A stretch of DNA of 64,000 bases from Tenuifilum thalassicum. GTDB lineage: Bacteria > Bacteroidota > Bacteroidia > Bacteroidales > Tenuifilaceae. Below, piece after piece: positions 1 through 64,000 of this stretch. The translations under genes and the position numbers were made by a program. The notes beneath the pieces are model-generated. The model was given only the letters and a program-made list of their open reading frames with translations, did not search any database and had not been told where the DNA came from. The stretch is taken from NCBI RefSeq assembly GCF_013265555.1, contig NZ_CP041345.1, forward strand, positions 1,348,581-1,412,580, in the 5' to 3' direction. Position 1 is the stretch's first letter; every line of letters begins with the position of its first letter.

Positions 1-116
1 CTTCCTGGGTCGCCTACTAAAATAATTTTATCCGAAATGTTTTCGGGTTTGAGATGAAGGTGAAAAATGCTTCCATCGGCATTAATAATCAGTTCTGATG
101 ATTCTATTACTCTCAT
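1..116 (-). CDS. Nucleoside phosphorylase (uridine phosphorylase-like), N-terminal fragment
   Basis: Only the first 38 codons lie in the window; the gene runs off the left edge. Translation from the ATG at 116 begins MRVIESSELIINADG and continues through HLHLKPENISDKIILVGDPG. This matches the opening of Bacteroidota nucleoside phosphorylases of the PNP/UDP family, where a Ser/Asn-Ala-Asp-Gly strand is followed by the V-G-D-P-G phosphate-binding loop. Such enzymes cleave nucleosides with phosphate to a free base and ribose 1-phosphate in the cytoplasm. The family is recognised from this short stretch, but base specificity cannot be judged. Confidence 0.7.
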   Translation of the reverse strand, partial: MRVIESSELIINADGSIFHLHLKPENISDKIILVGDPG

Positions 117-244
117 AATCGTACAATTTTATCCTGCAATTATAGCATAATGTTAGTTTAAAACACCAAAATTAGTAAAGTTTTTAATTGTTTTAATAAA
201 AGATATTGATTCAAATGGTAAATTTGCAAAAAAAACAAAAACCG

Positions 245-712
245 ATGATACAACGCATACAAACACTATTCATGTTTTTAACTCTTGTTCTTTTATCGAT
301 TTTAATTTATAATCCGATTGCTACCTATTTTATTGAGCCAAATATGGATAAAATAGTCCTTAACGTGTTTGGTGTGCAGAACTCAAGTGATTTGTCGGTG
401 GAACTATTACAAAATTATTGGTTCTTGTTTGCCTTTATTATTCTTGTAATGCTTATAACCTTTGTCACCATATTTCTTTACAAAAGAAGGGTTCTTCAAA
501 TTCGACTATGTATTGTAACAATTGTTATGCTTGTTGGATTACAGGGGGTTATGTATTACATGGTTACTGCCATTGGTCAAAATTTGCATTCAAAGCCTCA
601 TTATAACTTGGTTTTTATTTTTCCTCTTATTGCTGCTGTGCTAAACTTTTTGGCCATTCGTGGAATTGCTAAGGATGAAGCCCTTATTCGTTCGCTTGAT
701 AGGTTACGTTAG
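245..712 (+). CDS. DUF4293 family four-helix membrane protein
   Basis: This 155-residue protein begins MIQRIQTLFMFLTLVLLS and has four predicted membrane segments (about residues 5-30, 55-80, 85-105 and 122-145), the organisation of the Bacteroidota family DUF4293. Its function is unknown. The ATG at 245 is chosen because family members start with M-I-Q-R-I-Q; an in-frame ATG at 215 and a TTG at 206 would add an atypical lysine-rich leader. The last 29 bases overlap tail-to-tail with the convergent MFS gene. Confidence 0.8.
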   Translation: MIQRIQTLFMFLTLVLLSILIYNPIATYFIEPNMDKIVLNVFGVQNSSDLSVELLQNYWFLFAFIILVMLITFVTIFLYKRRVLQIRLCIVTIVMLVGLQGVMYYMVTAIGQNLHSKPHYNLVFIFPLIAAVLNFLAIRGIAKDEALIRSLDRLR

Positions 713-1883
713 TTTTAGTGAAAATTGCAATATAACCTGCAGCAATAACTGAGCCTATTGCGGAAATCATAAAAACTGTTTTCGAGTCTGATATAAGCCA
801 GATAGTGCCGGCTAGCGAGCTGGCAATAAGAGTTGATATACTTTGTAGGCTGTTGTATAGGCCTAATCCTGTGGCTGTTCTGCCCCTTGGTAAATTATTA
901 GAAAGCCATGCTTTTACAACTCCCTCAGTTGATGCTGCATAGGCAGCGTAGATTCCAAAAAGTATTACAAAATGAATTTTTGCAGTTAGAATAGAAAAGC
1001 CAAGATAAGTTAGAGAGAATGCGATTAGTCCAATGATAATGGTTCCTTTCATGCTCAGCTTATCCGAAAGGTATCCCATGGGATAGGATAGTAGTGCATA
1101 CGAAAAGTTGTAGAAAATATATAAGCCAACAACAAAGCTATCGGAATACCCAGAATCTTTTACTTTGAGTAGCAAGAATGCATCGGAGCTGTTAATCAGT
1201 GTGAAAAGAATTAGCCCAATAACAATATGTTTATAGTTGGTAGATGCTTCTTTCCAGTAATTAAAAAAGGTAAGGAAAGAGAACTTCGGTTTATTTAAAG
1301 TATTAACCGCTTTTTTATTGTGCTTTTCTCTGATTAAGAAAGTTAAAAGTATGGCTGCAAAACCAGGGATGGCAGTAAGAACAAATATGAAGTTGTAGTT
1401 ACCTGGAAAGAATGAAATTAGCGATAGGGTAATAATTGGCCCAATTGCAGCACCAAGTGTATCCATACTTCTATGAAAACCAAAAACTCTGCCTCGTGTT
1501 TTAGGCGTTGATTCATCGCTAAGAAGCGCATCGCGGGCACTTGTTCGAATCCCTTTTCCTAAACGTTCAGTTGTTCTAACTATAAATATCCAGAACGGCC
1601 ATTTGCTAATAGCTAGTGCTGGCTTTGCTAATGCACTTAGTAGGTAGCCTAACCGTATAAAAGGTGTTCTTTTTTCAATTCTATCCGATAGCTCTCCAAA
1701 ATAACCTTTACTAATTCCTGCTGTGGCTTCAGCAATTCCTTCAAGTATCCCAATGAGTAGTACAGAAAAACCAATCGATTTTAGATAAATTGGCATTATA
1801 GGATATAGCATTTCGCTTGCTATATCGGTAAAGAGACTAACAAGTGAAAGAATAATTACTGTTCTTGATAGCTGTTTTCGCAT
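684..1883 (-). CDS. MFS transporter
   Basis: This is a 399-residue major facilitator with about 12 hydrophobic helices. The first helix contains SLFTDIASEMLYPIMPIYL, and the helix 2-3 loop carries G-Y-F-G-E-L-S-D-R, the MFS motif A position. A second motif A-like loop (GYLSDKLSMKG) follows helix 8, as expected from the internal duplication. The ATG at 1883 is preferred over a TTG at 1928, because the extra 15 residues are not membrane-like. The substrate is unknown and no operon partner is visible. The 3' end overlaps the convergent DUF4293 gene. Confidence 0.8.
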   Translation of the reverse strand: MRKQLSRTVIILSLVSLFTDIASEMLYPIMPIYLKSIGFSVLLIGILEGIAEATAGISKGYFGELSDRIEKRTPFIRLGYLLSALAKPALAISKWPFWIFIVRTTERLGKGIRTSARDALLSDESTPKTRGRVFGFHRSMDTLGAAIGPIITLSLISFFPGNYNFIFVLTAIPGFAAILLTFLIREKHNKKAVNTLNKPKFSFLTFFNYWKEASTNYKHIVIGLILFTLINSSDAFLLLKVKDSGYSDSFVVGLYIFYNFSYALLSYPMGYLSDKLSMKGTIIIGLIAFSLTYLGFSILTAKIHFVILFGIYAAYAASTEGVVKAWLSNNLPRGRTATGLGLYNSLQSISTLIASSLAGTIWLISDSKTVFMISAIGSVIAAGYIAIFTKTNVTYQANE

Positions 1884-2023
1884 ATAAAAATTAAACCTTT
1901 TACTGGATATTATATCAAAATGTTTCAAATTAGTGTTAAAATACTAAAATGCACTTTGAATTCGTTAGTAAATGTATAATTTTGAGTTTGAAATTTGTAA
2001 CAAATTACTTAAATTTTAATTCT

Positions 2024-4837
2024 ATGAAGATTAAAAAAGGTTTATTTTCATTAGTAATACTTGCATTTGCAGGTATTAATGCTTTTGGGCAAGCCGGTTT
2101 AAACGCTCCGGTTCCTGTCGATCAAAATGTTCGATATGGAAAATTAGAGAATGGGCTCACATATTACATCAGGAAAAACACCGAGCCTAAACAACGTGCA
2201 GAATTTTATATTGCTCAGAATGTTGGTGCAATTTTAGAGGAAGATAGCCAAAATGGTTTAGCTCACTTTCTTGAGCACATGGCTTTTAATGGAACTAAAA
2301 ACTTCCCTGGTAAGGGAATTATCAACTATTTCGAAACAGTTGGAGTAAAGTTTGGTTATAATATCAACGCTTTTACATCGCTTGATGAGACAGTTTACAA
2401 CCTATCGGATGTTCCAACCATTCGCGAAGGTATTATTGACAGTGCCCTACTAGTTCTTCATGATTGGTCTCATTTCATTTCGCTTCTTCCTGAAGAGATT
2501 GAAGCTGAACGTGGTGTAATTCGTGAAGAATGGCGCACCGGTCGTAATGCTGAACGTAGAATGTATAAAAAGTTAATGCCTGTTATCTATAAGGGCTCAA
2601 AGTATGCCGAAAGAGACGTAATTGGCGACATCAATGTAATTAATAACTTCAAGCATCAAGAACTTGTAGATTATTACAATAAATGGTATCGTCCCGATTT
2701 ACAATCAATAGTTATTGTTGGTGATATTGATGTTGATAAGGTTGAGGCTAAAATTAAGGAGGTGTTTGCTGATATTCCAGCACCAGTTAATCCAACTCCT
2801 CGTCCATACTACGAACTACCCGATAATGACGAACCACTTGTTGGTATAGCTACCGACCCTGAGGCAAGAAATGCCATGATGTACTTGTATTTCAAGCATG
2901 ATGCTACTCCTAAAGATGCCAAGAATATTGGCTACATGAGAAACGACATGGTAAGGGAGCTTATTACTTCAATGATTTCTTCCCGACTAAATGAAATTGT
3001 TCAGAAACCCAATCCTCCCTTTGTATTTGCTGCTTCAGGCTATTTCAACATGGTTAGAACAAAGGACGCAATGGCTTTCTACGCTGCTCTCCGTCCCGAT
3101 AAAATGATCGATGGAATTAAAGGTATTGTTCGTGAGGCTGAACGTGTAAAACGTTTCGGTTTTAATACTTCGGAGCTAGATAGAGCTAAGTCCGACTACT
3201 TGCGTTCACTCGAAAATGAGCTAAAGGAAAAGGATAAGCAAAAAAATCAAAAATTTGTTTGGGAGTGCATTAACCATTTCCTTGAAGGTGAACCAATGCC
3301 TGGTGTCGAATTCGAATACCTATTTGCAAAACAGCTCCTTCCAACTGTTAGTATTGATGAAATTAATGCTGTTGCAAAGCAACTTATAACTGAGAAAAAT
3401 GTTGTGATCTCATTAATGGCACCAGAAAAAGAGGGTGTAGTTGTTCCTACTCAAGAGCAAGTGCTAAATGCTTTAAAAGAAGTTAAAGCAGAAAATATTG
3501 AGGCTTATGTTGATAAAGTTATCACTAAGCCTTTGGTTGAGAAGATTGAAAAACCTGGAAAGGTTAAGAAAGAAAATGCAAATAATGTTTTTGGTACAAC
3601 TGAGTGGGTGCTCTCAAATGGCGTTAAGGTTGTTATCAAACAAACCGACTTTAAAGAGGATCAGGTTATAGTTGAAGCATTTAGTAAGGGTGGTTCTTCA
3701 TTAGCTAATGTTGATGAGGTGCCTTCAGCAAATATGGCAACTGAGATTGTTACCAATTCTGGTGTAAGTGAATTTACCAGCACCGATTTGGAGAAAATGC
3801 TAGCTGGCAAAATGGTAAATATCCGCCCAGTAATTGGAGATGATTATGAAGGTTTTTCTGGTAATGCTTCGCCAAAAGACTTTGAAACAATGCTTCAGCT
3901 TATTTACCTTTACATGACTCAACCTCGTGAAGATAAAGAAAGTTTTGATACATATCTTGGCCGCTTGAAAGCATTCTTAGCAAACGCTTCTTCTGATCCT
4001 CGCATGGCTTTCAGGGATAGTATTACTCTTACTTTAGCAAACCATAACCCAAGGGTAATGCCTTTCAACCTTGAGTTTTTAGATAAAGTAGATTTCGACA
4101 AGTGTATGAAGTTCTACAAAGAGCGCTTTGCCGATGCTTCAGACTTTACTTTCATATTCACTGGTAACATTAGCCCTATTGAGGCGAAACCTTTGATTGA
4201 AAAATATTTGGGTGCATTACCTGCATTGAACAGAAAAGAGGATGCAAAAGATACTGGTGTTCGTCCTCCTAAAGGAAAGGTTAAAAACTATTTCACCAAA
4301 CCTATGCAGACCACAAAGTCATCGGTATTTGTTGGGTATACTGGAGAAATTGAATATAATGTGATGAACGATATTCTTGCCGATTACTTAACCTCTATTT
4401 TACGTACTCGCTACCTCGAAGAAATTCGTGAAAAAGAAGGTGGTACCTATGGTGTAGGTGTTCGCGTTTCGCTACGCAACTTCCCTGTTAACTCGTATGT
4501 TGTACAAATACAGTTTGATACCGATCCTAAGCTTCGTGATAAGCTGATAGGTATTGTTTATTCAGAAATTCAGAAAATAATGAATGAAGGCCCACTAGCC
4601 GATGATTTGAATAAAACTAAGGAGTACATGCTTAAGGAGTATGAGCAAAATAAACGGGAGAACAGCTACTGGGCTAACGTTATTAGAGCTAAATACGAAG
4701 ATGGGTTAGACTTCTATACTAACTATGATGAGATGGTTAAATCAGTTGATGTTAATGCTGTTAAAGAGTTTGCAAAGAAACTGTTTAGCCAAGGTAACAT
4801 TGTAGAAGTTGTTATGACATCTGAAAGCAAAGAGTAG
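2024..4837 (+). CDS. M16 family zinc metallopeptidase (pitrilysin-like), secreted
   Basis: This 937-residue protein has a signal peptide of about 21 residues (MKIKKGLFSLVILAFAGINA) and then two M16 halves. The N-terminal half has the inverted zinc motif HFLEH at residues 81-85, with a downstream acidic helix (EEIEAERGVIREEW) that supplies the third ligand. The C-terminal half (from about residue 530) has the fold but no HxxEH, as is usual for the regulatory half. Such proteins degrade peptides in the periplasm or at the outer membrane. The ATG at 2024 is chosen because it places the signal peptide at the N terminus; the frame is open back to 1949. A strong terminator follows. Confidence 0.92.
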   Translation: MKIKKGLFSLVILAFAGINAFGQAGLNAPVPVDQNVRYGKLENGLTYYIRKNTEPKQRAEFYIAQNVGAILEEDSQNGLAHFLEHMAFNGTKNFPGKGIINYFETVGVKFGYNINAFTSLDETVYNLSDVPTIREGIIDSALLVLHDWSHFISLLPEEIEAERGVIREEWRTGRNAERRMYKKLMPVIYKGSKYAERDVIGDINVINNFKHQELVDYYNKWYRPDLQSIVIVGDIDVDKVEAKIKEVFADIPAPVNPTPRPYYELPDNDEPLVGIATDPEARNAMMYLYFKHDATPKDAKNIGYMRNDMVRELITSMISSRLNEIVQKPNPPFVFAASGYFNMVRTKDAMAFYAALRPDKMIDGIKGIVREAERVKRFGFNTSELDRAKSDYLRSLENELKEKDKQKNQKFVWECINHFLEGEPMPGVEFEYLFAKQLLPTVSIDEINAVAKQLITEKNVVISLMAPEKEGVVVPTQEQVLNALKEVKAENIEAYVDKVITKPLVEKIEKPGKVKKENANNVFGTTEWVLSNGVKVVIKQTDFKEDQVIVEAFSKGGSSLANVDEVPSANMATEIVTNSGVSEFTSTDLEKMLAGKMVNIRPVIGDDYEGFSGNASPKDFETMLQLIYLYMTQPREDKESFDTYLGRLKAFLANASSDPRMAFRDSITLTLANHNPRVMPFNLEFLDKVDFDKCMKFYKERFADASDFTFIFTGNISPIEAKPLIEKYLGALPALNRKEDAKDTGVRPPKGKVKNYFTKPMQTTKSSVFVGYTGEIEYNVMNDILADYLTSILRTRYLEEIREKEGGTYGVGVRVSLRNFPVNSYVVQIQFDTDPKLRDKLIGIVYSEIQKIMNEGPLADDLNKTKEYMLKEYEQNKRENSYWANVIRAKYEDGLDFYTNYDEMVKSVDVNAVKEFAKKLFSQGNIVEVVMTSESKE

Positions 4838-4860
4838 TCTAGCACATAAAAAATAGGCTT

Positions 4861-4891
4861 AAGGGCATGCATTAGCATGCCCTTTGTTTTT
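4861..4891 (+). terminator. Rho-independent terminator after the M16 gene
   Basis: A perfect 10-bp stem (AAGGGCATGC / GCATGCCCTT) with a 4-base loop is followed by a T-rich run, 23 bases after the M16 stop codon. Confidence 0.85.
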
Positions 4892-4968
4892 TGAACATAT
4901 TTTTTTGTATTATTGTAAAGTAATGACTTACGAAATATGTCTATAATTTGAATATATAAAGATTAATT

Positions 4969-6102
4969 ATGAAAAAAATTCGGCTAATTGTACTTTTTAC
5001 TTTGTTTGTTTTTGTGTCGAAAGCACAAACAGATAGTACTTTGCGAATCATCTTTATAGGAGACGTTATGGGACATGGCCCTCAAATTAATTCTGCTAGG
5101 ATAGATTCTAATAGGTACGATTATACCAATGTTTTTTCAGCTTTAGCTCCAATTTTTAAGACAGCCGATTATTCAGTTGCTAATCTTGAGGTTACACTTG
5201 CTGGACCACCTTTTACTGGTTACCCAAGGTTTAGCTCACCCGATGAACTTGCAGATGGGTTAATTCAAGCGGGAGTTAATGTTTTGGTTACAGCAAATAA
5301 CCATTCTGCGGATAGAGGTGCTAATGGAATTCAGCGTACTATTGATGTTTTGAATTCAAAAAACATATTATTTACTGGAACATTTACCGATTCAATAGAT
5401 AAAGCTAGCCGAAACCCGGTAATACTGAAGAAAAACGATATGCAACTCGCTTTATTAAACTACACTTATGGAACTAATGGCATGCCCGTTAAGCCCCCCT
5501 ACATGGTTAACCTAATAGATACTTCAGCAATAGCAACTGATGTTGCAAGAGCCAAAGAGCTAGGTGTTGATGATATTGTGGTTTTTATACATTGGGGTAG
5601 TGAGTATCAAAGATTTCCTAATAAGACCCAAAAAGATTTGGCTAAATGGATGCAAAAGAAAGGTGTTAGGATAATTATTGGTTCTCATCCCCATGTTGTT
5701 CAGCCTATTGTATGGGAAAAGAATAAAGATACTTATAATTTCGTTTTATACTCACTTGGTAATTTTGTTTCTAACCAACGAAAACGCTATCGCGATGGGG
5801 GGATTATCTCATTTCTTGAATTTGCTAAGGATAGTACTTTAAAGTTGGTACAAGCTGGTTATATGCCTGTTTGGGTTGAAAAAAGTTATAGCGGAAAGAA
5901 ATGGAGTTATAGGGTGTTACCCGTTAGCTTATATGACTCATTGAAAGCATCAGGAAGCGAATCAAAAATTAATCCTGCATTTAGTGTTTTTGTATCGGAC
6001 ACAAGAGAGTTCCTTGACTCTAACAATACAAATGTGCAAGAAATTGTTGTAAACCAAAACGAATGGTTATCTAAAAACAAAGCTAAGCCAGTAAATCCCT
6101 AA
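4969..6102 (+). CDS. CapA-family (PGA_cap) metallophosphatase-like protein, secreted
   Basis: This 377-residue protein has a signal peptide ending near V-S-K-A-Q (residue 20). The body matches the CapA/PgsA fold: IIFIGDVMGHGPQ at residues 28-40, SVANLEVTLAG, the asparagine-histidine pair VTANNHSADRG, and the late histidine motif IIIGSHPHVVQP. These positions correspond to metal ligands in the calcineurin-like superfamily. CapA proteins are linked to poly-gamma-glutamate capsule export, but no capBC partner is present, so the real substrate is open. The last 20 bases overlap the convergent tcdA gene. Confidence 0.85.
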   Translation: MKKIRLIVLFTLFVFVSKAQTDSTLRIIFIGDVMGHGPQINSARIDSNRYDYTNVFSALAPIFKTADYSVANLEVTLAGPPFTGYPRFSSPDELADGLIQAGVNVLVTANNHSADRGANGIQRTIDVLNSKNILFTGTFTDSIDKASRNPVILKKNDMQLALLNYTYGTNGMPVKPPYMVNLIDTSAIATDVARAKELGVDDIVVFIHWGSEYQRFPNKTQKDLAKWMQKKGVRIIIGSHPHVVQPIVWEKNKDTYNFVLYSLGNFVSNQRKRYRDGGIISFLEFAKDSTLKLVQAGYMPVWVEKSYSGKKWSYRVLPVSLYDSLKASGSESKINPAFSVFVSDTREFLDSNNTNVQEIVVNQNEWLSKNKAKPVNP

Positions 6103-6799
6103 TTACAACTGAAGCAATCATGCACCCGAACAATGGGGGCATATAGGAGATGGTTCCAATTGTTGTTTTCTTATTGGGTTCTCCTTCACATGGTTTCATG
6201 GCATGCTCTGGTACTTTCTCGGCAGAGTAAACAACTTTAAAACCTTCTCTTATACCTAAACGATGTAAGCGTTTTCTTAAGATTCTTGCTAATGGGCACC
6301 CATACGATTCGGATATGTCGGAAATTTTTACTTGGGTAGGATCTAGCTTTCCGCCACTCCCCATTGAGCTAACCACTTTGTGCCCAAATTTAATAGCATC
6401 GTGAATTAAGAATACTTTTGGCGATAGGGTGTCAATGGCATCTACCACATAATCGAAATTATTAGATAGAAGCTGTGTGAGCCGTTCATCTCTTAGATAT
6501 TCTTGAATAATCGTTAGCTCAATATTTGGATTGATATCTTTTAACCTTTTTCCTAGTGTTTCAGCCTTAGGCTTTCCAATTGTGCTATGAAGCGCTGGGA
6601 GTTGTCGGTTAATATTTGATGGTTGGATAATATCACCATCTGCTATGGTAATCTTACCAACACCTGCCCTACAAATTTGCTCAGCTGCGTATGCCCCAAC
6701 ACCACCTAGCCCAATAACTAAAACATGTTTGTTGCTAAGTTTTTTTACTGATTCTTGTCCAAGAAGTAGTTCTGTTCGTTCAAGCCAATTGTTAGCCAT
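6083..6799 (-). CDS. tcdA: tRNA threonylcarbamoyladenosine dehydratase (TcdA/CsdL-type E1-like enzyme)
   Basis: This 238-residue ThiF/E1-like protein has the nucleotide-binding loop VIGLGGVGAYAAEQICRAG, ADGD followed by I-N-R-Q, and the SMGSGGKLDPTQVKISDISE block that is diagnostic of TcdA. TcdA uses ATP to cyclise t6A37 in tRNA to ct6A. It is 238 residues against about 268 in E. coli. The ATG at 6799 (MANNWLERTELLLG) fits the family start; a TTG at 6835 would add 12 unrelated residues. It is the last gene of an acyP-tatD-tcdA run on the minus strand. Confidence 0.88.
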   Translation of the reverse strand: MANNWLERTELLLGQESVKKLSNKHVLVIGLGGVGAYAAEQICRAGVGKITIADGDIIQPSNINRQLPALHSTIGKPKAETLGKRLKDINPNIELTIIQEYLRDERLTQLLSNNFDYVVDAIDTLSPKVFLIHDAIKFGHKVVSSMGSGGKLDPTQVKISDISESYGCPLARILRKRLHRLGIREGFKVVYSAEKVPEHAMKPCEGEPNKKTTIGTISYMPPLFGCMIASVVIRDLLA

Positions 6800-6838
6800 A
6801 TTTGTTGTTTTATGGCCAGCAAAGGTCGCATTCAAAAA

Positions 6839-7525
6839 TCAAATTGGCAATAGCTGTAACTTTAAAGTTTCTTTAAAGAAGCTTTTTAAATTTGAATTGG
6901 TTTCAGAAACTAGCTGTTCAAATGTAGTATCCAAGAAATCTGCAGCTGCATCGTAAACCTCGTAAATTGGGATGTTTTTGTCATCGGTTTCAAAAAAACG
7001 CTTATCTGGCGGAGTAATAGTTAACGCCTCGGCTAGCTCTGGCGTAGCATCTATTAATGATGTTCCAAACGACAAGTAAAAATTTTCGTTAATAAGTTCT
7101 TTAGCTATTTCTGGTTTAGACCTAAAACCATGTATAGCTTTTGTTAGGTTCTTGTATTTAGGTTTCTTGAAAATCGATATTATTTCGCTCCAGCATCTTA
7201 CGCAGTGTAACACAACAGGTAGATTTGCCTCAACCGCTATATCAAGTTGTTTTATAAGCAGTTCAATTTGTTTGTCTAAAGATGCACCTTTTAATCGATC
7301 GAGCCCAATCTCACCAATTCCAATTACATTTGGATGGTTTAGATGTTCTTTTAATAGGTTAAGACTTTGTATCGCATTAGCATTATCTGAACTCCAAGGG
7401 TGGATTCCTAAGGTATAAAAACTATTACCATTAGGGTTGAAGTGTGCATTATAATCTACGGATTCAATACAAATTGAATTTGTCTTGCACTGATAGTTAT
7501 GTGTATGAAAGTTTATTAGTTTCAT
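6839..7525 (-). CDS. TatD family metal-dependent hydrolase
   Basis: This 228-residue TIM-barrel amidohydrolase starts with the metal motif FHTHN (residues 5-9). It also has a G-I-H-P-W strand, the glutamate ligand in GIGEIGLD, LPVVLHCVR and the histidine strand AIHGFR. Bacteroidota TatD proteins are short like this one. The family includes 3'-5' DNases and D-aminoacyl hydrolases; the substrate is not predictable here. The gene sits 12 bp after acyP and 39 bp before tcdA, so co-transcription is likely. Confidence 0.85.
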   Translation of the reverse strand: MKLINFHTHNYQCKTNSICIESVDYNAHFNPNGNSFYTLGIHPWSSDNANAIQSLNLLKEHLNHPNVIGIGEIGLDRLKGASLDKQIELLIKQLDIAVEANLPVVLHCVRCWSEIISIFKKPKYKNLTKAIHGFRSKPEIAKELINENFYLSFGTSLIDATPELAEALTITPPDKRFFETDDKNIPIYEVYDAAADFLDTTFEQLVSETNSNLKSFFKETLKLQLLPI

Positions 7526-7537
7526 GTTTGATTTTAT

Positions 7538-7807
7538 CTAACTAATGATAGCAAAAAGGGAGCTATGTGCATTAGGAGAATCTTCAACTATTACCTCCTT
7601 TACTATAGAGCTAATTGGACCACTCCAGCAATGTTTAACTAAAGTATCAATTTGCTCAGGAGTTCCTGTTGCTTCTATGTAAACATCACCATTCGTTAAA
7701 TTTTTTACAAATCCTTTAACTCCAAGTTCTTTAGCATGCCGAAGTATAAAAAATCTGTATCCAACACCCTGGACTCTACCTTTAACTGTAATGGCTACGC
7801 TTTTCAT
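7538..7807 (-). CDS. acyP: Acylphosphatase
   Basis: This 89-residue protein has the acylphosphatase signature VKGRVQGVGYRFF, with the phosphate-binding loop and catalytic Arg in G-V-G-Y-R, followed by VKNLTNGDVYIEATG with the catalytic Asn. The length is typical (about 90). The enzyme hydrolyses acyl phosphates such as 1,3-bisphosphoglycerate or acetyl phosphate in the cytoplasm. It is first in the acyP-tatD-tcdA run and divergent from the DUF456 gene, with 48 bp between the starts. Confidence 0.92.
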   Translation of the reverse strand: MKSVAITVKGRVQGVGYRFFILRHAKELGVKGFVKNLTNGDVYIEATGTPEQIDTLVKHCWSGPISSIVKEVIVEDSPNAHSSLFAIIS

Positions 7808-7855
7808 TTTTTTTGATATATTTAGCCAAATTTATTAATTTTAAATTAATTAGGT

Positions 7856-8356
7856 ATGTTTTTGGATTATGTTTTGATTGTTTTTGCGATTATTTTGTTT
7901 CTTCTTGGTTTTGCAGGTTGCGTTTTGCCGATAATTCCAGGTCCTCCGATTGCATGGCTAAGCATGCTTTTGTTAAAGTTTACCTCTTTTTCTGAAATCT
8001 CTTGGAATTTAATAATTGTTTTGGCGCTAGTTACAATTGTCGTTACAGTTCTAGATTACATTTTTCCTGCATGGATAACTAAAAAGATGGGTGGAAGTAG
8101 CTGGGGAGTTTGGGGTACTGTTATCGGAATAGTATTTGGGTTAATATTTTTGGGACCAATAGGGGTAATTCTCGGGCCATTTTTAGGTGCTTTTGTTGGG
8201 GAGATTATAGGAAATAAGCAAAATAAAAATCTAAACAATAATCCTTGGCGTTCTGCTTTGGGGTCATTGTTAGGTTTTACCCTTGGGACAGGAATAAAAC
8301 TTTTCTCTGTTGGGGTTATGCTCTACTTCTTTATTAAAGATTTGTGGCCGAATTAA
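7856..8356 (+). CDS. DUF456 domain membrane protein
   Basis: This 166-residue, strongly hydrophobic protein matches DUF456: an N-terminal helix pair containing CVLPIIPGPPIAWLSML, then the glycine-rich WGTVIGIVFGLIFLGPIG and GPFLGAFVGEIIG segments, and a last helix near residues 140-162. The glycine-zipper-like pattern is a family hallmark. Its function is unknown. The stop overlaps the end of the convergent RRM gene by 4 bp. Confidence 0.85.
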   Translation: MFLDYVLIVFAIILFLLGFAGCVLPIIPGPPIAWLSMLLLKFTSFSEISWNLIIVLALVTIVVTVLDYIFPAWITKKMGGSSWGVWGTVIGIVFGLIFLGPIGVILGPFLGAFVGEIIGNKQNKNLNNNPWRSALGSLLGFTLGTGIKLFSVGVMLYFFIKDLWPN

Positions 8357-8646
8357 GCCTCAGGGTTTTGTTGTTCTGTGTCTTTTGGAGTTTCCGTTTG
8401 TGTGTTTTTTCGGAAGGCATTATTTACCTTAATGTTTCTTCCTTTAACTTGGGTATTATTGAGCTCCTGAATGGCTTTAAGTGCCGATTCGTCATTATCA
8501 AACTCAACAAAACCATAACCCTTAGATTTTCCTGTTGCCTTATCAATTATCACTTTTGATGAAACAACATTTCCAAAAGGCATGCAGAGTTCTTTTAGTT
8601 CTTCTGCTGTCATTGAATAAGCAATGTTTCCAATATAAATCATCAT
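8353..8646 (-). CDS. RRM-domain RNA-binding protein
   Basis: This 97-residue protein consists of one RNA recognition motif. RNP2 is IYIGNI (residues 3-8) and RNP1 is KGYGFVEF, each with the aromatic residues that stack on RNA bases. A polar tail of about 20 residues (NTQTETPKDTEQQNPEA) follows and is probably disordered. Such single-RRM proteins are common in Bacteroidota and cyanobacteria and are thought to bind AU-rich single-stranded RNA. The second codon is also ATG, so the start may be 8643. Confidence 0.9.
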   Translation of the reverse strand: MMIYIGNIAYSMTAEELKELCMPFGNVVSSKVIIDKATGKSKGYGFVEFDNDESALKAIQELNNTQVKGRNIKVNNAFRKNTQTETPKDTEQQNPEA

Positions 8647-8701
8647 AATGGCATAAAGTTTTAAAATCCAAATAAATATAAGGGTTCAAACTTATAAATG
8701 C

Positions 8702-8735
8702 AAAAAAAAAGCAGCTTTTTTAAAAGCTGCTTTTC
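8702..8735 (-). terminator. Terminator of the arcC-argF operon
   Basis: The arms AAAAGCAGCTTTT and AAAAGCTGCTTTT form a hairpin directly after the argF stop. Read on the minus strand it is followed by a run of T, so it terminates argF transcription. Confidence 0.85.
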
Positions 8736-8753
8736 AATAATTTATAGTTTAGT

Positions 8754-9755
8754 TTAATGGCCAAGAGTAGCAACCATTACTGCTTTAATAGTGTGTACGC
8801 GGTTTTCTGCTTCATCAAAAACAATTGATGCATCTGATTCAAAAACATCTTCGGTAACCTCCATGGCCTCTAAACCGAATTTCTGGTAGATTTCTTCACC
8901 TATAACTGTTTCGCGGTTGTGGAAGGCAGGTAAACAGTGCATAAACTTACAGTTAGGGTTACCTGTCATTTCCATAACCTTGCTATTAACCTGATAGGGT
9001 TTAAGTAGTTTTATTCTTTCCTCCCATACTGAGTCGGGTTCACCCATTGATACCCATACATCGGTATAAAGGAAATCGCAACCCTTAACACCTTCCTCTA
9101 CGTTCTCGGTTAAGGTAATTTTGGCTCCGGTTTGCTTTGCAATTTCTTGGCAGGTTTTTACTAGCTCTTCGCTAGGCCAGCATGCTTTTGGTGCACATGC
9201 TCTAAAATCCATGCCCATTTTTGCAGCACCAACCATAAGCGAGTTACCCATGTTATTGCGTGCATCGCCAAGATAGCAGAAAGAAACTTCGTTTAGTGGC
9301 TTGCTGCTGTGCTCACGCATGGTTAAAAAGTCGGCTAGAATTTGAGTTGGATGGTACTCGTTTGTCAAACCATTCCATACAGGAACGCCTGAGTATTTGG
9401 CCAAAGTCTCAACAATCTCTTGTGAGTAGCCTCTGTACTCAATACCATCATACATACGGCCCAATACGCGTGCAGTATCTTTCATCGACTCTTTTTTACC
9501 CATTTGCGAGCCTGAAGGACCTAGATATGTAACATTTGCTCCCTGATCATATGCTGCAACTTCAAATGCACAACGTGTTCGGGTTGAATCCTTCTCAAAA
9601 AGGATTACAATGTTTTTACCCTTTAGCCTTTGCTGCTCAGTTCCTGCATATTTAGCCTTTTTAAGATCCATTGATAGATCTAACAAGAACTGAATCTCTT
9701 TTGGAGAGAAATCAAGCAGTTTTAAGAAACTGCGGTTACGTAAGTTGAACGACAT
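8754..9755 (-). CDS. argF: Ornithine carbamoyltransferase
   Basis: This 333-residue enzyme has the carbamoyl-phosphate loop STRTRCAFE, the H-P-T-Q motif ([12 protein letters not shown]), the ornithine loop DVWVSMGE and the catalytic HCLPAFH. The S-M-G loop marks a true ornithine enzyme, not the acetyl- or succinylornithine forms found in some Bacteroidota. It interconverts ornithine plus carbamoyl phosphate with citrulline plus phosphate. The gene lies 23 bp downstream of carbamate kinase and shares its terminator. This suggests the catabolic direction (arcB role, ATP from citrulline), although an anabolic role cannot be excluded from sequence. No arginine deiminase gene is in the window. Confidence 0.93.
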
Positions 9756-9778
9756 AGCTTCTTTTTTTTAGGTTAATA

Positions 9779-10738
9779 CTATTTTTCGTATTCCATTGTT
9801 ATTTTAGTACCAAACGACTTGTCTTCTAGTTTGGTAGCCTCTGTGATGACACTTTTCTTTCCTCCTCGTTCAATAAAATTCAAGCATGCTCTAATTTTTG
9901 GAGCCATATTACCTTCTCCAAACATCCCTTGTTCGAGGTATTTTAATGTATCGGCATGATTTAAGTGTTCTAGCTTTTTCTCATCTGGCTTTTTGTAGTT
10001 GAGATAAACATAAGGAACATCAGTGAGAATGTAAAACTCATCAGCTTTTATTTCTGCTGCCATTAATGACGAAGCCAAATCTTTGTCGATAACTGCCTCT
10101 GCAGGCCTAATGTTTTTCTCTTCGTCTATATAAACAGGAACACCGCCACCGCCAGAAGCAATTACAATGATTCCTTGACGAACTAGTTGTTCTATCACCT
10201 TTATGTTTAGTATTCCTTTAGGTTGTGGCGAAGGAACAACTCTGCGCCATCCACTCCCTGTGTCTTTAACCTCTTCTTTAAATATCCAGCCCTTTTCTTT
10301 TGCCAGGGCATCAGCTTGGGCTTTATCGTAAATCTTACCAACCCTTTTGGTTGGGTTTTTGAATGCTGGGTCATTTTGGTCAACAATAACAGGTGTTACC
10401 AGGCAGCATACCTCTTTTTCAATGCCATGCTTTTTAAGAACATTGCGCAGCATGCGCTCAATCATGTAACCTATCCCTCCTTGAGAATCGGCAACACAAA
10501 TATCCAAAGGCATTTGAGGTATGCCATACATCTGTTCTCCTGCATCGTTACGCATTAGAATATTACCAACTTGTGGTCCATTTCCATGGCTAATAACGAT
10601 GTTGTATCCCTCTTTGATAAGGTAAATAAGATTCTCTAAGGTATCGGTGGTGTTTTGTTCTTGCTCCTCAATGGTTCCCACCTGATTGCCACGCAAGAGG
10701 GCATTTCCGCCTAATGCTACTACTGCTAATTTATTCAT
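9779..10738 (-). CDS. arcC: Carbamate kinase
   Basis: This 319-residue amino-acid-kinase-family protein has the opening VVALGGNALLRGNQ, the SHGNGPQVGNIL substrate loop, VTPVIVDQNDPAF, and the ASGGGGVPV and VIDKDLASSLMA motifs typical of ArcC. It makes ATP from ADP and carbamoyl phosphate. The ATG at 10738 is chosen; an upstream GTG at 10744 is less likely. It is first of a two-gene operon with argF. A TAGCTTTG -7 element and a palindrome lie upstream. Confidence 0.93.
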   Translation of the reverse strand: MNKLAVVALGGNALLRGNQVGTIEEQEQNTTDTLENLIYLIKEGYNIVISHGNGPQVGNILMRNDAGEQMYGIPQMPLDICVADSQGGIGYMIERMLRNVLKKHGIEKEVCCLVTPVIVDQNDPAFKNPTKRVGKIYDKAQADALAKEKGWIFKEEVKDTGSGWRRVVPSPQPKGILNIKVIEQLVRQGIIVIASGGGGVPVYIDEEKNIRPAEAVIDKDLASSLMAAEIKADEFYILTDVPYVYLNYKKPDEKKLEHLNHADTLKYLEQGMFGEGNMAPKIRACLNFIERGGKKSVITEATKLEDKSFGTKITMEYEK

Positions 10739-10772
10739 AAACACAGATTTAATTTTTTTAAACTTATTACTG

Positions 10773-10780
10773 CAAAGCTA
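10773..10780 (-). promoter_or_regulatory. Candidate -7 promoter element for arcC-argF
   Basis: On the minus strand this reads TAGCTTTG, an exact match to the Bacteroidota -7 consensus TAnnTTTG, 35 bases upstream of the arcC ATG. No good -33 TTG was found at the usual spacing. Confidence 0.45.
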
Positions 10781-10821
10781 AATATTTTTTGCAATCCTAA
10801 TAAAAATATGTTTAAGTATCG

Positions 10822-10839
10822 ATAACCATTTTTGGTTAT
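10822..10839. promoter_or_regulatory. Palindrome upstream of arcC, candidate operator
   Basis: The sequence is ATAACCA, four T, then TGGTTAT: a 7-bp perfect inverted repeat with a short spacer. It lies about 45 bases upstream of the putative arcC -7 element and in the divergent gap with the lipoprotein gene. It has no T tract, so it looks more like a protein-binding site than a terminator. The regulator is unknown. Confidence 0.35.
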
Positions 10840-10952
10840 GTTTCTATGTTTAATAACATGATTTTGAAAAGTACGGTTTAGGTCATTTTATCAATGTTTG
10901 GGATTTGGATAATTTTTTTTACTTTTATAATTCATATGAAACACAGTATTGC

Positions 10953-11642
10953 ATGAGAAAAGTTTTTATCTTTCTATCAATTATTGGAATAGCTTACCTT
11001 TTTGGCTGTATTAAGAAAAAAAACCACAAAATCAATGAAGGGCAAATCACATATTCTATTGAGTACGATAGTTTAACCTTAGAGAAAATTGATAAAAAAG
11101 TACTTCCTACCACTCTGACGGTAAGATTTAAAGATAATAATACATTTAATTCAATAGAGGCGCTTTCAGGTGCTATTAATATCTCGATTATTAGCCAACC
11201 TTCTGAAGAACGATTTGTAACCTTGCTTAAGGTATTTAATAAAAAATTGTATCACGATGAGCCATATACAAGTGAACATTACCCTGCATTGTATTGCAAA
11301 ATACCTCCTGTCGTTATTGATAGTTTACAAGAAAACATTGAATACTTAGGCTTTAAGTGTAAGAAGGTTAGAGGGCACTATGCCGATTCGCCAGACTTTA
11401 ATTTCGATATAATTTTCACAAATGAAATTCAAATTGAGGACCCAAATATAAATACCCCCTTCGAAAGTGTTAAGGGGGTTATGCTTGTCTTTAACTTAAG
11501 ATTTAATAAGCTTAACATGTTTCTAAAAGCTCAATCTGTTGAAGAGGTTAGTATCAACACAAATGAATTTCAAATCCCTAGCGATTATAAGCATGTTGAT
11601 TTTACAACCATGTCAGAATTAGTCTATCTTCTTCAGCAGTAG
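10953..11642 (+). CDS. Lipoprotein of unknown function
   Basis: This 229-residue protein has a lipoprotein signal peptide (MRKVFIFLSIIGIAYLFGC) with a lipobox cysteine at residue 19. The mature part starts EGQITYSIEYDS, a strand pattern seen in several Bacteroidota secreted beta-rich families, but I do not recognise a family with confidence. The ATG at 10953 is preferred, since upstream codons from 10905 would bury the signal peptide. It is 69 bp ahead of ftsK but a separate promoter precedes ftsK. Confidence 0.7.
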   Translation: MRKVFIFLSIIGIAYLFGCIKKKNHKINEGQITYSIEYDSLTLEKIDKKVLPTTLTVRFKDNNTFNSIEALSGAINISIISQPSEERFVTLLKVFNKKLYHDEPYTSEHYPALYCKIPPVVIDSLQENIEYLGFKCKKVRGHYADSPDFNFDIIFTNEIQIEDPNINTPFESVKGVMLVFNLRFNKLNMFLKAQSVEEVSINTNEFQIPSDYKHVDFTTMSELVYLLQQ

Positions 11643-11682
11643 ACCGCTTAATTTTATTTTTTCTTTTTACGGTGTTATGTTT

Positions 11683-11690
11683 TACTTTTG
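11683..11690 (+). promoter_or_regulatory. -7 promoter element for ftsK
   Basis: TACTTTTG matches TAnnTTTG exactly and lies 21 bases before the ftsK ATG. It also argues against the in-frame TTG at 11688, which falls inside the element. Confidence 0.55.
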
Positions 11691-11711
11691 CCGTTACAAA
11701 ACGGGTTAGGT

Positions 11712-14144
11712 ATGTCCCAAAAAAAGGTTAATTCGCAACATAAGCAAAGTATTAGTTCTTCTTTTTTGTTTCAAGACGAAAGAGTTCGTTTTACAATTGG
11801 CCTATTCATACTGCTTTTTGGTATTTACATAATGCTTGCATTCATCTCCTTCCTTTTCACCTGGAAGGTTGATCAAAGTATTGAATGGGTATCGATTTTT
11901 AGTGGTGATAGTCCGGTAAGCAATTGGGGTGGACGATTGGGAGCCACATTGTCCAACCAATTCATAAACCATTGGTTTGGTATTGCAGCACTAGGTTTTC
12001 CAATGATTTTTATTTTTTGGGGCCTAAAATTGTTGAAGTTTGTCAATTTAAAACTTGTAAAAACTATTTATAAGATAGTTCTTGGAATTTTAGTTTTTTC
12101 CCTTGTTTTTGGATTTCTTTTCCGTGAATCGGGGGGCTACCTCGGAAGTGGTATTGGAGGAGCTCATGGTCTCTTCGTTGCTAACTGGCTTAAAGCTGTT
12201 TTGGGTATAGTTGGTTCAGCTTTTATCGTTACTTTTGTTTTAATTGCTTACTTAATCTATGTTAGGCCAAAAAATCTTGTTTTATTTCACAAGGGAATAG
12301 AATCGTTATATCATCTTTTTAGAAATGCTACAGTTAGGAAAGACTCAAAGAAAGAGGAGCCTGAAAACAATCCAGGTGACATACAATCTAGTTCAGTAAA
12401 TGATATTCCTAATATTGGGATGCAGGAGAATACTACAACTAATGAGTCTAATCCTTCCATTTACGACGATGAGATAAAGGTACAGGTTGAAGATAATTCT
12501 AATTTTGAGATTGAAGTAAAACCACTAGATGTATCGGTAGAGGTAAAGAATGAAGACGAAACCCAAGATAAGGATAACTTTACAGTTGAGCGCATTGAGG
12601 AGAAAGAGATGGCTGTTTCCGATATAAACGACCAGGAACTTTATGACCCAACGCTTGAATTATCAAACTATCAGAAGCCTTTAATAGAACTCCTTGAGGA
12701 TTACAAGAATACCGATTCTCCCGTTACTAATGAGATGTTGGTAGAGAACAAGAATAAAATTGTAGAAACCCTATCACACTATAAAATCCAGATTGATAAG
12801 ATTAAAGCAACTATAGGTCCAACAGTTACCCTTTACGAAATTGTTCCCGCTCCAGGAATTAGAATTAGCAAGATTAAAAGCTTAGAAGATGATATAGCAT
12901 TAAGCTTATCGGCTTTAGGTATTAGAATTATTGCCCCTATACCTGGGAAAGGAACCATTGGTATTGAGGTTCCCAACCAGAAACCCGAAATCGTTTCGAT
13001 GCTTTCAGTGATAAAGTCAAAGAAATTTCAGGAGTGCAAATATGAGTTGGCCATTGCCCTTGGGAAAACGATTTCCAACGAGATTTTCATGCTAGACCTT
13101 ACCAAGCTGCCTCACCTGCTAATTGCAGGTGCTACTGGACAAGGTAAATCTGTTGGGTTAAATGCAATTATTACTTCGTTACTATACAAAAAGCACCCAT
13201 CGGAAATAAAATTTGTACTTATTGACCCCAAGCGTGTTGAACTAACCCTTTACAATAAGCTAGAGAAACATTTTCTTGCTAAACTTCCCGATTCCGATGA
13301 GGCAATAATTACCGATACTCAAAAAGTGATTTACACCCTCAACTCACTTTGTGTTGAGATGGATGAACGATACAAACTTTTAAATGCGGCTAAGGTTCGA
13401 ACAATTAAGGAATACAACCAGAAATTTGTATCGAGACGGCTAAATCCAAACAACGGTCATCGCTATTTACCATACATTGTTGTTGTAATCGATGAGTTTG
13501 CCGACCTAATTATGACAGCTGGTCGTGAAGTAGAAATGCCTTTAGGCCGATTGGCACAGCTTGCACGTGCAATTGGTATTCATCTGATAATCGCAACTCA
13601 GCGTCCATCAACTAACATTATTACTGGTGTTATTAAGGCTAACTTCCCCGCGCGTATTGCATTTAGGGTGTCTTCAATGATAGATTCACGTACAATACTA
13701 GATACTCCAGGTGCAAATAATTTAATTGGGCGAGGCGATATGCTTGTTTCCACTGGGGGTGATTTAGTCCGAGTTCAATGTGCTTTTGTTGATATTCCTG
13801 AGATAGAGCGCATAACAGACTTTATTGGCAATCAACCTGGATATGCTCATTCGTATGAGTTACCAGAATATACGCCCGAAGGCCAAGAGGGACCCAATAA
13901 TATCGATTTGAAAAAGCGTGATGACCTATTTGAAGATGCAGCAAGGTTGGTTGTTCAAACACAGTCTGGTTCTACCTCGCTAATCCAGCGCAAATTTTCA
14001 ATAGGTTATAATCGTGCTGGCCGAATAATGGACCAGCTGGAGGCTGCTGGCATTGTTGGCCCTGCCGAAGGAAGCAAAACACGCCAAGTTTTAGTGGTTG
14101 ATGAGGTGTCTTTGGAACGCATTTTGAATTCATTAGCAGAATAG
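11712..14144 (+). CDS. ftsK: FtsK/SpoIIIE DNA translocase
   Basis: This 810-residue protein has four N-terminal membrane helices (roughly residues 20-190), then an acidic low-complexity linker of about 130 residues. The alpha and beta motor domains follow, with Walker A GATGQGKSVG near residue 473 and Walker B VVVIDEFADL near residue 590. A C-terminal gamma winged helix contains FSIGYNRAGRIMDQLE. FtsK pumps chromosomal DNA at the division septum and, in other bacteria, activates XerCD at dif. A XerD-type recombinase gene is also in this window. Start is ATG 11712, because 11688 is a TTG inside the promoter. Confidence 0.95.
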   Translation: MSQKKVNSQHKQSISSSFLFQDERVRFTIGLFILLFGIYIMLAFISFLFTWKVDQSIEWVSIFSGDSPVSNWGGRLGATLSNQFINHWFGIAALGFPMIFIFWGLKLLKFVNLKLVKTIYKIVLGILVFSLVFGFLFRESGGYLGSGIGGAHGLFVANWLKAVLGIVGSAFIVTFVLIAYLIYVRPKNLVLFHKGIESLYHLFRNATVRKDSKKEEPENNPGDIQSSSVNDIPNIGMQENTTTNESNPSIYDDEIKVQVEDNSNFEIEVKPLDVSVEVKNEDETQDKDNFTVERIEEKEMAVSDINDQELYDPTLELSNYQKPLIELLEDYKNTDSPVTNEMLVENKNKIVETLSHYKIQIDKIKATIGPTVTLYEIVPAPGIRISKIKSLEDDIALSLSALGIRIIAPIPGKGTIGIEVPNQKPEIVSMLSVIKSKKFQECKYELAIALGKTISNEIFMLDLTKLPHLLIAGATGQGKSVGLNAIITSLLYKKHPSEIKFVLIDPKRVELTLYNKLEKHFLAKLPDSDEAIITDTQKVIYTLNSLCVEMDERYKLLNAAKVRTIKEYNQKFVSRRLNPNNGHRYLPYIVVVIDEFADLIMTAGREVEMPLGRLAQLARAIGIHLIIATQRPSTNIITGVIKANFPARIAFRVSSMIDSRTILDTPGANNLIGRGDMLVSTGGDLVRVQCAFVDIPEIERITDFIGNQPGYAHSYELPEYTPEGQEGPNNIDLKKRDDLFEDAARLVVQTQSGSTSLIQRKFSIGYNRAGRIMDQLEAAGIVGPAEGSKTRQVLVVDEVSLERILNSLAE

Positions 14145-14156
14145 AAACATTATTTC

Positions 14157-14164
14157 TATTTTTG
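14157..14164 (+). promoter_or_regulatory. -7 promoter element for the lolA-cys run
   Basis: TATTTTTG matches TAnnTTTG and lies 22 bases before the ATG at 14187. It may give the LolA-like gene and the cys genes transcription independent of ftsK. Confidence 0.45.
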
Positions 14165-14186
14165 CATGTTTTTAAACATTAATAAG

Positions 14187-14825
14187 ATGAAGAAACTAGT
14201 TGGAGTATTATTATTGGTGGTTGGTTATAGTGCCTTCGCACAGGTTAACCCTGAAAAAGCTATTAAGCAGTTTAGCAATAAAATGCAAGCTGTAAAGTCG
14301 ATTTCTGCTACATTTTCATTTACCTTGGAAAACTTGCAGGAACATATAACCGATACCTACCAAGGGAAAATCTTGGCTAAGGATAAAATGTTTTATCTTG
14401 ATTTAATGGGAATGGAGGTTTTTTCCGATGGAAAAACCAAGTGGCAATACATTAAAGATGCCAATGAGGTAACAGTATCAAACATAAATAAAAAGGAGAA
14501 TGATTTCCTTGATGATCCTACTAAACTTTTCAAAGACTACAATAAAAACTTTAAGTATAAGTATAAAGGTATTGTAAAAGTACGGAATAAGGAATATTAC
14601 GAAGTTGATTTTTTCCCTCGCGATTTAAACCTTCCTTACTCTTCGGTTAAGTTACAGTTTAATTCTAAAACACTGGAACCTTACATGATTAGGTATCAGG
14701 GCAAAGATGGGAATAACTATATTATCAAAATAAAGAACTTTAAATCAAATGTTCCCATTCGAAATGATAGGTTCATTTTTGATTTGAAAAAGCACAAAGG
14801 TGTTGATGTAATTGATATGCGATAG
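14187..14825 (+). CDS. LolA-like outer-membrane lipoprotein carrier
   Basis: This 212-residue protein has a signal peptide (MKKLVGVLLLVVGYSAFAQ) and then the LolA fold signature: VKSISATFSFTLEN, YQGKILAKDKMFYLDL, VFSDGKTKWQYIKDANEV and ending RFIFDLKKHKGVDVIDMR. LolA proteins shuttle lipoproteins across the periplasm. The placement directly after ftsK is common in Bacteroidota and, by arrangement, also resembles the ftsK-lolA order in Proteobacteria. The ATG at 14187 is the only one that puts the signal peptide first. Confidence 0.85.
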   Translation: MKKLVGVLLLVVGYSAFAQVNPEKAIKQFSNKMQAVKSISATFSFTLENLQEHITDTYQGKILAKDKMFYLDLMGMEVFSDGKTKWQYIKDANEVTVSNINKKENDFLDDPTKLFKDYNKNFKYKYKGIVKVRNKEYYEVDFFPRDLNLPYSSVKLQFNSKTLEPYMIRYQGKDGNNYIIKIKNFKSNVPIRNDRFIFDLKKHKGVDVIDMR

Positions 14826-14833
14826 CCATAGGA

Positions 14834-15373
14834 ATGGAAACTGTTAAACCCTTTACAGTTTGGATAACTGGTTTACCTGCCTCGGGAAAGACATCTGTAG
14901 GGAAAGAGCTAAAAAAAATATTTATAATCGAGGGTTTTAGTGTAGTTTTATTAGATGGCGATGAGGTTAGAAAGGGTTTGTGCGTAGATTTAGGATTTAG
15001 TTTAGAAGATAGGATGGAAAATATAAGAAGAGTTTCAAATGTTGCATCCATTCTAAACACACAGGGATATATTGCTATTTGCTGCCTGGTATCGCCAACT
15101 AAGGAAATGAGAGGTAATGCTAGAAAAATTATTGGGTCTGAGAACTTTTTTGAGGTTCACACAAATGCTTCAGTTGAAGTTTGCAGAAAACGCGATTTTA
15201 AAGGATACTATCAACGGGCATTAAAAGGGGAGATATCAGAATTTACTGGTGTTACAAGTTTATACGAGGCTCCTGTGAATCCAAATGTCAGTGTAAATAC
15301 GGATGTAGTAGGAGTTAATGAGGCAGCCACAATTATTTTTCAAAAGTGTAAGGAGTGGTTGCAAGATCGATAA
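14834..15373 (+). CDS. cysC: Adenylyl-sulfate (APS) kinase
   Basis: This 179-residue P-loop kinase has Walker A GLPASGKTSVGKEL (residues 12-25), LLDGDEVRKGL, and the APS-binding RRVSNVASIL and DFKGYYQRALKGEI region. It phosphorylates APS to PAPS. It starts 8 bp after the LolA-like gene and is followed at 26 bp by cysD, so it heads a sulfate-activation cluster. No PAPS reductase or sulfotransferase gene follows. Confidence 0.9.
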   Translation: METVKPFTVWITGLPASGKTSVGKELKKIFIIEGFSVVLLDGDEVRKGLCVDLGFSLEDRMENIRRVSNVASILNTQGYIAICCLVSPTKEMRGNARKIIGSENFFEVHTNASVEVCRKRDFKGYYQRALKGEISEFTGVTSLYEAPVNPNVSVNTDVVGVNEAATIIFQKCKEWLQDR

Positions 15374-15399
15374 TGAAAATTCTAAATTATTATTAAGAT

Positions 15400-16308
15400 A
15401 TGAGCGAAAAGGTACCAATCAATCATTTACGTGAATTAGAGTCCGAAGCAATTTTTGTAATTCGCGAAGTGGTTGCTCAGTTTGAAAATCCAGTAATGCT
15501 ATTTAGTGGTGGAAAGGATTCCATTGTGATGTATCATCTGGCAAGGAAAGCTTTTTATCCTGCCAAAGTTCCATTCCCCCTAATGCATATCGATACTGGC
15601 CATAATTTTCAGGAAACTCTAGATTTTAGGGATTGGTTAGTTAAAGAAACTGGCGTTCAGCTAATTGTTAGGTATGTTCAGGATTCCATTGATCAAGGAA
15701 GAGTGGTTGAGGAAACAGGATACAATGCAAGTAGAAACAAGTTACAAACCGTTACCTTACTTGATGCAATAGAGGAGCTTAAAATCGATTGCGCTATGGG
15801 AGGTGGACGTCGCGACGAGGAAAAGGCTCGAGCTAAGGAAAGATTCTTCTCGCATCGCGATGAGTTTGGACAGTGGGATCCTAAAAACCAACGCCCAGAG
15901 TTATGGAACCTATTTAATGGCCGTAAAAATATAGGAGAGCATTTTAGAGTTTTCCCTATAAGCAACTGGACTGAAATGGATGTTTGGCAGTATATTTTGC
16001 TCGAGAATATTGCTATCCCATCACTTTACTTCTCTCACGAACGTGAGGTTTTTGAGCGTGATGGCGTGCTGTATGCCAAAAGCCCATACATTAAAATGAA
16101 AGATACCGAGAAGGTTGAAAAACGAATTGTGCGGTTTAGGACCATCGGTGATGCAACATGTACAGGAGCTATTGAGTCTAAAGCAAATTCTGTAGAAGAC
16201 ATTATTCGTGAGGTTGCTGCAACTAGAATTACAGAACGTGGTGGCAGGGCCGATGACAAACGCTCTGAAGCAGCAATGGAGGATAGAAAAATTGAAGGTT
16301 ATTTTTAG
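15400..16308 (+). CDS. cysD: Sulfate adenylyltransferase subunit 2
   Basis: This 302-residue PP-loop ATPase has the motif FSGGKDSIVM near residue 30, LMHIDTGHNF and GGGRRDEEKARAKER, all classic CysD landmarks. It ends EDRKIEGYF, as CysD proteins do. It forms the adenylyl-transfer half of ATP sulfurylase with CysN, making APS and pyrophosphate. It is 20 bp ahead of cysN. Confidence 0.95.
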   Translation: MSEKVPINHLRELESEAIFVIREVVAQFENPVMLFSGGKDSIVMYHLARKAFYPAKVPFPLMHIDTGHNFQETLDFRDWLVKETGVQLIVRYVQDSIDQGRVVEETGYNASRNKLQTVTLLDAIEELKIDCAMGGGRRDEEKARAKERFFSHRDEFGQWDPKNQRPELWNLFNGRKNIGEHFRVFPISNWTEMDVWQYILLENIAIPSLYFSHEREVFERDGVLYAKSPYIKMKDTEKVEKRIVRFRTIGDATCTGAIESKANSVEDIIREVAATRITERGGRADDKRSEAAMEDRKIEGYF

Positions 16309-16328
16309 GATTTTAATTGTTAATTGAA

Positions 16329-17606
16329 ATGGAAGAAAAAACTATAGAACGTTCATACCTTGATATGGAGCTTTTACGTTTCACTACTGCTGGTAGTGTT
16401 GACGACGGTAAAAGTACTCTGATTGGTCGCTTACTTTACGACTCTAAAGCTATTTTTCAGGATCAGCTTGAAGCAATTGAGCGGGCTAGTATAAAAAAGG
16501 GCGAAGAGTATGTTAATCTTGCCCTTCTTACAGATGGTTTAAGGGCTGAACGTGAACAAGGTATTACTATCGATGTTGCTTATAGGTATTTTCATACACC
16601 AAAGCGCAAGTTCATTATTGCCGATACCCCTGGGCATGTTCAGTATACCCGTAACATGGTAACTGGTGCATCAACTGCCAATGCAGCGGTAATACTTGTT
16701 GATGCTCGTCATGGTGTTATTGAGCAAACTATAAGGCACGCGTATATCGCTTCGCTTTTAAGGATCCCTCATGTTATCGTTTGTGTGAACAAGATGGATT
16801 TGGTTGAATTCAAACAGGAAGTTTTCGATGAAATTCAACAAAAGTTTCATGAGTTCTCCTCGCATCTCGATTTACATGATGTACGTTTTATTCCCATTAG
16901 CGCCCTTTTGGGCGATAATGTAGTTGAGCGATCAAAAAATATGGACTGGTATCAAGGTCCAACACTATTATATCTGCTAGAGAACCTTTACATTTCAAAT
17001 GATTATAATCAGCTCGATGCTCGTTTTCCTGTTCAGTATGTTATTCGACCTCAATCAACCGAATATCACGATTACAGAGGCTATGCTGGAAGGATGGCTA
17101 GCGGTACTTTCCGTGTAGGGGATAGGGTGAAGGTGTTGCCTTCTGGGTTCACAACCACAATTAAGGGCATCGATTTTTGGACCGATCATCTTGACTCGAT
17201 AACTGCTCCCCAGTCTGGTACAATATTGTTAGAGGATGATCTTGATGTTTCCAGGGGATGTATGATTATACCTGAAGAAAACGGAATAAAACAGGGCCAA
17301 GATGTTGAGTTGATGATTTGTTGGTTAGGCGATAAGCCAATGGTACCAGGTGGAAAATACGCCCTTAAGCATACCACTAACGATTTACGTTGTATGATTA
17401 AAGAGGTGAAGTATAAGGTTAACATTAACACACTAGAGAAAGATTATACTGATAAGGCAATTGGTATGAACGATATAGCTTGCATTTCTATAAGGACAAC
17501 TAAACCGTTATTCTATGATTCATACCGTGTGAACCGAGTAACAGGAAGTTTGATTCTTATTGATGAGGCTACAAATGTTACAGTAGGTGCTGGAATGATA
17601 ATCTAG
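16329..17606 (+). CDS. cysN: Sulfate adenylyltransferase subunit 1 (GTPase)
   Basis: This 425-residue EF-Tu-like GTPase has G1 GSVDDGKSTLIGRL, the G2 threonine in EQGITIDVAYRYF, G3 DTPGHVQYTRNM and G4 NKMD. A beta-barrel C-terminal half follows. GTP hydrolysis drives sulfate adenylylation by CysD. It carries no fused CysC domain, in agreement with a separate cysC gene two positions upstream. Start is ATG 16329; the frame also opens at a TTG at 16317. A terminator is buried in the 3' end of the convergent Nudix gene. Confidence 0.94.
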   Translation: MEEKTIERSYLDMELLRFTTAGSVDDGKSTLIGRLLYDSKAIFQDQLEAIERASIKKGEEYVNLALLTDGLRAEREQGITIDVAYRYFHTPKRKFIIADTPGHVQYTRNMVTGASTANAAVILVDARHGVIEQTIRHAYIASLLRIPHVIVCVNKMDLVEFKQEVFDEIQQKFHEFSSHLDLHDVRFIPISALLGDNVVERSKNMDWYQGPTLLYLLENLYISNDYNQLDARFPVQYVIRPQSTEYHDYRGYAGRMASGTFRVGDRVKVLPSGFTTTIKGIDFWTDHLDSITAPQSGTILLEDDLDVSRGCMIIPEENGIKQGQDVELMICWLGDKPMVPGGKYALKHTTNDLRCMIKEVKYKVNINTLEKDYTDKAIGMNDIACISIRTTKPLFYDSYRVNRVTGSLILIDEATNVTVGAGMII

Positions 17607-17616
17607 CAATCAAGAT

Positions 17617-18066
17617 TTATTTTGACATATAATCCTTAAGGCAGTTCAGTGCTGCTTTAAGGATTTTTTCATGGTCAAATGCAAGCGGTGGAAGTTCACC
17701 TAACTTAAACCATTGGGCTTTAGCAGCATCATCTCCAGCTTTTGGTGTTGGGCAGTTTGGTGGGGCAATACCCCAAAATGCTATTGCTATATTTCTATCG
17801 CGTGGATCTCTATCTAATTCGTCAAACGCACCAATTTGTCTTAGCTCAATGTTTTTAAGGCCAGTTTCTTCTTCCAACTCTCGTTTAGCAGCTTGTACAA
17901 GAAGCTCATCCATTTCTGGAAAACCACCAGGGAAAGCATACCTTCCCTTAAAGGGCTCATTCCCCCTTTGAATAAGTAATACATAGTTTGGATTTCCTTC
18001 GTGATTTACTTTAAAAATTACAGTGTCAACTGTAACAAGCATTCGTGGGTATGGATATGAGTACAT
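17617..18066 (-). CDS. Nudix hydrolase
   Basis: This 149-residue protein has the complete Nudix box: G-G-F-P-E-M-D-E at the front, then AAKRELEEETGL (pattern GX5EX7REUXEEXGU). It is followed by DELDRDPRDRN, which resembles ADP-ribose or NrtR-like Nudix domains. The substrate is probably a nucleoside diphosphate derivative. The start MYSYPYPRMLVTVD fits family members and has AAGGAG six bases upstream; an ATG at 18090 is a possible longer start. It converges on cysN with a 10-bp gap. Confidence 0.85.
   Translation of the reverse strand: MYSYPYPRMLVTVDTVIFKVNHEGNPNYVLLIQRGNEPFKGRYAFPGGFPEMDELLVQAAKRELEEETGLKNIELRQIGAFDELDRDPRDRNIAIAFWGIAPPNCPTPKAGDDAAKAQWFKLGELPPLAFDHEKILKAALNCLKDYMSK
17631..17670 (+). 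terminator. Terminator of the cys operon, embedded in the Nudix coding sequence
   Basis: AATCCTTAAGGCAG (17631-17644) pairs with CTGCTTTAAGGATT (17652-17665) as a 14-bp stem with one G-U pair, followed by a run of T. It is oriented for plus-strand transcripts from cysN and also encodes the last residues of the convergent Nudix protein. Confidence 0.75.
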
Positions 18067-18082
18067 CAGTTTCTCCTTAGGT

Positions 18083-18178
18083 CTATTCATCTGAATTTTT
18101 CTTATTATGAATTCTATAAGCAATCCAGATGGCGAATAAAATAAGAACAGTAATAATAATAAGTTGAACTTTTATCAT
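18083..18178 (-). CDS. Putative 31-residue single-helix membrane protein
   Basis: A short reading frame starts at ATG 18178, contains VQLIIITVLILFAIWIAY, a clear transmembrane helix, and ends in the polar tail HNKKNSDE. Its stop overlaps the alternative Nudix ATG at 18090 (ATGAATAG). Small one-helix proteins are easily missed in annotation. The composition supports a real peptide, but no homolog can be cited from here. Confidence 0.4.
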   Translation of the reverse strand: MIKVQLIIITVLILFAIWIAYRIHNKKNSDE

Positions 18179-18223
18179 GGTTTTGTTTTTCTCAAAATAC
18201 GCAATTCGGTTATAAATGTCAAG

Positions 18224-18991
18224 TTAAAGCAACCTTTTAATTATCCTAAGCTTATGGGTATACTCACCTAATTGGTTGTTAAATATGCCCAAATGGTCAA
18301 ATTTATCAATCCTAACATAACCTGAGCTATGAATAATTTCGTTGGGACTTATGAGTATACCTGTATGAGTAATTTGACCTTCCTCGTTGTCGAAAAAAGC
18401 TAAATCGCCAGCAGTTGCGTAGTTTGAGAACTCAATGGTTTGACCATGCTTGGCTTGTTGCCACGCATCGCGGGGCAACAACTTTCCTATAGTTCTATAG
18501 CAAACCTGAACAAAACCAGAACAATCAATCCCAAAAATCGATTTACCTCCCCATAGGTATGGTACATTCAAAAAGCGTAAAGCCGTTTTAATAAGGTTTT
18601 CAGCAGTTGGTGGGGCAGTGGTTATACTACTATTCTGGATTTCAAACTCTTGCTCATAAAGTTTAAAACGATTGTTAACAGGTTTATATAAAAATGAACC
18701 AGGACTTAGCAGTAAGTTTGAACTGTTCGATAAATCTTTAACCTCTACAAGCCAGTCATTGATAATATAATCATTGAGGCTGTTTAAATCAGTATCATCC
18801 TTAATAATCTCAATTAATCGGGAATCAACCCATCCATGATAGCTGTCGAGCGTGCTTTCAATTCTGAGCCATTGTTTGTAGGTTTCTAAAACTGAAACCT
18901 TTTCTCCAAAAAGGAGCTGATTAACCATTTCGGTGGTTTCGTTAGGTTCTTTCCGAACAGGGACAACACTCTTCGATGCTAATCCAAGCAT
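18224..18991 (-). CDS. C40 (NlpC/P60) peptidase with SH3-like N terminus
   Basis: This 255-residue protein has an SH3b-like first part (SVVPVRKEPNETTEMVNQLL ... HGWVDSRLI), a middle linker, and an NlpC/P60 domain. The catalytic Cys157 is in DCSGFVQV, His209 in ITHTGI, and the third polar residue His221 in IIHSSG. Such enzymes cleave gamma-D-Glu-diamino acid bonds in peptidoglycan stem peptides. No signal peptide is obvious, consistent with recycling of imported muropeptides in the cytoplasm. ATG 18991 matches the usual family start better than the TTG at 19024. Confidence 0.85.
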   Translation of the reverse strand: MLGLASKSVVPVRKEPNETTEMVNQLLFGEKVSVLETYKQWLRIESTLDSYHGWVDSRLIEIIKDDTDLNSLNDYIINDWLVEVKDLSNSSNLLLSPGSFLYKPVNNRFKLYEQEFEIQNSSITTAPPTAENLIKTALRFLNVPYLWGGKSIFGIDCSGFVQVCYRTIGKLLPRDAWQQAKHGQTIEFSNYATAGDLAFFDNEEGQITHTGILISPNEIIHSSGYVRIDKFDHLGIFNNQLGEYTHKLRIIKRLL

Positions 18992-19014
18992 AGTTTGTGG
19001 GTTTACTGTTGGTC

Positions 19015-19572
19015 TTAATCCCAAACCGCTGTTATTTTAGCAGTTAGTTCTTTGCCATTTATAATGTTCTCAACGGTAACTTGTAGTGGCGATTTTAAGG
19101 TGATCTCTAGGGTGTGCTCTATCCAACCAGCAATTCTTTCCATTATAAGCTTTTCGTCAACGCTAAATTTCTCAAACTGAAGTACAGCCTTTTTCTCGCC
19201 CGATTCAATAACCTTTATAACTGCAGGATTGTAATATGTAGAAAAAATGTTAGAGGCCCTGCTTAAAACAAATTGAGGGGAGCTAATCCGTACGAAAATT
19301 TTATAAATACCTTTGAGTGCGATATCTGCACTAAACCTACCAATTTCTCGTGCGGCCTTATTATAATCGCCATTAAAAAAGAGATCGGCTGCTTTTTGAG
19401 TAGGAATAATAACAGATTCTATTAAGGGATACCATGTAGTGGCATAAATAGGATCTTCCATTATTTTCCTTGAATTGCTTGGTAATGATTTTAGCCAATC
19501 GGAATAATTTTTTAAGTGATTTGCTTTTACAAAATCGGGAGTAGCTTTTACGGCTGAACCTTTAATTTCCAT
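19015..19572 (-). CDS. Conserved protein of unknown function, possibly DUF2378/TIGR02265-like
   Basis: This 185-residue soluble protein has no signal peptide. The helical first half (KNYSDWLKSLPSNSRKIMED, YPLIESVIIPTQKAADLFF) and the SSPQFVLSRASNIFSTYYNP segment resemble the TIGR02265 layout known from Myxococcota, but this is a weak pattern match. The gene lies 23 bp upstream of the C40 peptidase on the same strand and is probably co-transcribed with it. Confidence 0.6.
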   Translation of the reverse strand: MEIKGSAVKATPDFVKANHLKNYSDWLKSLPSNSRKIMEDPIYATTWYPLIESVIIPTQKAADLFFNGDYNKAAREIGRFSADIALKGIYKIFVRISSPQFVLSRASNIFSTYYNPAVIKVIESGEKKAVLQFEKFSVDEKLIMERIAGWIEHTLEITLKSPLQVTVENIINGKELTAKITAVWD

Positions 19573-19662
19573 TTTATTTTTGTTTTATACAATTTTAAAC
19601 AATCTTTTAAAAATTACAAAACAAAATTTCAATCTGTTTGTTATATTTTAAACAATTGCATT

Positions 19663-20343
19663 ATGAATTTCGAGTCAAGAACATTGATGGCCGATTTAGT
19701 TTTTTCAAGCTATAATTTACTACCAGTTTTAAATAGGTTTGGCATTCGATTAGGTTTTCGTGACCAAACCGTTGAAGATATATGTTTGCAAAAGGGTATT
19801 AATAAAGATTTTTTCCTTGCCATTGTTAATACATATGTCGACCCTTCCTACCTACCCAGCTCAGGATTGCTAGAGTTCAACCCTTTGTTAATTGTAGATT
19901 ATCTTAAACGAACACACCAGTATTACATATCTTATTCAATTCCTAGAATTGAGAGGATGCTCGATAAGCTTGTAAATAGCGGTAAAAGTGAAAAAATGCA
20001 ACTCATTAGTAAGTTCTATAAGGAATATGTTGATGAGTTTTTTATTCATATTAAAGATGAAGAGGATAATCTTTTCCCTTACGTTGAACAATTAGTGCAT
20101 AATGAGTATGATAATCACTATAAAATATCAACTTTTGAGAAGGTTCACACCAGTTTAGATGAAAAGATTTCGGATTTAAGAAACTTAATAGTAAAATTTC
20201 TTCAAGAAGATTATGACGACAATGCCTGCAATGAATTTTTGATTGCCCTGCACAATTTTGAGGACGATTTAAAAGACCATGCTAGAATTGAGGATTTGAT
20301 ATTAGTGCCTATTGTTAAAAAAATGGAGAGTAAGTTGAGCTAA
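19663..20343 (+). CDS. Hemerythrin-domain protein (Ric/YtfE-like di-iron protein)
   Basis: This 226-residue protein has an N-terminal ScdA_N-like part (residues 1-70) and then a four-helix hemerythrin-like domain. Candidate iron ligands are the histidine in RTHQYY, the H and E in FFIHIKDEEDNLFPYV, the histidine in FEKVHTSLD, and H and E in LHNFEDDLKDHARIEDLIL. Ric proteins repair Fe-S clusters after nitric oxide or oxidative damage. The stop codon is immediately followed by the ATG of a LuxR-type regulator, so the two are likely translated together. Confidence 0.82.
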   Translation: MNFESRTLMADLVFSSYNLLPVLNRFGIRLGFRDQTVEDICLQKGINKDFFLAIVNTYVDPSYLPSSGLLEFNPLLIVDYLKRTHQYYISYSIPRIERMLDKLVNSGKSEKMQLISKFYKEYVDEFFIHIKDEEDNLFPYVEQLVHNEYDNHYKISTFEKVHTSLDEKISDLRNLIVKFLQEDYDDNACNEFLIALHNFEDDLKDHARIEDLILVPIVKKMESKLS

Positions 20344-20916
20344 ATGAAATGTCATGTACATATAATCCATCCGTCTGATATTGTTAGGTTAGGTATCGAA
20401 AATATTATACGTTCAATTCCATTGGTACAAGTAAGTAGTTACCTGTATTTTAAAGATTTTACGTATCAACCAAATGAAAAAAACTTGGTTATATTTGATA
20501 AGGATTATTTAGATGATTTCTATGATATCACCAAAAGGCATAATGGGAAATTGATTTTGGGTATTTGTATAAATACTGGTAATAAGATTATCGGAAAATC
20601 GGATGTTAAGTGTGTTAAACTTGATATTGGTGAAAATGAATTAAGAGAGCTGGTAAAGCATGAACTCGGATTAACAGGTAAAAGCATTGGGAAGGTTGAG
20701 CAAAACTCGTTATCGGCAAGGGAGGTAGATGTGGTTAGGTGCATTGCAAAAGGAATGTCGAATAAGGAGATTGCTGATGTTTTATGTATTAGTACACATA
20801 CAGTTATTACACACCGCAAAAATATTACTGCAAAGTTAGGAATAAAATCGGCGTCAGGATTAACAGTTTTTGCATTACTTGAAGGTATAATATCGGGTTC
20901 CGATATGTCGTTGTAA
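20344..20916 (+). CDS. LuxR/NarL-type regulator with degenerate receiver
   Basis: This 190-residue protein has a C-terminal LuxR helix-turn-helix (SLSAREVDVVRCIAKGMSNK then EIADVLCISTHTVITHRKNI). The N terminus has a receiver-like outline (HVHIIHPSDIVRLGIENII), but the paired acidic residues near the start are absent and the usual phospho-Asp strand reads LVIFDKDYLDD. Phosphorylation is therefore uncertain. It is coupled to the hemerythrin gene without any gap, suggesting a di-iron sensor/regulator module responding to NO or oxygen. Confidence 0.85.
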   Translation: MKCHVHIIHPSDIVRLGIENIIRSIPLVQVSSYLYFKDFTYQPNEKNLVIFDKDYLDDFYDITKRHNGKLILGICINTGNKIIGKSDVKCVKLDIGENELRELVKHELGLTGKSIGKVEQNSLSAREVDVVRCIAKGMSNKEIADVLCISTHTVITHRKNITAKLGIKSASGLTVFALLEGIISGSDMSL

Positions 20917-21000
20917 CTTATAATTATTCAACAATAATTAAGAATATTGTAAGCGATATATTCGAGGTAAGAAAAAAACTTTACAATTAATAAGGTTTTA

Positions 21001-21963
21001 TTAGTTCTTGCTTTGTTGTTGTTTTTTGACCCGTTTTAGTACTCCGCTGTCTTTTAAAAGTTCTATAAGTTTATTATTAAATATCTCAACACCATTCAGG
21101 TTTAGGTGATGAGAGTCGAAGAAATGAAGTGAATCATTTAACGATACTATCTCGTTAAAATTATAATAGGTGGAATACTTTCTCATTATTTCGTCAAAAT
21201 ACTTTGTGTTGGTATACCTTTTATAGTTAATCTTAGGGATTGGGGCATATACCAGTATTACCTCAATATTTTTACTTTTTATTTTATCAATTATTTCATT
21301 AAAATACTTAAGTTGCTTAGGATTAATTTTAATTTCTTTTTTATCAAGCTTTTGAGGGGAGTAAAAACCTAGCTTTTTCTCAACAAAACCACCTGGAATG
21401 TATGTATCGTTATCTTTATGAGTAGGTTCAATGTATGACTTGTTTAAACCAAGTAATTCTCTAATAAAGCCATATATCAATGTATTATACGTTCTAATAC
21501 TATTGATTTCTAATGCCATCTTTATTGTGTGAAAATCATTTTTGCCATTTGCAATTAAATCAAGCGAGGATTCTACACCATCTAACGAGAATATGTCGGG
21601 GTAAACTTCATAAATTACTAATTTGGGATTTAACTGATCTAGGTATCTGTCAATTAGTATTTTTGTCTGAATTGGTGTTTGGGAGCTTGAACCTAAATTA
21701 AATGATTTTAATCCATTTTTTGAAAATATTCTGGTGTCAAAACCCCGATATGCGTGCGAAGAACCTAAAAACAAAATATCAATATTGCTATATTTTTTTA
21801 TTTCGGATAGTCTAGTGTATAAATGTCCATTTGCCCCAACTTTATAGTTGATGTTTGGTTTAAGCCACGAAGGGAAAGCTTGCTCCCAAACACATAATAG
21901 GGCAATGTAAAATACGGATGTGAATAAAAGAAACTTTGTAGTATTTATTAAGAACTTTCTCAT
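21001..21963 (-). CDS. SGNH-hydrolase-like membrane-anchored protein, partner of MBOAT
   Basis: This 320-residue protein has an N-terminal signal anchor (residues 8-28) and a periplasmic domain with ILFLGSSHAYRGF (block I-like G-S-S-H), a strand with IYEVYPDIFS, and the late block FFDSHHLNLNGVEIFN with Asp and His in the catalytic positions of SGNH/AlgX-like proteins. It lies 8 bp downstream of an MBOAT gene, the arrangement of alginate/polysaccharide O-acetylation units in which the SGNH protein transfers the acyl group outside the membrane. The substrate is unknown. Confidence 0.75.
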   Translation of the reverse strand: MRKFLINTTKFLLFTSVFYIALLCVWEQAFPSWLKPNINYKVGANGHLYTRLSEIKKYSNIDILFLGSSHAYRGFDTRIFSKNGLKSFNLGSSSQTPIQTKILIDRYLDQLNPKLVIYEVYPDIFSLDGVESSLDLIANGKNDFHTIKMALEINSIRTYNTLIYGFIRELLGLNKSYIEPTHKDNDTYIPGGFVEKKLGFYSPQKLDKKEIKINPKQLKYFNEIIDKIKSKNIEVILVYAPIPKINYKRYTNTKYFDEIMRKYSTYYNFNEIVSLNDSLHFFDSHHLNLNGVEIFNNKLIELLKDSGVLKRVKKQQQSKN

Positions 21964-21971
21964 ATATAAAA

Positions 21972-23412
21972 TTAAAATTGAAAGTAAATAAATGGCGATT
22001 CAACAGTAGGCATGTACATTCCAATAAGAAAAATTATTAATGAATAAAATGCCCATCTTACAGGTTTAGGCCAGCTTATTCCAATTTTTGAAATAGCATA
22101 TTTTTCTTCTCTTCCAATCCATTCAATTAAGGTGAATACCATAACTAGTATTATGGTAGCTAATGCTCGTGGCATCCCTTCAAATTTTGGCATTGCAAAA
22201 AGTGAAGGTGAAAAAATTCCTGAAATGTAACTTATTGCATGACTAATATTTTCAGCTCTGAAGAAAACCCACGCAAAAACAGTCAATGTAAAAGTTAGTA
22301 ACATATTGAAAAATTCTCTTTTACTAGGAAGGAATTTACCTTGAGCAACCGTTTCCAAGTTTTTGCGGTTTTTATTAGTTAACAAAAGAGGTAGGAAGTA
22401 TAAGGCATTAAGAAACCCCCAGGCAATAAATGTCCAATTTGCCCCATGCCAAAAACCACTAACCAAGAATATTATAAAGGTGTTTCTAATTTTCATCCAT
22501 GTATTTCCTCGGCTACCTCCCAGAGGGATGTAAAGGTAATCTCTAAACCAGGTAGAAAGTGAGATGTGCCAACGACGCCAGAATTCAGCAATATCTCTAG
22601 AGAAATAGGGGAAGTTGAAGTTTTGCATAAGGTCAAAACCAAAAAGTTTTGAGGTGCCTATTGCAATATCGGAGTATCCAGAAAAATCGCCATATATTTG
22701 AAATGTGAAAAATAAGGCGCCAAGCACTAAAGTGCTCCCTGAATAATCCGAAGAGTTATTAAAAATAAGGTTTGCATAAGTAGCACAATTGTCGGCAATA
22801 ACTATTTTCTTAAAGAATCCCCAAAGAATTTGTTTCAGGCCGTCAATAGCATTTAAATAATCAAAATCTCTTTTTTTGTAAAACTGAGGTAATAAATGCT
22901 TTGCTCTTTCAATTGGTCCAGCAACAAGTTGAGGGAAAAAACTTACAAAAGCAGCAAAAGCAATAAAATCTTTTGTTGGCTCAAGTTTCTTTTTGTAAAT
23001 ATCAATGCTATAAACTTAATGTTTGGAAGGTGTAAATTTAATGCCAACTGGTAAAATGATATTCAGCCTGTTGGCTTTAATTTCAAGACCAAAGAACGAA
23101 AGCGGTAACGAAATTTTCTAGAAAAAGTTATAGTATTTGAAAAGCCAAGAACTCCAAGATTTACAATTATACTTATCCAAAGTAACCTTTTCCTTTTTTC
23201 TGATTCTCTTCATTTAATAAGCCAATTCCAACAACATAATCAACAACAGTACTAATAAAAATTAAGGATAAAACCTCCAGTTCCACCAGCCATAAAAATA
23301 TAAATAGCCACAACTAAAAGATTTTGAAGTTTAAGGTTTTTGTTTGTTATGAACCAATATAGAATAAAAACTATTGGTAAGAAAATGGCAAAGTCGATTG
23401 AATTAAAAGCAT
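21972..23412 (-). pseudogene. MBOAT-family acyltransferase, 5' third frameshifted
   Basis: The 3' two thirds are intact from about 23015 to the stop at 21972: FFPQLVAGPIERAKHLLPQF, then QIYGDFSGYSDIAIG and FWRRWHISLSTWFRDYLYIP with VSGFWHGANW, where the catalytic MBOAT histidine lies. Upstream, the same protein can be read to an ATG at 23412 (M-L-F-N-S-I-D-F-A-I-F-L-P) only by adding about eight single bases and removing one. The events fall near 23405, 23295, 23271, 23196, 23141, 23119, 23090, 23036 and 23012, mostly in A/T runs of 4-6. The gene is either a fresh pseudogene or an intact gene with indel errors in the assembly. It would move acyl groups across the membrane for the SGNH partner. 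Confidence 0.8.
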
Positions 23413-23478
23413 ATTTTCTCTAAAATCTTTTTAAACTATTTTCACTTTAAATTTTGCAAACAAAGTTGTAAAGTAAAC

Positions 23479-24695
23479 TTATTGTTTGCAATTATTAAAA
23501 TATAAAGTTTGAGATTCTATATTTCCTTTATTACCTGAAATTGAAAAGCATTTACATGCTTCCTTTCTTTCACCTAGATTCATTAATGATTTTCCTTTTA
23601 AAAGGTACGATTCACTAACCTTGTAATTAAGTTGGATGGCCTTGTCAAAGTCCAATATTGCCTCGCGGTATTGTTCGGCTTTGTAGTAAATTTTACCTCT
23701 CTTAAAGTAAAGTTCGGGATTTTGAGGGTTAAATTTTAAGAGTTTAGCCAAAGAGAGTAGGGCTTCGGAGTAATATCCTGCCTCAGAAGCACAATCTATT
23801 TTGAGATTATTTGCTATTGGGTTGTTGGGGTAAAAATCAAGATATTTTTTTACGTTTAGGTATGCATTCTCCCATTCATTTTTCGCTGATAATATCTCGG
23901 ATTTTATCAAGTAGAATTCAGGTTTTCCTCCAGAGTAGTTTATTGCTTGGTCAATAAGTTTATCTGCCTTTTCGCACTCATCTATTAGCAAATACGCTTT
24001 TGCCTTAAGGGCAATTAAATTATAATCTTTTTCTCCTTTTTTGGGCAATTTCTAAATCTTTAAGAGCCAGGTTTATATTTCTTAACTTTAAATGAGCTGT
24101 TCCTCTAAGAAAACAGTTTTGAATTTGATTTTTACTCCTGATTCTTTGGTTTAGTAGATCGATAAACTTTTTCATATTCTTTTGAATTAATCAGGTATTC
24201 AGCATGGTTTATGTCCTTTTCTAAGGAAGAGTACCAATCCTTTTCCCATGTTTCTTTCCATTCTTTATTGTTAGCAAGTATTGAAAAGTCGTTGTCCAGT
24301 ATGTATTTACTTTCAGGTTCACGGTAAATGGAGTTTAGGTTAATTTTTATCCATTCAAGGCATTTTGAAGTATCGTTTAGGCGACAGTAGGTTTTTGCAA
24401 TGTAGTAAGATGCAATGTTATTTCTAATTTTATTGGCCTTGTAAAAGGCGTCTAGCGCTTGTTTCGAGTAGTCTAAATTCAAAAGACTAGCGCCTTTAAG
24501 TAAATAAAACTCATATCTTATAGGCTTAAGCAATAAGCATGAGTCAATCCACATTATAGCATTATGAAAGTCGTTTTGATTAAATGCGGCTTCTGCCCTG
24601 TAGTAAGCAATGGGCATTTTTTGTGCAAAGGAAAAACTAGAAGCAAGAATAATAGGTGCAATAAACAAATTCGATATGAACCAAAACCTTTTCAA
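23479..24695 (-). pseudogene. TPR-repeat protein, frameshifted twice
   Basis: A signal peptide (MKRFWFISNLFIAPIILASS) and TPR repeats run from 24695 to 23479 across three frames. The first part ends in KPKNQE at 24132. A middle piece (FLRGTAHLKLRNINLALKDL) is open from about 24131 to 24043. The last part resumes at GEKDYNLIALKAKAYLLIDE and ends NNCKQ. One shift lies near 24132-24145, the other at the A6 run 24037-24042. Reassembled, the protein is about 405 residues, a periplasmic TPR protein with unknown partners. It sits 6 bp after pyruvate kinase. Confidence 0.75.
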
Positions 24696-24701
24696 GATGA
24701 T

Positions 24702-26117
24702 TTACTTCTTAGTAATAAGATTTTTCACCTTGCTAATTTCCATAAAGGAAGCTCCATTGCTAGGCCCAAAACTACCCCCTATAACCAGAACCATATCTTC
24801 CGAAGCAATTTTTCGTCGTTCGAGCATGGTGCTAATGGCATCGGTAAGGAAGTGGTCGCGCGAGGTTCTTGGTTCCATGTAAACTGCCTCAACACCATAG
24901 GAAAGGGCTAGCTCACGCATTACATGTTCCTTATAACAAATTGCATAAATGGGGATTTTACCACGAAAAGCTGAAAGGTACCTACCCGTTCTTCCCGTGA
25001 GGGTATCAACAATTATAGCTTTTATTGGTAGCGATGAACATGCTCTAACAGCAGCTTTGGCTAATGTTGCGGTTACCTCATTTTTAACTCTTACCAGGTT
25101 TAATGTGACATCTACATCGCGGGCTGCTTCTACTTCGCGTGCAACACTGGTCATCACTTCAACAGCCTCAACTGGATACTCACCATAAGCTGTTTCCCCA
25201 CTAAGCATTATAGCATCGGTACGCTCATAAATTGCATTTGCAATATCGCTAATTTCGGCTCGGGTAGGGCGGGGATGTTCAATCATGGAGTGCAACATTT
25301 GTGTTGCAATTATTACTGGCTTTTTGCTCTCAATGCATTTACGTACTAAACGTCTTTGGATATTGGGTAGTTTTTCTGCTGGAATTTCTATTCCAAGGTC
25401 GCCACGTGCAACCATAATGCCATAGGCATGATCAAGAATTTCTTCTATATTATCAACCCCCTGTTGGTTTTCAATTTTTGCAATAATCTTTATAGGGCTA
25501 TTATGCTTGTTTAGAATATCTTTAATCTCAAGCACATCGTGCTTGTTTCTAACAAAGCTGTGAGCAATAAAATCTACTTTATTCTCAATGGCAAATTGAA
25601 CAAAAGCCTTGTCCTTCTCAGTTAGCGAGGGTAGGTTTATATGTACTCCTGGAATGTTAACACTCTTTCTTTGCTTAATAACCCCGCAGTTTGTAGCCTG
25701 GCATAAAAGGGCGTCTGGTGTTTTTCCAATAACTTCTAATTCAATTTCACCATCATCGATTAGTATTTTGCTTCCTTCTGGTACTTCGGAAGCAATGTTG
25801 TGATAGCTCACATAAATTGTATCGTTTCCTGATTTTCCATTAGGGTCCCCAATAATTTTAACCTGTGAACCATTTTCTACTTTAACCTCTTCACCATTAG
25901 AAGATGTTCTAATTTCGGGCCCCTTTGTGTCGACCAAAATCGCAATACTTTCAGAAACTTGACGAATGTTGTCAATAAGCTTTTTCGCTGATTCGGGATT
26001 CATGTGTGCGGTATTCAACCTGGCAACATTCATCCCTGCTTTATACAAAGAACGGAGAAATTCAATATCGCAACGTCTGTCGGAAATAGTGGCTACAATT
26101 TTGGTACGTTTAAGCAT
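24702..26117 (-). CDS. pyk: Pyruvate kinase
   Basis: This 471-residue enzyme has the N-terminal KRTKIVATISDRR, the substrate arginine region GMNVARLNTAHM, the VDTKGPEIR loop, the metal/PEP motif IMVARGDLGIEIP and the ATQMLHSMI segment, and a C-terminal domain that ends with a nucleotide-like VLVIGGSFGP loop. It converts PEP and ADP to pyruvate and ATP. ATG 26117 is chosen over a TTG at 26123. It precedes the broken TPR and MBOAT genes on the same strand. The window also encodes PPDK, which can run the reverse conversion. Confidence 0.95.
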   Translation of the reverse strand: MLKRTKIVATISDRRCDIEFLRSLYKAGMNVARLNTAHMNPESAKKLIDNIRQVSESIAILVDTKGPEIRTSSNGEEVKVENGSQVKIIGDPNGKSGNDTIYVSYHNIASEVPEGSKILIDDGEIELEVIGKTPDALLCQATNCGVIKQRKSVNIPGVHINLPSLTEKDKAFVQFAIENKVDFIAHSFVRNKHDVLEIKDILNKHNSPIKIIAKIENQQGVDNIEEILDHAYGIMVARGDLGIEIPAEKLPNIQRRLVRKCIESKKPVIIATQMLHSMIEHPRPTRAEISDIANAIYERTDAIMLSGETAYGEYPVEAVEVMTSVAREVEAARDVDVTLNLVRVKNEVTATLAKAAVRACSSLPIKAIIVDTLTGRTGRYLSAFRGKIPIYAICYKEHVMRELALSYGVEAVYMEPRTSRDHFLTDAISTMLERRKIASEDMVLVIGGSFGPSNGASFMEISKVKNLITKK

Positions 26118-26133
26118 AATCAAAAATTTTTCA

Positions 26134-26141
26134 CAAAAATA
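26134..26141 (-). promoter_or_regulatory. Candidate -7 element for pyk
   Basis: On the minus strand this reads TATTTTTG, matching TAnnTTTG, 16 bases ahead of the pyk ATG. No clear -33 TTG is seen. Confidence 0.4.
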
Positions 26142-26164
26142 CTGAACTTTTTTGAATGGTATTT

Positions 26165-26203
26165 TGAAAAAAGTTAAAGGGCCATCTGTTTTTGATGACC
26201 CTT
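26165..26203 (-). terminator. Terminator after the heme-copper oxidoreductase genes
   Basis: On the minus strand AAGGGTCATC pairs with GATGGCCCTT (one G-U) around a 7-base loop, followed by TAAC and six T, 21 bases after the subunit I stop. Confidence 0.75.
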
Positions 26204-26224
26204 ATATAGTTTGTGCTGTTGATA

Positions 26225-27862
26225 TTATTCGGGAAGTATTTGTTCTTTAGGGAGTTTTGATGGTTTAAAAATTTCAATAATACCTTTAATCCCAATAGTA
26301 AGAACTAGATTAAAAAAGTACGCTAGATATGCAAAAAGCAGTGCTGCACCTGCTATGGCTGCTAAAGCCATGAAAATATCGAATTCGCCGTTATAGTAGA
26401 TTGTTCTGCGGAGCATTCCCTTTAAGCCTGCCATTCCCATGAACGCTCCCATTCCTATTCCTCCAAGTAGGTGTAGCCAGAAGTGCCATGATGTTAGTTT
26501 TACGCTAAAGATATTCAATCCATTAGTAAGAACTGGTAGTAACTTATAAACTACGGCGTAAAGTGTCATAGTAAGACCAATAAGAACAGCAACGTGAACA
26601 TGTGGTCCAACAATCCATTGAGTGTTGTGAAGGATTCTGTTCATGCCCATATCGGCTTGAATGATACCGGCTGCAACAGCAAGTGCAAAACCGAGCAATC
26701 CGCCGAGGAAGAATTTGAGTTCAGGCGTCCATTTCAATGGACGGGCATTCCAAAGGGTTACAAGACTTATAAATAGCGCTAAGCCTTGTGTAATTAATTC
26801 GAAAGCTGTAACAAATTGGCCTGAAACAAGCTTTAACATTAATGGCTGAGCTTGATCGGAAAGCAGATGGTGCGACCATACCGTCCATGATACAACCAAC
26901 TCAAGGAGTAGTAGGGCTCTTGCTACATTTTCCATGTATACATTCTTTACACCAGTTATGAGCATGGCCAACAAGTACCATGTACCTGCCACAAAGATTA
27001 AAACCAAACCATCAGCTATAAGGTCAAGCCCCCACCAGAACATGTTTTTGTACAAAAGTGCATCGATCCACGAGTTTTGAAGGTTATATCCTAAAATATG
27101 ACCAACTAGATAAACTAAGATAAGAACGCCAGTAAATGTAATTATACCTGCATTTAAGAATACATCAACAGAACCTCTTGCTATTGCTGCTACTGGTAGA
27201 GGTACCTTGTGAGATTTTCTATTCTCTTTTTTACAGAACAGATTTGCTAGCCCGCTAACACCTAGAGCTGATGCTAATAATGCTCCACCAGGCTGCTTTT
27301 CCCATCCTTTAGGTGTATAGGCAATGGTTTTGAAAACAACAACTACAAAGATGATTGAAGCAACCATTACAAGTGCAATACCCAGAATGAAGAAAGTGCC
27401 TCCCCATGGGCCAAACTGATTAAAGTCGGCAGGGAGTGGCCAGTACAGTGTGTAGAGAGGACCATAGTGTGAAAGAAATCCAGCAAACCAGAATAGGAAA
27501 ACACCAATTGTTATTAGCCAGAACGACCAGCTAGCAGCTTTAAAACCCCATAATGGTTTTTTCATAAGGTAGGGTAGGGCAAAATAGAATGCTCCAAATA
27601 CGAGTGTATAGGTTGCGCCAAATATTCCAACCAATGGATGTGCAGTAAGTATGGCAAAGTATTGATGTTCGGGAATCAACTCTGTTAATGAGTTGGGCGA
27701 TGCAAGAATTAGTCGCATTATCATACCTTCAATTACGGCAAAGCCATAATACAGTAATGATACTACCGCAAACCTTAGTGTTAACTTCTGTAATGGGGTA
27801 AGTCCCGAAAGACGTCCGTTTACCTCATTACCATTAATCAGTGTATTTATAAACTTTATCAT
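26225..27862 (-). CDS. Heme-copper oxidoreductase subunit I with Asp at the first CuB position; probable nitric oxide reductase
   Basis: This 545-residue protein has about 13-14 membrane helices. Recognisable ligands are His75 (ILTAHPLVG, low-spin heme), the HH pair His331-His332 in VWSHHLLSD, and the heme pair His421/His423 in GPHVHVAV. The helix VI segment that should carry the first CuB histidine and the cross-linked Tyr (H-P-x-V-Y) instead reads FWWGLDLIADG, with Asp280 and Asp284. This aligns with the NorB pattern H-L-W-V-E-G with His replaced by Asp. Loss of His and Tyr is incompatible with a standard oxygen reductase and points to a NO-reductase-type family with a carboxylate ligand. 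It is co-transcribed with subunit II, 14 bp apart. Confidence 0.85.
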   Translation of the reverse strand: MIKFINTLINGNEVNGRLSGLTPLQKLTLRFAVVSLLYYGFAVIEGMIMRLILASPNSLTELIPEHQYFAILTAHPLVGIFGATYTLVFGAFYFALPYLMKKPLWGFKAASWSFWLITIGVFLFWFAGFLSHYGPLYTLYWPLPADFNQFGPWGGTFFILGIALVMVASIIFVVVVFKTIAYTPKGWEKQPGGALLASALGVSGLANLFCKKENRKSHKVPLPVAAIARGSVDVFLNAGIITFTGVLILVYLVGHILGYNLQNSWIDALLYKNMFWWGLDLIADGLVLIFVAGTWYLLAMLITGVKNVYMENVARALLLLELVVSWTVWSHHLLSDQAQPLMLKLVSGQFVTAFELITQGLALFISLVTLWNARPLKWTPELKFFLGGLLGFALAVAAGIIQADMGMNRILHNTQWIVGPHVHVAVLIGLTMTLYAVVYKLLPVLTNGLNIFSVKLTSWHFWLHLLGGIGMGAFMGMAGLKGMLRRTIYYNGEFDIFMALAAIAGAALLFAYLAYFFNLVLTIGIKGIIEIFKPSKLPKEQILPE

Positions 27863-27876
27863 AGTTCAAAGTTTTT

Positions 27877-28452
27877 TTATTCAACAGTTATAAAGTTTGG
27901 TATAAGCATTCGAGTGCTTTTAGGCCCTGCATATTCTGTTGAACGCAGCGTGAAGGTCCCTTTCTCTGTAAACTTCCAAACAATCTTGTTGTGGTAAAGA
28001 GGTAAAACCTGCATTTGAAGAACCATCGTGTTGTTGGGGCGGAATAACCCAAACCCATAGGTTAGGTCTTTGGAGTAAACATCAAATAGTATCGTTTCGC
28101 CTTCTTGTACTTTTAATGGCTCGTTGATAGGAAGTTCTTGTCGAACAGAGTCGGTTAAAAGGTAGAACTTAAAGCTATCAACCTCCATCTTTATTTCCCG
28201 GTCTGGGGTTATTTTTGAGGCATCCATCTCTAGTTTAACCCAAGGAATGGTGTGCATTGTTGTGAGATGGAGCGATACACCAATAATGATAAGTAGAATG
28301 GTAAAAGAGTAAAACAGGACTGGTTTTACTACTGGCTTTTGTGTGGGCTTAGTTATTCGATAAGCAAACCACACAAAAAGGATAATTGCCGCCAAGCTAT
28401 AAATGGTGTAGGCGATAATTAATCCTGTTGCAACTACATCAGAGTTTACCAT
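27877..28452 (-). CDS. Cupredoxin-like subunit II without CuA ligands
   Basis: This 191-residue protein has two N-terminal membrane helices (about residues 6-30 and 44-63) and a periplasmic cupredoxin domain. The layout of oxidase subunit II is kept (TYGFGLFRPNNTMVLQMQVL ... FTLRSTEYAGP), but the CuA ligands are gone. The first His is Tyr132, the C-x-E-x-C loop reads STEYA (Ser171, Ala175), and the second His region is KST; only Met182 remains. Electron entry must therefore use another route. It is first in the operon, below a TTGAT/ATCAA palindrome. Confidence 0.82.
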   Translation of the reverse strand: MVNSDVVATGLIIAYTIYSLAAIILFVWFAYRITKPTQKPVVKPVLFYSFTILLIIIGVSLHLTTMHTIPWVKLEMDASKITPDREIKMEVDSFKFYLLTDSVRQELPINEPLKVQEGETILFDVYSKDLTYGFGLFRPNNTMVLQMQVLPLYHNKIVWKFTEKGTFTLRSTEYAGPKSTRMLIPNFITVE

Positions 28453-28508
28453 AAGCTTTTAGGTTTTGATTTCTTACACAAGTTAGAATATTTTAACATA
28501 AGTTTACA

Positions 28509-28522
28509 TTGATATTAATCAA
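28509..28522. promoter_or_regulatory. FNR/CRP-family operator (TTGAT-n4-ATCAA)
   Basis: The sequence TTGATATTAATCAA is a perfect match to the FNR/DNR consensus TTGATnnnnATCAA. Its centre lies 63 bases from the subunit II ATG, so activation from a -41.5 position would give a leader of about 22 bases. The same site lies about 56 bases upstream of the likely xerD transcription start. This suggests control by low oxygen or NO. Confidence 0.7.
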
Positions 28523-28557
28523 ATCTTTCTTTTTATGATTGGAAAATATGCAAGTAT

Positions 28558-28565
28558 TATATTTG
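28558..28565 (+). promoter_or_regulatory. Candidate -7 element for the recombinase gene
   Basis: TATATTTG matches TAnnTTTG, with a TTG at 28539-28541. It is 21 bases before the ATG at 28586. Confidence 0.4.
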
Positions 28566-28585
28566 TGAAAAGAAAGGTTTATTAA

Positions 28586-29482
28586 ATGGGTTGGAAACAT
28601 GCCATAGACGATTACGTCAACTTTTTGCGCCTCGAAAAGTCGCTTTCGGAAAATTCTATATCTGCATATTGTAATGATATTGACAAATTACGACAGTTTG
28701 CAGAGGGAAAAGGAGTAGAGCCTGAATTTATTACAAGGAAAGACCTGGAGGAGTTTTTATCGGAACTTCACGATTTGGGTTTAAACAAACGGTCTCAATC
28801 TCGAATCCTTTCTGGCATTAGAGGATTTTTCAAGTATCTGATTTTAGAAGATGTAATTGAGAACGACCCTACTGAGCTGTTAGAATCGCCCAAGATTGGT
28901 AGGAAGTTGCCTGAAGTGCTTTCTATTGAAGAGATTGATGCTCTTGAGGCCGCAATTGATCTTAGCAAACCCGATGGTCATAGGAATAGGGCTATTATTG
29001 AAACACTCTATAGCTGCGGTCTTCGGGTTTCTGAGCTGGTATCACTTCGTCTAACCGATTTGTTTTTTAACGAGGGCTTTATTCGTGTAATAGGTAAAGG
29101 CGATAAGGAACGTTTGGTTCCAATAGGCAGTAAGGCAAAAAATGATATAAACCAGTATCTTTCACAACGAAATGGAGTAAATGCTCGTATTGACCCTGAT
29201 TATCGAGATATTGTATTTCTTAATCGTTGGGGACGCAAGCTGACCCGAGAAATGGTGTTTACAATAATTAAAAGGTGCGCTAAACTTGCAGGGATTAATA
29301 AAAACATTAGCCCTCATACGTTACGGCATTCGTTTGCCACACATTTAGTTGAGGGTGGTGCCGATTTGCGAGCTGTTCAGGAGATGCTTGGACACGAATC
29401 GATACAAACTACTGAGATTTATACTCATCTCGATAACCAGTATTTAAGAGAAACCATAATGATGTTCCATCCACATAAATAA
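28586..29482 (+). CDS. xerD: Tyrosine recombinase of XerC/XerD type
   Basis: This 298-residue integrase has an N-terminal SAM-like core-binding domain (residues 1-90) and a catalytic domain with Arg in SCGLRVSELVSLRL, H-x-x-R in SPHTLRHSFATHLVEGGADL, the GHESIQTTEIYTH strand and the nucleophilic Tyr in EIYTHL. Length and motif spacing match XerD, which resolves chromosome dimers with FtsK. It is the only Xer in the window, and no integrase-flanking repeats, cargo or mobile genes are nearby, so a housekeeping role is likely. Whether it is XerC or XerD cannot be fixed by eye. Confidence 0.88.
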   Translation: MGWKHAIDDYVNFLRLEKSLSENSISAYCNDIDKLRQFAEGKGVEPEFITRKDLEEFLSELHDLGLNKRSQSRILSGIRGFFKYLILEDVIENDPTELLESPKIGRKLPEVLSIEEIDALEAAIDLSKPDGHRNRAIIETLYSCGLRVSELVSLRLTDLFFNEGFIRVIGKGDKERLVPIGSKAKNDINQYLSQRNGVNARIDPDYRDIVFLNRWGRKLTREMVFTIIKRCAKLAGINKNISPHTLRHSFATHLVEGGADLRAVQEMLGHESIQTTEIYTHLDNQYLRETIMMFHPHK

Positions 29483-29506
29483 TTGTTTAACCTAAATTAT
29501 ACTGTT

Positions 29507-29686
29507 ATGGATACCAATGAAAAGGTAATTGAAACTTTGAAATCGGCTGGAAAACCAATGAAAGCTGGTGAAATTGCTGAGGCATCGGGTGTTGATAAAA
29601 AAGAGGTTGATAAAGCTATCAAAAAGTTGGTAGCAGAAGGAAAAATTGAGTCGCCAAAGCGCTGTTTCTACGACATCAAGAAGTAA
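29507..29686 (+). CDS. Small winged-helix DNA-binding protein
   Basis: This 59-residue protein consists of a single winged helix: [20 protein letters not shown], then [20 protein letters not shown] and KRCFYDIKK as the wing. Such minimal MarR/TrmB-like helix proteins occur in anaerobes; targets are unknown. ATG 29507 starts the domain and lies 24 bp after the recombinase stop. A bidirectional terminator follows at once. Confidence 0.8.
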
Positions 29687-29717
29687 AAAAAACGGGTTGA
29701 CAATCAACCCGTTTTTT
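29687..29717. terminator. Bidirectional terminator
   Basis: AAAAAACGGGTTGA and TCAACCCGTTTTTT flank a 3-base loop. T runs on both strands serve the small regulator on the plus strand and the tricorn-like protease on the minus strand. Confidence 0.85.
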
Positions 29718-29724
29718 ATTGTGG

Positions 29725-32700
29725 TTATTTAGATTTATCTGGAGCTTGAGGAATTCCAGGTAAAGGTTTGTAGTCCTTAAGCATTTCTTTTATTTTCTCA
29801 ATGGCCTTGTTTAGCTGGTCATCTTGCCCCATGTATTCACGATATGGGTCGTTATCTATTTCGATATCTGGGTCAACGCCATATCCTTCAATTATCCAGC
29901 TACTCTCATCGGAACTGTAACTAGCAAATTCGGGTTTGCGTAAATCACCACCATCAACAAATGGGAGTGAACCCGAAATACCAACAACGCCACCCCAGCT
30001 TCTAACACCAATAACAGGTCCTAAACCAAGTTTCTTAAAGCCATAGGGGAACAAATCGCCATCGGAGGCAGAGTATCTGTCAATTAGCAGTACCTTTGGA
30101 CCGTAATGGGTTTGTGCAGGGATAGTATTTGGATATTTAACACCACGCCTCATGGTCATTCTGTAAACAATCCGACTTAAACGTTCAAGTATCATTGGTG
30201 ATACATTTCCTCCTCCATTGCCACGATCGTCGATTATTAATGCTTTTTTGGTTAGCTGTGGGTAGAAGTATTTAACAAACTCATTGAGTCCGGCAACCCC
30301 CATGTCGGGTATATGGATATATCCTACTTCACCATTTGTAGCCTCATTTACTTTTCGAATATTATCCTGAACCCAGGTATAGTAATATAGTTCCGATTCG
30401 TCGTCAATTGGCTTTACAAGCACCTTTCTGCTTCCTTCAACCTTAGGAGAGGAATTAACTGTTAGCTCAACAGTTTTTCCTGCTTTATCAACCAGAGTGG
30501 AGTAGATATCAGGTATGGTTTTCAGATCAATACCGTTAACAGCAATGATATAGTCGCCTTCGTTAACATTAACGCCAATCTCTTTTAGTGGTGAACGAAG
30601 CGCATCGCTCCAGTTTGCTCCATTTAATATCTTGTCCACTTTGAAATAGCCACTTTTATCCTTGCTCAGTTTTGCACCAAGCAAACCAGTTTTAATTCTA
30701 TCGGGTTTGGGCCTATCGCCGCTATTTACGTATGCATGACCAACGCTTAGCTCACCAATCATTTCGCCAATGATATAGGTAAGGTCATTTCTATGATTAA
30801 CATATGGAACAAGCTCGGCATATTTATCGTGTATAGCTTTCCAATCAACACCATGCATATTTTCAACGTAGAAGAAGTCGCGCATCTGACGCCAGCTCTC
30901 GTCAAAAATTTGCTTCCATTCCTTACGATAATCAACCCAAACCTTCATGTTCTCAAGGTTTACTGTCTTTTCCATATTTATTTTGTTGGACGGTAGATCA
31001 ATTACTGCATAGCTATGTTGTTTGGACACCAACATTTTTTTCCCGTTAGAAGAAATTGTGAATCGGATTGATTTTCCCAGTTCAGTTTCTTTTTGCTTTT
31101 TAAGATCGTACATCATTGCTACGGGTTGGCGGCTTCTTGAGTTAGAATAGTTATAGTATACCTTGCCATTGATGCAGTATATGTTGTAATACCTTCCAGC
31201 CTTCCCTGGTAGTTGAACTGTCCTGTTTTCTATACCATCAAAATCTATTATTACAGGTGATGTTTCGGGTTTTGATTTATCTTCAGCTTTCCCTGAATTT
31301 TTATTAGAGTCTTTATTTTTGTCTTTGTCCTGGTTACCTTCGATTTTTACTATATCGTTCTCGGGTGCAAATGGCGATGGGGTATCTTTTGAGAGCATAA
31401 CCATGTATATATTGCTCATATCTACATAGGCATGGTTCCACTCCGTGTGGCTGTAAATGGGATTAAACTCCCTATCGGAAACAAAAAGAAGGTATTTCCC
31501 ATCGTTTGAAAAGATAGGAGAGTATGATGAGAACCAGTTTGATGATACAGGCTTAATATCATTAGTTTCGGTATTGTAAACATAAATTACTGAAAACCTA
31601 TTTTCGTCATCATCAGAGAAGGTTATCCATTTACTGTCGGGCGACCAGTTGTAGTTGTAAATTGGGCCGAAATCGCTCTTCTTAACAAGAGTTACCTTTT
31701 TTGTGTCGATATCAATATATTGTAGACGACCTAACCGATCGTTAAATGCAATTTTTTTGCTATCGGGCGACCATTGGATTCCGAAGATATAGTTGTTAAT
31801 ACCCGAAGTAATTTGTTTAGCTGGTTCACTTCTGTCCTGGGACTGAATGTAAATCTCATATTCGCCCGTTTTGTCGGAGAGGTATGCAATCCATTTACCA
31901 TCGGGCGACCAGGTTGCTTCCCTGTCGTGTGCATCGGAACTTGATGTTAGGTTGTAGGTTATTCCCTTTTCTGAAGGAACAGTAAAGATATCACCACGTG
32001 CACTAAAAACAATGCGTTCGCCATTTGGAGAGAGATCTGCTCCAGTAATTCGTTTGCTTGCATCAGCCCAAGCAGAACGCGAGTAGTTTTGGTCGTTTGC
32101 AATTGTAACGTTGATTTTTCTTGTTGTTCGGGTTCTAACATCGAATGCGAATAGGTAGCCACCTTTTTCAAAAACTATGGTATTTTGGTCGAACGACGGG
32201 AATTTAATATCGTAATCGGTGTAATTTGTAATTTTTTCTATTGCCTTAGTCTTAACGTTATATGAGAATAGATTCATTGTTCTGTCGCGGTCCGAAAGGA
32301 AGAAGATTTCATCGCCAATCCACATTGGAAAAATGTCTTGAGATGGATTATTGGTAACGTTTACCACCTCTTTTGAGTTAAAGTCGAAAATCCAAATATC
32401 ATCAGCCATACCTCCTTTATAGTACTTCCAGGTACGGAATTCACGGAAAACCTTGTTAAATGCAAGTTTGCTTCCGTCGGATGAGAATGAGCAAAAGCCA
32501 CCCGTTGAAAGCGGGAGTTCCTCGCTCATTCCCCCATTCATGGGAACCATGAATAGCTGTCCTTTGAATGAGTTAAAGCTTTGTTTACGTGATCGATAAA
32601 CAATTTTTTGTCCATCGGGGGTCCAGGCCATTACAATATTGTTAGGTCCCATCCTATCGGAAACATCATCACGGTTAAGTGTTGCCGTGAATGTTAATCT

Positions 32701-33003
32701 GGTAGGGATTCCACCTTCTGCTGGAATGCTAAACACTTCGGTATTGCCATCGTACTGGCCAGTAAATGCAATGGTTTTACCATCGGGTGAGAAATGTGGG
32801 AACATTTCATAGCCAACATGAGTTGTAAGCTTGCGGGCCACGCCACCCGATAATGGAACAGTATACAAATCTCCAGCGTAACTAAAAACTACCTGGTTGT
32901 TGTGTACTGCAGGAAAGCGCATTAACCTTGCTTCCTGGCCTAGGGCTGCTGTTAGCGAAATGGCTGCTGCCAAAATACAGAGCATTAATTTTTTCATTGT
33001 CAT
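29725..33003 (-). CDS. Tricorn-like protease (beta-propellers, PDZ, S41 domain), secreted
   Basis: This 1092-residue protein has a signal peptide (LMLCILAAAISLTAALGQ). N-terminal PD40/WD40-like propeller blades repeat motifs such as FSPDGKTIAFTG and WSPDGKWIAYLS up to about residue 570. A linker rich in Lys/Asp, a core helical region, a PDZ-like segment near 765-840, and the S41 peptidase domain follow, with IDDRGNGGGNVS and the catalytic serine in YSASDGDLFP. Tricorn homologs finish peptide breakdown by trimming short peptides. It is likely periplasmic. ATG 33003 or 32997 are equivalent starts; a TTG at 33018 is less likely. Confidence 0.92.
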   Translation of the reverse strand: MTMKKLMLCILAAAISLTAALGQEARLMRFPAVHNNQVVFSYAGDLYTVPLSGGVARKLTTHVGYEMFPHFSPDGKTIAFTGQYDGNTEVFSIPAEGGIPTRLTFTATLNRDDVSDRMGPNNIVMAWTPDGQKIVYRSRKQSFNSFKGQLFMVPMNGGMSEELPLSTGGFCSFSSDGSKLAFNKVFREFRTWKYYKGGMADDIWIFDFNSKEVVNVTNNPSQDIFPMWIGDEIFFLSDRDRTMNLFSYNVKTKAIEKITNYTDYDIKFPSFDQNTIVFEKGGYLFAFDVRTRTTRKINVTIANDQNYSRSAWADASKRITGADLSPNGERIVFSARGDIFTVPSEKGITYNLTSSSDAHDREATWSPDGKWIAYLSDKTGEYEIYIQSQDRSEPAKQITSGINNYIFGIQWSPDSKKIAFNDRLGRLQYIDIDTKKVTLVKKSDFGPIYNYNWSPDSKWITFSDDDENRFSVIYVYNTETNDIKPVSSNWFSSYSPIFSNDGKYLLFVSDREFNPIYSHTEWNHAYVDMSNIYMVMLSKDTPSPFAPENDIVKIEGNQDKDKNKDSNKNSGKAEDKSKPETSPVIIDFDGIENRTVQLPGKAGRYYNIYCINGKVYYNYSNSRSRQPVAMMYDLKKQKETELGKSIRFTISSNGKKMLVSKQHSYAVIDLPSNKINMEKTVNLENMKVWVDYRKEWKQIFDESWRQMRDFFYVENMHGVDWKAIHDKYAELVPYVNHRNDLTYIIGEMIGELSVGHAYVNSGDRPKPDRIKTGLLGAKLSKDKSGYFKVDKILNGANWSDALRSPLKEIGVNVNEGDYIIAVNGIDLKTIPDIYSTLVDKAGKTVELTVNSSPKVEGSRKVLVKPIDDESELYYYTWVQDNIRKVNEATNGEVGYIHIPDMGVAGLNEFVKYFYPQLTKKALIIDDRGNGGGNVSPMILERLSRIVYRMTMRRGVKYPNTIPAQTHYGPKVLLIDRYSASDGDLFPYGFKKLGLGPVIGVRSWGGVVGISGSLPFVDGGDLRKPEFASYSSDESSWIIEGYGVDPDIEIDNDPYREYMGQDDQLNKAIEKIKEMLKDYKPLPGIPQAPDKSK

Positions 33004-33283
33004 AGGTTTTAGTTGCAATTAGTACAAGTTAGATATTTTTTATGAGAAAAAGTTTAGACACCTTGTCACTTTTTGAATTCTCTTTTCAAAAGTGGTTGTA
33101 AAATTTATAACAAATAAAACACGGAGCATTTAAAAAGAAGAAGCTTTTATGTTTGAAACTGTAACCAATCTATGTTGTCTGGCATTCCGTTTTCACAGTG
33201 GAAGTCTATTCGTGCAAAAATTTAATTCAAGTTATAAAAGAAGGGCTTTTATTCAATGTATAAAAACATTATAAGGATTTGAT

Positions 33284-33658
33284 TTACTGAAAATATTGCA
33301 TCAATTTGCTACTCATGTCATCCAAGAATTCGTTAATTTCATCAATAAACTCTTCTTGTTTTTTTGTTCGGTTTATTGTTAAATGAATAATTATGGAATT
33401 GCGGTCGGGTGGGTATCCGGTGGTTATTGTCCAACATAGTGCATTGGGGCATTCTAATAACGAAAAACGAACTCCACCTTTGATCTCCATTCGATTTAAG
33501 GTGAACTCTCCCCAAATACCACCGATTTTTGATTCGCTCTCATTTAGAATTTCTAAATTAAAAATAGTAGAGCAAAATTGATCTAAATTGCTAACAGTTA
33601 GTTTTCTATGTATAGCCTGCTCTGTAGTTCTTACTTTAACAATTCTGAAAAATTCCAT
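33284..33658 (-). CDS. Conserved small protein of unknown function
   Basis: This 124-residue soluble protein is not recognised as a family member. It has alternating strands (KIGGIWGEFTLNRMEIKGGV, LCWTITTGYPPDRNSIIIHL) and a C-terminal helix (QEEFIDEINEFLDDMSSKLM), giving an alpha+beta outline. No signal peptide is present. It is isolated, with 281 bases to the next gene downstream and 247 upstream. Confidence 0.6.
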   Translation of the reverse strand: MEFFRIVKVRTTEQAIHRKLTVSNLDQFCSTIFNLEILNESESKIGGIWGEFTLNRMEIKGGVRFSLLECPNALCWTITTGYPPDRNSIIIHLTINRTKKQEEFIDEINEFLDDMSSKLMQYFQ

Positions 33659-33905
33659 ATGATATTATTGTAGTTTATGTTTTGTGGTAAAATTCAATCT
33701 GTTAAAGATATCAAAAAAAATAGAGATTGCTTAACATCTAGATAATTTATTACTTGAGTCTTATGCACTTTTAACCATAAAATATTAAAAATCATCTTTA
33801 TGTTTTATCATCCTAAGCATGACATAGTAATTATTCCTTTATTCATGGTTAAACCTTATTTTACTATCTTTATCAAATCAATGTTAAACGATAAATTCAT
33901 TTACT

Positions 33906-36002
33906 ATGAGAAAAACGATAACGCTAATGCTACTATCAGCATTGTTTGTGTCAGGTTGTCAGAAAAAAACTGAGAACCCATTCTTTAGCGAGTATAAGAC
34001 TCCATTTGGCGTTCCTCCATTCGACGAAATCAAGTTGGAACACTATGTGCCAGCATTTGAAAAAGGAATAGAAGAGCATCAGAAGGAGATAGATGCAATA
34101 GTAAATAATGAAGCAGAGCCAACTTTTGAGAATACTATTTTAGCCCTAGATAAGTCGGGTCGTTTGCTTACTAAAGTATCGAGGGTTTTTTATAGCTTGA
34201 ATAGCGCTGAAACCTCGCCAGAGATGCAAGCACTTGCTCGTGAAATTGCACCAAAAGTAACTGCACATTACGATAATATTAGTCTTAATGAAAAGCTTTT
34301 TGAACGAATTAAAAAGGTTTACGAAAATCGAAACGAGCTTGGCCTTGATAGCCTACAACTAAGAACAGTTGAAAAGTATTACGAAGATTTTGTTCGTAAT
34401 GGAGCAAATCTTAACGATGAGGACAAGGCAAAGCTGAGAGAAATAAATCAGAAACTTTCTGAGCTAAGAATTAAGTTTGGTGAAAATCTGCTAGCCGAAA
34501 CTAACAAAAACTTCTTGTTGGTTATAGATAAACCCGAAGACCTAGAGGGACTGTCACAAGATATTATTGATGCAGCGGCCATTGAAGCTAAGAATAGGGG
34601 ATACGAAGGGAAATGGGTGTTTACGTTACAAAAACCTAGCATGATTCCTTTCCTTCAATACTCTAAAAAGCGTGAACTCAGGGAAAAGTTGTATATGGGA
34701 TATGTTACACGCGGTAACCACAACGATGAATTCGACAACAAAGCGATAATACTTGAAATTGCTAAGCTGCGAGCACAAAAAGCAAAGCTGTTAGGATACG
34801 AAACCTATAACCATTACATAATTAGCAAAAATATGGCTAAAACCCCAGAAGCGGTTTATAGCTTCCTTAATAAAGTGATGGAACCCGCATTAAAAGCTGC
34901 AATACGCGATAGGGAGGCCATGCAGGCTATAATAGATCGCGAAGGTGGCAACTTTAAACTTGCTTCATGGGATTGGTGGTACTATGCCGAAAAGTTAAAA
35001 AAGGAGAAATACGACCTTGATGAAGCTGAGTTAAAACCTTACTTTAAGCTCGAGAATGTTCGCGAAGGTATGTTTTATGTAGCTAATAAGCTATATGGCC
35101 TAACATTCACCAAGCGCACCGATTTACCTATTTATCATCCCGAGGTTGAGGTTTTTGAAGTAAAAGATGAGAACGATAATCATGTTGGTTTGCTTTACCT
35201 CGATTATCATCCACGTCCTGGGAAACGTGTTGGTGCATGGTGCGGTCGTTTCCGCCAACAAACCTATGAGAATGGCAAAAGAATCCCTCCTATTGTTAAC
35301 ATTGTTACCAATTTTACTCGCCCTACTGAAACCACACCAGCTCTTCTAACATGGGATGAAGTTGAAACCCTATTCCACGAGTTTGGTCATGCGTTACATG
35401 GATTATTCACCGATGGACCATACGATAGAATCGCTGGTAGCGTGCCACGTGACATGGTAGAACTTCCTTCGCAAATAAATGAGCATTGGGCAAGCCAGCC
35501 CGAGGTGCTTAAGTATTATGCAAAACACTATGAAACTGGCGAACCAATGCCTGACGAGCTAATAGAAAAGATTCAAAAGAGTTCTACCTTTAACCAGGGT
35601 TTTGCTACCGTGGAGTATATTGCTGCTGCAATTCTTGATCTTGATTGGCACAGTTTTACAGAACCCAAAGATGTTGATGTGCTTGAATTTGAAAAGCAAT
35701 CAATGGATCGCATTAAACTAATTCCTGAAATTTATCCCCGTTATCGCTCTACCTATTTTAATCACATTGTTGGTGGTTATGCTTCGGGGTATTATGTATA
35801 CCTATGGGCAGAGGTGTTAGATGCCGATGCATTTAATGCATTTGTTGAAACTGGCGATATTTTTAACAGGGAGGTAGCCGCTAAGTTTCGTAAGCATATT
35901 CTTTCTGATGGAGGTAATGATGATGGTATGAAGCAGTATCTGAAATTTAGGGGTAAAGAACCATCAATTGAGCCATTGCTTAAGAATCGGGGTTTATATT
36001 AA
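33906..36002 (+). CDS. dcp: M3-family metallopeptidase (peptidyl-dipeptidase Dcp-like), lipoprotein
   Basis: This 698-residue thimet-type peptidase has a lipoprotein signal (MRKTITLMLLSALFVSGC, cysteine at 18). The body has the M3 zinc motif HEFGH at residues 491-495 in LFHEFGHALHGLF, the third-ligand helix downstream, and the tyrosine/histidine region GYASGYYVYLWAEV. It matches Dcp more than OpdA because of the PFGVPPFDEIKLEHYVPAFE start and the RNRGLY-type end. It removes C-terminal dipeptides and is likely anchored in the outer membrane facing the periplasm. Confidence 0.92.
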   Translation: MRKTITLMLLSALFVSGCQKKTENPFFSEYKTPFGVPPFDEIKLEHYVPAFEKGIEEHQKEIDAIVNNEAEPTFENTILALDKSGRLLTKVSRVFYSLNSAETSPEMQALAREIAPKVTAHYDNISLNEKLFERIKKVYENRNELGLDSLQLRTVEKYYEDFVRNGANLNDEDKAKLREINQKLSELRIKFGENLLAETNKNFLLVIDKPEDLEGLSQDIIDAAAIEAKNRGYEGKWVFTLQKPSMIPFLQYSKKRELREKLYMGYVTRGNHNDEFDNKAIILEIAKLRAQKAKLLGYETYNHYIISKNMAKTPEAVYSFLNKVMEPALKAAIRDREAMQAIIDREGGNFKLASWDWWYYAEKLKKEKYDLDEAELKPYFKLENVREGMFYVANKLYGLTFTKRTDLPIYHPEVEVFEVKDENDNHVGLLYLDYHPRPGKRVGAWCGRFRQQTYENGKRIPPIVNIVTNFTRPTETTPALLTWDEVETLFHEFGHALHGLFTDGPYDRIAGSVPRDMVELPSQINEHWASQPEVLKYYAKHYETGEPMPDELIEKIQKSSTFNQGFATVEYIAAAILDLDWHSFTEPKDVDVLEFEKQSMDRIKLIPEIYPRYRSTYFNHIVGGYASGYYVYLWAEVLDADAFNAFVETGDIFNREVAAKFRKHILSDGGNDDGMKQYLKFRGKEPSIEPLLKNRGLY

Positions 36003-36011
36003 TGGATTAAG

Positions 36012-36040
36012 AGGCTGTCAAGTACGACAGCCTTTTTTTT
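36012..36040 (+). terminator. Terminator after the M3 peptidase gene
   Basis: AGGCTGTC pairs with GACAGCCT around a short loop, followed by at least eight T. Confidence 0.85.
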
Positions 36041-36105
36041 CTTCCTAATTTTTTATATTTTTGTGCTGCCATGAAAAATTTCATTGCTATTTAGTTTTGC
36101 ATTGA

Positions 36106-36198
36106 AACTTCTACACCGCTTTAAGTGTTATTTTATCATGGTTAAATAAAATCTGTATAAAGCCTTAAGGCTTTCTCTGTATAGCAGCGGTGTAAGTT
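36106..36198 (+). repeat. Long inverted repeat with internal hairpin upstream of kamA
   Basis: AACTT-CT-ACACCGCT (36106-36120) pairs with AGCGGTGTAAGTT (36186-36198). This gives 13 base pairs with a 2-base bulge and encloses about 65 bases. Inside is a 6-bp hairpin AAAGCC-TTAA-GGCTTT (36159-36174). The element could be a structured 5' leader or a degenerate MITE-like repeat. No second copy was noticed in this window. Confidence 0.5.
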
Positions 36199-36305
36199 AT
36201 AAAAATATTTAATCAGAAAATCACTTTTAAACGCAATAGTGAATTCTGGTTTTTCTTAAGTATTCAGGTATCTACATGTGTAAATTAACATAAAAACTAT
36301 ATACA

Positions 36306-37838
36306 ATGAACAGAAAAGACTTCTTCTTCAAACCAAGGGATTTTAGGTCAATTGATTTGTGGAAAGATGTTACCGAGGAGCAATGGAACGATCCATTATG
36401 GCAGCTCAAAAACTCTATTCATAATGTTGACCAGCTAAAAAGGGTAATCAAGCTAAGTGATTATCAGGAGCAAGAAATACGCCGTGTGGTAGATGAACTT
36501 GAGCGGCAAGGTAAAGATCCGCTTCGAATAACCCCATATTATGCCTCATTGATGGATGAGGATCCATTCCATCCGGATATTCCAAAAGAAGAAAAAGGGA
36601 GCGATAGACTTGATCCTATCTTTTGGCAAAGCGTACCTACTCCAGCAAACCTTATGTTTCCTAACACAGGGCGTGAGGCTGCTATGTGCGAGGGCTCACG
36701 AAGTTATGGTGCAGCTTATCAGCGCTATCCAAATAGGGTTGCTCTATTTGTGGCTCAGAACACAAGCTGTGCTGCTTATTGCGTGCATTGTCAAAGAGCA
36801 AAATCGCTTGATGCTACTACCGATGTAAATATTGAGGAAATCAACAAGGCTCTTTTCTATATTAATTACAATGAGAATATTGAGGAGGTACTTGTTACTG
36901 GTGGCGATGCCTTGAGGGTTAGCAAAAAGCGATTACAATATGTGCTAGAGGAGCTAAGTAAGATTGATCATGTAAGAGTAATACGTATTGCAACAAGGGT
37001 GCCTGTTGTATTGCCAATGGCAATTACTGATGAAATGTTAACTTTGATTAAAGAGTCGGCAAATCGGTACACTAAAGGACCTGCAAAATACGTTTATTTT
37101 ATGACCCATGTGAACCATTACAGAGAGATTACTGCCGATTTTGCTGCAGCCATTAAGCGTATTAACGACCATGGTTTTACGGTGCGAAACCAAACAGTAT
37201 TCTTAAATCATGTAAACGACTACTTCCTAACTTTAGCGGAAACTTTCCGCAGAATGTTATGGGTTGGGGTTCACCCTTACTACTTGCTTCAATGCCATAA
37301 GGAGAAAGGTATTGTACATTTTATAGCTCCAATTCAGGTTGGACAAATCTATATGAAGCATTTACAAGGTTGGCTTTCAGGAATATACAGACCTACCTAT
37401 GCTGTTAACATTGAAGGTGGTGGTGGTAAAGTGCTTCTAATGCCATTAAACTTTGATAATCTAAATCTGAACGTTAAGATCGACGAAAAAATATCGGAGA
37501 GTGGTGCTAAAGTACATACCTGGGACGATAAGGAAATATACGACTATGAGGCATTGGGCAGAGCCACTCCTCAGGAGTATAAGGAAGCGATTGAAATTAT
37601 GGATAAGTTTATTGGTAGAAAGGGCGTGTTTGTTCCGAAAATTATTCTTGTTGATGAGGAGGGTAATAGGATTGAAACAACAAATCGTACTAAATTACCT
37701 CAATTTGAAAAACAGAAAAAAGCCAAGCTGCTTGGTTATAAAGTTGACAAGAACGGAATGCCAATTACAAACCCTGCAACTATAGCCTCAGAACTCGATC
37801 AACTTTACATTAAGTCGGAATATAAAGATAAAAGGTAA
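36306..37838 (+). CDS. KamA-family radical SAM aminomutase of uncertain substrate
   Basis: This 510-residue protein of the lysine 2,3-aminomutase family has the radical SAM cluster C155-A-A-Y-C159-V-H-C162 (CxxxCxxC), the VTGGDAL strand and the PLP lysine in IEGGGGK (Lys375). In Clostridium lysine 2,3-aminomutase two aspartates, 37 residues apart, hold the lysine side-chain amine (D293 in QCD, D330 before APGGGGK). Here the aligned residues are His331 (QCH) and Asn368 (VNIEGGGGK), so L-lysine is not an obvious substrate. The Asn resembles glutamate 2,3-aminomutase. It is monocistronic, with a terminator after it and a structured element before it. Confidence 0.88.
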   Translation: MNRKDFFFKPRDFRSIDLWKDVTEEQWNDPLWQLKNSIHNVDQLKRVIKLSDYQEQEIRRVVDELERQGKDPLRITPYYASLMDEDPFHPDIPKEEKGSDRLDPIFWQSVPTPANLMFPNTGREAAMCEGSRSYGAAYQRYPNRVALFVAQNTSCAAYCVHCQRAKSLDATTDVNIEEINKALFYINYNENIEEVLVTGGDALRVSKKRLQYVLEELSKIDHVRVIRIATRVPVVLPMAITDEMLTLIKESANRYTKGPAKYVYFMTHVNHYREITADFAAAIKRINDHGFTVRNQTVFLNHVNDYFLTLAETFRRMLWVGVHPYYLLQCHKEKGIVHFIAPIQVGQIYMKHLQGWLSGIYRPTYAVNIEGGGGKVLLMPLNFDNLNLNVKIDEKISESGAKVHTWDDKEIYDYEALGRATPQEYKEAIEIMDKFIGRKGVFVPKIILVDEEGNRIETTNRTKLPQFEKQKKAKLLGYKVDKNGMPITNPATIASELDQLYIKSEYKDKR

Positions 37839-37860
37839 ATCTTCTTAAGATGCTCTCTTT

Positions 37861-37901
37861 AATTAACGCCTACTCATTTTTGGGAAGGCGTTAATTTTTT
37901 T
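37861..37901 (+). terminator. Terminator after the kamA-family gene
   Basis: AATTAACGCCT pairs with AGGCGTTAATT around a 14-base loop, followed by seven T. Confidence 0.8.
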
Positions 37902-38063
37902 ATTAAATGCATATTGTTTAATTTGAATAGTGAAAACAAGTAAGAGCCATTTTTTTTATGGAAATCTAACTCTACTTTCCGTTTTAGGTTTGATTTTTTC
38001 GAAAGGGATGATTAAATAACCATGTTTTACAACAAGTGTTGCTATAATCTGAAAACCAATAGC

Positions 38064-38071
38064 TAATTTTG
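38064..38071 (+). promoter_or_regulatory. Candidate -7 element for the MFS gene
   Basis: TAATTTTG matches TAnnTTTG, with a TTG 22 bases upstream (38039-38041). It is only 8 bases before the ATG at 38080, so the transcript would be nearly leaderless, or the true start is further in. Confidence 0.3.
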
Positions 38072-38079
38072 TATGCTAA

Positions 38080-39282
38080 ATGGATAATGCATTTCGCCAT
38101 AATTTAATTCGGCTTTACGTTCTTAAAGTTTCGCATTGGTTTATGCTTATCATGCCAATTGCCGTTCTCTTTTATAAGGCAAATGGTTTAAGCGTAAGCC
38201 AAATTTTCATACTACAAAGTGTGCACTCATTGTCTATCGTATTGCTTGAGATTCCTTCAGGCTATTTTGCGGATGTGCTAGGTCGAAAAAACACGATAAC
38301 CGTAGGTGCTATTCTTGGTTTTGTTGGTTTTGCCATATATTCTATGACATATGGTTTTTGGGGTTTCCTATTTGCCGAAATTGTTTTAGGTCTTGGTCAA
38401 AGTATGATTTCGGGAGCCGATTCTGCCCTTTTGTACGATAGCCTTGCTGAGAGGAAGAAACAGGATGATTATATAAAGCATGAAGGGAGGATGACCTCGG
38501 TTGGTAATTTTGCCGAGGCAACTGCTGGAATACTCGGTGGGCTATTGGCAGCACTTAGCATTCGTTATCCTTACTATGGACAAGCATTGGTAGCTTTTAC
38601 AGCAATACCAGCTGCGTTAACTCTTATTGAACCAAAAAACGAAATTAACAGACTTGAATTAGGCTGGAAGCAGATTGTTGACGTGGTTAGGTATGCTATA
38701 ATTAGGAATAGAAAACTACGTTTAAATATTTTACTTTCGTCAGTTGTTGGTGCATCAACGCTAACCATGGCATGGTTTGTTCAGCCATGGTTAATCAGAG
38801 CAGAAACACCTATTGAACTATTTGGCGCCATATGGACGGTTCTAAATTTATTGGTTGGAGTAGCTGCTCTTTATGCCTATAAAATTGAGTTACGATTAGG
38901 AAGCGTTAGAACAATTGCATTTATTATAGTATTGCTCACCCTTGGTTTTATTGCTACTGCATTATTTAAAAGCTACTGGGCTATAAGTTTTATTGTGATT
39001 TTTTACTTGGTTAGAGGGGTGGCAACACCTATACTTAAAGATGCCATAAACCGATTAGCGCCTGCTGCAATGCGAGCTACCATTCTTTCTGTTCGTAATT
39101 TCATTATCAGAATAATATTTTCGGTTTGGGGACCTTTTTATGGATGGCTAACCGACAGGTGGAGCCTAGCACTTGCCTTAGCCACAGCCGGAACTGTTTT
39201 TGCTATATTGTCTACTTTAACTTTTGTTGCCCAGTTAAAGGGGAAAAGAGATAATCAAACTTCAAACTCTAAACCATCGTAG
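38080..39282 (+). CDS. MFS transporter
   Basis: This 400-residue, twelve-helix carrier has motif A in IPSGYFADVLGRKNTITVG and a well-conserved SGADSALLYDSL segment after helix 4, which is typical of a Bacteroidota MFS group related to multidrug or sugar carriers. The substrate cannot be predicted. The last 28 bases overlap the convergent MBL-fold gene. Confidence 0.82.
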   Translation: MDNAFRHNLIRLYVLKVSHWFMLIMPIAVLFYKANGLSVSQIFILQSVHSLSIVLLEIPSGYFADVLGRKNTITVGAILGFVGFAIYSMTYGFWGFLFAEIVLGLGQSMISGADSALLYDSLAERKKQDDYIKHEGRMTSVGNFAEATAGILGGLLAALSIRYPYYGQALVAFTAIPAALTLIEPKNEINRLELGWKQIVDVVRYAIIRNRKLRLNILLSSVVGASTLTMAWFVQPWLIRAETPIELFGAIWTVLNLLVGVAALYAYKIELRLGSVRTIAFIIVLLTLGFIATALFKSYWAISFIVIFYLVRGVATPILKDAINRLAPAAMRATILSVRNFIIRIIFSVWGPFYGWLTDRWSLALALATAGTVFAILSTLTFVAQLKGKRDNQTSNSKPS

Positions 39283-40016
39283 GCTAAGCAAACATTATCG
39301 GGTAGCTCTTTTGAAACATCTTTGTAAAAGCCCATTTGATGACCAACGTGCGTTATATAAGCTTTTCTTGGGCTTAGCTGCCCAATTAGTTCAAGGGCTT
39401 CGGGCAAAGAAAAGTGTGAGATATGCTTTTGTTTTCTAAGAGCATTTATTACCAGGTACTTGGTTCCAATAATCTTTTCCTTCTCCTCTTCGGGTATAAA
39501 ATTGGCATCCGTTATATAGGTAAAGTCTCCAATTCTGTAGCCTAAAATAGGCAGTTTGTAATGGTATGCCCTTATTGGAATTATTTTAAGCCCCATGATA
39601 CTAAAGGGCTGATCGTTGATTTCATGTAGATTAAATTCTGGAATACCAGGGTATTTTTGCTCAGCAAACACATAGGGATATTCTCTTTGCAGCTCTTTTA
39701 AAACTCTTTCTTCGCCATAAATATCCATTGGACGTTTTTGTAACCAATTAAATGCTCTTACGTCATCTAATCCCGCAATATGGTCGCGGTGTTCGTGGGT
39801 TAAAAGGATAGCTTGTAGGGTTTTCACTTTAGCCCTAAGCATTTGCTGCCTAAAATCGGGTCCTGCATCAATCGTAATATTGATTCCCTCGTGTTCAATT
39901 AGCACCGATGTCCTAAGCCGCCAATCTCTTGGGTCGGTTGATTGACAAACTGGGCAAGGGCAAGCAATTACTGGAATACCTTGGGATGTTCCTGTCCCTA
40001 AAAAAACAATTTTCAC
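39255..40016 (-). CDS. MBL-fold metallohydrolase (PhnP-like)
   Basis: This 253-residue metallo-beta-lactamase-fold protein has the metal motif THEHRDHIAG (HxHxDH), FLGTGTSQGIPVIAC near the start, a zinc-cysteine cluster C-P-C-P-V-C-Q at residues 19-25, and the final histidines ISHFSLPEAL and ITHVGHQMG. This resembles PhnP, the cyclic phosphodiesterase of the C-P lyase pathway. No phn genes are nearby, so a general phosphodiesterase or nuclease-like activity is more likely. The start is a GTG at 40016, directly after the TAA of the upstream BASS gene (TAAGTG). Confidence 0.82.
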   Translation of the reverse strand: MKIVFLGTGTSQGIPVIACPCPVCQSTDPRDWRLRTSVLIEHEGINITIDAGPDFRQQMLRAKVKTLQAILLTHEHRDHIAGLDDVRAFNWLQKRPMDIYGEERVLKELQREYPYVFAEQKYPGIPEFNLHEINDQPFSIMGLKIIPIRAYHYKLPILGYRIGDFTYITDANFIPEEEKEKIIGTKYLVINALRKQKHISHFSLPEALELIGQLSPRKAYITHVGHQMGFYKDVSKELPDNVCLAYDGLEFEV

Positions 40017-40934
40017 TTAGAGAACTTTTGATTTAATAGACAAAAATATCAAATATGATAGAACTACCACAGCCATCACAGCCGACGGAATAGCTGCTTC
40101 TTTCCCAAAAAGTGTTAAAGCAGTAAACACCGAGAACCCAGAGCTCTTTATTCCAACAAGCATTATCATTGGAATTCGGGTTTGGGCGTCAACTTTAATT
40201 TTTTTAGCAATAAGGTGTGTGATATGCCCTAATCCAAATATTGTTATAATAAGAATGCTTGCAATTTTTATTAATAGTAAGGGAGAAGAAAAGAAAACGT
40301 GTCGATTGATACCAACGGCAATGAAAATAAGGAACGCAAAACCCCAATCAACTACCTTGCCTCTAACCTTCTCAATAAAAGGTTTGATAGGATTCCAAAG
40401 CAAGAACCTGGATAGGACTAATGGTATAACTACAAGTTGAATCATCATCCAAAATAAATCAATAGATTGTATTCCTGAAGAGTTTGCAAAAAGTTTGACA
40501 AGAATTGGCGCCATTACAATAGAGCCCAGAAATGCACCAATAAGTGAGATTATTGCATATACAACATTACCACCGAGTATAAAAGTAAATGGGATTATGG
40601 CAACCCCTGGGGGTGTGGCAGCTATAACGACAAATCCAAAGAAAAGTTCTTTTGTTGGCATCAGAAAATAGGCGAGAGGAATTAAAATAGCTGAAAAAAT
40701 TATGTAGTTCAGAAAAATGCCTGTAAAAATTGGCTTATATACCATTTCGGTTTTTTTTAGCTGGGCAAAACTTATTCCTGTCATTGAGAACATCATGGTC
40801 AAGGCCAAAATAGGGAACGTGAGGAATTTTACCGTTGAAGCATGTTCGCCGATAAATAAACCCATAAGTACGGCAAAAACCAGAATAGCATTTCGGTTTA
40901 AAAAAAGTCTTTTCAAAAATCGGAACATTTGCAT
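40017..40934 (-). CDS. BASS-family (bile acid:sodium symporter-like) transporter
   Basis: This 305-residue protein has about ten hydrophobic helices and the BASS motif AATPPGVAIIPFTFILGGN. Bile acid:sodium symporter-family members carry organic anions with sodium. The substrate is unknown here. It is upstream of and adjacent to the MBL gene, without a gap, suggesting a shared transcript. ATGs at 40934 and 40928 are both possible starts. Confidence 0.8.
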   Translation of the reverse strand: MQMFRFLKRLFLNRNAILVFAVLMGLFIGEHASTVKFLTFPILALTMMFSMTGISFAQLKKTEMVYKPIFTGIFLNYIIFSAILIPLAYFLMPTKELFFGFVVIAATPPGVAIIPFTFILGGNVVYAIISLIGAFLGSIVMAPILVKLFANSSGIQSIDLFWMMIQLVVIPLVLSRFLLWNPIKPFIEKVRGKVVDWGFAFLIFIAVGINRHVFFSSPLLLIKIASILIITIFGLGHITHLIAKKIKVDAQTRIPMIMLVGIKSSGFSVFTALTLFGKEAAIPSAVMAVVVLSYLIFLSIKSKVL

Positions 40935-40981
40935 TACCTTCGTAAAAATTTTTAGTAAATATAGATATTAGGTTTGAAATT

Positions 40982-41698
40982 ATGGCTGAACAAAAAGGAA
41001 AACTGTATCTACTTCCTACACCAATTAGCGATAATAGCATTGATCTAGTTATACCTCAGAAAGTTATTGAAAAATCACGTTCACTTACCCATTTCGTTGT
41101 TGAAGAGCTTAGAACTGCAAGAAGATATTTATCGAAAATTAAGGTTGAAACACCGATAGATGAGCTTACATTTTTTCTGCTTAACGAGCATACACCGCAA
41201 CAGGAGATCGAAAACTTTTTGAAACCTTTAAAGAATGGAATTGACGTGGGGTTGATGTCAGATGCTGGACTTCCATCTGTTGCAGATCCTGGCTCACTTT
41301 TAGTTGAGGCTGCACATCGTAATAACATTGAGGTAGTGCCCATGGTAGGACCAAACTCTTTACTCTTAACCTTGATGGCAAGTGGTTTAAATGGTCAGAA
41401 TTTTGCTTTTATTGGATACCTGCCCGTTAAGCCTGATTTACGTAGAAAGAAGATTCGGGAACTAGAGCAGAGATCTCGTCAGGAGTATCAGACTCTGCTG
41501 TTTATCGAGGCTCCTTATCGTAATGCTAAGCTGTTTAACGATATTTTGAATGTTTGTCACGATCAAACACGATTGACTATAGCATGCGAATTAACCTCCT
41601 CAAACCAGTTCATTAAAACAAAAACAATAAAGGAGTGGAAAAAAGAACCACTCCCCGAAATAAATAAAAGAAATACTGTTTTTGCTATTCTATTCTAA
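40982..41698 (+). CDS. Tetrapyrrole-methylase-fold SAM methyltransferase, RsmI paralog
   Basis: This 238-residue protein begins KLYLLPTPI and contains VGLMSDAGLPSVADPG, the glycine-rich SAM loop of the RsmI group, followed by VPMVGPNSLLLTLMASGL and TLLFIEAPYRN. It is shorter than RsmI (about 280) and lacks its C-terminal extension, so its RNA target may differ. It is divergent from the BASS gene with 47 bp between starts, and its stop overlaps the convergent FKBP gene by 4 bp. Confidence 0.85.
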   Translation: MAEQKGKLYLLPTPISDNSIDLVIPQKVIEKSRSLTHFVVEELRTARRYLSKIKVETPIDELTFFLLNEHTPQQEIENFLKPLKNGIDVGLMSDAGLPSVADPGSLLVEAAHRNNIEVVPMVGPNSLLLTLMASGLNGQNFAFIGYLPVKPDLRRKKIRELEQRSRQEYQTLLFIEAPYRNAKLFNDILNVCHDQTRLTIACELTSSNQFIKTKTIKEWKKEPLPEINKRNTVFAILF

Positions 41699-42690
41699 TT
41701 TTCAGTGGGTTTAGTTGATGATTCTCCCTTGCTGCTAAAGTAAATATCAAAAACAAGAGGAGTAAAGGGTGGTATGCTAGAAGTCCCAATTGAATCATAT
41801 CCACAGAATGAGGGAATAATTGCACGTCCCCATTCACCTTCCTTCATTTGAAGTAGGGCTTGTTCAAATCCTTTAATTACGCTATTACCACCAATAGTTA
41901 CTTTAAGTGAATCCGTTGAGCTAAATTTTCTCCCCAAATTGGTAGCAACACTATCTATGTTTGTGTCAAAGACAAACCCATCAAGAAACATTCCCTTGTA
42001 GTAAACATAGGCCACAGAATCCTTTGCGAGTTGGGTTGTCTCGTCGGTTGGGGGGGATAGCTGAATGTAGTAAATGCTGTCGTTTATTGGCTCAAGGCCA
42101 GGGTAGTTATCGTTAATATATCCCTCTATCAATGAAGTTTCGTAAGCGCGAGGGTCGCTTATCACTTTATGTAGCTCAAGGTCATAAATTAACGATTGGT
42201 AGCTCAATCCGTTTGAAGCATTTCCCTTATACCCTAAATTGTAAGGGATGTAAAGGGTTGCCTGCTCGCCCTCTTTCATATATCCCAAGCCTTCAAAAAC
42301 ACCTTCAAGCATATATCTGCTATAGCCAGTTATTTGTGTGTTAGCCTCTTCGTATTTAGCAAATACTGGAGCATAATGGTAGCTGTTATCGTACCTGTTA
42401 TAAAGTTTCATCAAGCTATCGTTGTCCGATAACCATGCAAGCCCATCAAGTGTACGTTCCACATATGAATATAATACCCAGTCACCAATTTGAGGAGATG
42501 CACCTGTTCCAGGGGTTTTAGTTACATAGTAAAGTCCACTCGGTTTTTTAGCGCTCTCAGGAATATTGTGAACTTGAATCCAAGCATTAAATCGTGCAAT
42601 TTCATCACCTTCTGGGTCGCTAAACTCCTTATCGCAGGAAATGACTGTTAATGAAAGTCCGGCAATTAGTAAAAGCAAAAATCTATTCAT
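41695..42690 (-). CDS. FKBP-type peptidyl-prolyl isomerase lipoprotein, two FKBP-like domains
   Basis: This 331-residue protein has a lipoprotein signal (MNRFLLLLIAGLSLTVISC, Cys 19). Two FKBP-like domains are seen: one around residues 50-175 (GDWVLYSYVERTLDG, EGVFEGLGYMKEGEQATLYI) and a second around 205-315 (VAYVYYKGMFLDGFVFDTNI, VIKGFEQALLQMKEGEWGRA). Both keep the strand order but differ at active-site aromatics. It is last of a four-FKBP series downstream of nrnA. ATG 42690 places the signal first; an upstream in-frame start at 42714 is less likely. Confidence 0.85.
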   Translation of the reverse strand: MNRFLLLLIAGLSLTVISCDKEFSDPEGDEIARFNAWIQVHNIPESAKKPSGLYYVTKTPGTGASPQIGDWVLYSYVERTLDGLAWLSDNDSLMKLYNRYDNSYHYAPVFAKYEEANTQITGYSRYMLEGVFEGLGYMKEGEQATLYIPYNLGYKGNASNGLSYQSLIYDLELHKVISDPRAYETSLIEGYINDNYPGLEPINDSIYYIQLSPPTDETTQLAKDSVAYVYYKGMFLDGFVFDTNIDSVATNLGRKFSSTDSLKVTIGGNSVIKGFEQALLQMKEGEWGRAIIPSFCGYDSIGTSSIPPFTPLVFDIYFSSKGESSTKPTEN

Positions 42691-42742
42691 AGTTAAAAAT
42701 TCAATTTCATGCAAATATACTATTTACATATTCATTTCAAAG

Positions 42743-43639
42743 TTAATTGTTTTTAATACTATCGAGTTTTACTATAACCTCGACAGGAGTATACGGATCA
42801 ACTATATCATTCCCCTCCTTTCCATATGCTAAAGGTGAGGGAGCTATGATTTCAAGGCTTCCCCCTGTTGTTGTAAGCGTAAAGCCAATTTTTAAGGCTT
42901 CTAAATCTAATGAGCTAAGAGCAATAGGCTCGTCTGAATTTGCTTTGTTTGATTCTATGGTTATACCGCTAAGTGTTTTTACTTCATATTGGCCGTAAAT
43001 GGTATCATTCTCAGTAGGGGTGGCAAGCCCTGTGTTAGTAGTTATTTTGTAATATAATCCAGATGAATGTTGCTTGTATCCATCTAGATTTAAGCTATTA
43101 ATTATGTTTTGCTCATTTACTTTTCCTGGGCCATTGTGGTAAATTATTTCTACATCAAAGGCTAAACTCGACCAAGGTTCAACTGGGCCCATGGTATTAT
43201 CTTTATAGCCTAGGTTCGAAGGGAATAGGATGGTGGTTGATTCATTCTCCCTACAAAGCAGCAAACCTTTCTCGAGCCCTTTTAATAGCGAAGTTTTCCC
43301 AATAATTGCTCTGAATGGCTCAAGGCTTCGTACCGAAGTGTCGAGCTTTGCTGCTAATGCTTCATCTTTAATGTTTGTGTCGAAAACTACAATTGGAGAC
43401 TTTATAGTATAGCCTTTGTACCAGAATAATATAGTATCGCCATAGTTTAGCTGGTAGCCGTAATACTTATCTTTTATAACATGGTATACATCATCTTTAA
43501 CCTCGTAAGTCCAATTATTACCACTAATATAGCTTTCTATACTTGATATTTCGGAGTATTTCTTATCCTCTTCCAAGGAGTTGTCGCAAGCGAAAAAAAA
43601 GAGAAGAAATCCAATAAGAAAAATTGTTTTACTATTCAT
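42743..43639 (-). CDS. FKBP-type lipoprotein, two FKBP-like domains
   Basis: This 298-residue protein has a lipoprotein signal (MNSKTIFLIGFLLFFFAC, Cys 18). Two divergent FKBP-like halves follow: GDTILFWYKGYTIKSPIVVF with SLLKGLEKGLLLCRENESTT, and GLYYKITTNTGLATPTENDT with VKTLSGITIESN. Key catalytic aromatics of FKBP are partly missing, so it may act as a chaperone rather than an isomerase. It lies between two FKBP neighbours. ATG 43639 is chosen, but the frame is open to 43687, overlapping the upstream gene by 20 bp. Confidence 0.82.
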   Translation of the reverse strand: MNSKTIFLIGFLLFFFACDNSLEEDKKYSEISSIESYISGNNWTYEVKDDVYHVIKDKYYGYQLNYGDTILFWYKGYTIKSPIVVFDTNIKDEALAAKLDTSVRSLEPFRAIIGKTSLLKGLEKGLLLCRENESTTILFPSNLGYKDNTMGPVEPWSSLAFDVEIIYHNGPGKVNEQNIINSLNLDGYKQHSSGLYYKITTNTGLATPTENDTIYGQYEVKTLSGITIESNKANSDEPIALSSLDLEALKIGFTLTTTGGSLEIIAPSPLAYGKEGNDIVDPYTPVEVIVKLDSIKNN

Positions 43640-43667
43640 GTTTAAATTACTTGCTGAATTTTTCAGG

Positions 43668-44573
43668 CTATTCATGTTCGGTTTCATTAGGGGTGCCCTT
43701 TTTCACTTCTACAATCTCTAAATTAAAAATTACTGATGTGAATGCAGGTATTATACCATTAGAGTTGCCTTGCTGCCCGAATGCTAAATGGGAAGGTACA
43801 ATTAGCATTGCTTTTTCCCCTTCACGCATTCTTCCGATAGCTTCTTCTAATCCAGGAATAACCTGCCATTTTTGGCCATAAACAAACTGAAAAGCTTCGC
43901 CTCTTTTACGAGTGGAATCGAAGAATTTGCCATTCAAAAATCGGCCCTCGTAATGTATGGTAACAGTATCGCCAACTTCAACTATAGGGCCTTTCGAATG
44001 ATTTTTTGGTATGATATATAGACCACTCTCGGTGGGCTTTACATCAATTTTTTGCCCATCGAGATATTGCTTAAGGATAACTTTTTCATACTCGCCAAAA
44101 TCGTTAATCCAGCTGAGGAAGGCTGCCATTTGATTTTTGAACTCTTCTTCTGAGCTAACCTCAAGCAGTTTAATATCTACTCTCATGTAATCATCAGGGT
44201 TGATGAATTTTGGGAGTGTGGTTTCCAAAGTTTTCTCAAAAAATGGTGTAGCTTGTATGTAAAATGAAGCACTGTCGCCCTCCGATAGCATTAAAAAGCA
44301 CTCGTCAATTGCCCCTTCATATTCAGGTTTGGTTAGCTGAAATTGCCTAACTCCCTTAAAAAATAACGAGTCAGAATTTGTGCTGTATGATATTATAGCG
44401 GTAACATAGTTCCCAATCTCGGCTTTCTTATTTGATTCCCCAAGAGCTATTAGCTTGTAGTGAATCCCTGTTGGTGTTACGCTGTAACCTGGGTATAGCT
44501 TTGATTCATTGTTGCATGCCGATAATAGTAAACCAATTCCTAGCAATGCAAATACGGTTTGTTTAATCTTCAT
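43668..44573 (-). CDS. FKBP-type lipoprotein, second domain canonical
   Basis: This 301-residue protein has a lipoprotein signal (MKIKQTVFALLGIGLLLSAC, Cys 20). A first FKBP-like half is degenerate. The second is canonical: GDTVTIHYEGRFLNGKFFDS, then FQFVYGQKWQVIPGLEEAIG, then MREGEKAMLIVPSHLAFG and IPAFTSVIFNLEIVEV. The conserved Tyr, Phe-Asp, Trp-like and Ile-Pro-Gly positions are all present, so isomerase activity is likely. It sits 47 bp after the GldI-like gene. Confidence 0.88.
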   Translation of the reverse strand: MKIKQTVFALLGIGLLLSACNNESKLYPGYSVTPTGIHYKLIALGESNKKAEIGNYVTAIISYSTNSDSLFFKGVRQFQLTKPEYEGAIDECFLMLSEGDSASFYIQATPFFEKTLETTLPKFINPDDYMRVDIKLLEVSSEEEFKNQMAAFLSWINDFGEYEKVILKQYLDGQKIDVKPTESGLYIIPKNHSKGPIVEVGDTVTIHYEGRFLNGKFFDSTRKRGEAFQFVYGQKWQVIPGLEEAIGRMREGEKAMLIVPSHLAFGQQGNSNGIIPAFTSVIFNLEIVEVKKGTPNETEHE

Positions 44574-44620
44574 CTTTTAGGTATTAATGTATTTAATTCT
44601 TTGTAAAAATAAGAAATATT

Positions 44621-45142
44621 TCACTTAAGTACGTCGATAAGGGAAACCTCGTAAATAATTGATGAGCGCGGAGGAATCCTATCTAAATCTCCTATAAGCC
44701 CGTGAGCCAAATGAGGAGGAAGGATTAGGATAGCATTTTGTCCTTTATGCATAAGTTTTATAGCTTCTTCTAGCCCTGTTTCAACACCTCCGTGTCCAAC
44801 AACAAAGCTTTCGGGTTTGTTTGGCTCCGATTTATAGCATTCGGTTCCATCTAAAAGGCTAATACGATAGTGATAAACCACAACATTGCCAGCTTTGGGC
44901 TTAGGGCCTTTTGCTTTACCAAATATGTAATAGAACAATCCGCTTTGGCTTTGAACCATTGTCAACTTTTGCCTGCTTATGTATGCAAGTATCTCTTCCT
45001 TATCCTTATCTACAAGTTTTTGGTTTATGCCAAGTAATTTTCTTTTTACTTCGCTTTTTGGAACGGGTAATTTTTTAGTTTGTTGATTGTGTGTACAAGA
45101 AATCAATGAAGCTAGCAGAGCAATGGTTACTAATCTGTTCAT
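44621..45142 (-). CDS. FKBP-type lipoprotein, GldI-like
   Basis: This 173-residue protein has a lipoprotein signal (MNRLVTIALLASLISC, Cys 16) and one FKBP domain (GNVVVYHYRISLLDGTECYK, HGGVETGLEEAIKLMHKGQN, ILPPHLAHGL, IPPRSSIIYEVSLIDV). The size and the position just 3 bp after nrnA, with ndk divergent next to it, match the gldI locus of gliding Bacteroidota. No other gld genes are in the window, so a general role in folding exported proteins is equally plausible. Confidence 0.82.
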   Translation of the reverse strand: MNRLVTIALLASLISCTHNQQTKKLPVPKSEVKRKLLGINQKLVDKDKEEILAYISRQKLTMVQSQSGLFYYIFGKAKGPKPKAGNVVVYHYRISLLDGTECYKSEPNKPESFVVGHGGVETGLEEAIKLMHKGQNAILILPPHLAHGLIGDLDRIPPRSSIIYEVSLIDVLK

Positions 45143-45145
45143 GGT

Positions 45146-46180
45146 TTAAGCATTTAGCTCGTTAGAGTGGATTTTGAGTAGCTCTTCGAATTGTTTAAGG
45201 GTTTCATCCATGCTTACAAATGATTTTCCTCCCGCTGCGTTTTTGTGCCCACCACCATTATAGTATTTCCTTGAGAACTCGTTGGCAGGGAAATTCCCTC
45301 TTGAACGGAGCGATACTTTAACATAGCTATCATTTTCAGTAAAAAGAACAGAAAAGTTAATACCGTTTATCGATAAGGGGTAGTTTACAAATCCTTCGGT
45401 ATCTCCTATCTGATATTTGAACTTTTTTAAATCGTTTTTTGTAAGCCATATATATGCGGCTTTGAATTCAGGGAAAACTTTCATCCGTTCAGCTAGCGAA
45501 AAGCCTAAAAGCTTCATTCTATTTTCTGAGAAGTTGTTGTAAACATTACTTTGAATATCTTCGACCTTTATTCCCTTGGCAATAAGTTTTCCTGCAATCT
45601 CAAAGGTTCTTTCCCGAGAACATGCATAGCTAAACGAGCCTGTATCGGTCATAATGCCTGTAAAAATACTTACTGCGCTATCGTAATTTATCGCATTATC
45701 TCCAAAAAGTTGTGATGCAATTTCGTATACAAGTTCTGCTGTTGAACTTACCTCGGTAAATGAGAATTTTATGTCGAATGGGCTTTCCGGTTCAGGATGA
45801 TGATCAATTAGCACTCTTTTAGCTTTTGTAACTTCAAGCAGGTAAGACATCCCTTCAACTCTCTTGTAGCCATTAAAATCAAGACAGATTACAAGGTCTG
45901 CATCCCCAAAGGTTTGTTCTACTCTTAGCTTATCTTTACTAAAAATCAATATATTGCTAGCATCTGGTAACCATGATAAAAACGTAGGAAAATCATTTGG
46001 TGATACCATTTCTGCGTTTAATCCTTGTTGCTTTAGTACATGGTATAAGCCCAAAACAGATCCAATAGCATCACCGTCGGGGTTATAATGTGAGGTTAAA
46101 ATAATTTTCTTGGCTTGAGTTAGCTCCTCCTTCAATAATTCAAGCAGACTTTGATCGATTCTAAGTGTCATATTATTCAT
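45146..46180 (-). CDS. nrnA: DHH/DHHA1 phosphoesterase (NrnA-like nanoRNase/pAp phosphatase)
   Basis: This 344-residue protein has the DHH core: TSHYNPDGDAIGS (motif I), VICLDFNG, the IDHHPEPE motif and TGIMTDTGSFSYA, then the C-terminal DHHA1 motif GGGHKNAAGG. Such enzymes degrade short RNA (2-5 nt) and 3',5'-pAp, the product of sulfonucleotide use. That second role would fit the cysCDN genes elsewhere in this window. It leads a run of FKBP lipoproteins on the minus strand, and a TATCTTTG -7 element lies just upstream. Confidence 0.9.
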   Translation of the reverse strand: MNNMTLRIDQSLLELLKEELTQAKKIILTSHYNPDGDAIGSVLGLYHVLKQQGLNAEMVSPNDFPTFLSWLPDASNILIFSKDKLRVEQTFGDADLVICLDFNGYKRVEGMSYLLEVTKAKRVLIDHHPEPESPFDIKFSFTEVSSTAELVYEIASQLFGDNAINYDSAVSIFTGIMTDTGSFSYACSRERTFEIAGKLIAKGIKVEDIQSNVYNNFSENRMKLLGFSLAERMKVFPEFKAAYIWLTKNDLKKFKYQIGDTEGFVNYPLSINGINFSVLFTENDSYVKVSLRSRGNFPANEFSRKYYNGGGHKNAAGGKSFVSMDETLKQFEELLKIHSNELNA

Positions 46181-46191
46181 ATTTTATCTTA

Positions 46192-46199
46192 CAAAGATA
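46192..46199 (-). promoter_or_regulatory. Candidate -7 element for nrnA and the FKBP genes
   Basis: On the minus strand this reads TATCTTTG, matching TAnnTTTG, 11 bases upstream of the nrnA ATG. Confidence 0.4.
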
Positions 46200-46252
46200 A
46201 GTTTTGTGATTTACTTAATATTTGCTATTTTAGAAAATAAATTAACAATACT

Positions 46253-46672
46253 ATGAACACTAGGTTTACTTTTTGCATGATAAAGCCCGATGCGTTTAAA
46301 AACGATACGGTAAGCGATATTCTCTTAGAGATTTTAAAGGCGGGGTTTAAAATAAGAGGGATTAAGATTACTATGCTTACCAAGGCGAAAGCAGAGGAGT
46401 TTTACGATATACATAAGGGGAAAGAGTTTTTTGACAGGTTAACAACCTTTATGAGTTCGGGTCCTGTAATGGCTATGGTCCTTGAAAAACCTGATGCGGT
46501 TGAGTCGCTTCGGAAACTCATTGGAAAGACCAATCCAGCTGAGGCAGAAGAGGGTACAATCAGGAATAGATTCGGAACTGACACTACTCACAATACAGTA
46601 CATGCTGCCGACAGCTATGAGCATGCCGAACGTGAGTGGAGTTTCTTCTTCTCAAAACGTGAGATTTACTAA
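46253..46672 (+). CDS. ndk: Nucleoside diphosphate kinase
   Basis: This 139-residue protein has FCMIKPDAFKND at the N terminus, the nucleotide loop EEGTIRNRFG and the phospho-accepting histidine in NTVHAADSYEHAERE (family pattern N-x-x-H-x-S-D-S). The Ala where most family members have Ser before D-S is common in this phylum. It equilibrates NTP pools in the cytoplasm. It is divergent from nrnA with 72 bp between starts. Confidence 0.93.
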   Translation: MNTRFTFCMIKPDAFKNDTVSDILLEILKAGFKIRGIKITMLTKAKAEEFYDIHKGKEFFDRLTTFMSSGPVMAMVLEKPDAVESLRKLIGKTNPAEAEEGTIRNRFGTDTTHNTVHAADSYEHAEREWSFFFSKREIY

Positions 46673-46750
46673 TTTTTTTGGTAATGAGATTGTTATGCTG
46701 TTAGTATTTTGGATCTAGTAAAATGCTATGATAAAAGAAGTTAGATAAAT

Positions 46751-46780
46751 AAAAAACCTCGAGATATCTCGAGGTTTTTT
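46751..46780. terminator. Bidirectional terminator, 30-bp perfect palindrome
   Basis: AAAAAACCTCGAGAT and ATCTCGAGGTTTTTT form an uninterrupted palindrome with T runs on both strands. It separates ndk (plus) from tRNA-Asp (minus). Confidence 0.9.
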
Positions 46781-46784
46781 GTTG

Positions 46785-46858
46785 CGGTCCGGACGGGACT
46801 CGAACCCGCGACCCCATGCGTGACAGGCATGTATTCTAACCAGCTGAACTACCGGACC
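46785..46858 (-). tRNA. tRNA-Asp (GTC)
   Basis: On the minus strand a 74-nt cloverleaf is formed: acceptor GGTCCGG with CCGGACC and discriminator G, D arm GTTCAGCTGGTTAGAAT, anticodon loop CTGTCAC with anticodon GTC, and T arm with GGTTCGAGTCC. The CCA end is not encoded. Confidence 0.97.
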
Positions 46859-46898
46859 ATTCTTTCAATCTCTGTGGCTTTCCGTTTCAAAAGCGATG

Positions 46899-46929
46899 CA
46901 AAAGTAATACCTAGTTTTTAATCTTGCAA
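46899..46929 (-). promoter_or_regulatory. Promoter of tRNA-Asp
   Basis: On the minus strand a TTG (46927-46929) is separated by 20 bases from TACTTTTG (46899-46906), an exact -7 element followed by CA. The spacing and sequence match the Bacteroidota sigma-A promoter. Confidence 0.7.
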
Positions 46930-46934
46930 GCGAT

Positions 46935-47477
46935 TTAGCGAATTTTTTTCTCAAAAATGCTAAAATTTACACTCCCATAAATACGTTTTTCCTTAAAATG
47001 TTGATAATCTGAAAAGTCGTATTTGTTGGAGTGTTCTAGTATAAACCAGCCATTCTCAGAAAGAATTTGGCTGTTTAGTATTAGTTCAGGCAATTTTTCA
47101 ATTCCTTCCATGCTGTATGGAGGGTCAGCAAATATCAAATCGTAAATTTTCGAACAGGTTGCTATAAACTTATAAGCATCACCTTTAATTGGATTTAAAT
47201 TATCTAAACCCAGCTTTTGCTTGGTATCTTGTATGAATCGCCAATGGTGAAAATCCTTTTCAACGGAATCAGTAAATTCTACTCCGCGTGACATAAATTC
47301 ATAGCTTATGCTTCCTGTTCCAGCAAAAAGGTCAAGGACTTTTAGGCCTTCAAAATCAAAATTGTTTGAAATGATGTTGAATATACTCTCTTTGGCAAAG
47401 TCGGTAGTTGGCCTAGCTCGAAACGATTTAGGCGGGTTAATATGCCGGCCTTTTAATCTTCCGGAAACTATTCGCAT
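46935..47477 (-). CDS. rsmD: 16S rRNA (guanine-966 N2)-methyltransferase
   Basis: This 180-residue class I methyltransferase starts MRIVSGRLKGR, has RPTTDFAKESIFNIISN, the SAM loop LDLFAGTGSISYE and the catalytic DPPY (FADPPYSMEG). RsmD methylates G966 of 16S rRNA. It overlaps the upstream DUF3822 gene by 10 bp, so the two are probably translated together. Confidence 0.93.
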   Translation of the reverse strand: MRIVSGRLKGRHINPPKSFRARPTTDFAKESIFNIISNNFDFEGLKVLDLFAGTGSISYEFMSRGVEFTDSVEKDFHHWRFIQDTKQKLGLDNLNPIKGDAYKFIATCSKIYDLIFADPPYSMEGIEKLPELILNSQILSENGWFILEHSNKYDFSDYQHFKEKRIYGSVNFSIFEKKIR

Positions 47478-48319
47478 GTTGTTCCAAGATTGAAAAGCTT
47501 GAAGTAATCAACTCTATGACGCAATATACGGTAGGTGAAAAAAACAGGTTTATAGTAATCTGCCTGGTGCGTAACGTTTTTAAAATATTTATGGAGTTCT
47601 TCCGTTAAGCCATTTAATATCTTTCCTGAACCAGTTATGTTTATATGTAAATCGTCAGTATTATCATCAAATACAGCTTTAATTGCGCTGTTTACATAGT
47701 AAACAACATCAGTTGTAGTTGAGCAAGCATAAGTGTTAGCAAAGACTAATGCATTGTTGTTGTGGCAAATAGTGGTTATCTCCTTATCGCTGATATCAAT
47801 TTGAACCAAATTCTTCGATGAGTAAATTGGTCCAGCTTTAATAAAAGATTGTAATGAATGAGTATAAATAGATTTGGGGTGAAGTTTGTGCCATTCGTTA
47901 ATAAATTCTGTAGGGGCGCAATAAATTAGTTTAGCATTATTTTCAGTGATATCAATAAATCTAATTTCGCAGTACTCAGGGAATGGGTGAGCTAAGTTAA
48001 ATAGCTCTTTTGCTTTTTCTGGCTCAAATAGGCTGTTAGGCACAAGGGTAAAAAGATGGCTATCAAAGGCAACTATTACCTTTTTAAACTCTTCTTTTAT
48101 CCATGGTTTAGCTTCCGATAAGCTATCAATAAATTTTCTAAAATCAATATTACCTAAAGTGTGATTTTCCCACTCTTCGGTATAAAGTGCAATAAATGTA
48201 TTACGAATAGTATCCTTAACGGCATACGAAAATCCATTCAGGGAAACCTGAATGGATAGTTCGTATGCTGAAGTTCTGTCCCTATCAAAGGATTCGTCTA
48301 TGATATCTATTCCTTGCAT
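47468..48319 (-). CDS. DUF3822 family protein
   Basis: This 283-residue protein matches DUF3822, an actin/ASKHA-like family of Bacteroidota: RTSAYELSIQVSLNGFSYAV at the start, a central HTIC-like strand, and an INITGSGKILNGL strand near the C terminus. The function is unknown. The family is usually next to rsmD, as here. Confidence 0.85.
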   Translation of the reverse strand: MQGIDIIDESFDRDRTSAYELSIQVSLNGFSYAVKDTIRNTFIALYTEEWENHTLGNIDFRKFIDSLSEAKPWIKEEFKKVIVAFDSHLFTLVPNSLFEPEKAKELFNLAHPFPEYCEIRFIDITENNAKLIYCAPTEFINEWHKLHPKSIYTHSLQSFIKAGPIYSSKNLVQIDISDKEITTICHNNNALVFANTYACSTTTDVVYYVNSAIKAVFDDNTDDLHINITGSGKILNGLTEELHKYFKNVTHQADYYKPVFFTYRILRHRVDYFKLFNLGTTCE

Positions 48320-48327
48320 ACTAAGGT

Positions 48328-48924
48328 TTATTCCCAGTTACCAGCGTTGTTGGTAGCTTCGGTTAGCGATCCCACTTTCAAACCAGGATATTTGTCAAGC
48401 TTTTTGGCTAGGTCATCAAGGTTAATGATTTCTTGACGGTCAAGTCCTTTAAGGATAACCTTGTTAGGTGCTTTACACTCAAATACTTTAACCTTAATAC
48501 CCGATTGAGTGTTTAGTTCACCTGCTGCAAGTTCAAAGGTGTCGCCTGTAAATGGAACAAATCGCAATGAATCGTAAGGATAACCTTTAAGAATGGTATC
48601 GCGAACAGGAATAAGAATGGTGTCGCGGTAAACCTTTTTTAAAGCAACTGCTAATGAGTCATCTTCTGATCCGATTTGTTTAACAACTTTGATCTCACCC
48701 TTTTTCATGAAATCAATAAGGGTATCAAAACTACCGGTATACTTGCCATAGCGTGAGCGGTATGCATCCTGGGCAGTTCTGATGTTAATTAAACGTTCAA
48801 TCGTTGCGCTGTAGCGACGTTTTTTCTCTCTGTCAAAACGAATGGGAGCCATTATACTCTCATACAGTAAGTATCCTAAGATAACTATTATAACTCCAAG
48901 AACAATTTGATAAACTGTTTTCAT
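48328..48924 (-). CDS. Membrane-anchored protein, pilin-like N terminus
   Basis: This 198-residue protein has one N-terminal helix (VYQIVLGVIIVILGYLLYES) and a soluble domain with RIRTAQDAYRSRYGKYTGSF-like spacing (as INIRTAQDAYRSRYGKYTGS). This resembles the post-helix region of type IV pilin-like or T2SS pseudopilin-like proteins, but no prepilin cleavage motif is obvious. The function is unknown. It is the first gene of the run with DUF3822 and rsmD. Confidence 0.7.
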   Translation of the reverse strand: MKTVYQIVLGVIIVILGYLLYESIMAPIRFDREKKRRYSATIERLINIRTAQDAYRSRYGKYTGSFDTLIDFMKKGEIKVVKQIGSEDDSLAVALKKVYRDTILIPVRDTILKGYPYDSLRFVPFTGDTFELAAGELNTQSGIKVKVFECKAPNKVILKGLDRQEIINLDDLAKKLDKYPGLKVGSLTEATNNAGNWE

Positions 48925-49011
48925 TTTCCTAGTTTTAGTTTATGTTTGCCTGCAAATTTAAAAACATCTGCTAAATTTCGAACTCTATTTTACAAAAAAT
49001 ATTGTGCATCC

Positions 49012-50424
49012 GTGATAAAAACACACGTAATTAAGGAGATAGTAGAACATCTTGGTTTTGCACCAACAGTTGGTCAGCTCGAGGCAATTAATGTTTTAGC
49101 TGACTTTACAGTACAAACGAATGGCGATGAGTGCATGCTTTTAAAGGGGTATGCTGGAACTGGAAAAACCACAATAATAGCAGCTTATGTTAAGGCCCTG
49201 TCGAAGTTTGGAATAAAGTTTCAGCTACTAGCGCCAACCGGGCGTGCTGCTAAAGTGCTTGCCGAGTACTCTGGTAATAATGCTTACACCATTCATAAAA
49301 TAATTTACAGACAGCAATCGAGCAGCGATGGTTTTGGAAGATTCTCTCTCAATTTTAATAAGAGTAAGAATACAATTTTTATTGTTGATGAGGCGTCAAT
49401 GATCTCTAATCAATCATTCGAGGATAACGCTTTTGGGTCGGGTAAACTTTTGAACGATTTAATTGAGTATGTTAGAATGGGACAAGGGTGCAAGCTGATG
49501 CTTGTAGGCGATACAGCGCAGTTACCCCCGGTTGGATTAGATATTAGCCCCGCATTGGATCAGGCTAACCTTGAAATGCTTGGGTTGAAACTTTGGTACG
49601 CTATTTTAAATGAGGTTATTCGACAAGAACTTGATTCAGGCATACTTCTAAATGCAACCGAGATTCGCCATCTCATTGATGAGATGAAAATTACCTATCC
49701 TAGGTTCAAAACAGCCTATAATGGTGATGTTGTTAGAATTACAGGTGGTGAATTGCTTGAATATCTTTCCGATGAGTACGATAAAAATGGCCGCGAGGGC
49801 AACATTGTTATATGCTATTCAAATAAACGAGCTAACAGGTACAACCAGGGTATTCGTTCCAAGATTCTTTACCATGAAGAGGAGCTAAGCATTGGTGATT
49901 ATTTAATGGTTGCTCGAAATAACTACTTTTGGGTTAACGACCGGCCAAAAATTGGTTTTATAGCAAATGGCGAGATTGTCAGGGTAAAGAGAATTGGTAA
50001 ACGTCAAGAACTTTATGGTTTTCGGTTTGCCGATGTTACCCTTGAACTACCCGATCACGACTACGAGGAGTTTGATGCCAAGCTAATTCTCGATTCATTA
50101 TACATGGACGGGCCATCGCTCGACAGGAAAAGCATGAAAAATCTTTACCACGAGGTTATGGCCGATTACATGCATATCAAAACAAAAAAGGCGAGGTTTA
50201 AAAAGATGCAATCCGACCCATTTTTTAACGCCTTGCAGGCTAAGTTTGCATACGCAGTTACCTGTCATAAGGCTCAAGGTGGCCAATGGCCCACAGTGTT
50301 TATTGATCAGGGATTTTTTACCGATGAGATGCTCTCGCGTGAGTATCTACGATGGTTATACACTGCGTTTACGCGGGCTAAGCAAAAGGTTTATCTTGTG
50401 AATTTTAATGAAAAGTTTTTTTGA
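49012..50424 (+). CDS. RecD-like ATP-dependent DNA helicase
   Basis: This 470-residue superfamily I helicase has Walker A GYAGTGKTTIIAAY, APTGRAAKVL, motif II IVDEASMIS, motif III LVGDTAQLPPVG, and the UvrD_C-type end with AVTCHKAQGGQWPTVFID and YTAFTRAKQKVYLV. It is shorter than RecD2 (about 700) and lacks its N-terminal domain. It likely unwinds DNA 5' to 3' in repair. The GTG at 49012 (VIKTHVIKEIVEHLG) is the chosen start; a TTG at 48907 would overlap the divergent gene. Confidence 0.85.
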   Translation: MIKTHVIKEIVEHLGFAPTVGQLEAINVLADFTVQTNGDECMLLKGYAGTGKTTIIAAYVKALSKFGIKFQLLAPTGRAAKVLAEYSGNNAYTIHKIIYRQQSSSDGFGRFSLNFNKSKNTIFIVDEASMISNQSFEDNAFGSGKLLNDLIEYVRMGQGCKLMLVGDTAQLPPVGLDISPALDQANLEMLGLKLWYAILNEVIRQELDSGILLNATEIRHLIDEMKITYPRFKTAYNGDVVRITGGELLEYLSDEYDKNGREGNIVICYSNKRANRYNQGIRSKILYHEEELSIGDYLMVARNNYFWVNDRPKIGFIANGEIVRVKRIGKRQELYGFRFADVTLELPDHDYEEFDAKLILDSLYMDGPSLDRKSMKNLYHEVMADYMHIKTKKARFKKMQSDPFFNALQAKFAYAVTCHKAQGGQWPTVFIDQGFFTDEMLSREYLRWLYTAFTRAKQKVYLVNFNEKFF

Positions 50425-50563
50425 TATTTTTCCCTTTGCTTTCCATATACATTACTGATTCATTGTGGTTGAGGTTAAAAAATCATAAACTGGTTATAAA
50501 ACATAGGAAGTTGTACAATTTCTTCTCGTGTAAGTTTGGAAATTTGCAGCAAAAATTTCTGGA

Positions 50564-51277
50564 ATGAAATTGCCTTTATTTTTCTGCATTGTATTGCTCC
50601 CAGCATTAACAGTTAAGGGACAGGATAATTTTGTTGAGCCCAACCTTAAGTTCGATTTTGTTAGCAGACACCTATGGCGTGGAATGCGAAATAATACTTC
50701 GCCTGCCATCCAACCAACCATCGAACTTAACATAAAAAAATTTTATACTGGTTTTTGGGCTTCTTATTCTCTTGGAACAGAGAATGTTCAAGAAATAGAT
50801 GTTTTTGTAGGATATCGGTATAAAAATATAGATATTGCCATTTACGATTACTATAATCCAATAGATACTATAGGGTGGGAGAGCGACTTTTGGGTGTTTC
50901 GCAATAGCAAAACACGCCACACCCTTGATGCTATTGTAACTGTTAGTAGAACCGAAAAATTTCCTTTCGACCTGTTGCTTTCTACCATGTTCTATGGCTA
51001 TGATAGGGATGAAATATCAAATAAAAACCTTTATTCAACCTATTTTGAACTTCAGTATCAAATTCTTAATTCAAACTCTGGAAATTTATTAGTTCATCTA
51101 GGTGGAACCCCTTTTAAAAGCTACTACGCAAAGAGAGCAGCCATTGTTAACACAGGAATTACCATGAAAAAGGATATTAAACTTAGCTCCAATTTCTCAA
51201 TTCCCACAAAAGCAAGTCTAATTTTCAATCCCTATTCAAATCAAATTTTTCTTCTGGCTGCGTTTACAATAGGTTGA
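50564..51277 (+). CDS. Putative outer-membrane beta-barrel protein
   Basis: This 237-residue protein has a signal peptide (MKLPLFFCIVLLPALTVKG) and then alternating amphipathic strands (FDFVSRHLWRGMRNN, FYTGFWASYSLGTENVQE, IDVFVGYRYKNIDIAIYDYY), ending in a hydrophobic Ile-Gly (FLLAAFTIG). R-H-L-W-R-G near the start is reminiscent of TorF-like putative porins. No specific function is assigned. Confidence 0.7.
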   Translation: MKLPLFFCIVLLPALTVKGQDNFVEPNLKFDFVSRHLWRGMRNNTSPAIQPTIELNIKKFYTGFWASYSLGTENVQEIDVFVGYRYKNIDIAIYDYYNPIDTIGWESDFWVFRNSKTRHTLDAIVTVSRTEKFPFDLLLSTMFYGYDRDEISNKNLYSTYFELQYQILNSNSGNLLVHLGGTPFKSYYAKRAAIVNTGITMKKDIKLSSNFSIPTKASLIFNPYSNQIFLLAAFTIG

Positions 51278-51892
51278 TTATTAAGAAATTGCTTTGCTGC
51301 TGTTTATTTACTTTAGCTAGAGAAAAACATATTGTTTTAAGGTACGCAATCTTTTTATATGCAAAAGTGGTATTATTCTAACCCCCTAACTACTGGTTAA
51401 ATTTTTAATAAACTATTTAGTGCCGTAATTTAGGGTGTAAACACACTTTTTTTAATATACACTACTTCTTTTCGCTTAAAGCCGTTTATGGATGGAAACG
51501 CTATATGTTTTATTAAACCAAGTGTAAGGGAAAAATATAAAACAATAAGCGAATATTTGTTTTTTTAAAAATCAAAGATCGATTTGTTTGTTACTTTTCG
51601 TTTTGCACGTGTTTACATCCATTTAGAATTATTATAATACAGCACACTAAACTGCTTTATATTGTGCTTCCTACATAATGGTTAAATATTTAATCGAATA
51701 CGAAGTGACAATATTTCAGAAAAGTTAATAGAATTGGCATCCTTTACTTTTTTTGGATTGGTTACAAAGGGTTATGATTTTGTATCTCAAGAAGGTAAAT
51801 ATTTAATGTGTTGTTTTTGCTAAAACTAGTAGTGCTTAGGGTTGCTTGTTTTATCAAAAGTATTACTTTTGCAGCGCGAAAATTGAAATGCT
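51278..51892. other. Intergenic 615 bp, AT-rich, no gene seen apart from a tRNA promoter
   Basis: Both strands were read and no convincing frame, hairpin terminator or repeat stands out. The last 50 bases contain the tRNA-Tyr promoter. Given its length, an unannotated small RNA is possible, but nothing visible supports one. Confidence 0.6.
51842..51871 (+). promoter_or_regulatory. Promoter of tRNA-Tyr/tRNA-Thr
   Basis: TTG at 51842-51844 is followed after 19 bases by TACTTTTG (51864-51871), then CA. It is the same core as the tRNA-Asp promoter. Confidence 0.7.
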
Positions 51893-51975
51893 GGGGAGAT
51901 ACCAAAGTGGCCAACTGGGGCAGACTGTAAATCTGCTGGCGTATGCCTTCGTAGGTTCGAATCCTGCTCTCCCCA
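51893..51975 (+). tRNA. tRNA-Tyr (GTA)
   Basis: This is an 83-nt class II tRNA: acceptor GGGGAGA with TCTCCCC and discriminator A, anticodon loop CTGTAAA (anticodon GTA), long variable arm and T loop GGTTCGAATCC. CCA is not encoded. Confidence 0.97.
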
Positions 51976-51982
51976 CAACTCT

Positions 51983-52054
51983 GCCGATGTAGCTCAGAGG
52001 TAGAGCACTTCCTTGGTAAGGAAGGGGTCACGAGTTCAATTCTCGTCATCGGCT
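51983..52054 (+). tRNA. tRNA-Thr (GGT)
   Basis: This is a 72-nt tRNA: acceptor GCCGATG with CATCGGC and discriminator T, anticodon loop TTGGTAA (anticodon GGT), and T arm GAGTTCAATTCTC. It lies 7 nt after tRNA-Tyr and probably shares its transcript. Confidence 0.96.
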
Positions 52055-52059
52055 CTGTT

Positions 52060-52086
52060 AATCGACCTTTTTAGGTCGATTTTTTG
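52060..52086 (+). terminator. Terminator of the tRNA-Tyr/Thr transcript
   Basis: AATCGACCT pairs with AGGTCGATT around four T, followed by a T run. Confidence 0.85.
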
Positions 52087-52089
52087 CTT

Positions 52090-53706
52090 TTATGGGGTTA
52101 CTGTTCGTAGCTTTATGCTGCCTTTTTTAAGCCGGTAAACGGGCACGGGGTAGTATCGTCTTCCCCATTGGGGAACAAGGTAACGATCCCAGAAATTCCA
52201 ATAAATCAATCCATCATCCGATTTTGGTTCAAGCAGATAGGTGGCTAACCTGCCAAGTTTCTGTGAGGTTTTTACCAAAAGGTACTGCGAATCAAAACGC
52301 ACATTTGTATTGGTGAAGCTACCGTAAATGTTATTGTTATAATGCCCCTGGTTTAGCCTATGCGAGGGCTTAAGTGAGTCGATATTGAATTGTTCTACAT
52401 TTAGTGTTACCGTATCGGTTAGCATCTCATACTTTATTCCATGGCTTTTTAGGAGATTAACAACCTGGATGTCTTTTCTAATAATGTAGCCGTAAGGTAT
52501 GCTTGTAGTTTGAGTGGCATAGTAGTCGGCATAGTAGGGTATGGTTACCGTTTTTTTGCGGTCGGTTTTACGGAATCGCTCCCGACCATTTTCATCTGTG
52601 TAGGGTTCTGCTTCGTAGGATAGTATGGTTACGTAGTTTGGCGTGGGTTCTGCCTTGTAGGTAAGGGCAAACTCATGCTTTTTTAAAGGATTACCGAGCT
52701 GTTTTGATTCGTTATCAGCCTCGTTAAGCAACTTTTTAATTTCCATGGCATTTTCCCTGGCATAATCACATACCGATGAAATAAGGTTGTAGCATCCCTG
52801 AACGCGTTCGTTAAAGGGAGCGTAAACGTAGTTCTCATTAAGAATGCTTAACCTGTTCCTTAGGCCAACATAGTTTGTGAAGTATCGTGGCTCCGATGCA
52901 TACGAAATCCATCCCTTTTCGTAATCTCTTTGGTCGATAAACTCACCGTAGAAACAGTTAAGAGTCTTGTATTTGGCCGATAGCTGATTTGATACCCAGG
53001 GCATCATCTTATCGCGCATGTAGTTTATAAGCTTTCGGCTGCCATTGGGGTTCATCATCCAGGTAAAGGTAACAGGCTCCTGATGATACGAGCCATTGGT
53101 GGTGTGGCAATCCATAACAATTGCTGGGTCCCAACGGTTTAGCACGTTCTTAACAACACCAATCATTTCGGGGCTCTCAAGTTTCATCGCATCACGATTC
53201 AGGTCGAGCATCTGACCATTGTGCCTAACCCCAACCCCATTAATCGGCCCATTTTGCCAAGGACGATTCTCGGGGCTAATCCTTTCATTTCCATCGGGAT
53301 TTAGTATAGGACAAACAAGTAAAACAATATCTTTAAGTAGAGGATTTTTGGGATTTTTTAAAAGGTCGCGGACAAACATAAGCGAGGCTTCTTTTCCTTC
53401 CACCTCACCAGCATGAATGTTAGCCTGTATGTACACAACTATTCTATTGCCTACATCGCTTGGCTTCTTTGGTAAAGGGTTAGCTACGATAAGGAGTGGT
53501 ATTTCTCGGCCCTCGGTACTCGTTGCAATGGTTTCAACCCTAACTAGTTTAGAGGCTTTTTGTAACATATCGATGTACTGCATCACATCTTTATAGGTAG
53601 ATGTAGATTGATAGTTGCTGGCTTCGGCTATGGTTACAGGGAAGTATTGTCCAAAACTTGAATGTTGCATAGCTGCAAAAATCGAAATGATTATAAACTT
53701 TTTCAT
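52090..53706 (-). CDS. M14 family zinc carboxypeptidase, secreted
   Basis: This 538-residue protein has a signal peptide (MKKFIIISIFAAMQHSSFGQ). The M14 zinc motif is H98-A-G-E101 in ANIHAGEVEGKEA, with the third ligand in VMDCHTTNG (His202). LNRDAMKLESPE is a family hallmark. The Cys/Asn-rich C-terminal half is of unknown role. It removes C-terminal residues from peptides in the periplasm. No gene lies directly upstream on the same strand. Confidence 0.9.
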   Translation of the reverse strand: MKKFIIISIFAAMQHSSFGQYFPVTIAEASNYQSTSTYKDVMQYIDMLQKASKLVRVETIATSTEGREIPLLIVANPLPKKPSDVGNRIVVYIQANIHAGEVEGKEASLMFVRDLLKNPKNPLLKDIVLLVCPILNPDGNERISPENRPWQNGPINGVGVRHNGQMLDLNRDAMKLESPEMIGVVKNVLNRWDPAIVMDCHTTNGSYHQEPVTFTWMMNPNGSRKLINYMRDKMMPWVSNQLSAKYKTLNCFYGEFIDQRDYEKGWISYASEPRYFTNYVGLRNRLSILNENYVYAPFNERVQGCYNLISSVCDYARENAMEIKKLLNEADNESKQLGNPLKKHEFALTYKAEPTPNYVTILSYEAEPYTDENGRERFRKTDRKKTVTIPYYADYYATQTTSIPYGYIIRKDIQVVNLLKSHGIKYEMLTDTVTLNVEQFNIDSLKPSHRLNQGHYNNNIYGSFTNTNVRFDSQYLLVKTSQKLGRLATYLLEPKSDDGLIYWNFWDRYLVPQWGRRYYPVPVYRLKKGSIKLRTVTP

Positions 53707-53905
53707 TTTATCATGAATTAATTATGATGATACAAGTTTGCTAATTCTTCATTGAACCGTTTCATTATAAATTTTTCCCTTGAACAAGTTTCTCATTTTC
53801 TGTTTTCATTCAATATAGATAGTCTCACTAAAAAATAGTTTAACACAAATTAAGCTATTTGTCGCTATTTGAATCAAATTAAAAACAATAATTAAATCGA
53901 AAAAG

Positions 53906-56407
53906 ATGAGAAAATTTTTCACACTGCTTTTAGGATTGTCCCTCTGTTTTCAATTCTCTTATGGACAACAGGAACTGGTAGCCAAGGCTAATTACGAGCT
54001 GCCCGCTCGTTTCTCGCCTAAGAAACTAAAAAGTATGGTTTTTAGTACTTATGTTGATGCTCATTGGCTAAAGAATAGCACGCGTTTTTGGTATAGTTTT
54101 GAAACACCTAATGGAAAAACCTACTACATAGTCGACCCAGTTAAAAAGACCAAAAACCTTCTTTTCGATAATGCAGATATGGCGGCCCAACTATCGAGGT
54201 TGACTAAAGAACCATTTGATGCACAGCATCTACCTATAAAAAAAATAAAGTTTATTAAGGATGAAAAGGTAATCCAGCTTGAGGTAAAAAGTACCCTTGT
54301 TGATGAGGATAAGACCGATGACGAGGAAGGAGATATGACCCAGAAAAAATCTGTTAAATCAAAAAAGAAAAAAGAAAAGAAAACTTACTATTTCGAGTTT
54401 GATTTAGCATCAAAAAAGTTAGTTCTGCTCGATGACTATAAAAAGCCAAAAGAAAATCCCGAATGGGCAAACATTTCTCCTAACGGAGAGTATGTGGTTT
54501 ATAGCAAGAACCACAACCTCTACTGGATGGATAAGGAAAATTACGAGAAGGCTAAAAAGAACGAAAAGGATTCAACTATTGTTGAGCATCAGCTAACAAC
54601 CGATGGCGAAAAGTATTACAGCTATGGTTCATCGTGGCGTGGCGAAGATAATGTTGAGGAACAAAAGAATAAGGATAAAAGAAAGTATGCATATGTAACT
54701 TGGTCGCACGATTCCCGATACTTTGCCATGGTACGTACAGATATGCGAAATGTTAAGGAGCTCTGGGTAATAAAAACATTAAGTAAACCTCGTCCAACCT
54801 TGGAAACATACAAGTATCACATGCCAGGGGAAAAAGAAGCCCCTAAGGATGAGCTACTTATTTTTGATATGAATAATAGGGATACCGTTATACGGCCCGA
54901 TATTTCTGCTTTTAAGGATCAGGATGTGTCAATTCTCAACTACCGCCGATTAGCAAGTGAACGTGATGATGATTATATACCAACGCGTTGGCTCTCTAAA
55001 CATAACGATAGGCTTTACTTTCAACGAACTTCACGCGATCTTAAGCGAATTGATGTTTGTTATGTTGATATAAATTCAGGTGAGGTAAAAACAGTTATCG
55101 AGGAGCGTTTAAACACATATATCGATTTTAAGGGTATTAAGTTGATAAATAACGAAAAGGAGATAATTCACTGGTCGGAGCGCGATGGCTGGGGACATTT
55201 TTATCTTTACGATAATCAGGGAAAACTTATCCGCCAAATTACAAGCGGTCCATACCATTGTGAGCGTTTAGTTGGATACAATGAGGCAACTAAAACCCTT
55301 TACTTCCTTGCAAATGGCAGGGAGAAAGGAGAAGATCCTTACTACGTGCACCTATATAGAGTAAACATTGATGGTTCTGGATTGAAGCTGTTGAACAAAG
55401 GGAACTTTAATCATAGAATTAGTATGGACGATAACCAGCGATACTTTATAGATAACTACTCTAGGGTTAACACCACACCACAAGCAAAATTAATTGATAA
55501 TCAAGGAAATGAGGTTTTATTCCTCGAGGAGGCCGATTTAAGTTTACTTTTTGAGGCAGGCTACAAATTTCCTGAACCTTTTACAGTAAAGGCAGCCGAT
55601 GGTATTACCGATTTGTATGGTGTAATGTACAAGCCCTACGATTTTGATTCAACTAAGAAATACCCGTTAATACTCTATGTATATCCAGGACCCCAAACCG
55701 AAGCGGTAAACAAATCGTTCTCTACAAGAATGGACCGAATCGATCGTTTAGCGCAGTTTGGTTTTATTGTGATTACTGTTGGTAACAGGGGAGGGCATCC
55801 TGCTCGCTCAAAGTGGTATCACAATTATGGTTATGGCAATCTAAGAAACTATGGTTTGGCAGATAAGAAAGCCGCAGCCGAGCATTTGGCTTATCGCCAT
55901 AAATTTATCGACATTAACCGTGTTGGAATCCATGGCCACTCGGGTGGAGGGTTCATGACAGCAGCAGCCATGCTCACCTATCCCGATTTCTTTAAGGTTG
56001 GGGTAGCCAACGCTGGTAACCACGAAAACAACATTTACAACCGTTGGTGGAGTGAAAAACATCATGGTGTGAAAGAGGTTGCTGACACTGCGGGAAATGT
56101 ATCTTTTGAATATAGCATTGAGAAGAACTCGCAGATTGCCAAAAATCTGAAAGGGCACTTGTTGCTTACAACTGGCGAGATTGATAACAATGTACATCCT
56201 GGAAATACTATTCGCTTAGCTAATGCATTAATTCGTGCTAATAAAAGGTTCGATTTCTTCATGTTTCCTGGTCAGCGACATGGCTATGGCGATATGACGG
56301 AATACTACTTCTGGCTAATGGGCGATTATTTCTGCAAATGGCTTTTAGGCGATTACGATACCAGTATAGATATCACGCCAATGAATAACGAGATTGAGAA
56401 GAGATAA
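53906..56407 (+). CDS. S9 family prolyl oligopeptidase-like peptidase, secreted
   Basis: This 833-residue protein has a signal peptide (FFTLLLGLSLCFQFSYGQQ). A lysine-rich insert lies near residues 140-160 and a beta-propeller follows up to about 570. The alpha/beta hydrolase catalytic domain has the triad Ser679 (GHSGGGF), Asp760 (TGEIDNNVHPGNT) and His792 (FPGQRHGYG). No DPP-IV Glu-Glu motif was noticed, so it may be an acylaminoacyl-type or Xaa-Pro-type enzyme. A terminator lies directly after it. Confidence 0.88.
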   Translation: MRKFFTLLLGLSLCFQFSYGQQELVAKANYELPARFSPKKLKSMVFSTYVDAHWLKNSTRFWYSFETPNGKTYYIVDPVKKTKNLLFDNADMAAQLSRLTKEPFDAQHLPIKKIKFIKDEKVIQLEVKSTLVDEDKTDDEEGDMTQKKSVKSKKKKEKKTYYFEFDLASKKLVLLDDYKKPKENPEWANISPNGEYVVYSKNHNLYWMDKENYEKAKKNEKDSTIVEHQLTTDGEKYYSYGSSWRGEDNVEEQKNKDKRKYAYVTWSHDSRYFAMVRTDMRNVKELWVIKTLSKPRPTLETYKYHMPGEKEAPKDELLIFDMNNRDTVIRPDISAFKDQDVSILNYRRLASERDDDYIPTRWLSKHNDRLYFQRTSRDLKRIDVCYVDINSGEVKTVIEERLNTYIDFKGIKLINNEKEIIHWSERDGWGHFYLYDNQGKLIRQITSGPYHCERLVGYNEATKTLYFLANGREKGEDPYYVHLYRVNIDGSGLKLLNKGNFNHRISMDDNQRYFIDNYSRVNTTPQAKLIDNQGNEVLFLEEADLSLLFEAGYKFPEPFTVKAADGITDLYGVMYKPYDFDSTKKYPLILYVYPGPQTEAVNKSFSTRMDRIDRLAQFGFIVITVGNRGGHPARSKWYHNYGYGNLRNYGLADKKAAAEHLAYRHKFIDINRVGIHGHSGGGFMTAAAMLTYPDFFKVGVANAGNHENNIYNRWWSEKHHGVKEVADTAGNVSFEYSIEKNSQIAKNLKGHLLLTTGEIDNNVHPGNTIRLANALIRANKRFDFFMFPGQRHGYGDMTEYYFWLMGDYFCKWLLGDYDTSIDITPMNNEIEKR

Positions 56408-56410
56408 AAA

Positions 56411-56444
56411 AAAGAGGCTGTCTCGATACTGAGACAGCCTCTTT
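56411..56444. terminator. Terminator between the S9 peptidase and oadA-type genes
   Basis: AAAGAGGCTGTCTC and GAGACAGCCTCTTT form a 14-bp stem with a 6-base loop. The T run is longer on the minus strand, so it mainly serves the oadA-type gene. Confidence 0.8.
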
Positions 56445-56476
56445 CTACCTAAACACTAACCTAAACATATGGTCTG

Positions 56477-58174
56477 TTAACAGAAATATTTTTGTAAACC
56501 TTCCATTAATCTTTTCCAACGTTGCTCTTCGGTCATAGAGTAATATTTTTGTTTTTCTTCCATAAGTTTGCGCTGTTCTTCCTCCTCTTTTTGGCGCTTT
56601 AACGTTTCGTAATGGTTTACGATTTTATTACGAAGGTACTTTTCCGCAACAGTGGGGAATAGTTCAAGCAAAAGTTCCTCCTTTTCGTTTGATGCTAGTT
56701 TTACATTATCGCCATACTCAGGAAAAGAAGGATTAGGCTGTTTTTTATAGTTTGAAGTATCATATGGTGTTTCTTCTTCAACACCAGCAATCTTTAGTCG
56801 AAACTTAGGGTCTATGGGTAAAGGAGTTTTACCATAAAGTCCTTTTACAAGGTTAACAAATTGAGTTGATTTGTTAGTGTAAAAAGGTAAACCTTTGCTT
56901 TCATCTATGGCGCAGTTTACTGCTTGTGCGCCAACTATTTGGCTGGTAGGTGTTACAAGGGGTGGGCAACCTGCATCCAACCTTACGGTTGGTATGATCT
57001 CAAGTACTCTAGGTAGCAATTTTTCAAGCTTTAACTGTTTGAGCTGGGCTAACATGTTGGTATACATACCACCAGGAATTTCAGCATCCTTTACATTTTC
57101 ATTGGGTTCAGGAAAGTTAAAATAGCGCTCAATGGCTTGACAAGTATCTAATAAGTCGTCGTACTTGCCAGATTGAGCAAAAAGTATCGCCTGTTCAAAA
57201 AGGTTATCGATGCGTGCAGGTAGTTCGTAATTGGTTATATCGAAATCTATTGGGAATTCGTATGAATCTAGCTCCTTAAGTTCGGCTCTAATGTTTTTAA
57301 GTTCAGAGTTAATGGCTGAAACAGCTTTCAGGTTCACTCCTGTTTCAATATCAAGCTTATCGCAGAATATTTGAATTATTTCAAAAGCAGGAGCAGCAGG
57401 GCCTCCAGCAAAATTCCAAATGGCCGTGTCGACAATGTCCACACCATTAACAATAGCAGCTAGAGTCGCAGCCAGACCATAGCCAGGAGTACAATGTGTA
57501 TGGAAATCGATAGGAACTTTAACCTCCTTTTTTAATGCCGAAATAATTGTAGCGGCTTGTTCGGGTGTAACCAATCCAGCCATATCTTTTAGGGTGATTA
57601 TATCGGCACCCATGGCTTCTAACTCTTTAGCCTTGGCTATATAATACTTTTCGGTGAAAATCTTTTTGGGTAAAGCTTTGCCATTGAGCATGGCTTTTAT
57701 TCTCTCCTTGCGAGAAAATTTAGGATCTACTGTAAAGCATACGGTGCAATCGGCTATACCACCATTCTCCTTAACGTACTTAACCGTGCTGCGGATGTTG
57801 TTGGTATCATTTAGCGCATCAAAAATTCGCATTATGGAAATACCCGACTTAACAGCATTACGGTTAAAGCCTTCAATCACCTCTTCGGGATAAGGGTTAT
57901 AACCAAATAGGTTTCTACCACGTGAGAGCGCAGTTAGCATTGAGGAATCTCCAATGGCTGCTTTAATGCTTTCAAGCCTGCGCCAGGGGTCTTCGTTTAG
58001 GTATCGCATAACCGAATCGGGTACAGCCCCTCCCCATACTTCCATGGCATAAAATCCAGCCTCACGATAGTAAGGTAGTACCTTTTCAACTTGCTGTTGG
58101 GTCATTCTGGTTGCAAATAGCGATTGTTGACCATCGCGTAGTGTTACATCCCTGATAAGTAGTTTCCTTTTCAC
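56477..58174 (-). CDS. oadA: Oxaloacetate decarboxylase alpha / pyruvate carboxylase B-type carboxyltransferase
   Basis: This 565-residue carboxyltransferase opens with RDVTLRDGQQSLFATR, and has the biotin-carboxyl lysine in ITLKDMAGL, metal ligands in DFHTHCTPG and VDTAIWNFAGGPAAPA. The C-terminal third contains the PYC_OADA conserved region (AGCPPLVTPTSQIVGAQAVN), but no C-terminal biotinyl domain with M-K-M is present. A separate biotin carrier protein is therefore needed, as in Bacteroidales methylmalonyl-CoA or oxaloacetate decarboxylase systems. It is monocistronic. Confidence 0.88.
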   Translation of the reverse strand: MKRKLLIRDVTLRDGQQSLFATRMTQQQVEKVLPYYREAGFYAMEVWGGAVPDSVMRYLNEDPWRRLESIKAAIGDSSMLTALSRGRNLFGYNPYPEEVIEGFNRNAVKSGISIMRIFDALNDTNNIRSTVKYVKENGGIADCTVCFTVDPKFSRKERIKAMLNGKALPKKIFTEKYYIAKAKELEAMGADIITLKDMAGLVTPEQAATIISALKKEVKVPIDFHTHCTPGYGLAATLAAIVNGVDIVDTAIWNFAGGPAAPAFEIIQIFCDKLDIETGVNLKAVSAINSELKNIRAELKELDSYEFPIDFDITNYELPARIDNLFEQAILFAQSGKYDDLLDTCQAIERYFNFPEPNENVKDAEIPGGMYTNMLAQLKQLKLEKLLPRVLEIIPTVRLDAGCPPLVTPTSQIVGAQAVNCAIDESKGLPFYTNKSTQFVNLVKGLYGKTPLPIDPKFRLKIAGVEEETPYDTSNYKKQPNPSFPEYGDNVKLASNEKEELLLELFPTVAEKYLRNKIVNHYETLKRQKEEEEQRKLMEEKQKYYSMTEEQRWKRLMEGLQKYFC

Positions 58175-58190
58175 CGCAAATTAATTTTTA

Positions 58191-58210
58191 AGTGTTTTTT
58201 GAAAAACACT
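58191..58210 (-). repeat. Short inverted repeat in the oadA leader
   Basis: AGTGTTTTT and AAAAACACT flank a 2-base spacer, 17 bases upstream of the oadA ATG. It could form a leader hairpin; its role is unknown. Confidence 0.3.
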
Positions 58211-58306
58211 ATATATTTACGGCGAAGTAACAAATATTGTTTATAAAATGGAAGATGTTATTTATAGTTTCATAACATTGTTATAGAACATTGTTGTATA
58301 ACATGG

Positions 58307-58738
58307 TTAATATCGTATTCGCCCATCCAATTTATCTCCAGATATGGTGTAGCAAGGAGTTGAGCACGACGATTTATCATATTTGAGTTTAACGGTTGTT
58401 CCATCAATTACAATAATATTCCTTCCCTTACTCTTATAGAATACCTTTATGCTATAATAGGAGTTTGTTTGAAGCCAAAATTTAACTTCACTGTTTGATG
58501 CAAAACCACTATAAATTAATGTTCCATTATCAACATCGCCGCTATACAACTCAAAATAAACCTCTGGGTTCTCCTTGTTAATTGTGAATCTTAATAAAAC
58601 TTCAGTTTCTTCGGGTCGTAGTTCATAGCATTCATCGCAGTTAACAATAAATGAATGAATATCCTCACACGAAAGGGGAGTGGTAAAAGCTGATAATATC
58701 ATTAAGCCCTTTATTAGCTTACCAAATGTAGTTGACAT
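58307..58738 (-). CDS. Small lipoprotein of unknown function
   Basis: This 143-residue protein has a hydrophobic N terminus ending in a lipobox (MILSAFTTPLSC, Cys 24) and then strand-rich sequence (EVLLRFTINKENPEVYFELY, YYSIKVFYKSKGRNIIVIDG) with four further cysteines (NCDECYE, CSTPCYT). It overlaps the end of the ankyrin gene by 20 bp on the same strand, so the two are likely co-expressed. No family was recognised. Confidence 0.6.
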   Translation of the reverse strand: MSTTFGKLIKGLMILSAFTTPLSCEDIHSFIVNCDECYELRPEETEVLLRFTINKENPEVYFELYSGDVDNGTLIYSGFASNSEVKFWLQTNSYYSIKVFYKSKGRNIIVIDGTTVKLKYDKSSCSTPCYTISGDKLDGRIRY

Positions 58739-60128
58739 TTTTCTTTAAAATTTTGGGTTTTAACTGGTTAAAATGGATTTTGGCTGAAATGGTATAAAAA
58801 TAAGGCTTATTCCCGGTTTCCTCTTTAAAGTTATATCCAAATCCCAAAGAATATTCCATAATATTGAATTTAAATGAAATACCAGCATTGAAGTTTGAAG
58901 AGAATTGTTTGCTAGGGTCCTTATGTGTGCCTCGGTAGTTTCGGAACTCCATTCCTGCGTTGATTTTTAAAAACGACCTAACCATGCATTTATTTAAAGA
59001 GAGTAAGTAAAAGTTCTTACTAATACTTGATTGGATTACTTGACGATATTCCCAATACTGGTATAGCTGTCCATCGGTACTTGTAAGTGTAGCTATTTTA
59101 AATGGACGAAATAAATAACCTACTGAAAGGTCAACTTGTGAAATTTGTTCAACACCACCAAAGCAGAAACCCCACAGGAACTCATGTTGGGCAAAAGTTA
59201 TGCTACTTCCAGCATAGAGTGACGATAGTGTTGGTTTAATTTTAGTTTTAAGGCCCATTTCGGATAAAGCTTTTAGGGCATCAGTATTATTATACTCACG
59301 AGCAATTTGGTAGTAGCTTTTTTGGAGTTTTGTTTCGTGTGCATTAAAATCTAGTAGCAATTTTAGAATATTATTTGCACTGAATGCTATAGCATAACTT
59401 AATGCATTAGCCCCGTTTTCATCAATAATATTTATATCTGCACCATACTCAATAAGGAGTTTTGCTATAGAAGTATCGTTAAATTGTGATGCTACCATTA
59501 GAGGTGTTCTCCCTTTTCTATCTTGTATGTTTGGATCTGCACCGTATTTGAGTAGTAGCTGGGTGCAAGTTATTGCTCCTGAGAATGTTGCCAGCATCAA
59601 GGGTGTGTTTTGAACCAAGTCTTGTTCATTGGGTTTTGCACCTTTGTACAGAAGTAATTCTGTAAGGAAAGGTAGTCCATACCATGCTGCTAAATGGAGT
59701 GGTGTAAGCTTTTTATTATTTTTTACATTTATATCAGCCCCTTTTTCAATCAGAAGTTCGGCTATTGTATCGTTAAAGGTTGATATTGCAGCATGAAGTG
59801 CAGTATTCCCATTGTATGGAACTGCGTTTAAATCGGCCCCATTCTCAACTAAAAGTTCAACAACATCTGTATTGCCACTCTGAATGGCAAACATTAAGGG
59901 GGTAACACCATTAGCATCACAGGTGTTGGGGTCTGCTCCTAAGTTAAGTAGAGTCCGAACTTTTTCAATGTTGCCTGAGTCGGCTTCAACCATTAGAAGA
60001 TAATTGTAAGTGGATGCAATCCAAGCAGAATCACTTTTATGTTCCTGACTATAAGTAATCGTACATGAAAGGAAAAATACCAAAAAGTAAAATAAATGAG
60101 AAAAGTAACAGCAACTTAATTTTTTCAT
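58719..60128 (-). CDS. Secreted ankyrin-repeat protein with beta-rich C-terminal domain
   Basis: This 469-residue protein has a signal peptide (CYFSHLFYFLVFFLSC) and about seven ankyrin repeats (residues 40-300; for example LLVENGADLNAVPYNGNTAL and LLIEKGADINVKNNKKLTPL). The last 170 residues are alternating strands (FAQHEFLWGFCFGGVEQISQ, VDLSVGYLFRPFKIATLTS, SNFNAGISFKFNIMEYSLGF) that read like an outer-membrane barrel or jelly roll. The combination is unusual. It may anchor an ankyrin array on the outer membrane, facing the periplasm. Its 3' end overlaps the small lipoprotein gene. Confidence 0.78.
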   Translation of the reverse strand: MKKLSCCYFSHLFYFLVFFLSCTITYSQEHKSDSAWIASTYNYLLMVEADSGNIEKVRTLLNLGADPNTCDANGVTPLMFAIQSGNTDVVELLVENGADLNAVPYNGNTALHAAISTFNDTIAELLIEKGADINVKNNKKLTPLHLAAWYGLPFLTELLLYKGAKPNEQDLVQNTPLMLATFSGAITCTQLLLKYGADPNIQDRKGRTPLMVASQFNDTSIAKLLIEYGADINIIDENGANALSYAIAFSANNILKLLLDFNAHETKLQKSYYQIAREYNNTDALKALSEMGLKTKIKPTLSSLYAGSSITFAQHEFLWGFCFGGVEQISQVDLSVGYLFRPFKIATLTSTDGQLYQYWEYRQVIQSSISKNFYLLSLNKCMVRSFLKINAGMEFRNYRGTHKDPSKQFSSNFNAGISFKFNIMEYSLGFGYNFKEETGNKPYFYTISAKIHFNQLKPKILKKNVNYIW

Positions 60129-60144
60129 TATAAAGTTAAATAAA

Positions 60145-60170
60145 AAAACGTCCTGAATTCAGGACGTTTT
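60145..60170 (-). terminator. Terminator after ppdK
   Basis: A perfect palindrome AAAACGTCCTGAA/TTCAGGACGTTTT is followed on the minus strand by a T run, 30 bases after the ppdK stop. Confidence 0.85.
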
Positions 60171-60199
60171 AGTACAAAATGTATGCCAAAAAGTGTTAA

Positions 60200-62926
60200 T
60201 TATTTGCCAAATTTAATGCTTGCCTGAGCAGCAGCTAAACGGGCAATAGGTACTCTAAATGGTGAGCAGCTTACGTAGGTTAAGCCATTCTTGAAGCAGA
60301 ACTCAACAGAAGCAGGATCACCACCTTGCTCACCGCAGATACCTACCTTAAGCTCAGGACGTGTTGAACGACCTTTCTTAACACCCATTTCAATTAGCTG
60401 GCCAACACCATCCTGATCAATGGTTTGGAATGGGTCAGCTGAAAGCATCTTCTTATCAAGGTAATCGTGTAAGAATCCACCAATGTCATCGCGGCTGAAG
60501 CCAAATGTCATCTGGGTAAGGTCATTTGTACCAAATGAGAAGAACTCGGCTGTATTAGCAATTCTATCGGCTAGTAGGCAAGCACGAGGAATCTCAATCA
60601 TGGTACCATACTTATACTCAATAGCATTGATACCAAATTTCTGGCAAACCTCAGCATAAACGCGGTCAACTATCTTCTTAGTGAAATCAAGTTCTGAAAC
60701 ATCGCAGGTTACTGGAACCATAATTTCAGGCTTAGGTGTTTTGCCTTCTTTCATTAGTTCAGCAGTAGCCTCAAAAATAGCACGAATCTGCATTTCGGTA
60801 ACTTCAGGGTAGGTAACTCCAAGACGCACACCACGGTGTCCCATCATTGGGTTAACCTCATGAAGTGTTTCACCACGTTTTTGGATTGCCTCAACTGAAA
60901 TACCAAGCGCCTTAGCAAGTTCCTCTTGCTTATCCTTGCTTTGTGGAACAAACTCGTGTAGAGGTGGGTCTAGCAGGCGGAAGGTAACAGGGAGGGTATC
61001 CATTGCAAGCATAGTGTTCTTTAGGTCACGCTTAACATAAACAAATAGCTCATCAAGCGCGCTGCGACGTTCTTGCTCGGTTGAGCTAAGAATCATCTTA
61101 CGAAGTAGGAATAGGGGCTCTTCTGATCCTTTACCATAGAACATATGCTCGGTGCGGAACAGACCAATACCTTCTGCACCAAAATCACGAGCAACCTTAG
61201 CATCCTCTGGAGTATCTGCATTAGTGCGAACTCCCATTTGACGGTATTTGTCAACCAATTTCATAAACTCCTGGAAACGAGGGTTCTCGGTTGCTTCCAT
61301 AAGTTTGAGTTCGGCTGTGTAAACATTACCTTTGGTTCCATTTAGGGTAAGTACATCGCCTTCTTTTATTTCGATATCGGTGCCTTCTATTTTTGCAATC
61401 TTTTGTGCGGAGTTTACTTTTAATGCACCAGCACCAACAATACAACATTTACCCCAACCACGAGCAACAAGTGCAGCGTGTGAGGTCATGCCTCCGCGAG
61501 CAGTTAGGATACCCATAGCTGCACGCATACCCTCAACATCTTCAGGGTTAGTTTCTTCACGTAATAGGATTACTTTTTCACCTTTACGATTCCAAGCAAC
61601 TGCATCTTCAGCAGTGAAAACAACTTTACCTACTGCAGCACCTGGTCCAGCAGGAAGACCTTTAACAATTGGACTAACCTTTGATTCCTCTTGAGGATCG
61701 CAGATTGGGTGAAGTAGTTCATCGAGTTGAGCTGGGTCTACACGTAAAACTGCAGTTTTTTCGTCAATTAGTCCTTCGTGTAACATATCCATGGCCATGT
61801 TCAAAGCCGCAGTTCCAGTACGCTTACCAGCACGGCATTGAAGCATGTATAGCTTACCTTCCTGGATGGTGAACTCAATATCCTGCATATCCTTGAATGC
61901 TTTCTCAAGGGTATTGCGGATTTCTACAAGTTCTTTATAGGTTTCAGGCATTAGCTCTTCCATACTTGGAAGGTGCTTGTTTTGCTCGTTCTTTGTTTCG
62001 TTGTTTAATGGGTTTGGAGTACGAATACCTGCAACTACGTCTTCTCCTTGAGCGTTTACAAGCCATTCACCATAAAAAACGTTCTCGCCAGTAGCGGGGT
62101 TACGAGTAAATGCAACACCTGTTGCAGAGGTATCGCCCATGTTACCAAATACCATGGTTTGAACGTTCACAGCAGTACCCCAATCGTCGGGAATGCCTTC
62201 AATCCTACGATACGAAACAGCTTTTTTACCATTCCAGCTCTTGAAAACTGCTTTGATACCACCTAAAAGCTGTTCTTTGGCATCGTCGGGGAACTCTTTG
62301 CCTAGTACCTTTTTCACGGTCTTTTTGAATTCCTCAGCAAGGAACTGAAGGTCATCAGCTGTAAGATCGGTATCTGATTTATACCCTTTTTTCTCTTTGT
62401 ATTCATCAAGTATCTCATCAAGAATTTTGCGGATACCCTTTCCATCTTCTGGCTCAATACCTTCTGCTTTTTCCATTACCACGTCGGCATACATCATGAT
62501 AAGACGACGGTACGAGTCCCATACAAAGCGAGGATTGTTGGTTTTTTTGATAAGGCCAGGAATGGTTGAAGAGCAAAGACCAATATTCAAAACGGTATCC
62601 ATCATACCTGGCATTGATTTACGAGCACCAGAACGGCAACTTACAAGTAGTGGATTTTCTGCGTCGCCATATTTCATGCCCATCATTTCTTCTACCTTGG
62701 CCATAGCATCCCAAATTTCAGGGATCAGCTCTGCTGGTAGCTCATTGTTATTTTTGTAATACTCGTTACAGGTATCTGTGGTAATGGTGAAACCAGCAGG
62801 TACTGGTAAGCCTAAAAGGCACATCTCTGCTAGGTTAGCACCCTTTCCGCCAAGCAGATTTCGCATATCTGCTTTTCCTTCGGCCGTCTTATTCCCAAAG
62901 ACGTAAACTCTTTTAACTTTTGACAT
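60200..62926 (-). CDS. ppdK: Pyruvate, phosphate dikinase
   Basis: This 908-residue enzyme has an N-terminal ATP-grasp domain (GGKGANLAEMCLLGLPVPAG), the swivelling phosphohistidine loop GGMTSHAALVARGWGKC with the catalytic His near residue 483, and a C-terminal PEP/pyruvate TIM barrel with FFSFGTNDLTQMT and the catalytic Cys in VGICGEQGGDP. It converts PEP, AMP and PPi to pyruvate, ATP and phosphate reversibly. With pyruvate kinase in the same window, it gives two routes at the PEP-pyruvate node. It is monocistronic with its own terminator. Confidence 0.97.
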   Translation of the reverse strand: MSKVKRVYVFGNKTAEGKADMRNLLGGKGANLAEMCLLGLPVPAGFTITTDTCNEYYKNNNELPAELIPEIWDAMAKVEEMMGMKYGDAENPLLVSCRSGARKSMPGMMDTVLNIGLCSSTIPGLIKKTNNPRFVWDSYRRLIMMYADVVMEKAEGIEPEDGKGIRKILDEILDEYKEKKGYKSDTDLTADDLQFLAEEFKKTVKKVLGKEFPDDAKEQLLGGIKAVFKSWNGKKAVSYRRIEGIPDDWGTAVNVQTMVFGNMGDTSATGVAFTRNPATGENVFYGEWLVNAQGEDVVAGIRTPNPLNNETKNEQNKHLPSMEELMPETYKELVEIRNTLEKAFKDMQDIEFTIQEGKLYMLQCRAGKRTGTAALNMAMDMLHEGLIDEKTAVLRVDPAQLDELLHPICDPQEESKVSPIVKGLPAGPGAAVGKVVFTAEDAVAWNRKGEKVILLREETNPEDVEGMRAAMGILTARGGMTSHAALVARGWGKCCIVGAGALKVNSAQKIAKIEGTDIEIKEGDVLTLNGTKGNVYTAELKLMEATENPRFQEFMKLVDKYRQMGVRTNADTPEDAKVARDFGAEGIGLFRTEHMFYGKGSEEPLFLLRKMILSSTEQERRSALDELFVYVKRDLKNTMLAMDTLPVTFRLLDPPLHEFVPQSKDKQEELAKALGISVEAIQKRGETLHEVNPMMGHRGVRLGVTYPEVTEMQIRAIFEATAELMKEGKTPKPEIMVPVTCDVSELDFTKKIVDRVYAEVCQKFGINAIEYKYGTMIEIPRACLLADRIANTAEFFSFGTNDLTQMTFGFSRDDIGGFLHDYLDKKMLSADPFQTIDQDGVGQLIEMGVKKGRSTRPELKVGICGEQGGDPASVEFCFKNGLTYVSCSPFRVPIARLAAAQASIKFGK

Positions 62927-63171
62927 TTATTTACTGGTTTTTAATTAAACTATATGGTTTGTTTTTAACAAATTCTTACTGAGCTTACAAAATTATCAAA
63001 AAAAATGGAATAGGGGAACTTATGTCCTCATTTCACACCATTTAACACTTGCAATCGTTTTAAAAGATGTAGTAAAATCATTTTCTTTTAATTGCTTTTT
63101 TTAGTTATTTGCATTTTGTATTAAACGGTTTTAGTAGATAATCATCTAATTAATAACTTAATCTATTAGTT

Positions 63172-64000
63172 ATGAGAAAAGTAATTATTGCAGTTTTATC
63201 TGTTATTCTGGGCTTTCAATGCGTAAGTGCTCAGGTTAGTAAAGAGAATATCACACTTGATGAACTATTTAAAAAAGGAACTTTTAGGGCTAAAAGTATT
63301 TGGGGCTTAAACCCAATGAACAACGATGAGTTTTATTCTGCATTTAATAGTAAAGGACAGATAGCCGTTTTTAAACTATCCACTGGCGAGCAGGAAAAAG
63401 TGATTTTTGATCCTTCTTCTTTTGATAATTCTGATTTAAAGAGCTTGTCTAGCTATGAACTTTCGTCCGACGAATCAATGATTCTTTTGGCAACAAACGT
63501 AAAACCCATCTATAGGCGTTCCTACACTGCCGAGTTTTATGTGTATAATATAAACACAAAAGAATTAAGAAAGTTATCAGATAATGGGGCTCAAATGAAT
63601 GCTGCTTTTTCGCCAGATGGTAAGAAGGTAGCATTTGTTCGCGATAATAATATTTTTATAGTTGATTTGCTTACGTTTAAAGAGAAACAAATTACTTTTG
63701 ATGGTAAATATAATAGCATAATTAATGGAGATCCTGATTGGGTTTATGAGGAGGAATTTGCTCTTACAACAGGCATTCAATGGTCGCCTGATTCCAAAAA
63801 AATTGCATTTTATCGATTTGATGAAAGTCGTGTGAAACTATTTAACATGACTACTTATAACAGGGAACTTTACCCTGAAAACTATACTTTCAAGTACCCT
63901 AAAGCGGGCGAAGAAAATTCCATTGTTACAATTCATGTTTTTGATTTGGAAAGCAATTCAACAAAAAAAATGGATGTAGGGCCTGAAACCGACCAATATA
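63172..64000 (+). CDS. Dipeptidyl-peptidase IV-like S9 peptidase, 5' part only
   Basis: The reading frame starts at ATG 63172 and is open to the right edge (276 codons). It has a signal peptide (MRKVIIAVLSVILGFQCVSA) and beta-propeller blades (AAFSPDGKKVAFVRDNNIFI and IQWSPDSKKIAFYRFDESR). The segment DPDWVYEEEF contains the Glu-Glu pair that binds the free N terminus of substrates in DPP-IV. The catalytic domain lies outside the window. It would release X-Pro or X-Ala dipeptides in the periplasm. Confidence 0.85.
   Translation, partial: MRKVIIAVLSVILGFQCVSAQVSKENITLDELFKKGTFRAKSIWGLNPMNNDEFYSAFNSKGQIAVFKLSTGEQEKVIFDPSSFDNSDLKSLSSYELSSDESMILLATNVKPIYRRSYTAEFYVYNINTKELRKLSDNGAQMNAAFSPDGKKVAFVRDNNIFIVDLLTFKEKQITFDGKYNSIINGDPDWVYEEEFALTTGIQWSPDSKKIAFYRFDESRVKLFNMTTYNRELYPENYTFKYPKAGEENSIVTIHVFDLESNSTKKMDVGPETDQY

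Follow-up and report, generated by a model that had tools for sequence, protein, structure and literature searches.

Among the NO reductases (NORs) of the heme-copper oxidoreductase (HCO) superfamily, cNOR and qNOR carry an H-x3-E motif in helix VI, and gNOR is said to carry an Asp among its metal-B ligands. The primary papers on gNOR are reportedly those of Hemp and Gennis in 2008 and of Murali in 2024.

According to PMC3084760, oxygen reductases have six heme- or metal-binding His residues and a cross-linked Tyr, located in helix VI or in helix VII, and the lack of that Tyr is the mark that divides NORs from oxygen reductases; sequences missing one or more of the six His residues were discarded before its HCO classifier was built. 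Table A4 of PMC8756737 gives a single active-site residue for each family, namely E for cNOR and qNOR, Gln for eNOR, and D for gNOR, to which it also assigns a cupredoxin second subunit, while the status of the metal-B His is not given in that table. PMC8906906 describes gNOR as norGH, a quinone-oxidizing and non-electrogenic enzyme, contrary to the prediction in PMC6349771 that gNOR conserves energy. As outlined in PMC11388526, gNOR was proposed from phylogenomics as a B-family-related enzyme, nNOR is a further proposed family, and cNOR, qNOR, bNOR, and eNOR are the families characterized biochemically. The occurrence of gNOR in "Candidatus Methylomirabilis" is described in PMC6094997, and HMMs for GNOR and NNOR are mentioned in PMC11707229.

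Here, we examine a gene pair from Tenuifilum thalassicum, located in a 64,000-nucleotide stretch of DNA that we call the window. It probably encodes an NO reductase with two subunits that is of the gNOR (norGH) kind and, most likely, takes its electrons from quinol; gNOR itself is compared through published descriptions.

Active site of subunit I

Two intact open reading frames (ORFs) lie on the minus strand of the window, 14 bp apart and in the order subunit II to subunit I, with a divergent XerC/D-like gene on one side and one resembling pyruvate kinase on the other (both named by eye). The features of the pair are as follows.

26225..27862, minus strand: HCO subunit I, norH-like, 545 amino acids (ORF; PF00115; conservation in 96 rows; fold of aa3/bo3 subunit I)
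27877..28452, minus strand: cupredoxin subunit II without CuA ligands, norG-like, 191 amino acids (ORF; TIGR02866; conservation in 94 rows; fold of oxidase subunit II)
27638..27640, minus strand: codon of His75, low-spin heme ligand by alignment and conservation
26954..27043, minus strand: helix VI, residues 274 to 303, with no His (AlphaFold helix; register test; row counts)
27023..27025, minus strand: codon of Asp280, at the metal-B His position (register test; invariant in 96/96 rows)
27011..27013, minus strand: codon of Asp284, at the Tyr/Gln +4 position (register test; invariant in 96/96 rows)
26867..26872, minus strand: codons of His331 and His332, metal-B ligands by alignment and conservation
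26594..26602, minus strand: codons of His421 and His423, heme ligands by alignment and conservation

Subunit I matches the Pfam COX1 profile (PF00115) with an E value of 3.3e-52, and its best NCBIfam match is CtaD, at 94.9 bits versus a cut-off of 670.75. For subunit II, TIGR02866 (CoxB) gave an E value of 2.2e-8, far below the model cut-off. A profile search of the 3.2-Mb genome returned one PF00115 protein, subunit I itself, and no second HCO.

Five of the six usual HCO His residues are present in subunit I, and the helix VI His is certainly absent. H75, D280, D284, H331, H332, H421, and H423 are invariant in 96 of 96 full-length family rows, which represent 86 distinct sequences, some genomes having been reached twice; the rows left out were L001 and L002 (duplicates of the window gene), L019 to L021 (fragments), and L026 (outside the motif filter). 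In every one of these rows, His is missing from 6 residues before to 23 residues after D280, and Tyr is missing from the helix VI +4 place and from the helix VII stretch, with none from 20 residues ahead of the HH pair's first His to 3 residues past it. The preliminary description of this locus, made from the window alone, had listed His75, His421, His423, and the HH pair at 331 and 332 as kept, Asp280 and Asp284 as replacing the expected helix VI pattern, and the cross-link Tyr as missing; each of these readings holds across the family. It had also named a His and a Tyr regained by realigning helix VI as the outcome that would speak against it. Neither reappeared, and no hidden helix VI His was recovered by hhalign, MAFFT, an ungapped register test, or the 96-row count. 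A frame or sequence error as the source of the odd residues is ruled out by the intact ORFs and by identical residues in relatives, and a loss confined to one genome is ruled out by the agreement of all family rows.

The register of helix VI was examined without gaps over the 16 positions upstream of the site. The optimum was shift 0 against A-type, B-type, and eNOR-type rows, with mean BLOSUM62 scores of 1.21, 1.18, and 0.82, versus next-best values of −0.05, −0.08, and 0.44, respectively; this fit places D280 on the helix VI metal-B His and D284 on the +4 Tyr (A and B) or Gln (eNOR). One additional residue follows the site, as the downstream optimum against eNOR rows is shift −1 (1.29), and the HH pair comes at a spacing of 50 from the site in 90 rows and of 51 in 6, versus 49 in A, B, and eNOR rows. 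In whole-length alignments, hhalign paired the His with D280 against A-type rows, with D284 against B-type rows, and with L281 against eNOR rows; against C-type rows, it paired D280 with the Asn following the His. MAFFT paired the His with L279, and the register of helix VI thus depends on the alignment. H75, H331, H332, H421, and H423 pair in hhalign with the remaining five His residues of A, B, and eNOR rows. On this footing, we infer, with support, that D280 would stand in for the metal-B His.

Where oxygen reductases of the A, B, and C types have six His residues and a cross-linked Tyr, the enzyme has five, with Tyr at neither place. Where cNOR and qNOR have three metal-B His residues and a Glu at +4 of helix VI, it has D-x3-D and no helix VI His; it shares with them a carboxylate by metal B and, presumably, NO reduction but has a cupredoxin in place of a cytochrome c or a fused quinol domain. 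The active-site Gln of eNOR is replaced by Asp at +4 in 96/96 rows. The eNOR-type (H-x3-Q) proteins of other Bacteroidota (L174 to L185, labeled by motif) share HHLLxD after helix VII and the ungapped upstream match, but they keep the helix VI His, have Gln at +4, and form a separate clade. These proteins fall into two eNOR-like groups with H-x3-Q, L174 to L180 and L181 to L185, one with GHGSQQ and the other with GHPAQQ, GHMSQQ, or GHHSQQ. The D that gNOR carries where oxygen reductases have Y is matched by D284 in the ungapped register, with whole-length alignments placing the indel elsewhere.

The overall fold would suit an enzyme that reduces or scavenges oxygen at an aberrant site. The AlphaFold model of subunit I (mean pLDDT of 78.9, with values below 50 at residues 281 to 283, 330 to 335, and 409 to 417, among others) resembles subunit I of aa3 and bo3 enzymes, with TM scores by query of 0.71 to 0.76 among the 50 matches listed. 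Yet the cross-link Tyr is gone from both known places in all rows, the metal-B His is replaced, and a CydA is available in the genome for O2, which makes this explanation very unlikely.

Subunit II and electron entry

With C-x3-C-x3-H-x2-M as the CuA ligand pattern and alignments of subunit II as the second basis of assignment, the CuA positions were scored in 94 rows (85 distinct sequences). Tyr occupies position 132 in 93 rows (with 1 gap), Ser occupies position 171 in 93, position 175 is Ser, Ala, or Gly in 87, 6, and 1, and position 179 is Gly or Ser in 88 and 6; the kept residues are E173 and M182, in 93 rows each. The preliminary description, which saw the CuA ligands as replaced (Tyr132, Ser171, and Ala175) with Met182 left, had these residues right, and the second CuA His (position 179) is lost as well. 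The conservation across 94 rows rules out recovered CuA ligands.

Subunit II of the E. coli bo3 quinol oxidase likewise lacks CuA. The AlphaFold model of subunit II (mean pLDDT of 88.4) resembles bo3 or CuA-type subunit II, so that both subunits share the bo3 fold and subunit II, as in bo3, is CuA-free; the pair differs in having no HPxVY. The quinol-site residues of CyoB, which we take to be R71, D75, H98, and Q101, were compared through a CyoB-type row (L145, above the TIGR02843 cut-off): D75 aligns with E45 of subunit I, H98 with Q67, R71 with F41, and Q101 with A70. E45, invariant in the family, is the only like residue among them, and the quinol site as a whole is not retained. A quinol donor is nevertheless likely, a view that draws on the loss of CuA and on the literature and not on a conserved bo3-type site.

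Two further interpretations bear on these losses. A degenerate, inactive HCO could have lost both its metal-B His and CuA, but five His residues and both Asp residues are invariant in 96/96 rows, the frames are intact, and the genes are paired, so inactivity is scarcely credible. Altered active-site ligands also occur in putative NO dismutases, and the pair might be an NO dismutase or convert NO in some other way without forming N2O; the dismutases, however, are single-chain qNOR relatives, and here the cupredoxin subunit is separate, which renders this proposal highly improbable.

An HCO subunit I accompanied by a cupredoxin-type subunit II, as here, is the arrangement given for gNOR in PMC8756737, and, beside the quinone-oxidizing enzyme without CuA described in PMC8906906, the present one has lost the CuA ligands and matches the CyoB quinol-site residues in part. 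The likeness to gNOR/norGH (two subunits, cupredoxin second subunit, active-site D, and no CuA) is drawn from published descriptions. The hosts named in those descriptions, Sulfurimonas, Sulfurovum, Persephonella, and "Ca. Methylomirabilis", differ from the Bacteroidota that carry the gene here.

Phylogenetic placement and spread

In an unrooted 51-row tree, the family is split from A-, B-, C-, and eNOR-type rows with support of 100/100 (89.5/48 is the node label after rerooting), and its stem measures 1.46 substitutions per site. The reference rows were labeled by motif and NCBIfam scores and comprised no cNOR, qNOR, sNOR, gNOR, or nNOR rows; C-type fusions were trimmed at 520 amino acids. 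A split uniting the family and C against A, B, and eNOR received 87.6/96. In AU tests on a quick tree, joining the family to B plus eNOR (p-AU of 0.598), to A (0.664), or to eNOR alone (0.158) was not rejected. The family is a distinct clade by these data, with more than one deep position among HCOs compatible with the AU tests, and the B-family link reported for gNOR is neither shown nor rejected (p-AU of 0.598 for B plus eNOR). The preliminary description had proposed an alignment and a tree as a check; the clade did come out apart from eNOR-type and A, B, and C rows, and joins to them were still accepted by the AU tests.

The long stem and full support of this clade would also suit an NO reductase from a different minor family, nNOR, or from an unnamed sister family, with much the same chemistry. 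nNOR is itself a proposed family (PMC11388526), and gNOR is compared here through descriptions. The Asp in place of the Tyr and the predicted quinone oxidation by an enzyme devoid of CuA nevertheless agree with what the gNOR papers describe, and we regard this assignment as unlikely. It is unlikely, too, that the family is a deep HCO lineage separate from published gNOR, in which the helix VI His and the Tyr of the superfamily would both be replaced by carboxylates to give a high-spin heme with a 2-His/2-Asp non-heme iron, in a patchily spread NO reductase of anaerobic Bacteroidota. The published gNOR/norGH family fits what was found, and no new family is needed.

A scan of genome contigs gave 325 stretches confirmed by tblastn, of which the best 80 were used. 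A copy with 96% identity is present in G006, of the same genus; its place coincides with that of G443, from which L023 comes. The gene occurs in 7 of 39 near relatives, not counting the window genome itself, and in 11 of 394 species across the phylum at an E value of 1e-20, two of these in pieces or as a fragment. A tblastn search of plasmids gave no match, and the viral contigs held no relative. Five loci with other titles, L022, L043, L085, L095, and L096 (Bacillota, Acidobacteriota, Neomarinimicrobiota, Anaerolineae, and Spirochaetes, respectively), have copies 67 to 96% identical to the window protein. These odd titles may be wrong labels or may reflect transfer, and that of L022, the 96% copy, is probably a labeling error. 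Among 149 genomes from the phylum of G440, which contains locus L096, the only match was in G440, and we therefore claim no spread beyond Bacteroidota. For Melioribacter roseus, the available portion of PMC5492636 names three oxygen reductases and mentions no such enzyme.

Gene context and predicted chemistry

Neighboring genes were counted in 81 records (the window and 80 loci); the core ORF was found in 79 of these, L026 and L043 being without it under the filter, and a subunit II ORF was in its cluster in 77. An Rrf2-family gene lies directly upstream on the same strand in 40 of the 71 loci with at least 700 bases upstream, and the window locus has no Rrf2-type regulator. By family, this neighbor would be an Fe-S-type redox or NO regulator, with NO sensing putative. 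All five Rrf2 proteins scanned pass the PF02082 and TIGR00738 cut-offs, fall below every equivalog cut-off, and mostly score better with SUF-regulator, RirA, or IscR models than with NsrR. An NsrR-like Cys spacing was rejected, the spacing being C-x6-C-x5-C in 43/43 proteins; since it was not upheld, our confidence in the gNOR-kind reading is set at a level that is good and stops short of high.

The window locus may instead be under the control of an FNR-type regulator, as suggested by a sequence match.

28509..28522, no strand assigned: putative FNR-type palindrome TTGATTAATATCAA, starting 70 bases before subunit II

A similar FNR-type box, TTGATAAATATCAA, lies 137 bases before a ferredoxin-like gene; hcp comes next, and nrfH-like and nrfA genes stand further along. 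The pattern TTGATNNNNATCAA has 13 sites in the genome, versus 6 for the reversed control; by eye, further sites stand before a Crp/Fnr-type gene and before an nqrA-like gene, and five are inside genes. The FNR-type box shows no clear family-wide enrichment: among the 36 loci that lack Rrf2, only the window has an exact box, and among the 41 that have it, 2 do, with 0.3 expected in each case.

Profile searches of the genome found one CydA, one Hcp, and one NrfA, and the clade II NosZ model TIGR04246 gave no match. The cluster at 1268110 to 1276898 of the genome (L191:3611-12399) contains ferredoxin-like, hcp, cupin, PepSY-like, nrfH-like, and nrfA genes and two cytochrome c assembly-like genes, all named by eye except Hcp and NrfA. 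This gene context is compatible with NO handling and does not prove it.

Other genes recur beside the pair. A 155-amino-acid membrane protein is encoded directly upstream in L077 (L077:4861-5325) and likewise in L075, L091, and L093; the L077 protein matches COX1 weakly (E value of 1.1e-6, below the cut-off) and may act as an accessory protein that binds heme. A DUF6448 protein (PF20046; E value of 1.9e-55 in L100:3208-3951) is near the pair in 8 loci, and Crp/Fnr-type regulators are near it in 8 loci, some without Rrf2 (e.g., L085:419-1216 and L024:4491-5267).

The absence of a helix VI His, a D-x3-D in the register of H-x3-Y/Q, the missing cross-link Tyr, and the loss of CuA together favor an NO reductase of the gNOR kind. 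In the mechanism that we propose, electrons from quinol would bypass the lost CuA and enter subunit I at its low-spin heme (H75 and H421), from which they would pass to an active site that combines a high-spin heme (H423) with a second metal. H331, H332, and the D280 carboxylate would hold this metal, and D284 would serve as another ligand or as a proton donor; two His residues plus a carboxylate suggest non-heme iron, not copper. Two NO molecules would there be reduced to N2O. The preliminary description had envisaged an NO-reductase-type enzyme with a carboxylate metal ligand and an unusual electron input; this remains the best fit in view of the D-x3-D in 96/96 rows, the lost CuA, and the compatible context, with reaction, metal, donor, and formal membership of gNOR still matters of prediction. 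The likely role would be NO disposal in an organism equipped with NrfA and Hcp, controlled by an FNR-type regulator here and by an Rrf2-type regulator in many relatives.

Judged from its sequence features, this NO-reductase-type enzyme is conserved and looks functional, has a D-x3-D site, lacks CuA, and is most likely a gNOR from Bacteroidota. The curated models tried missed this highly conserved set (the best 80 of 325 stretches). The gNOR kind is published, as a proposal from phylogenomics, and its chemistry is predicted; the enzyme described here would make the greenhouse gas N2O. Its D-x3-D site offers a natural test of whether a carboxylate can replace the metal-B His and favor iron.
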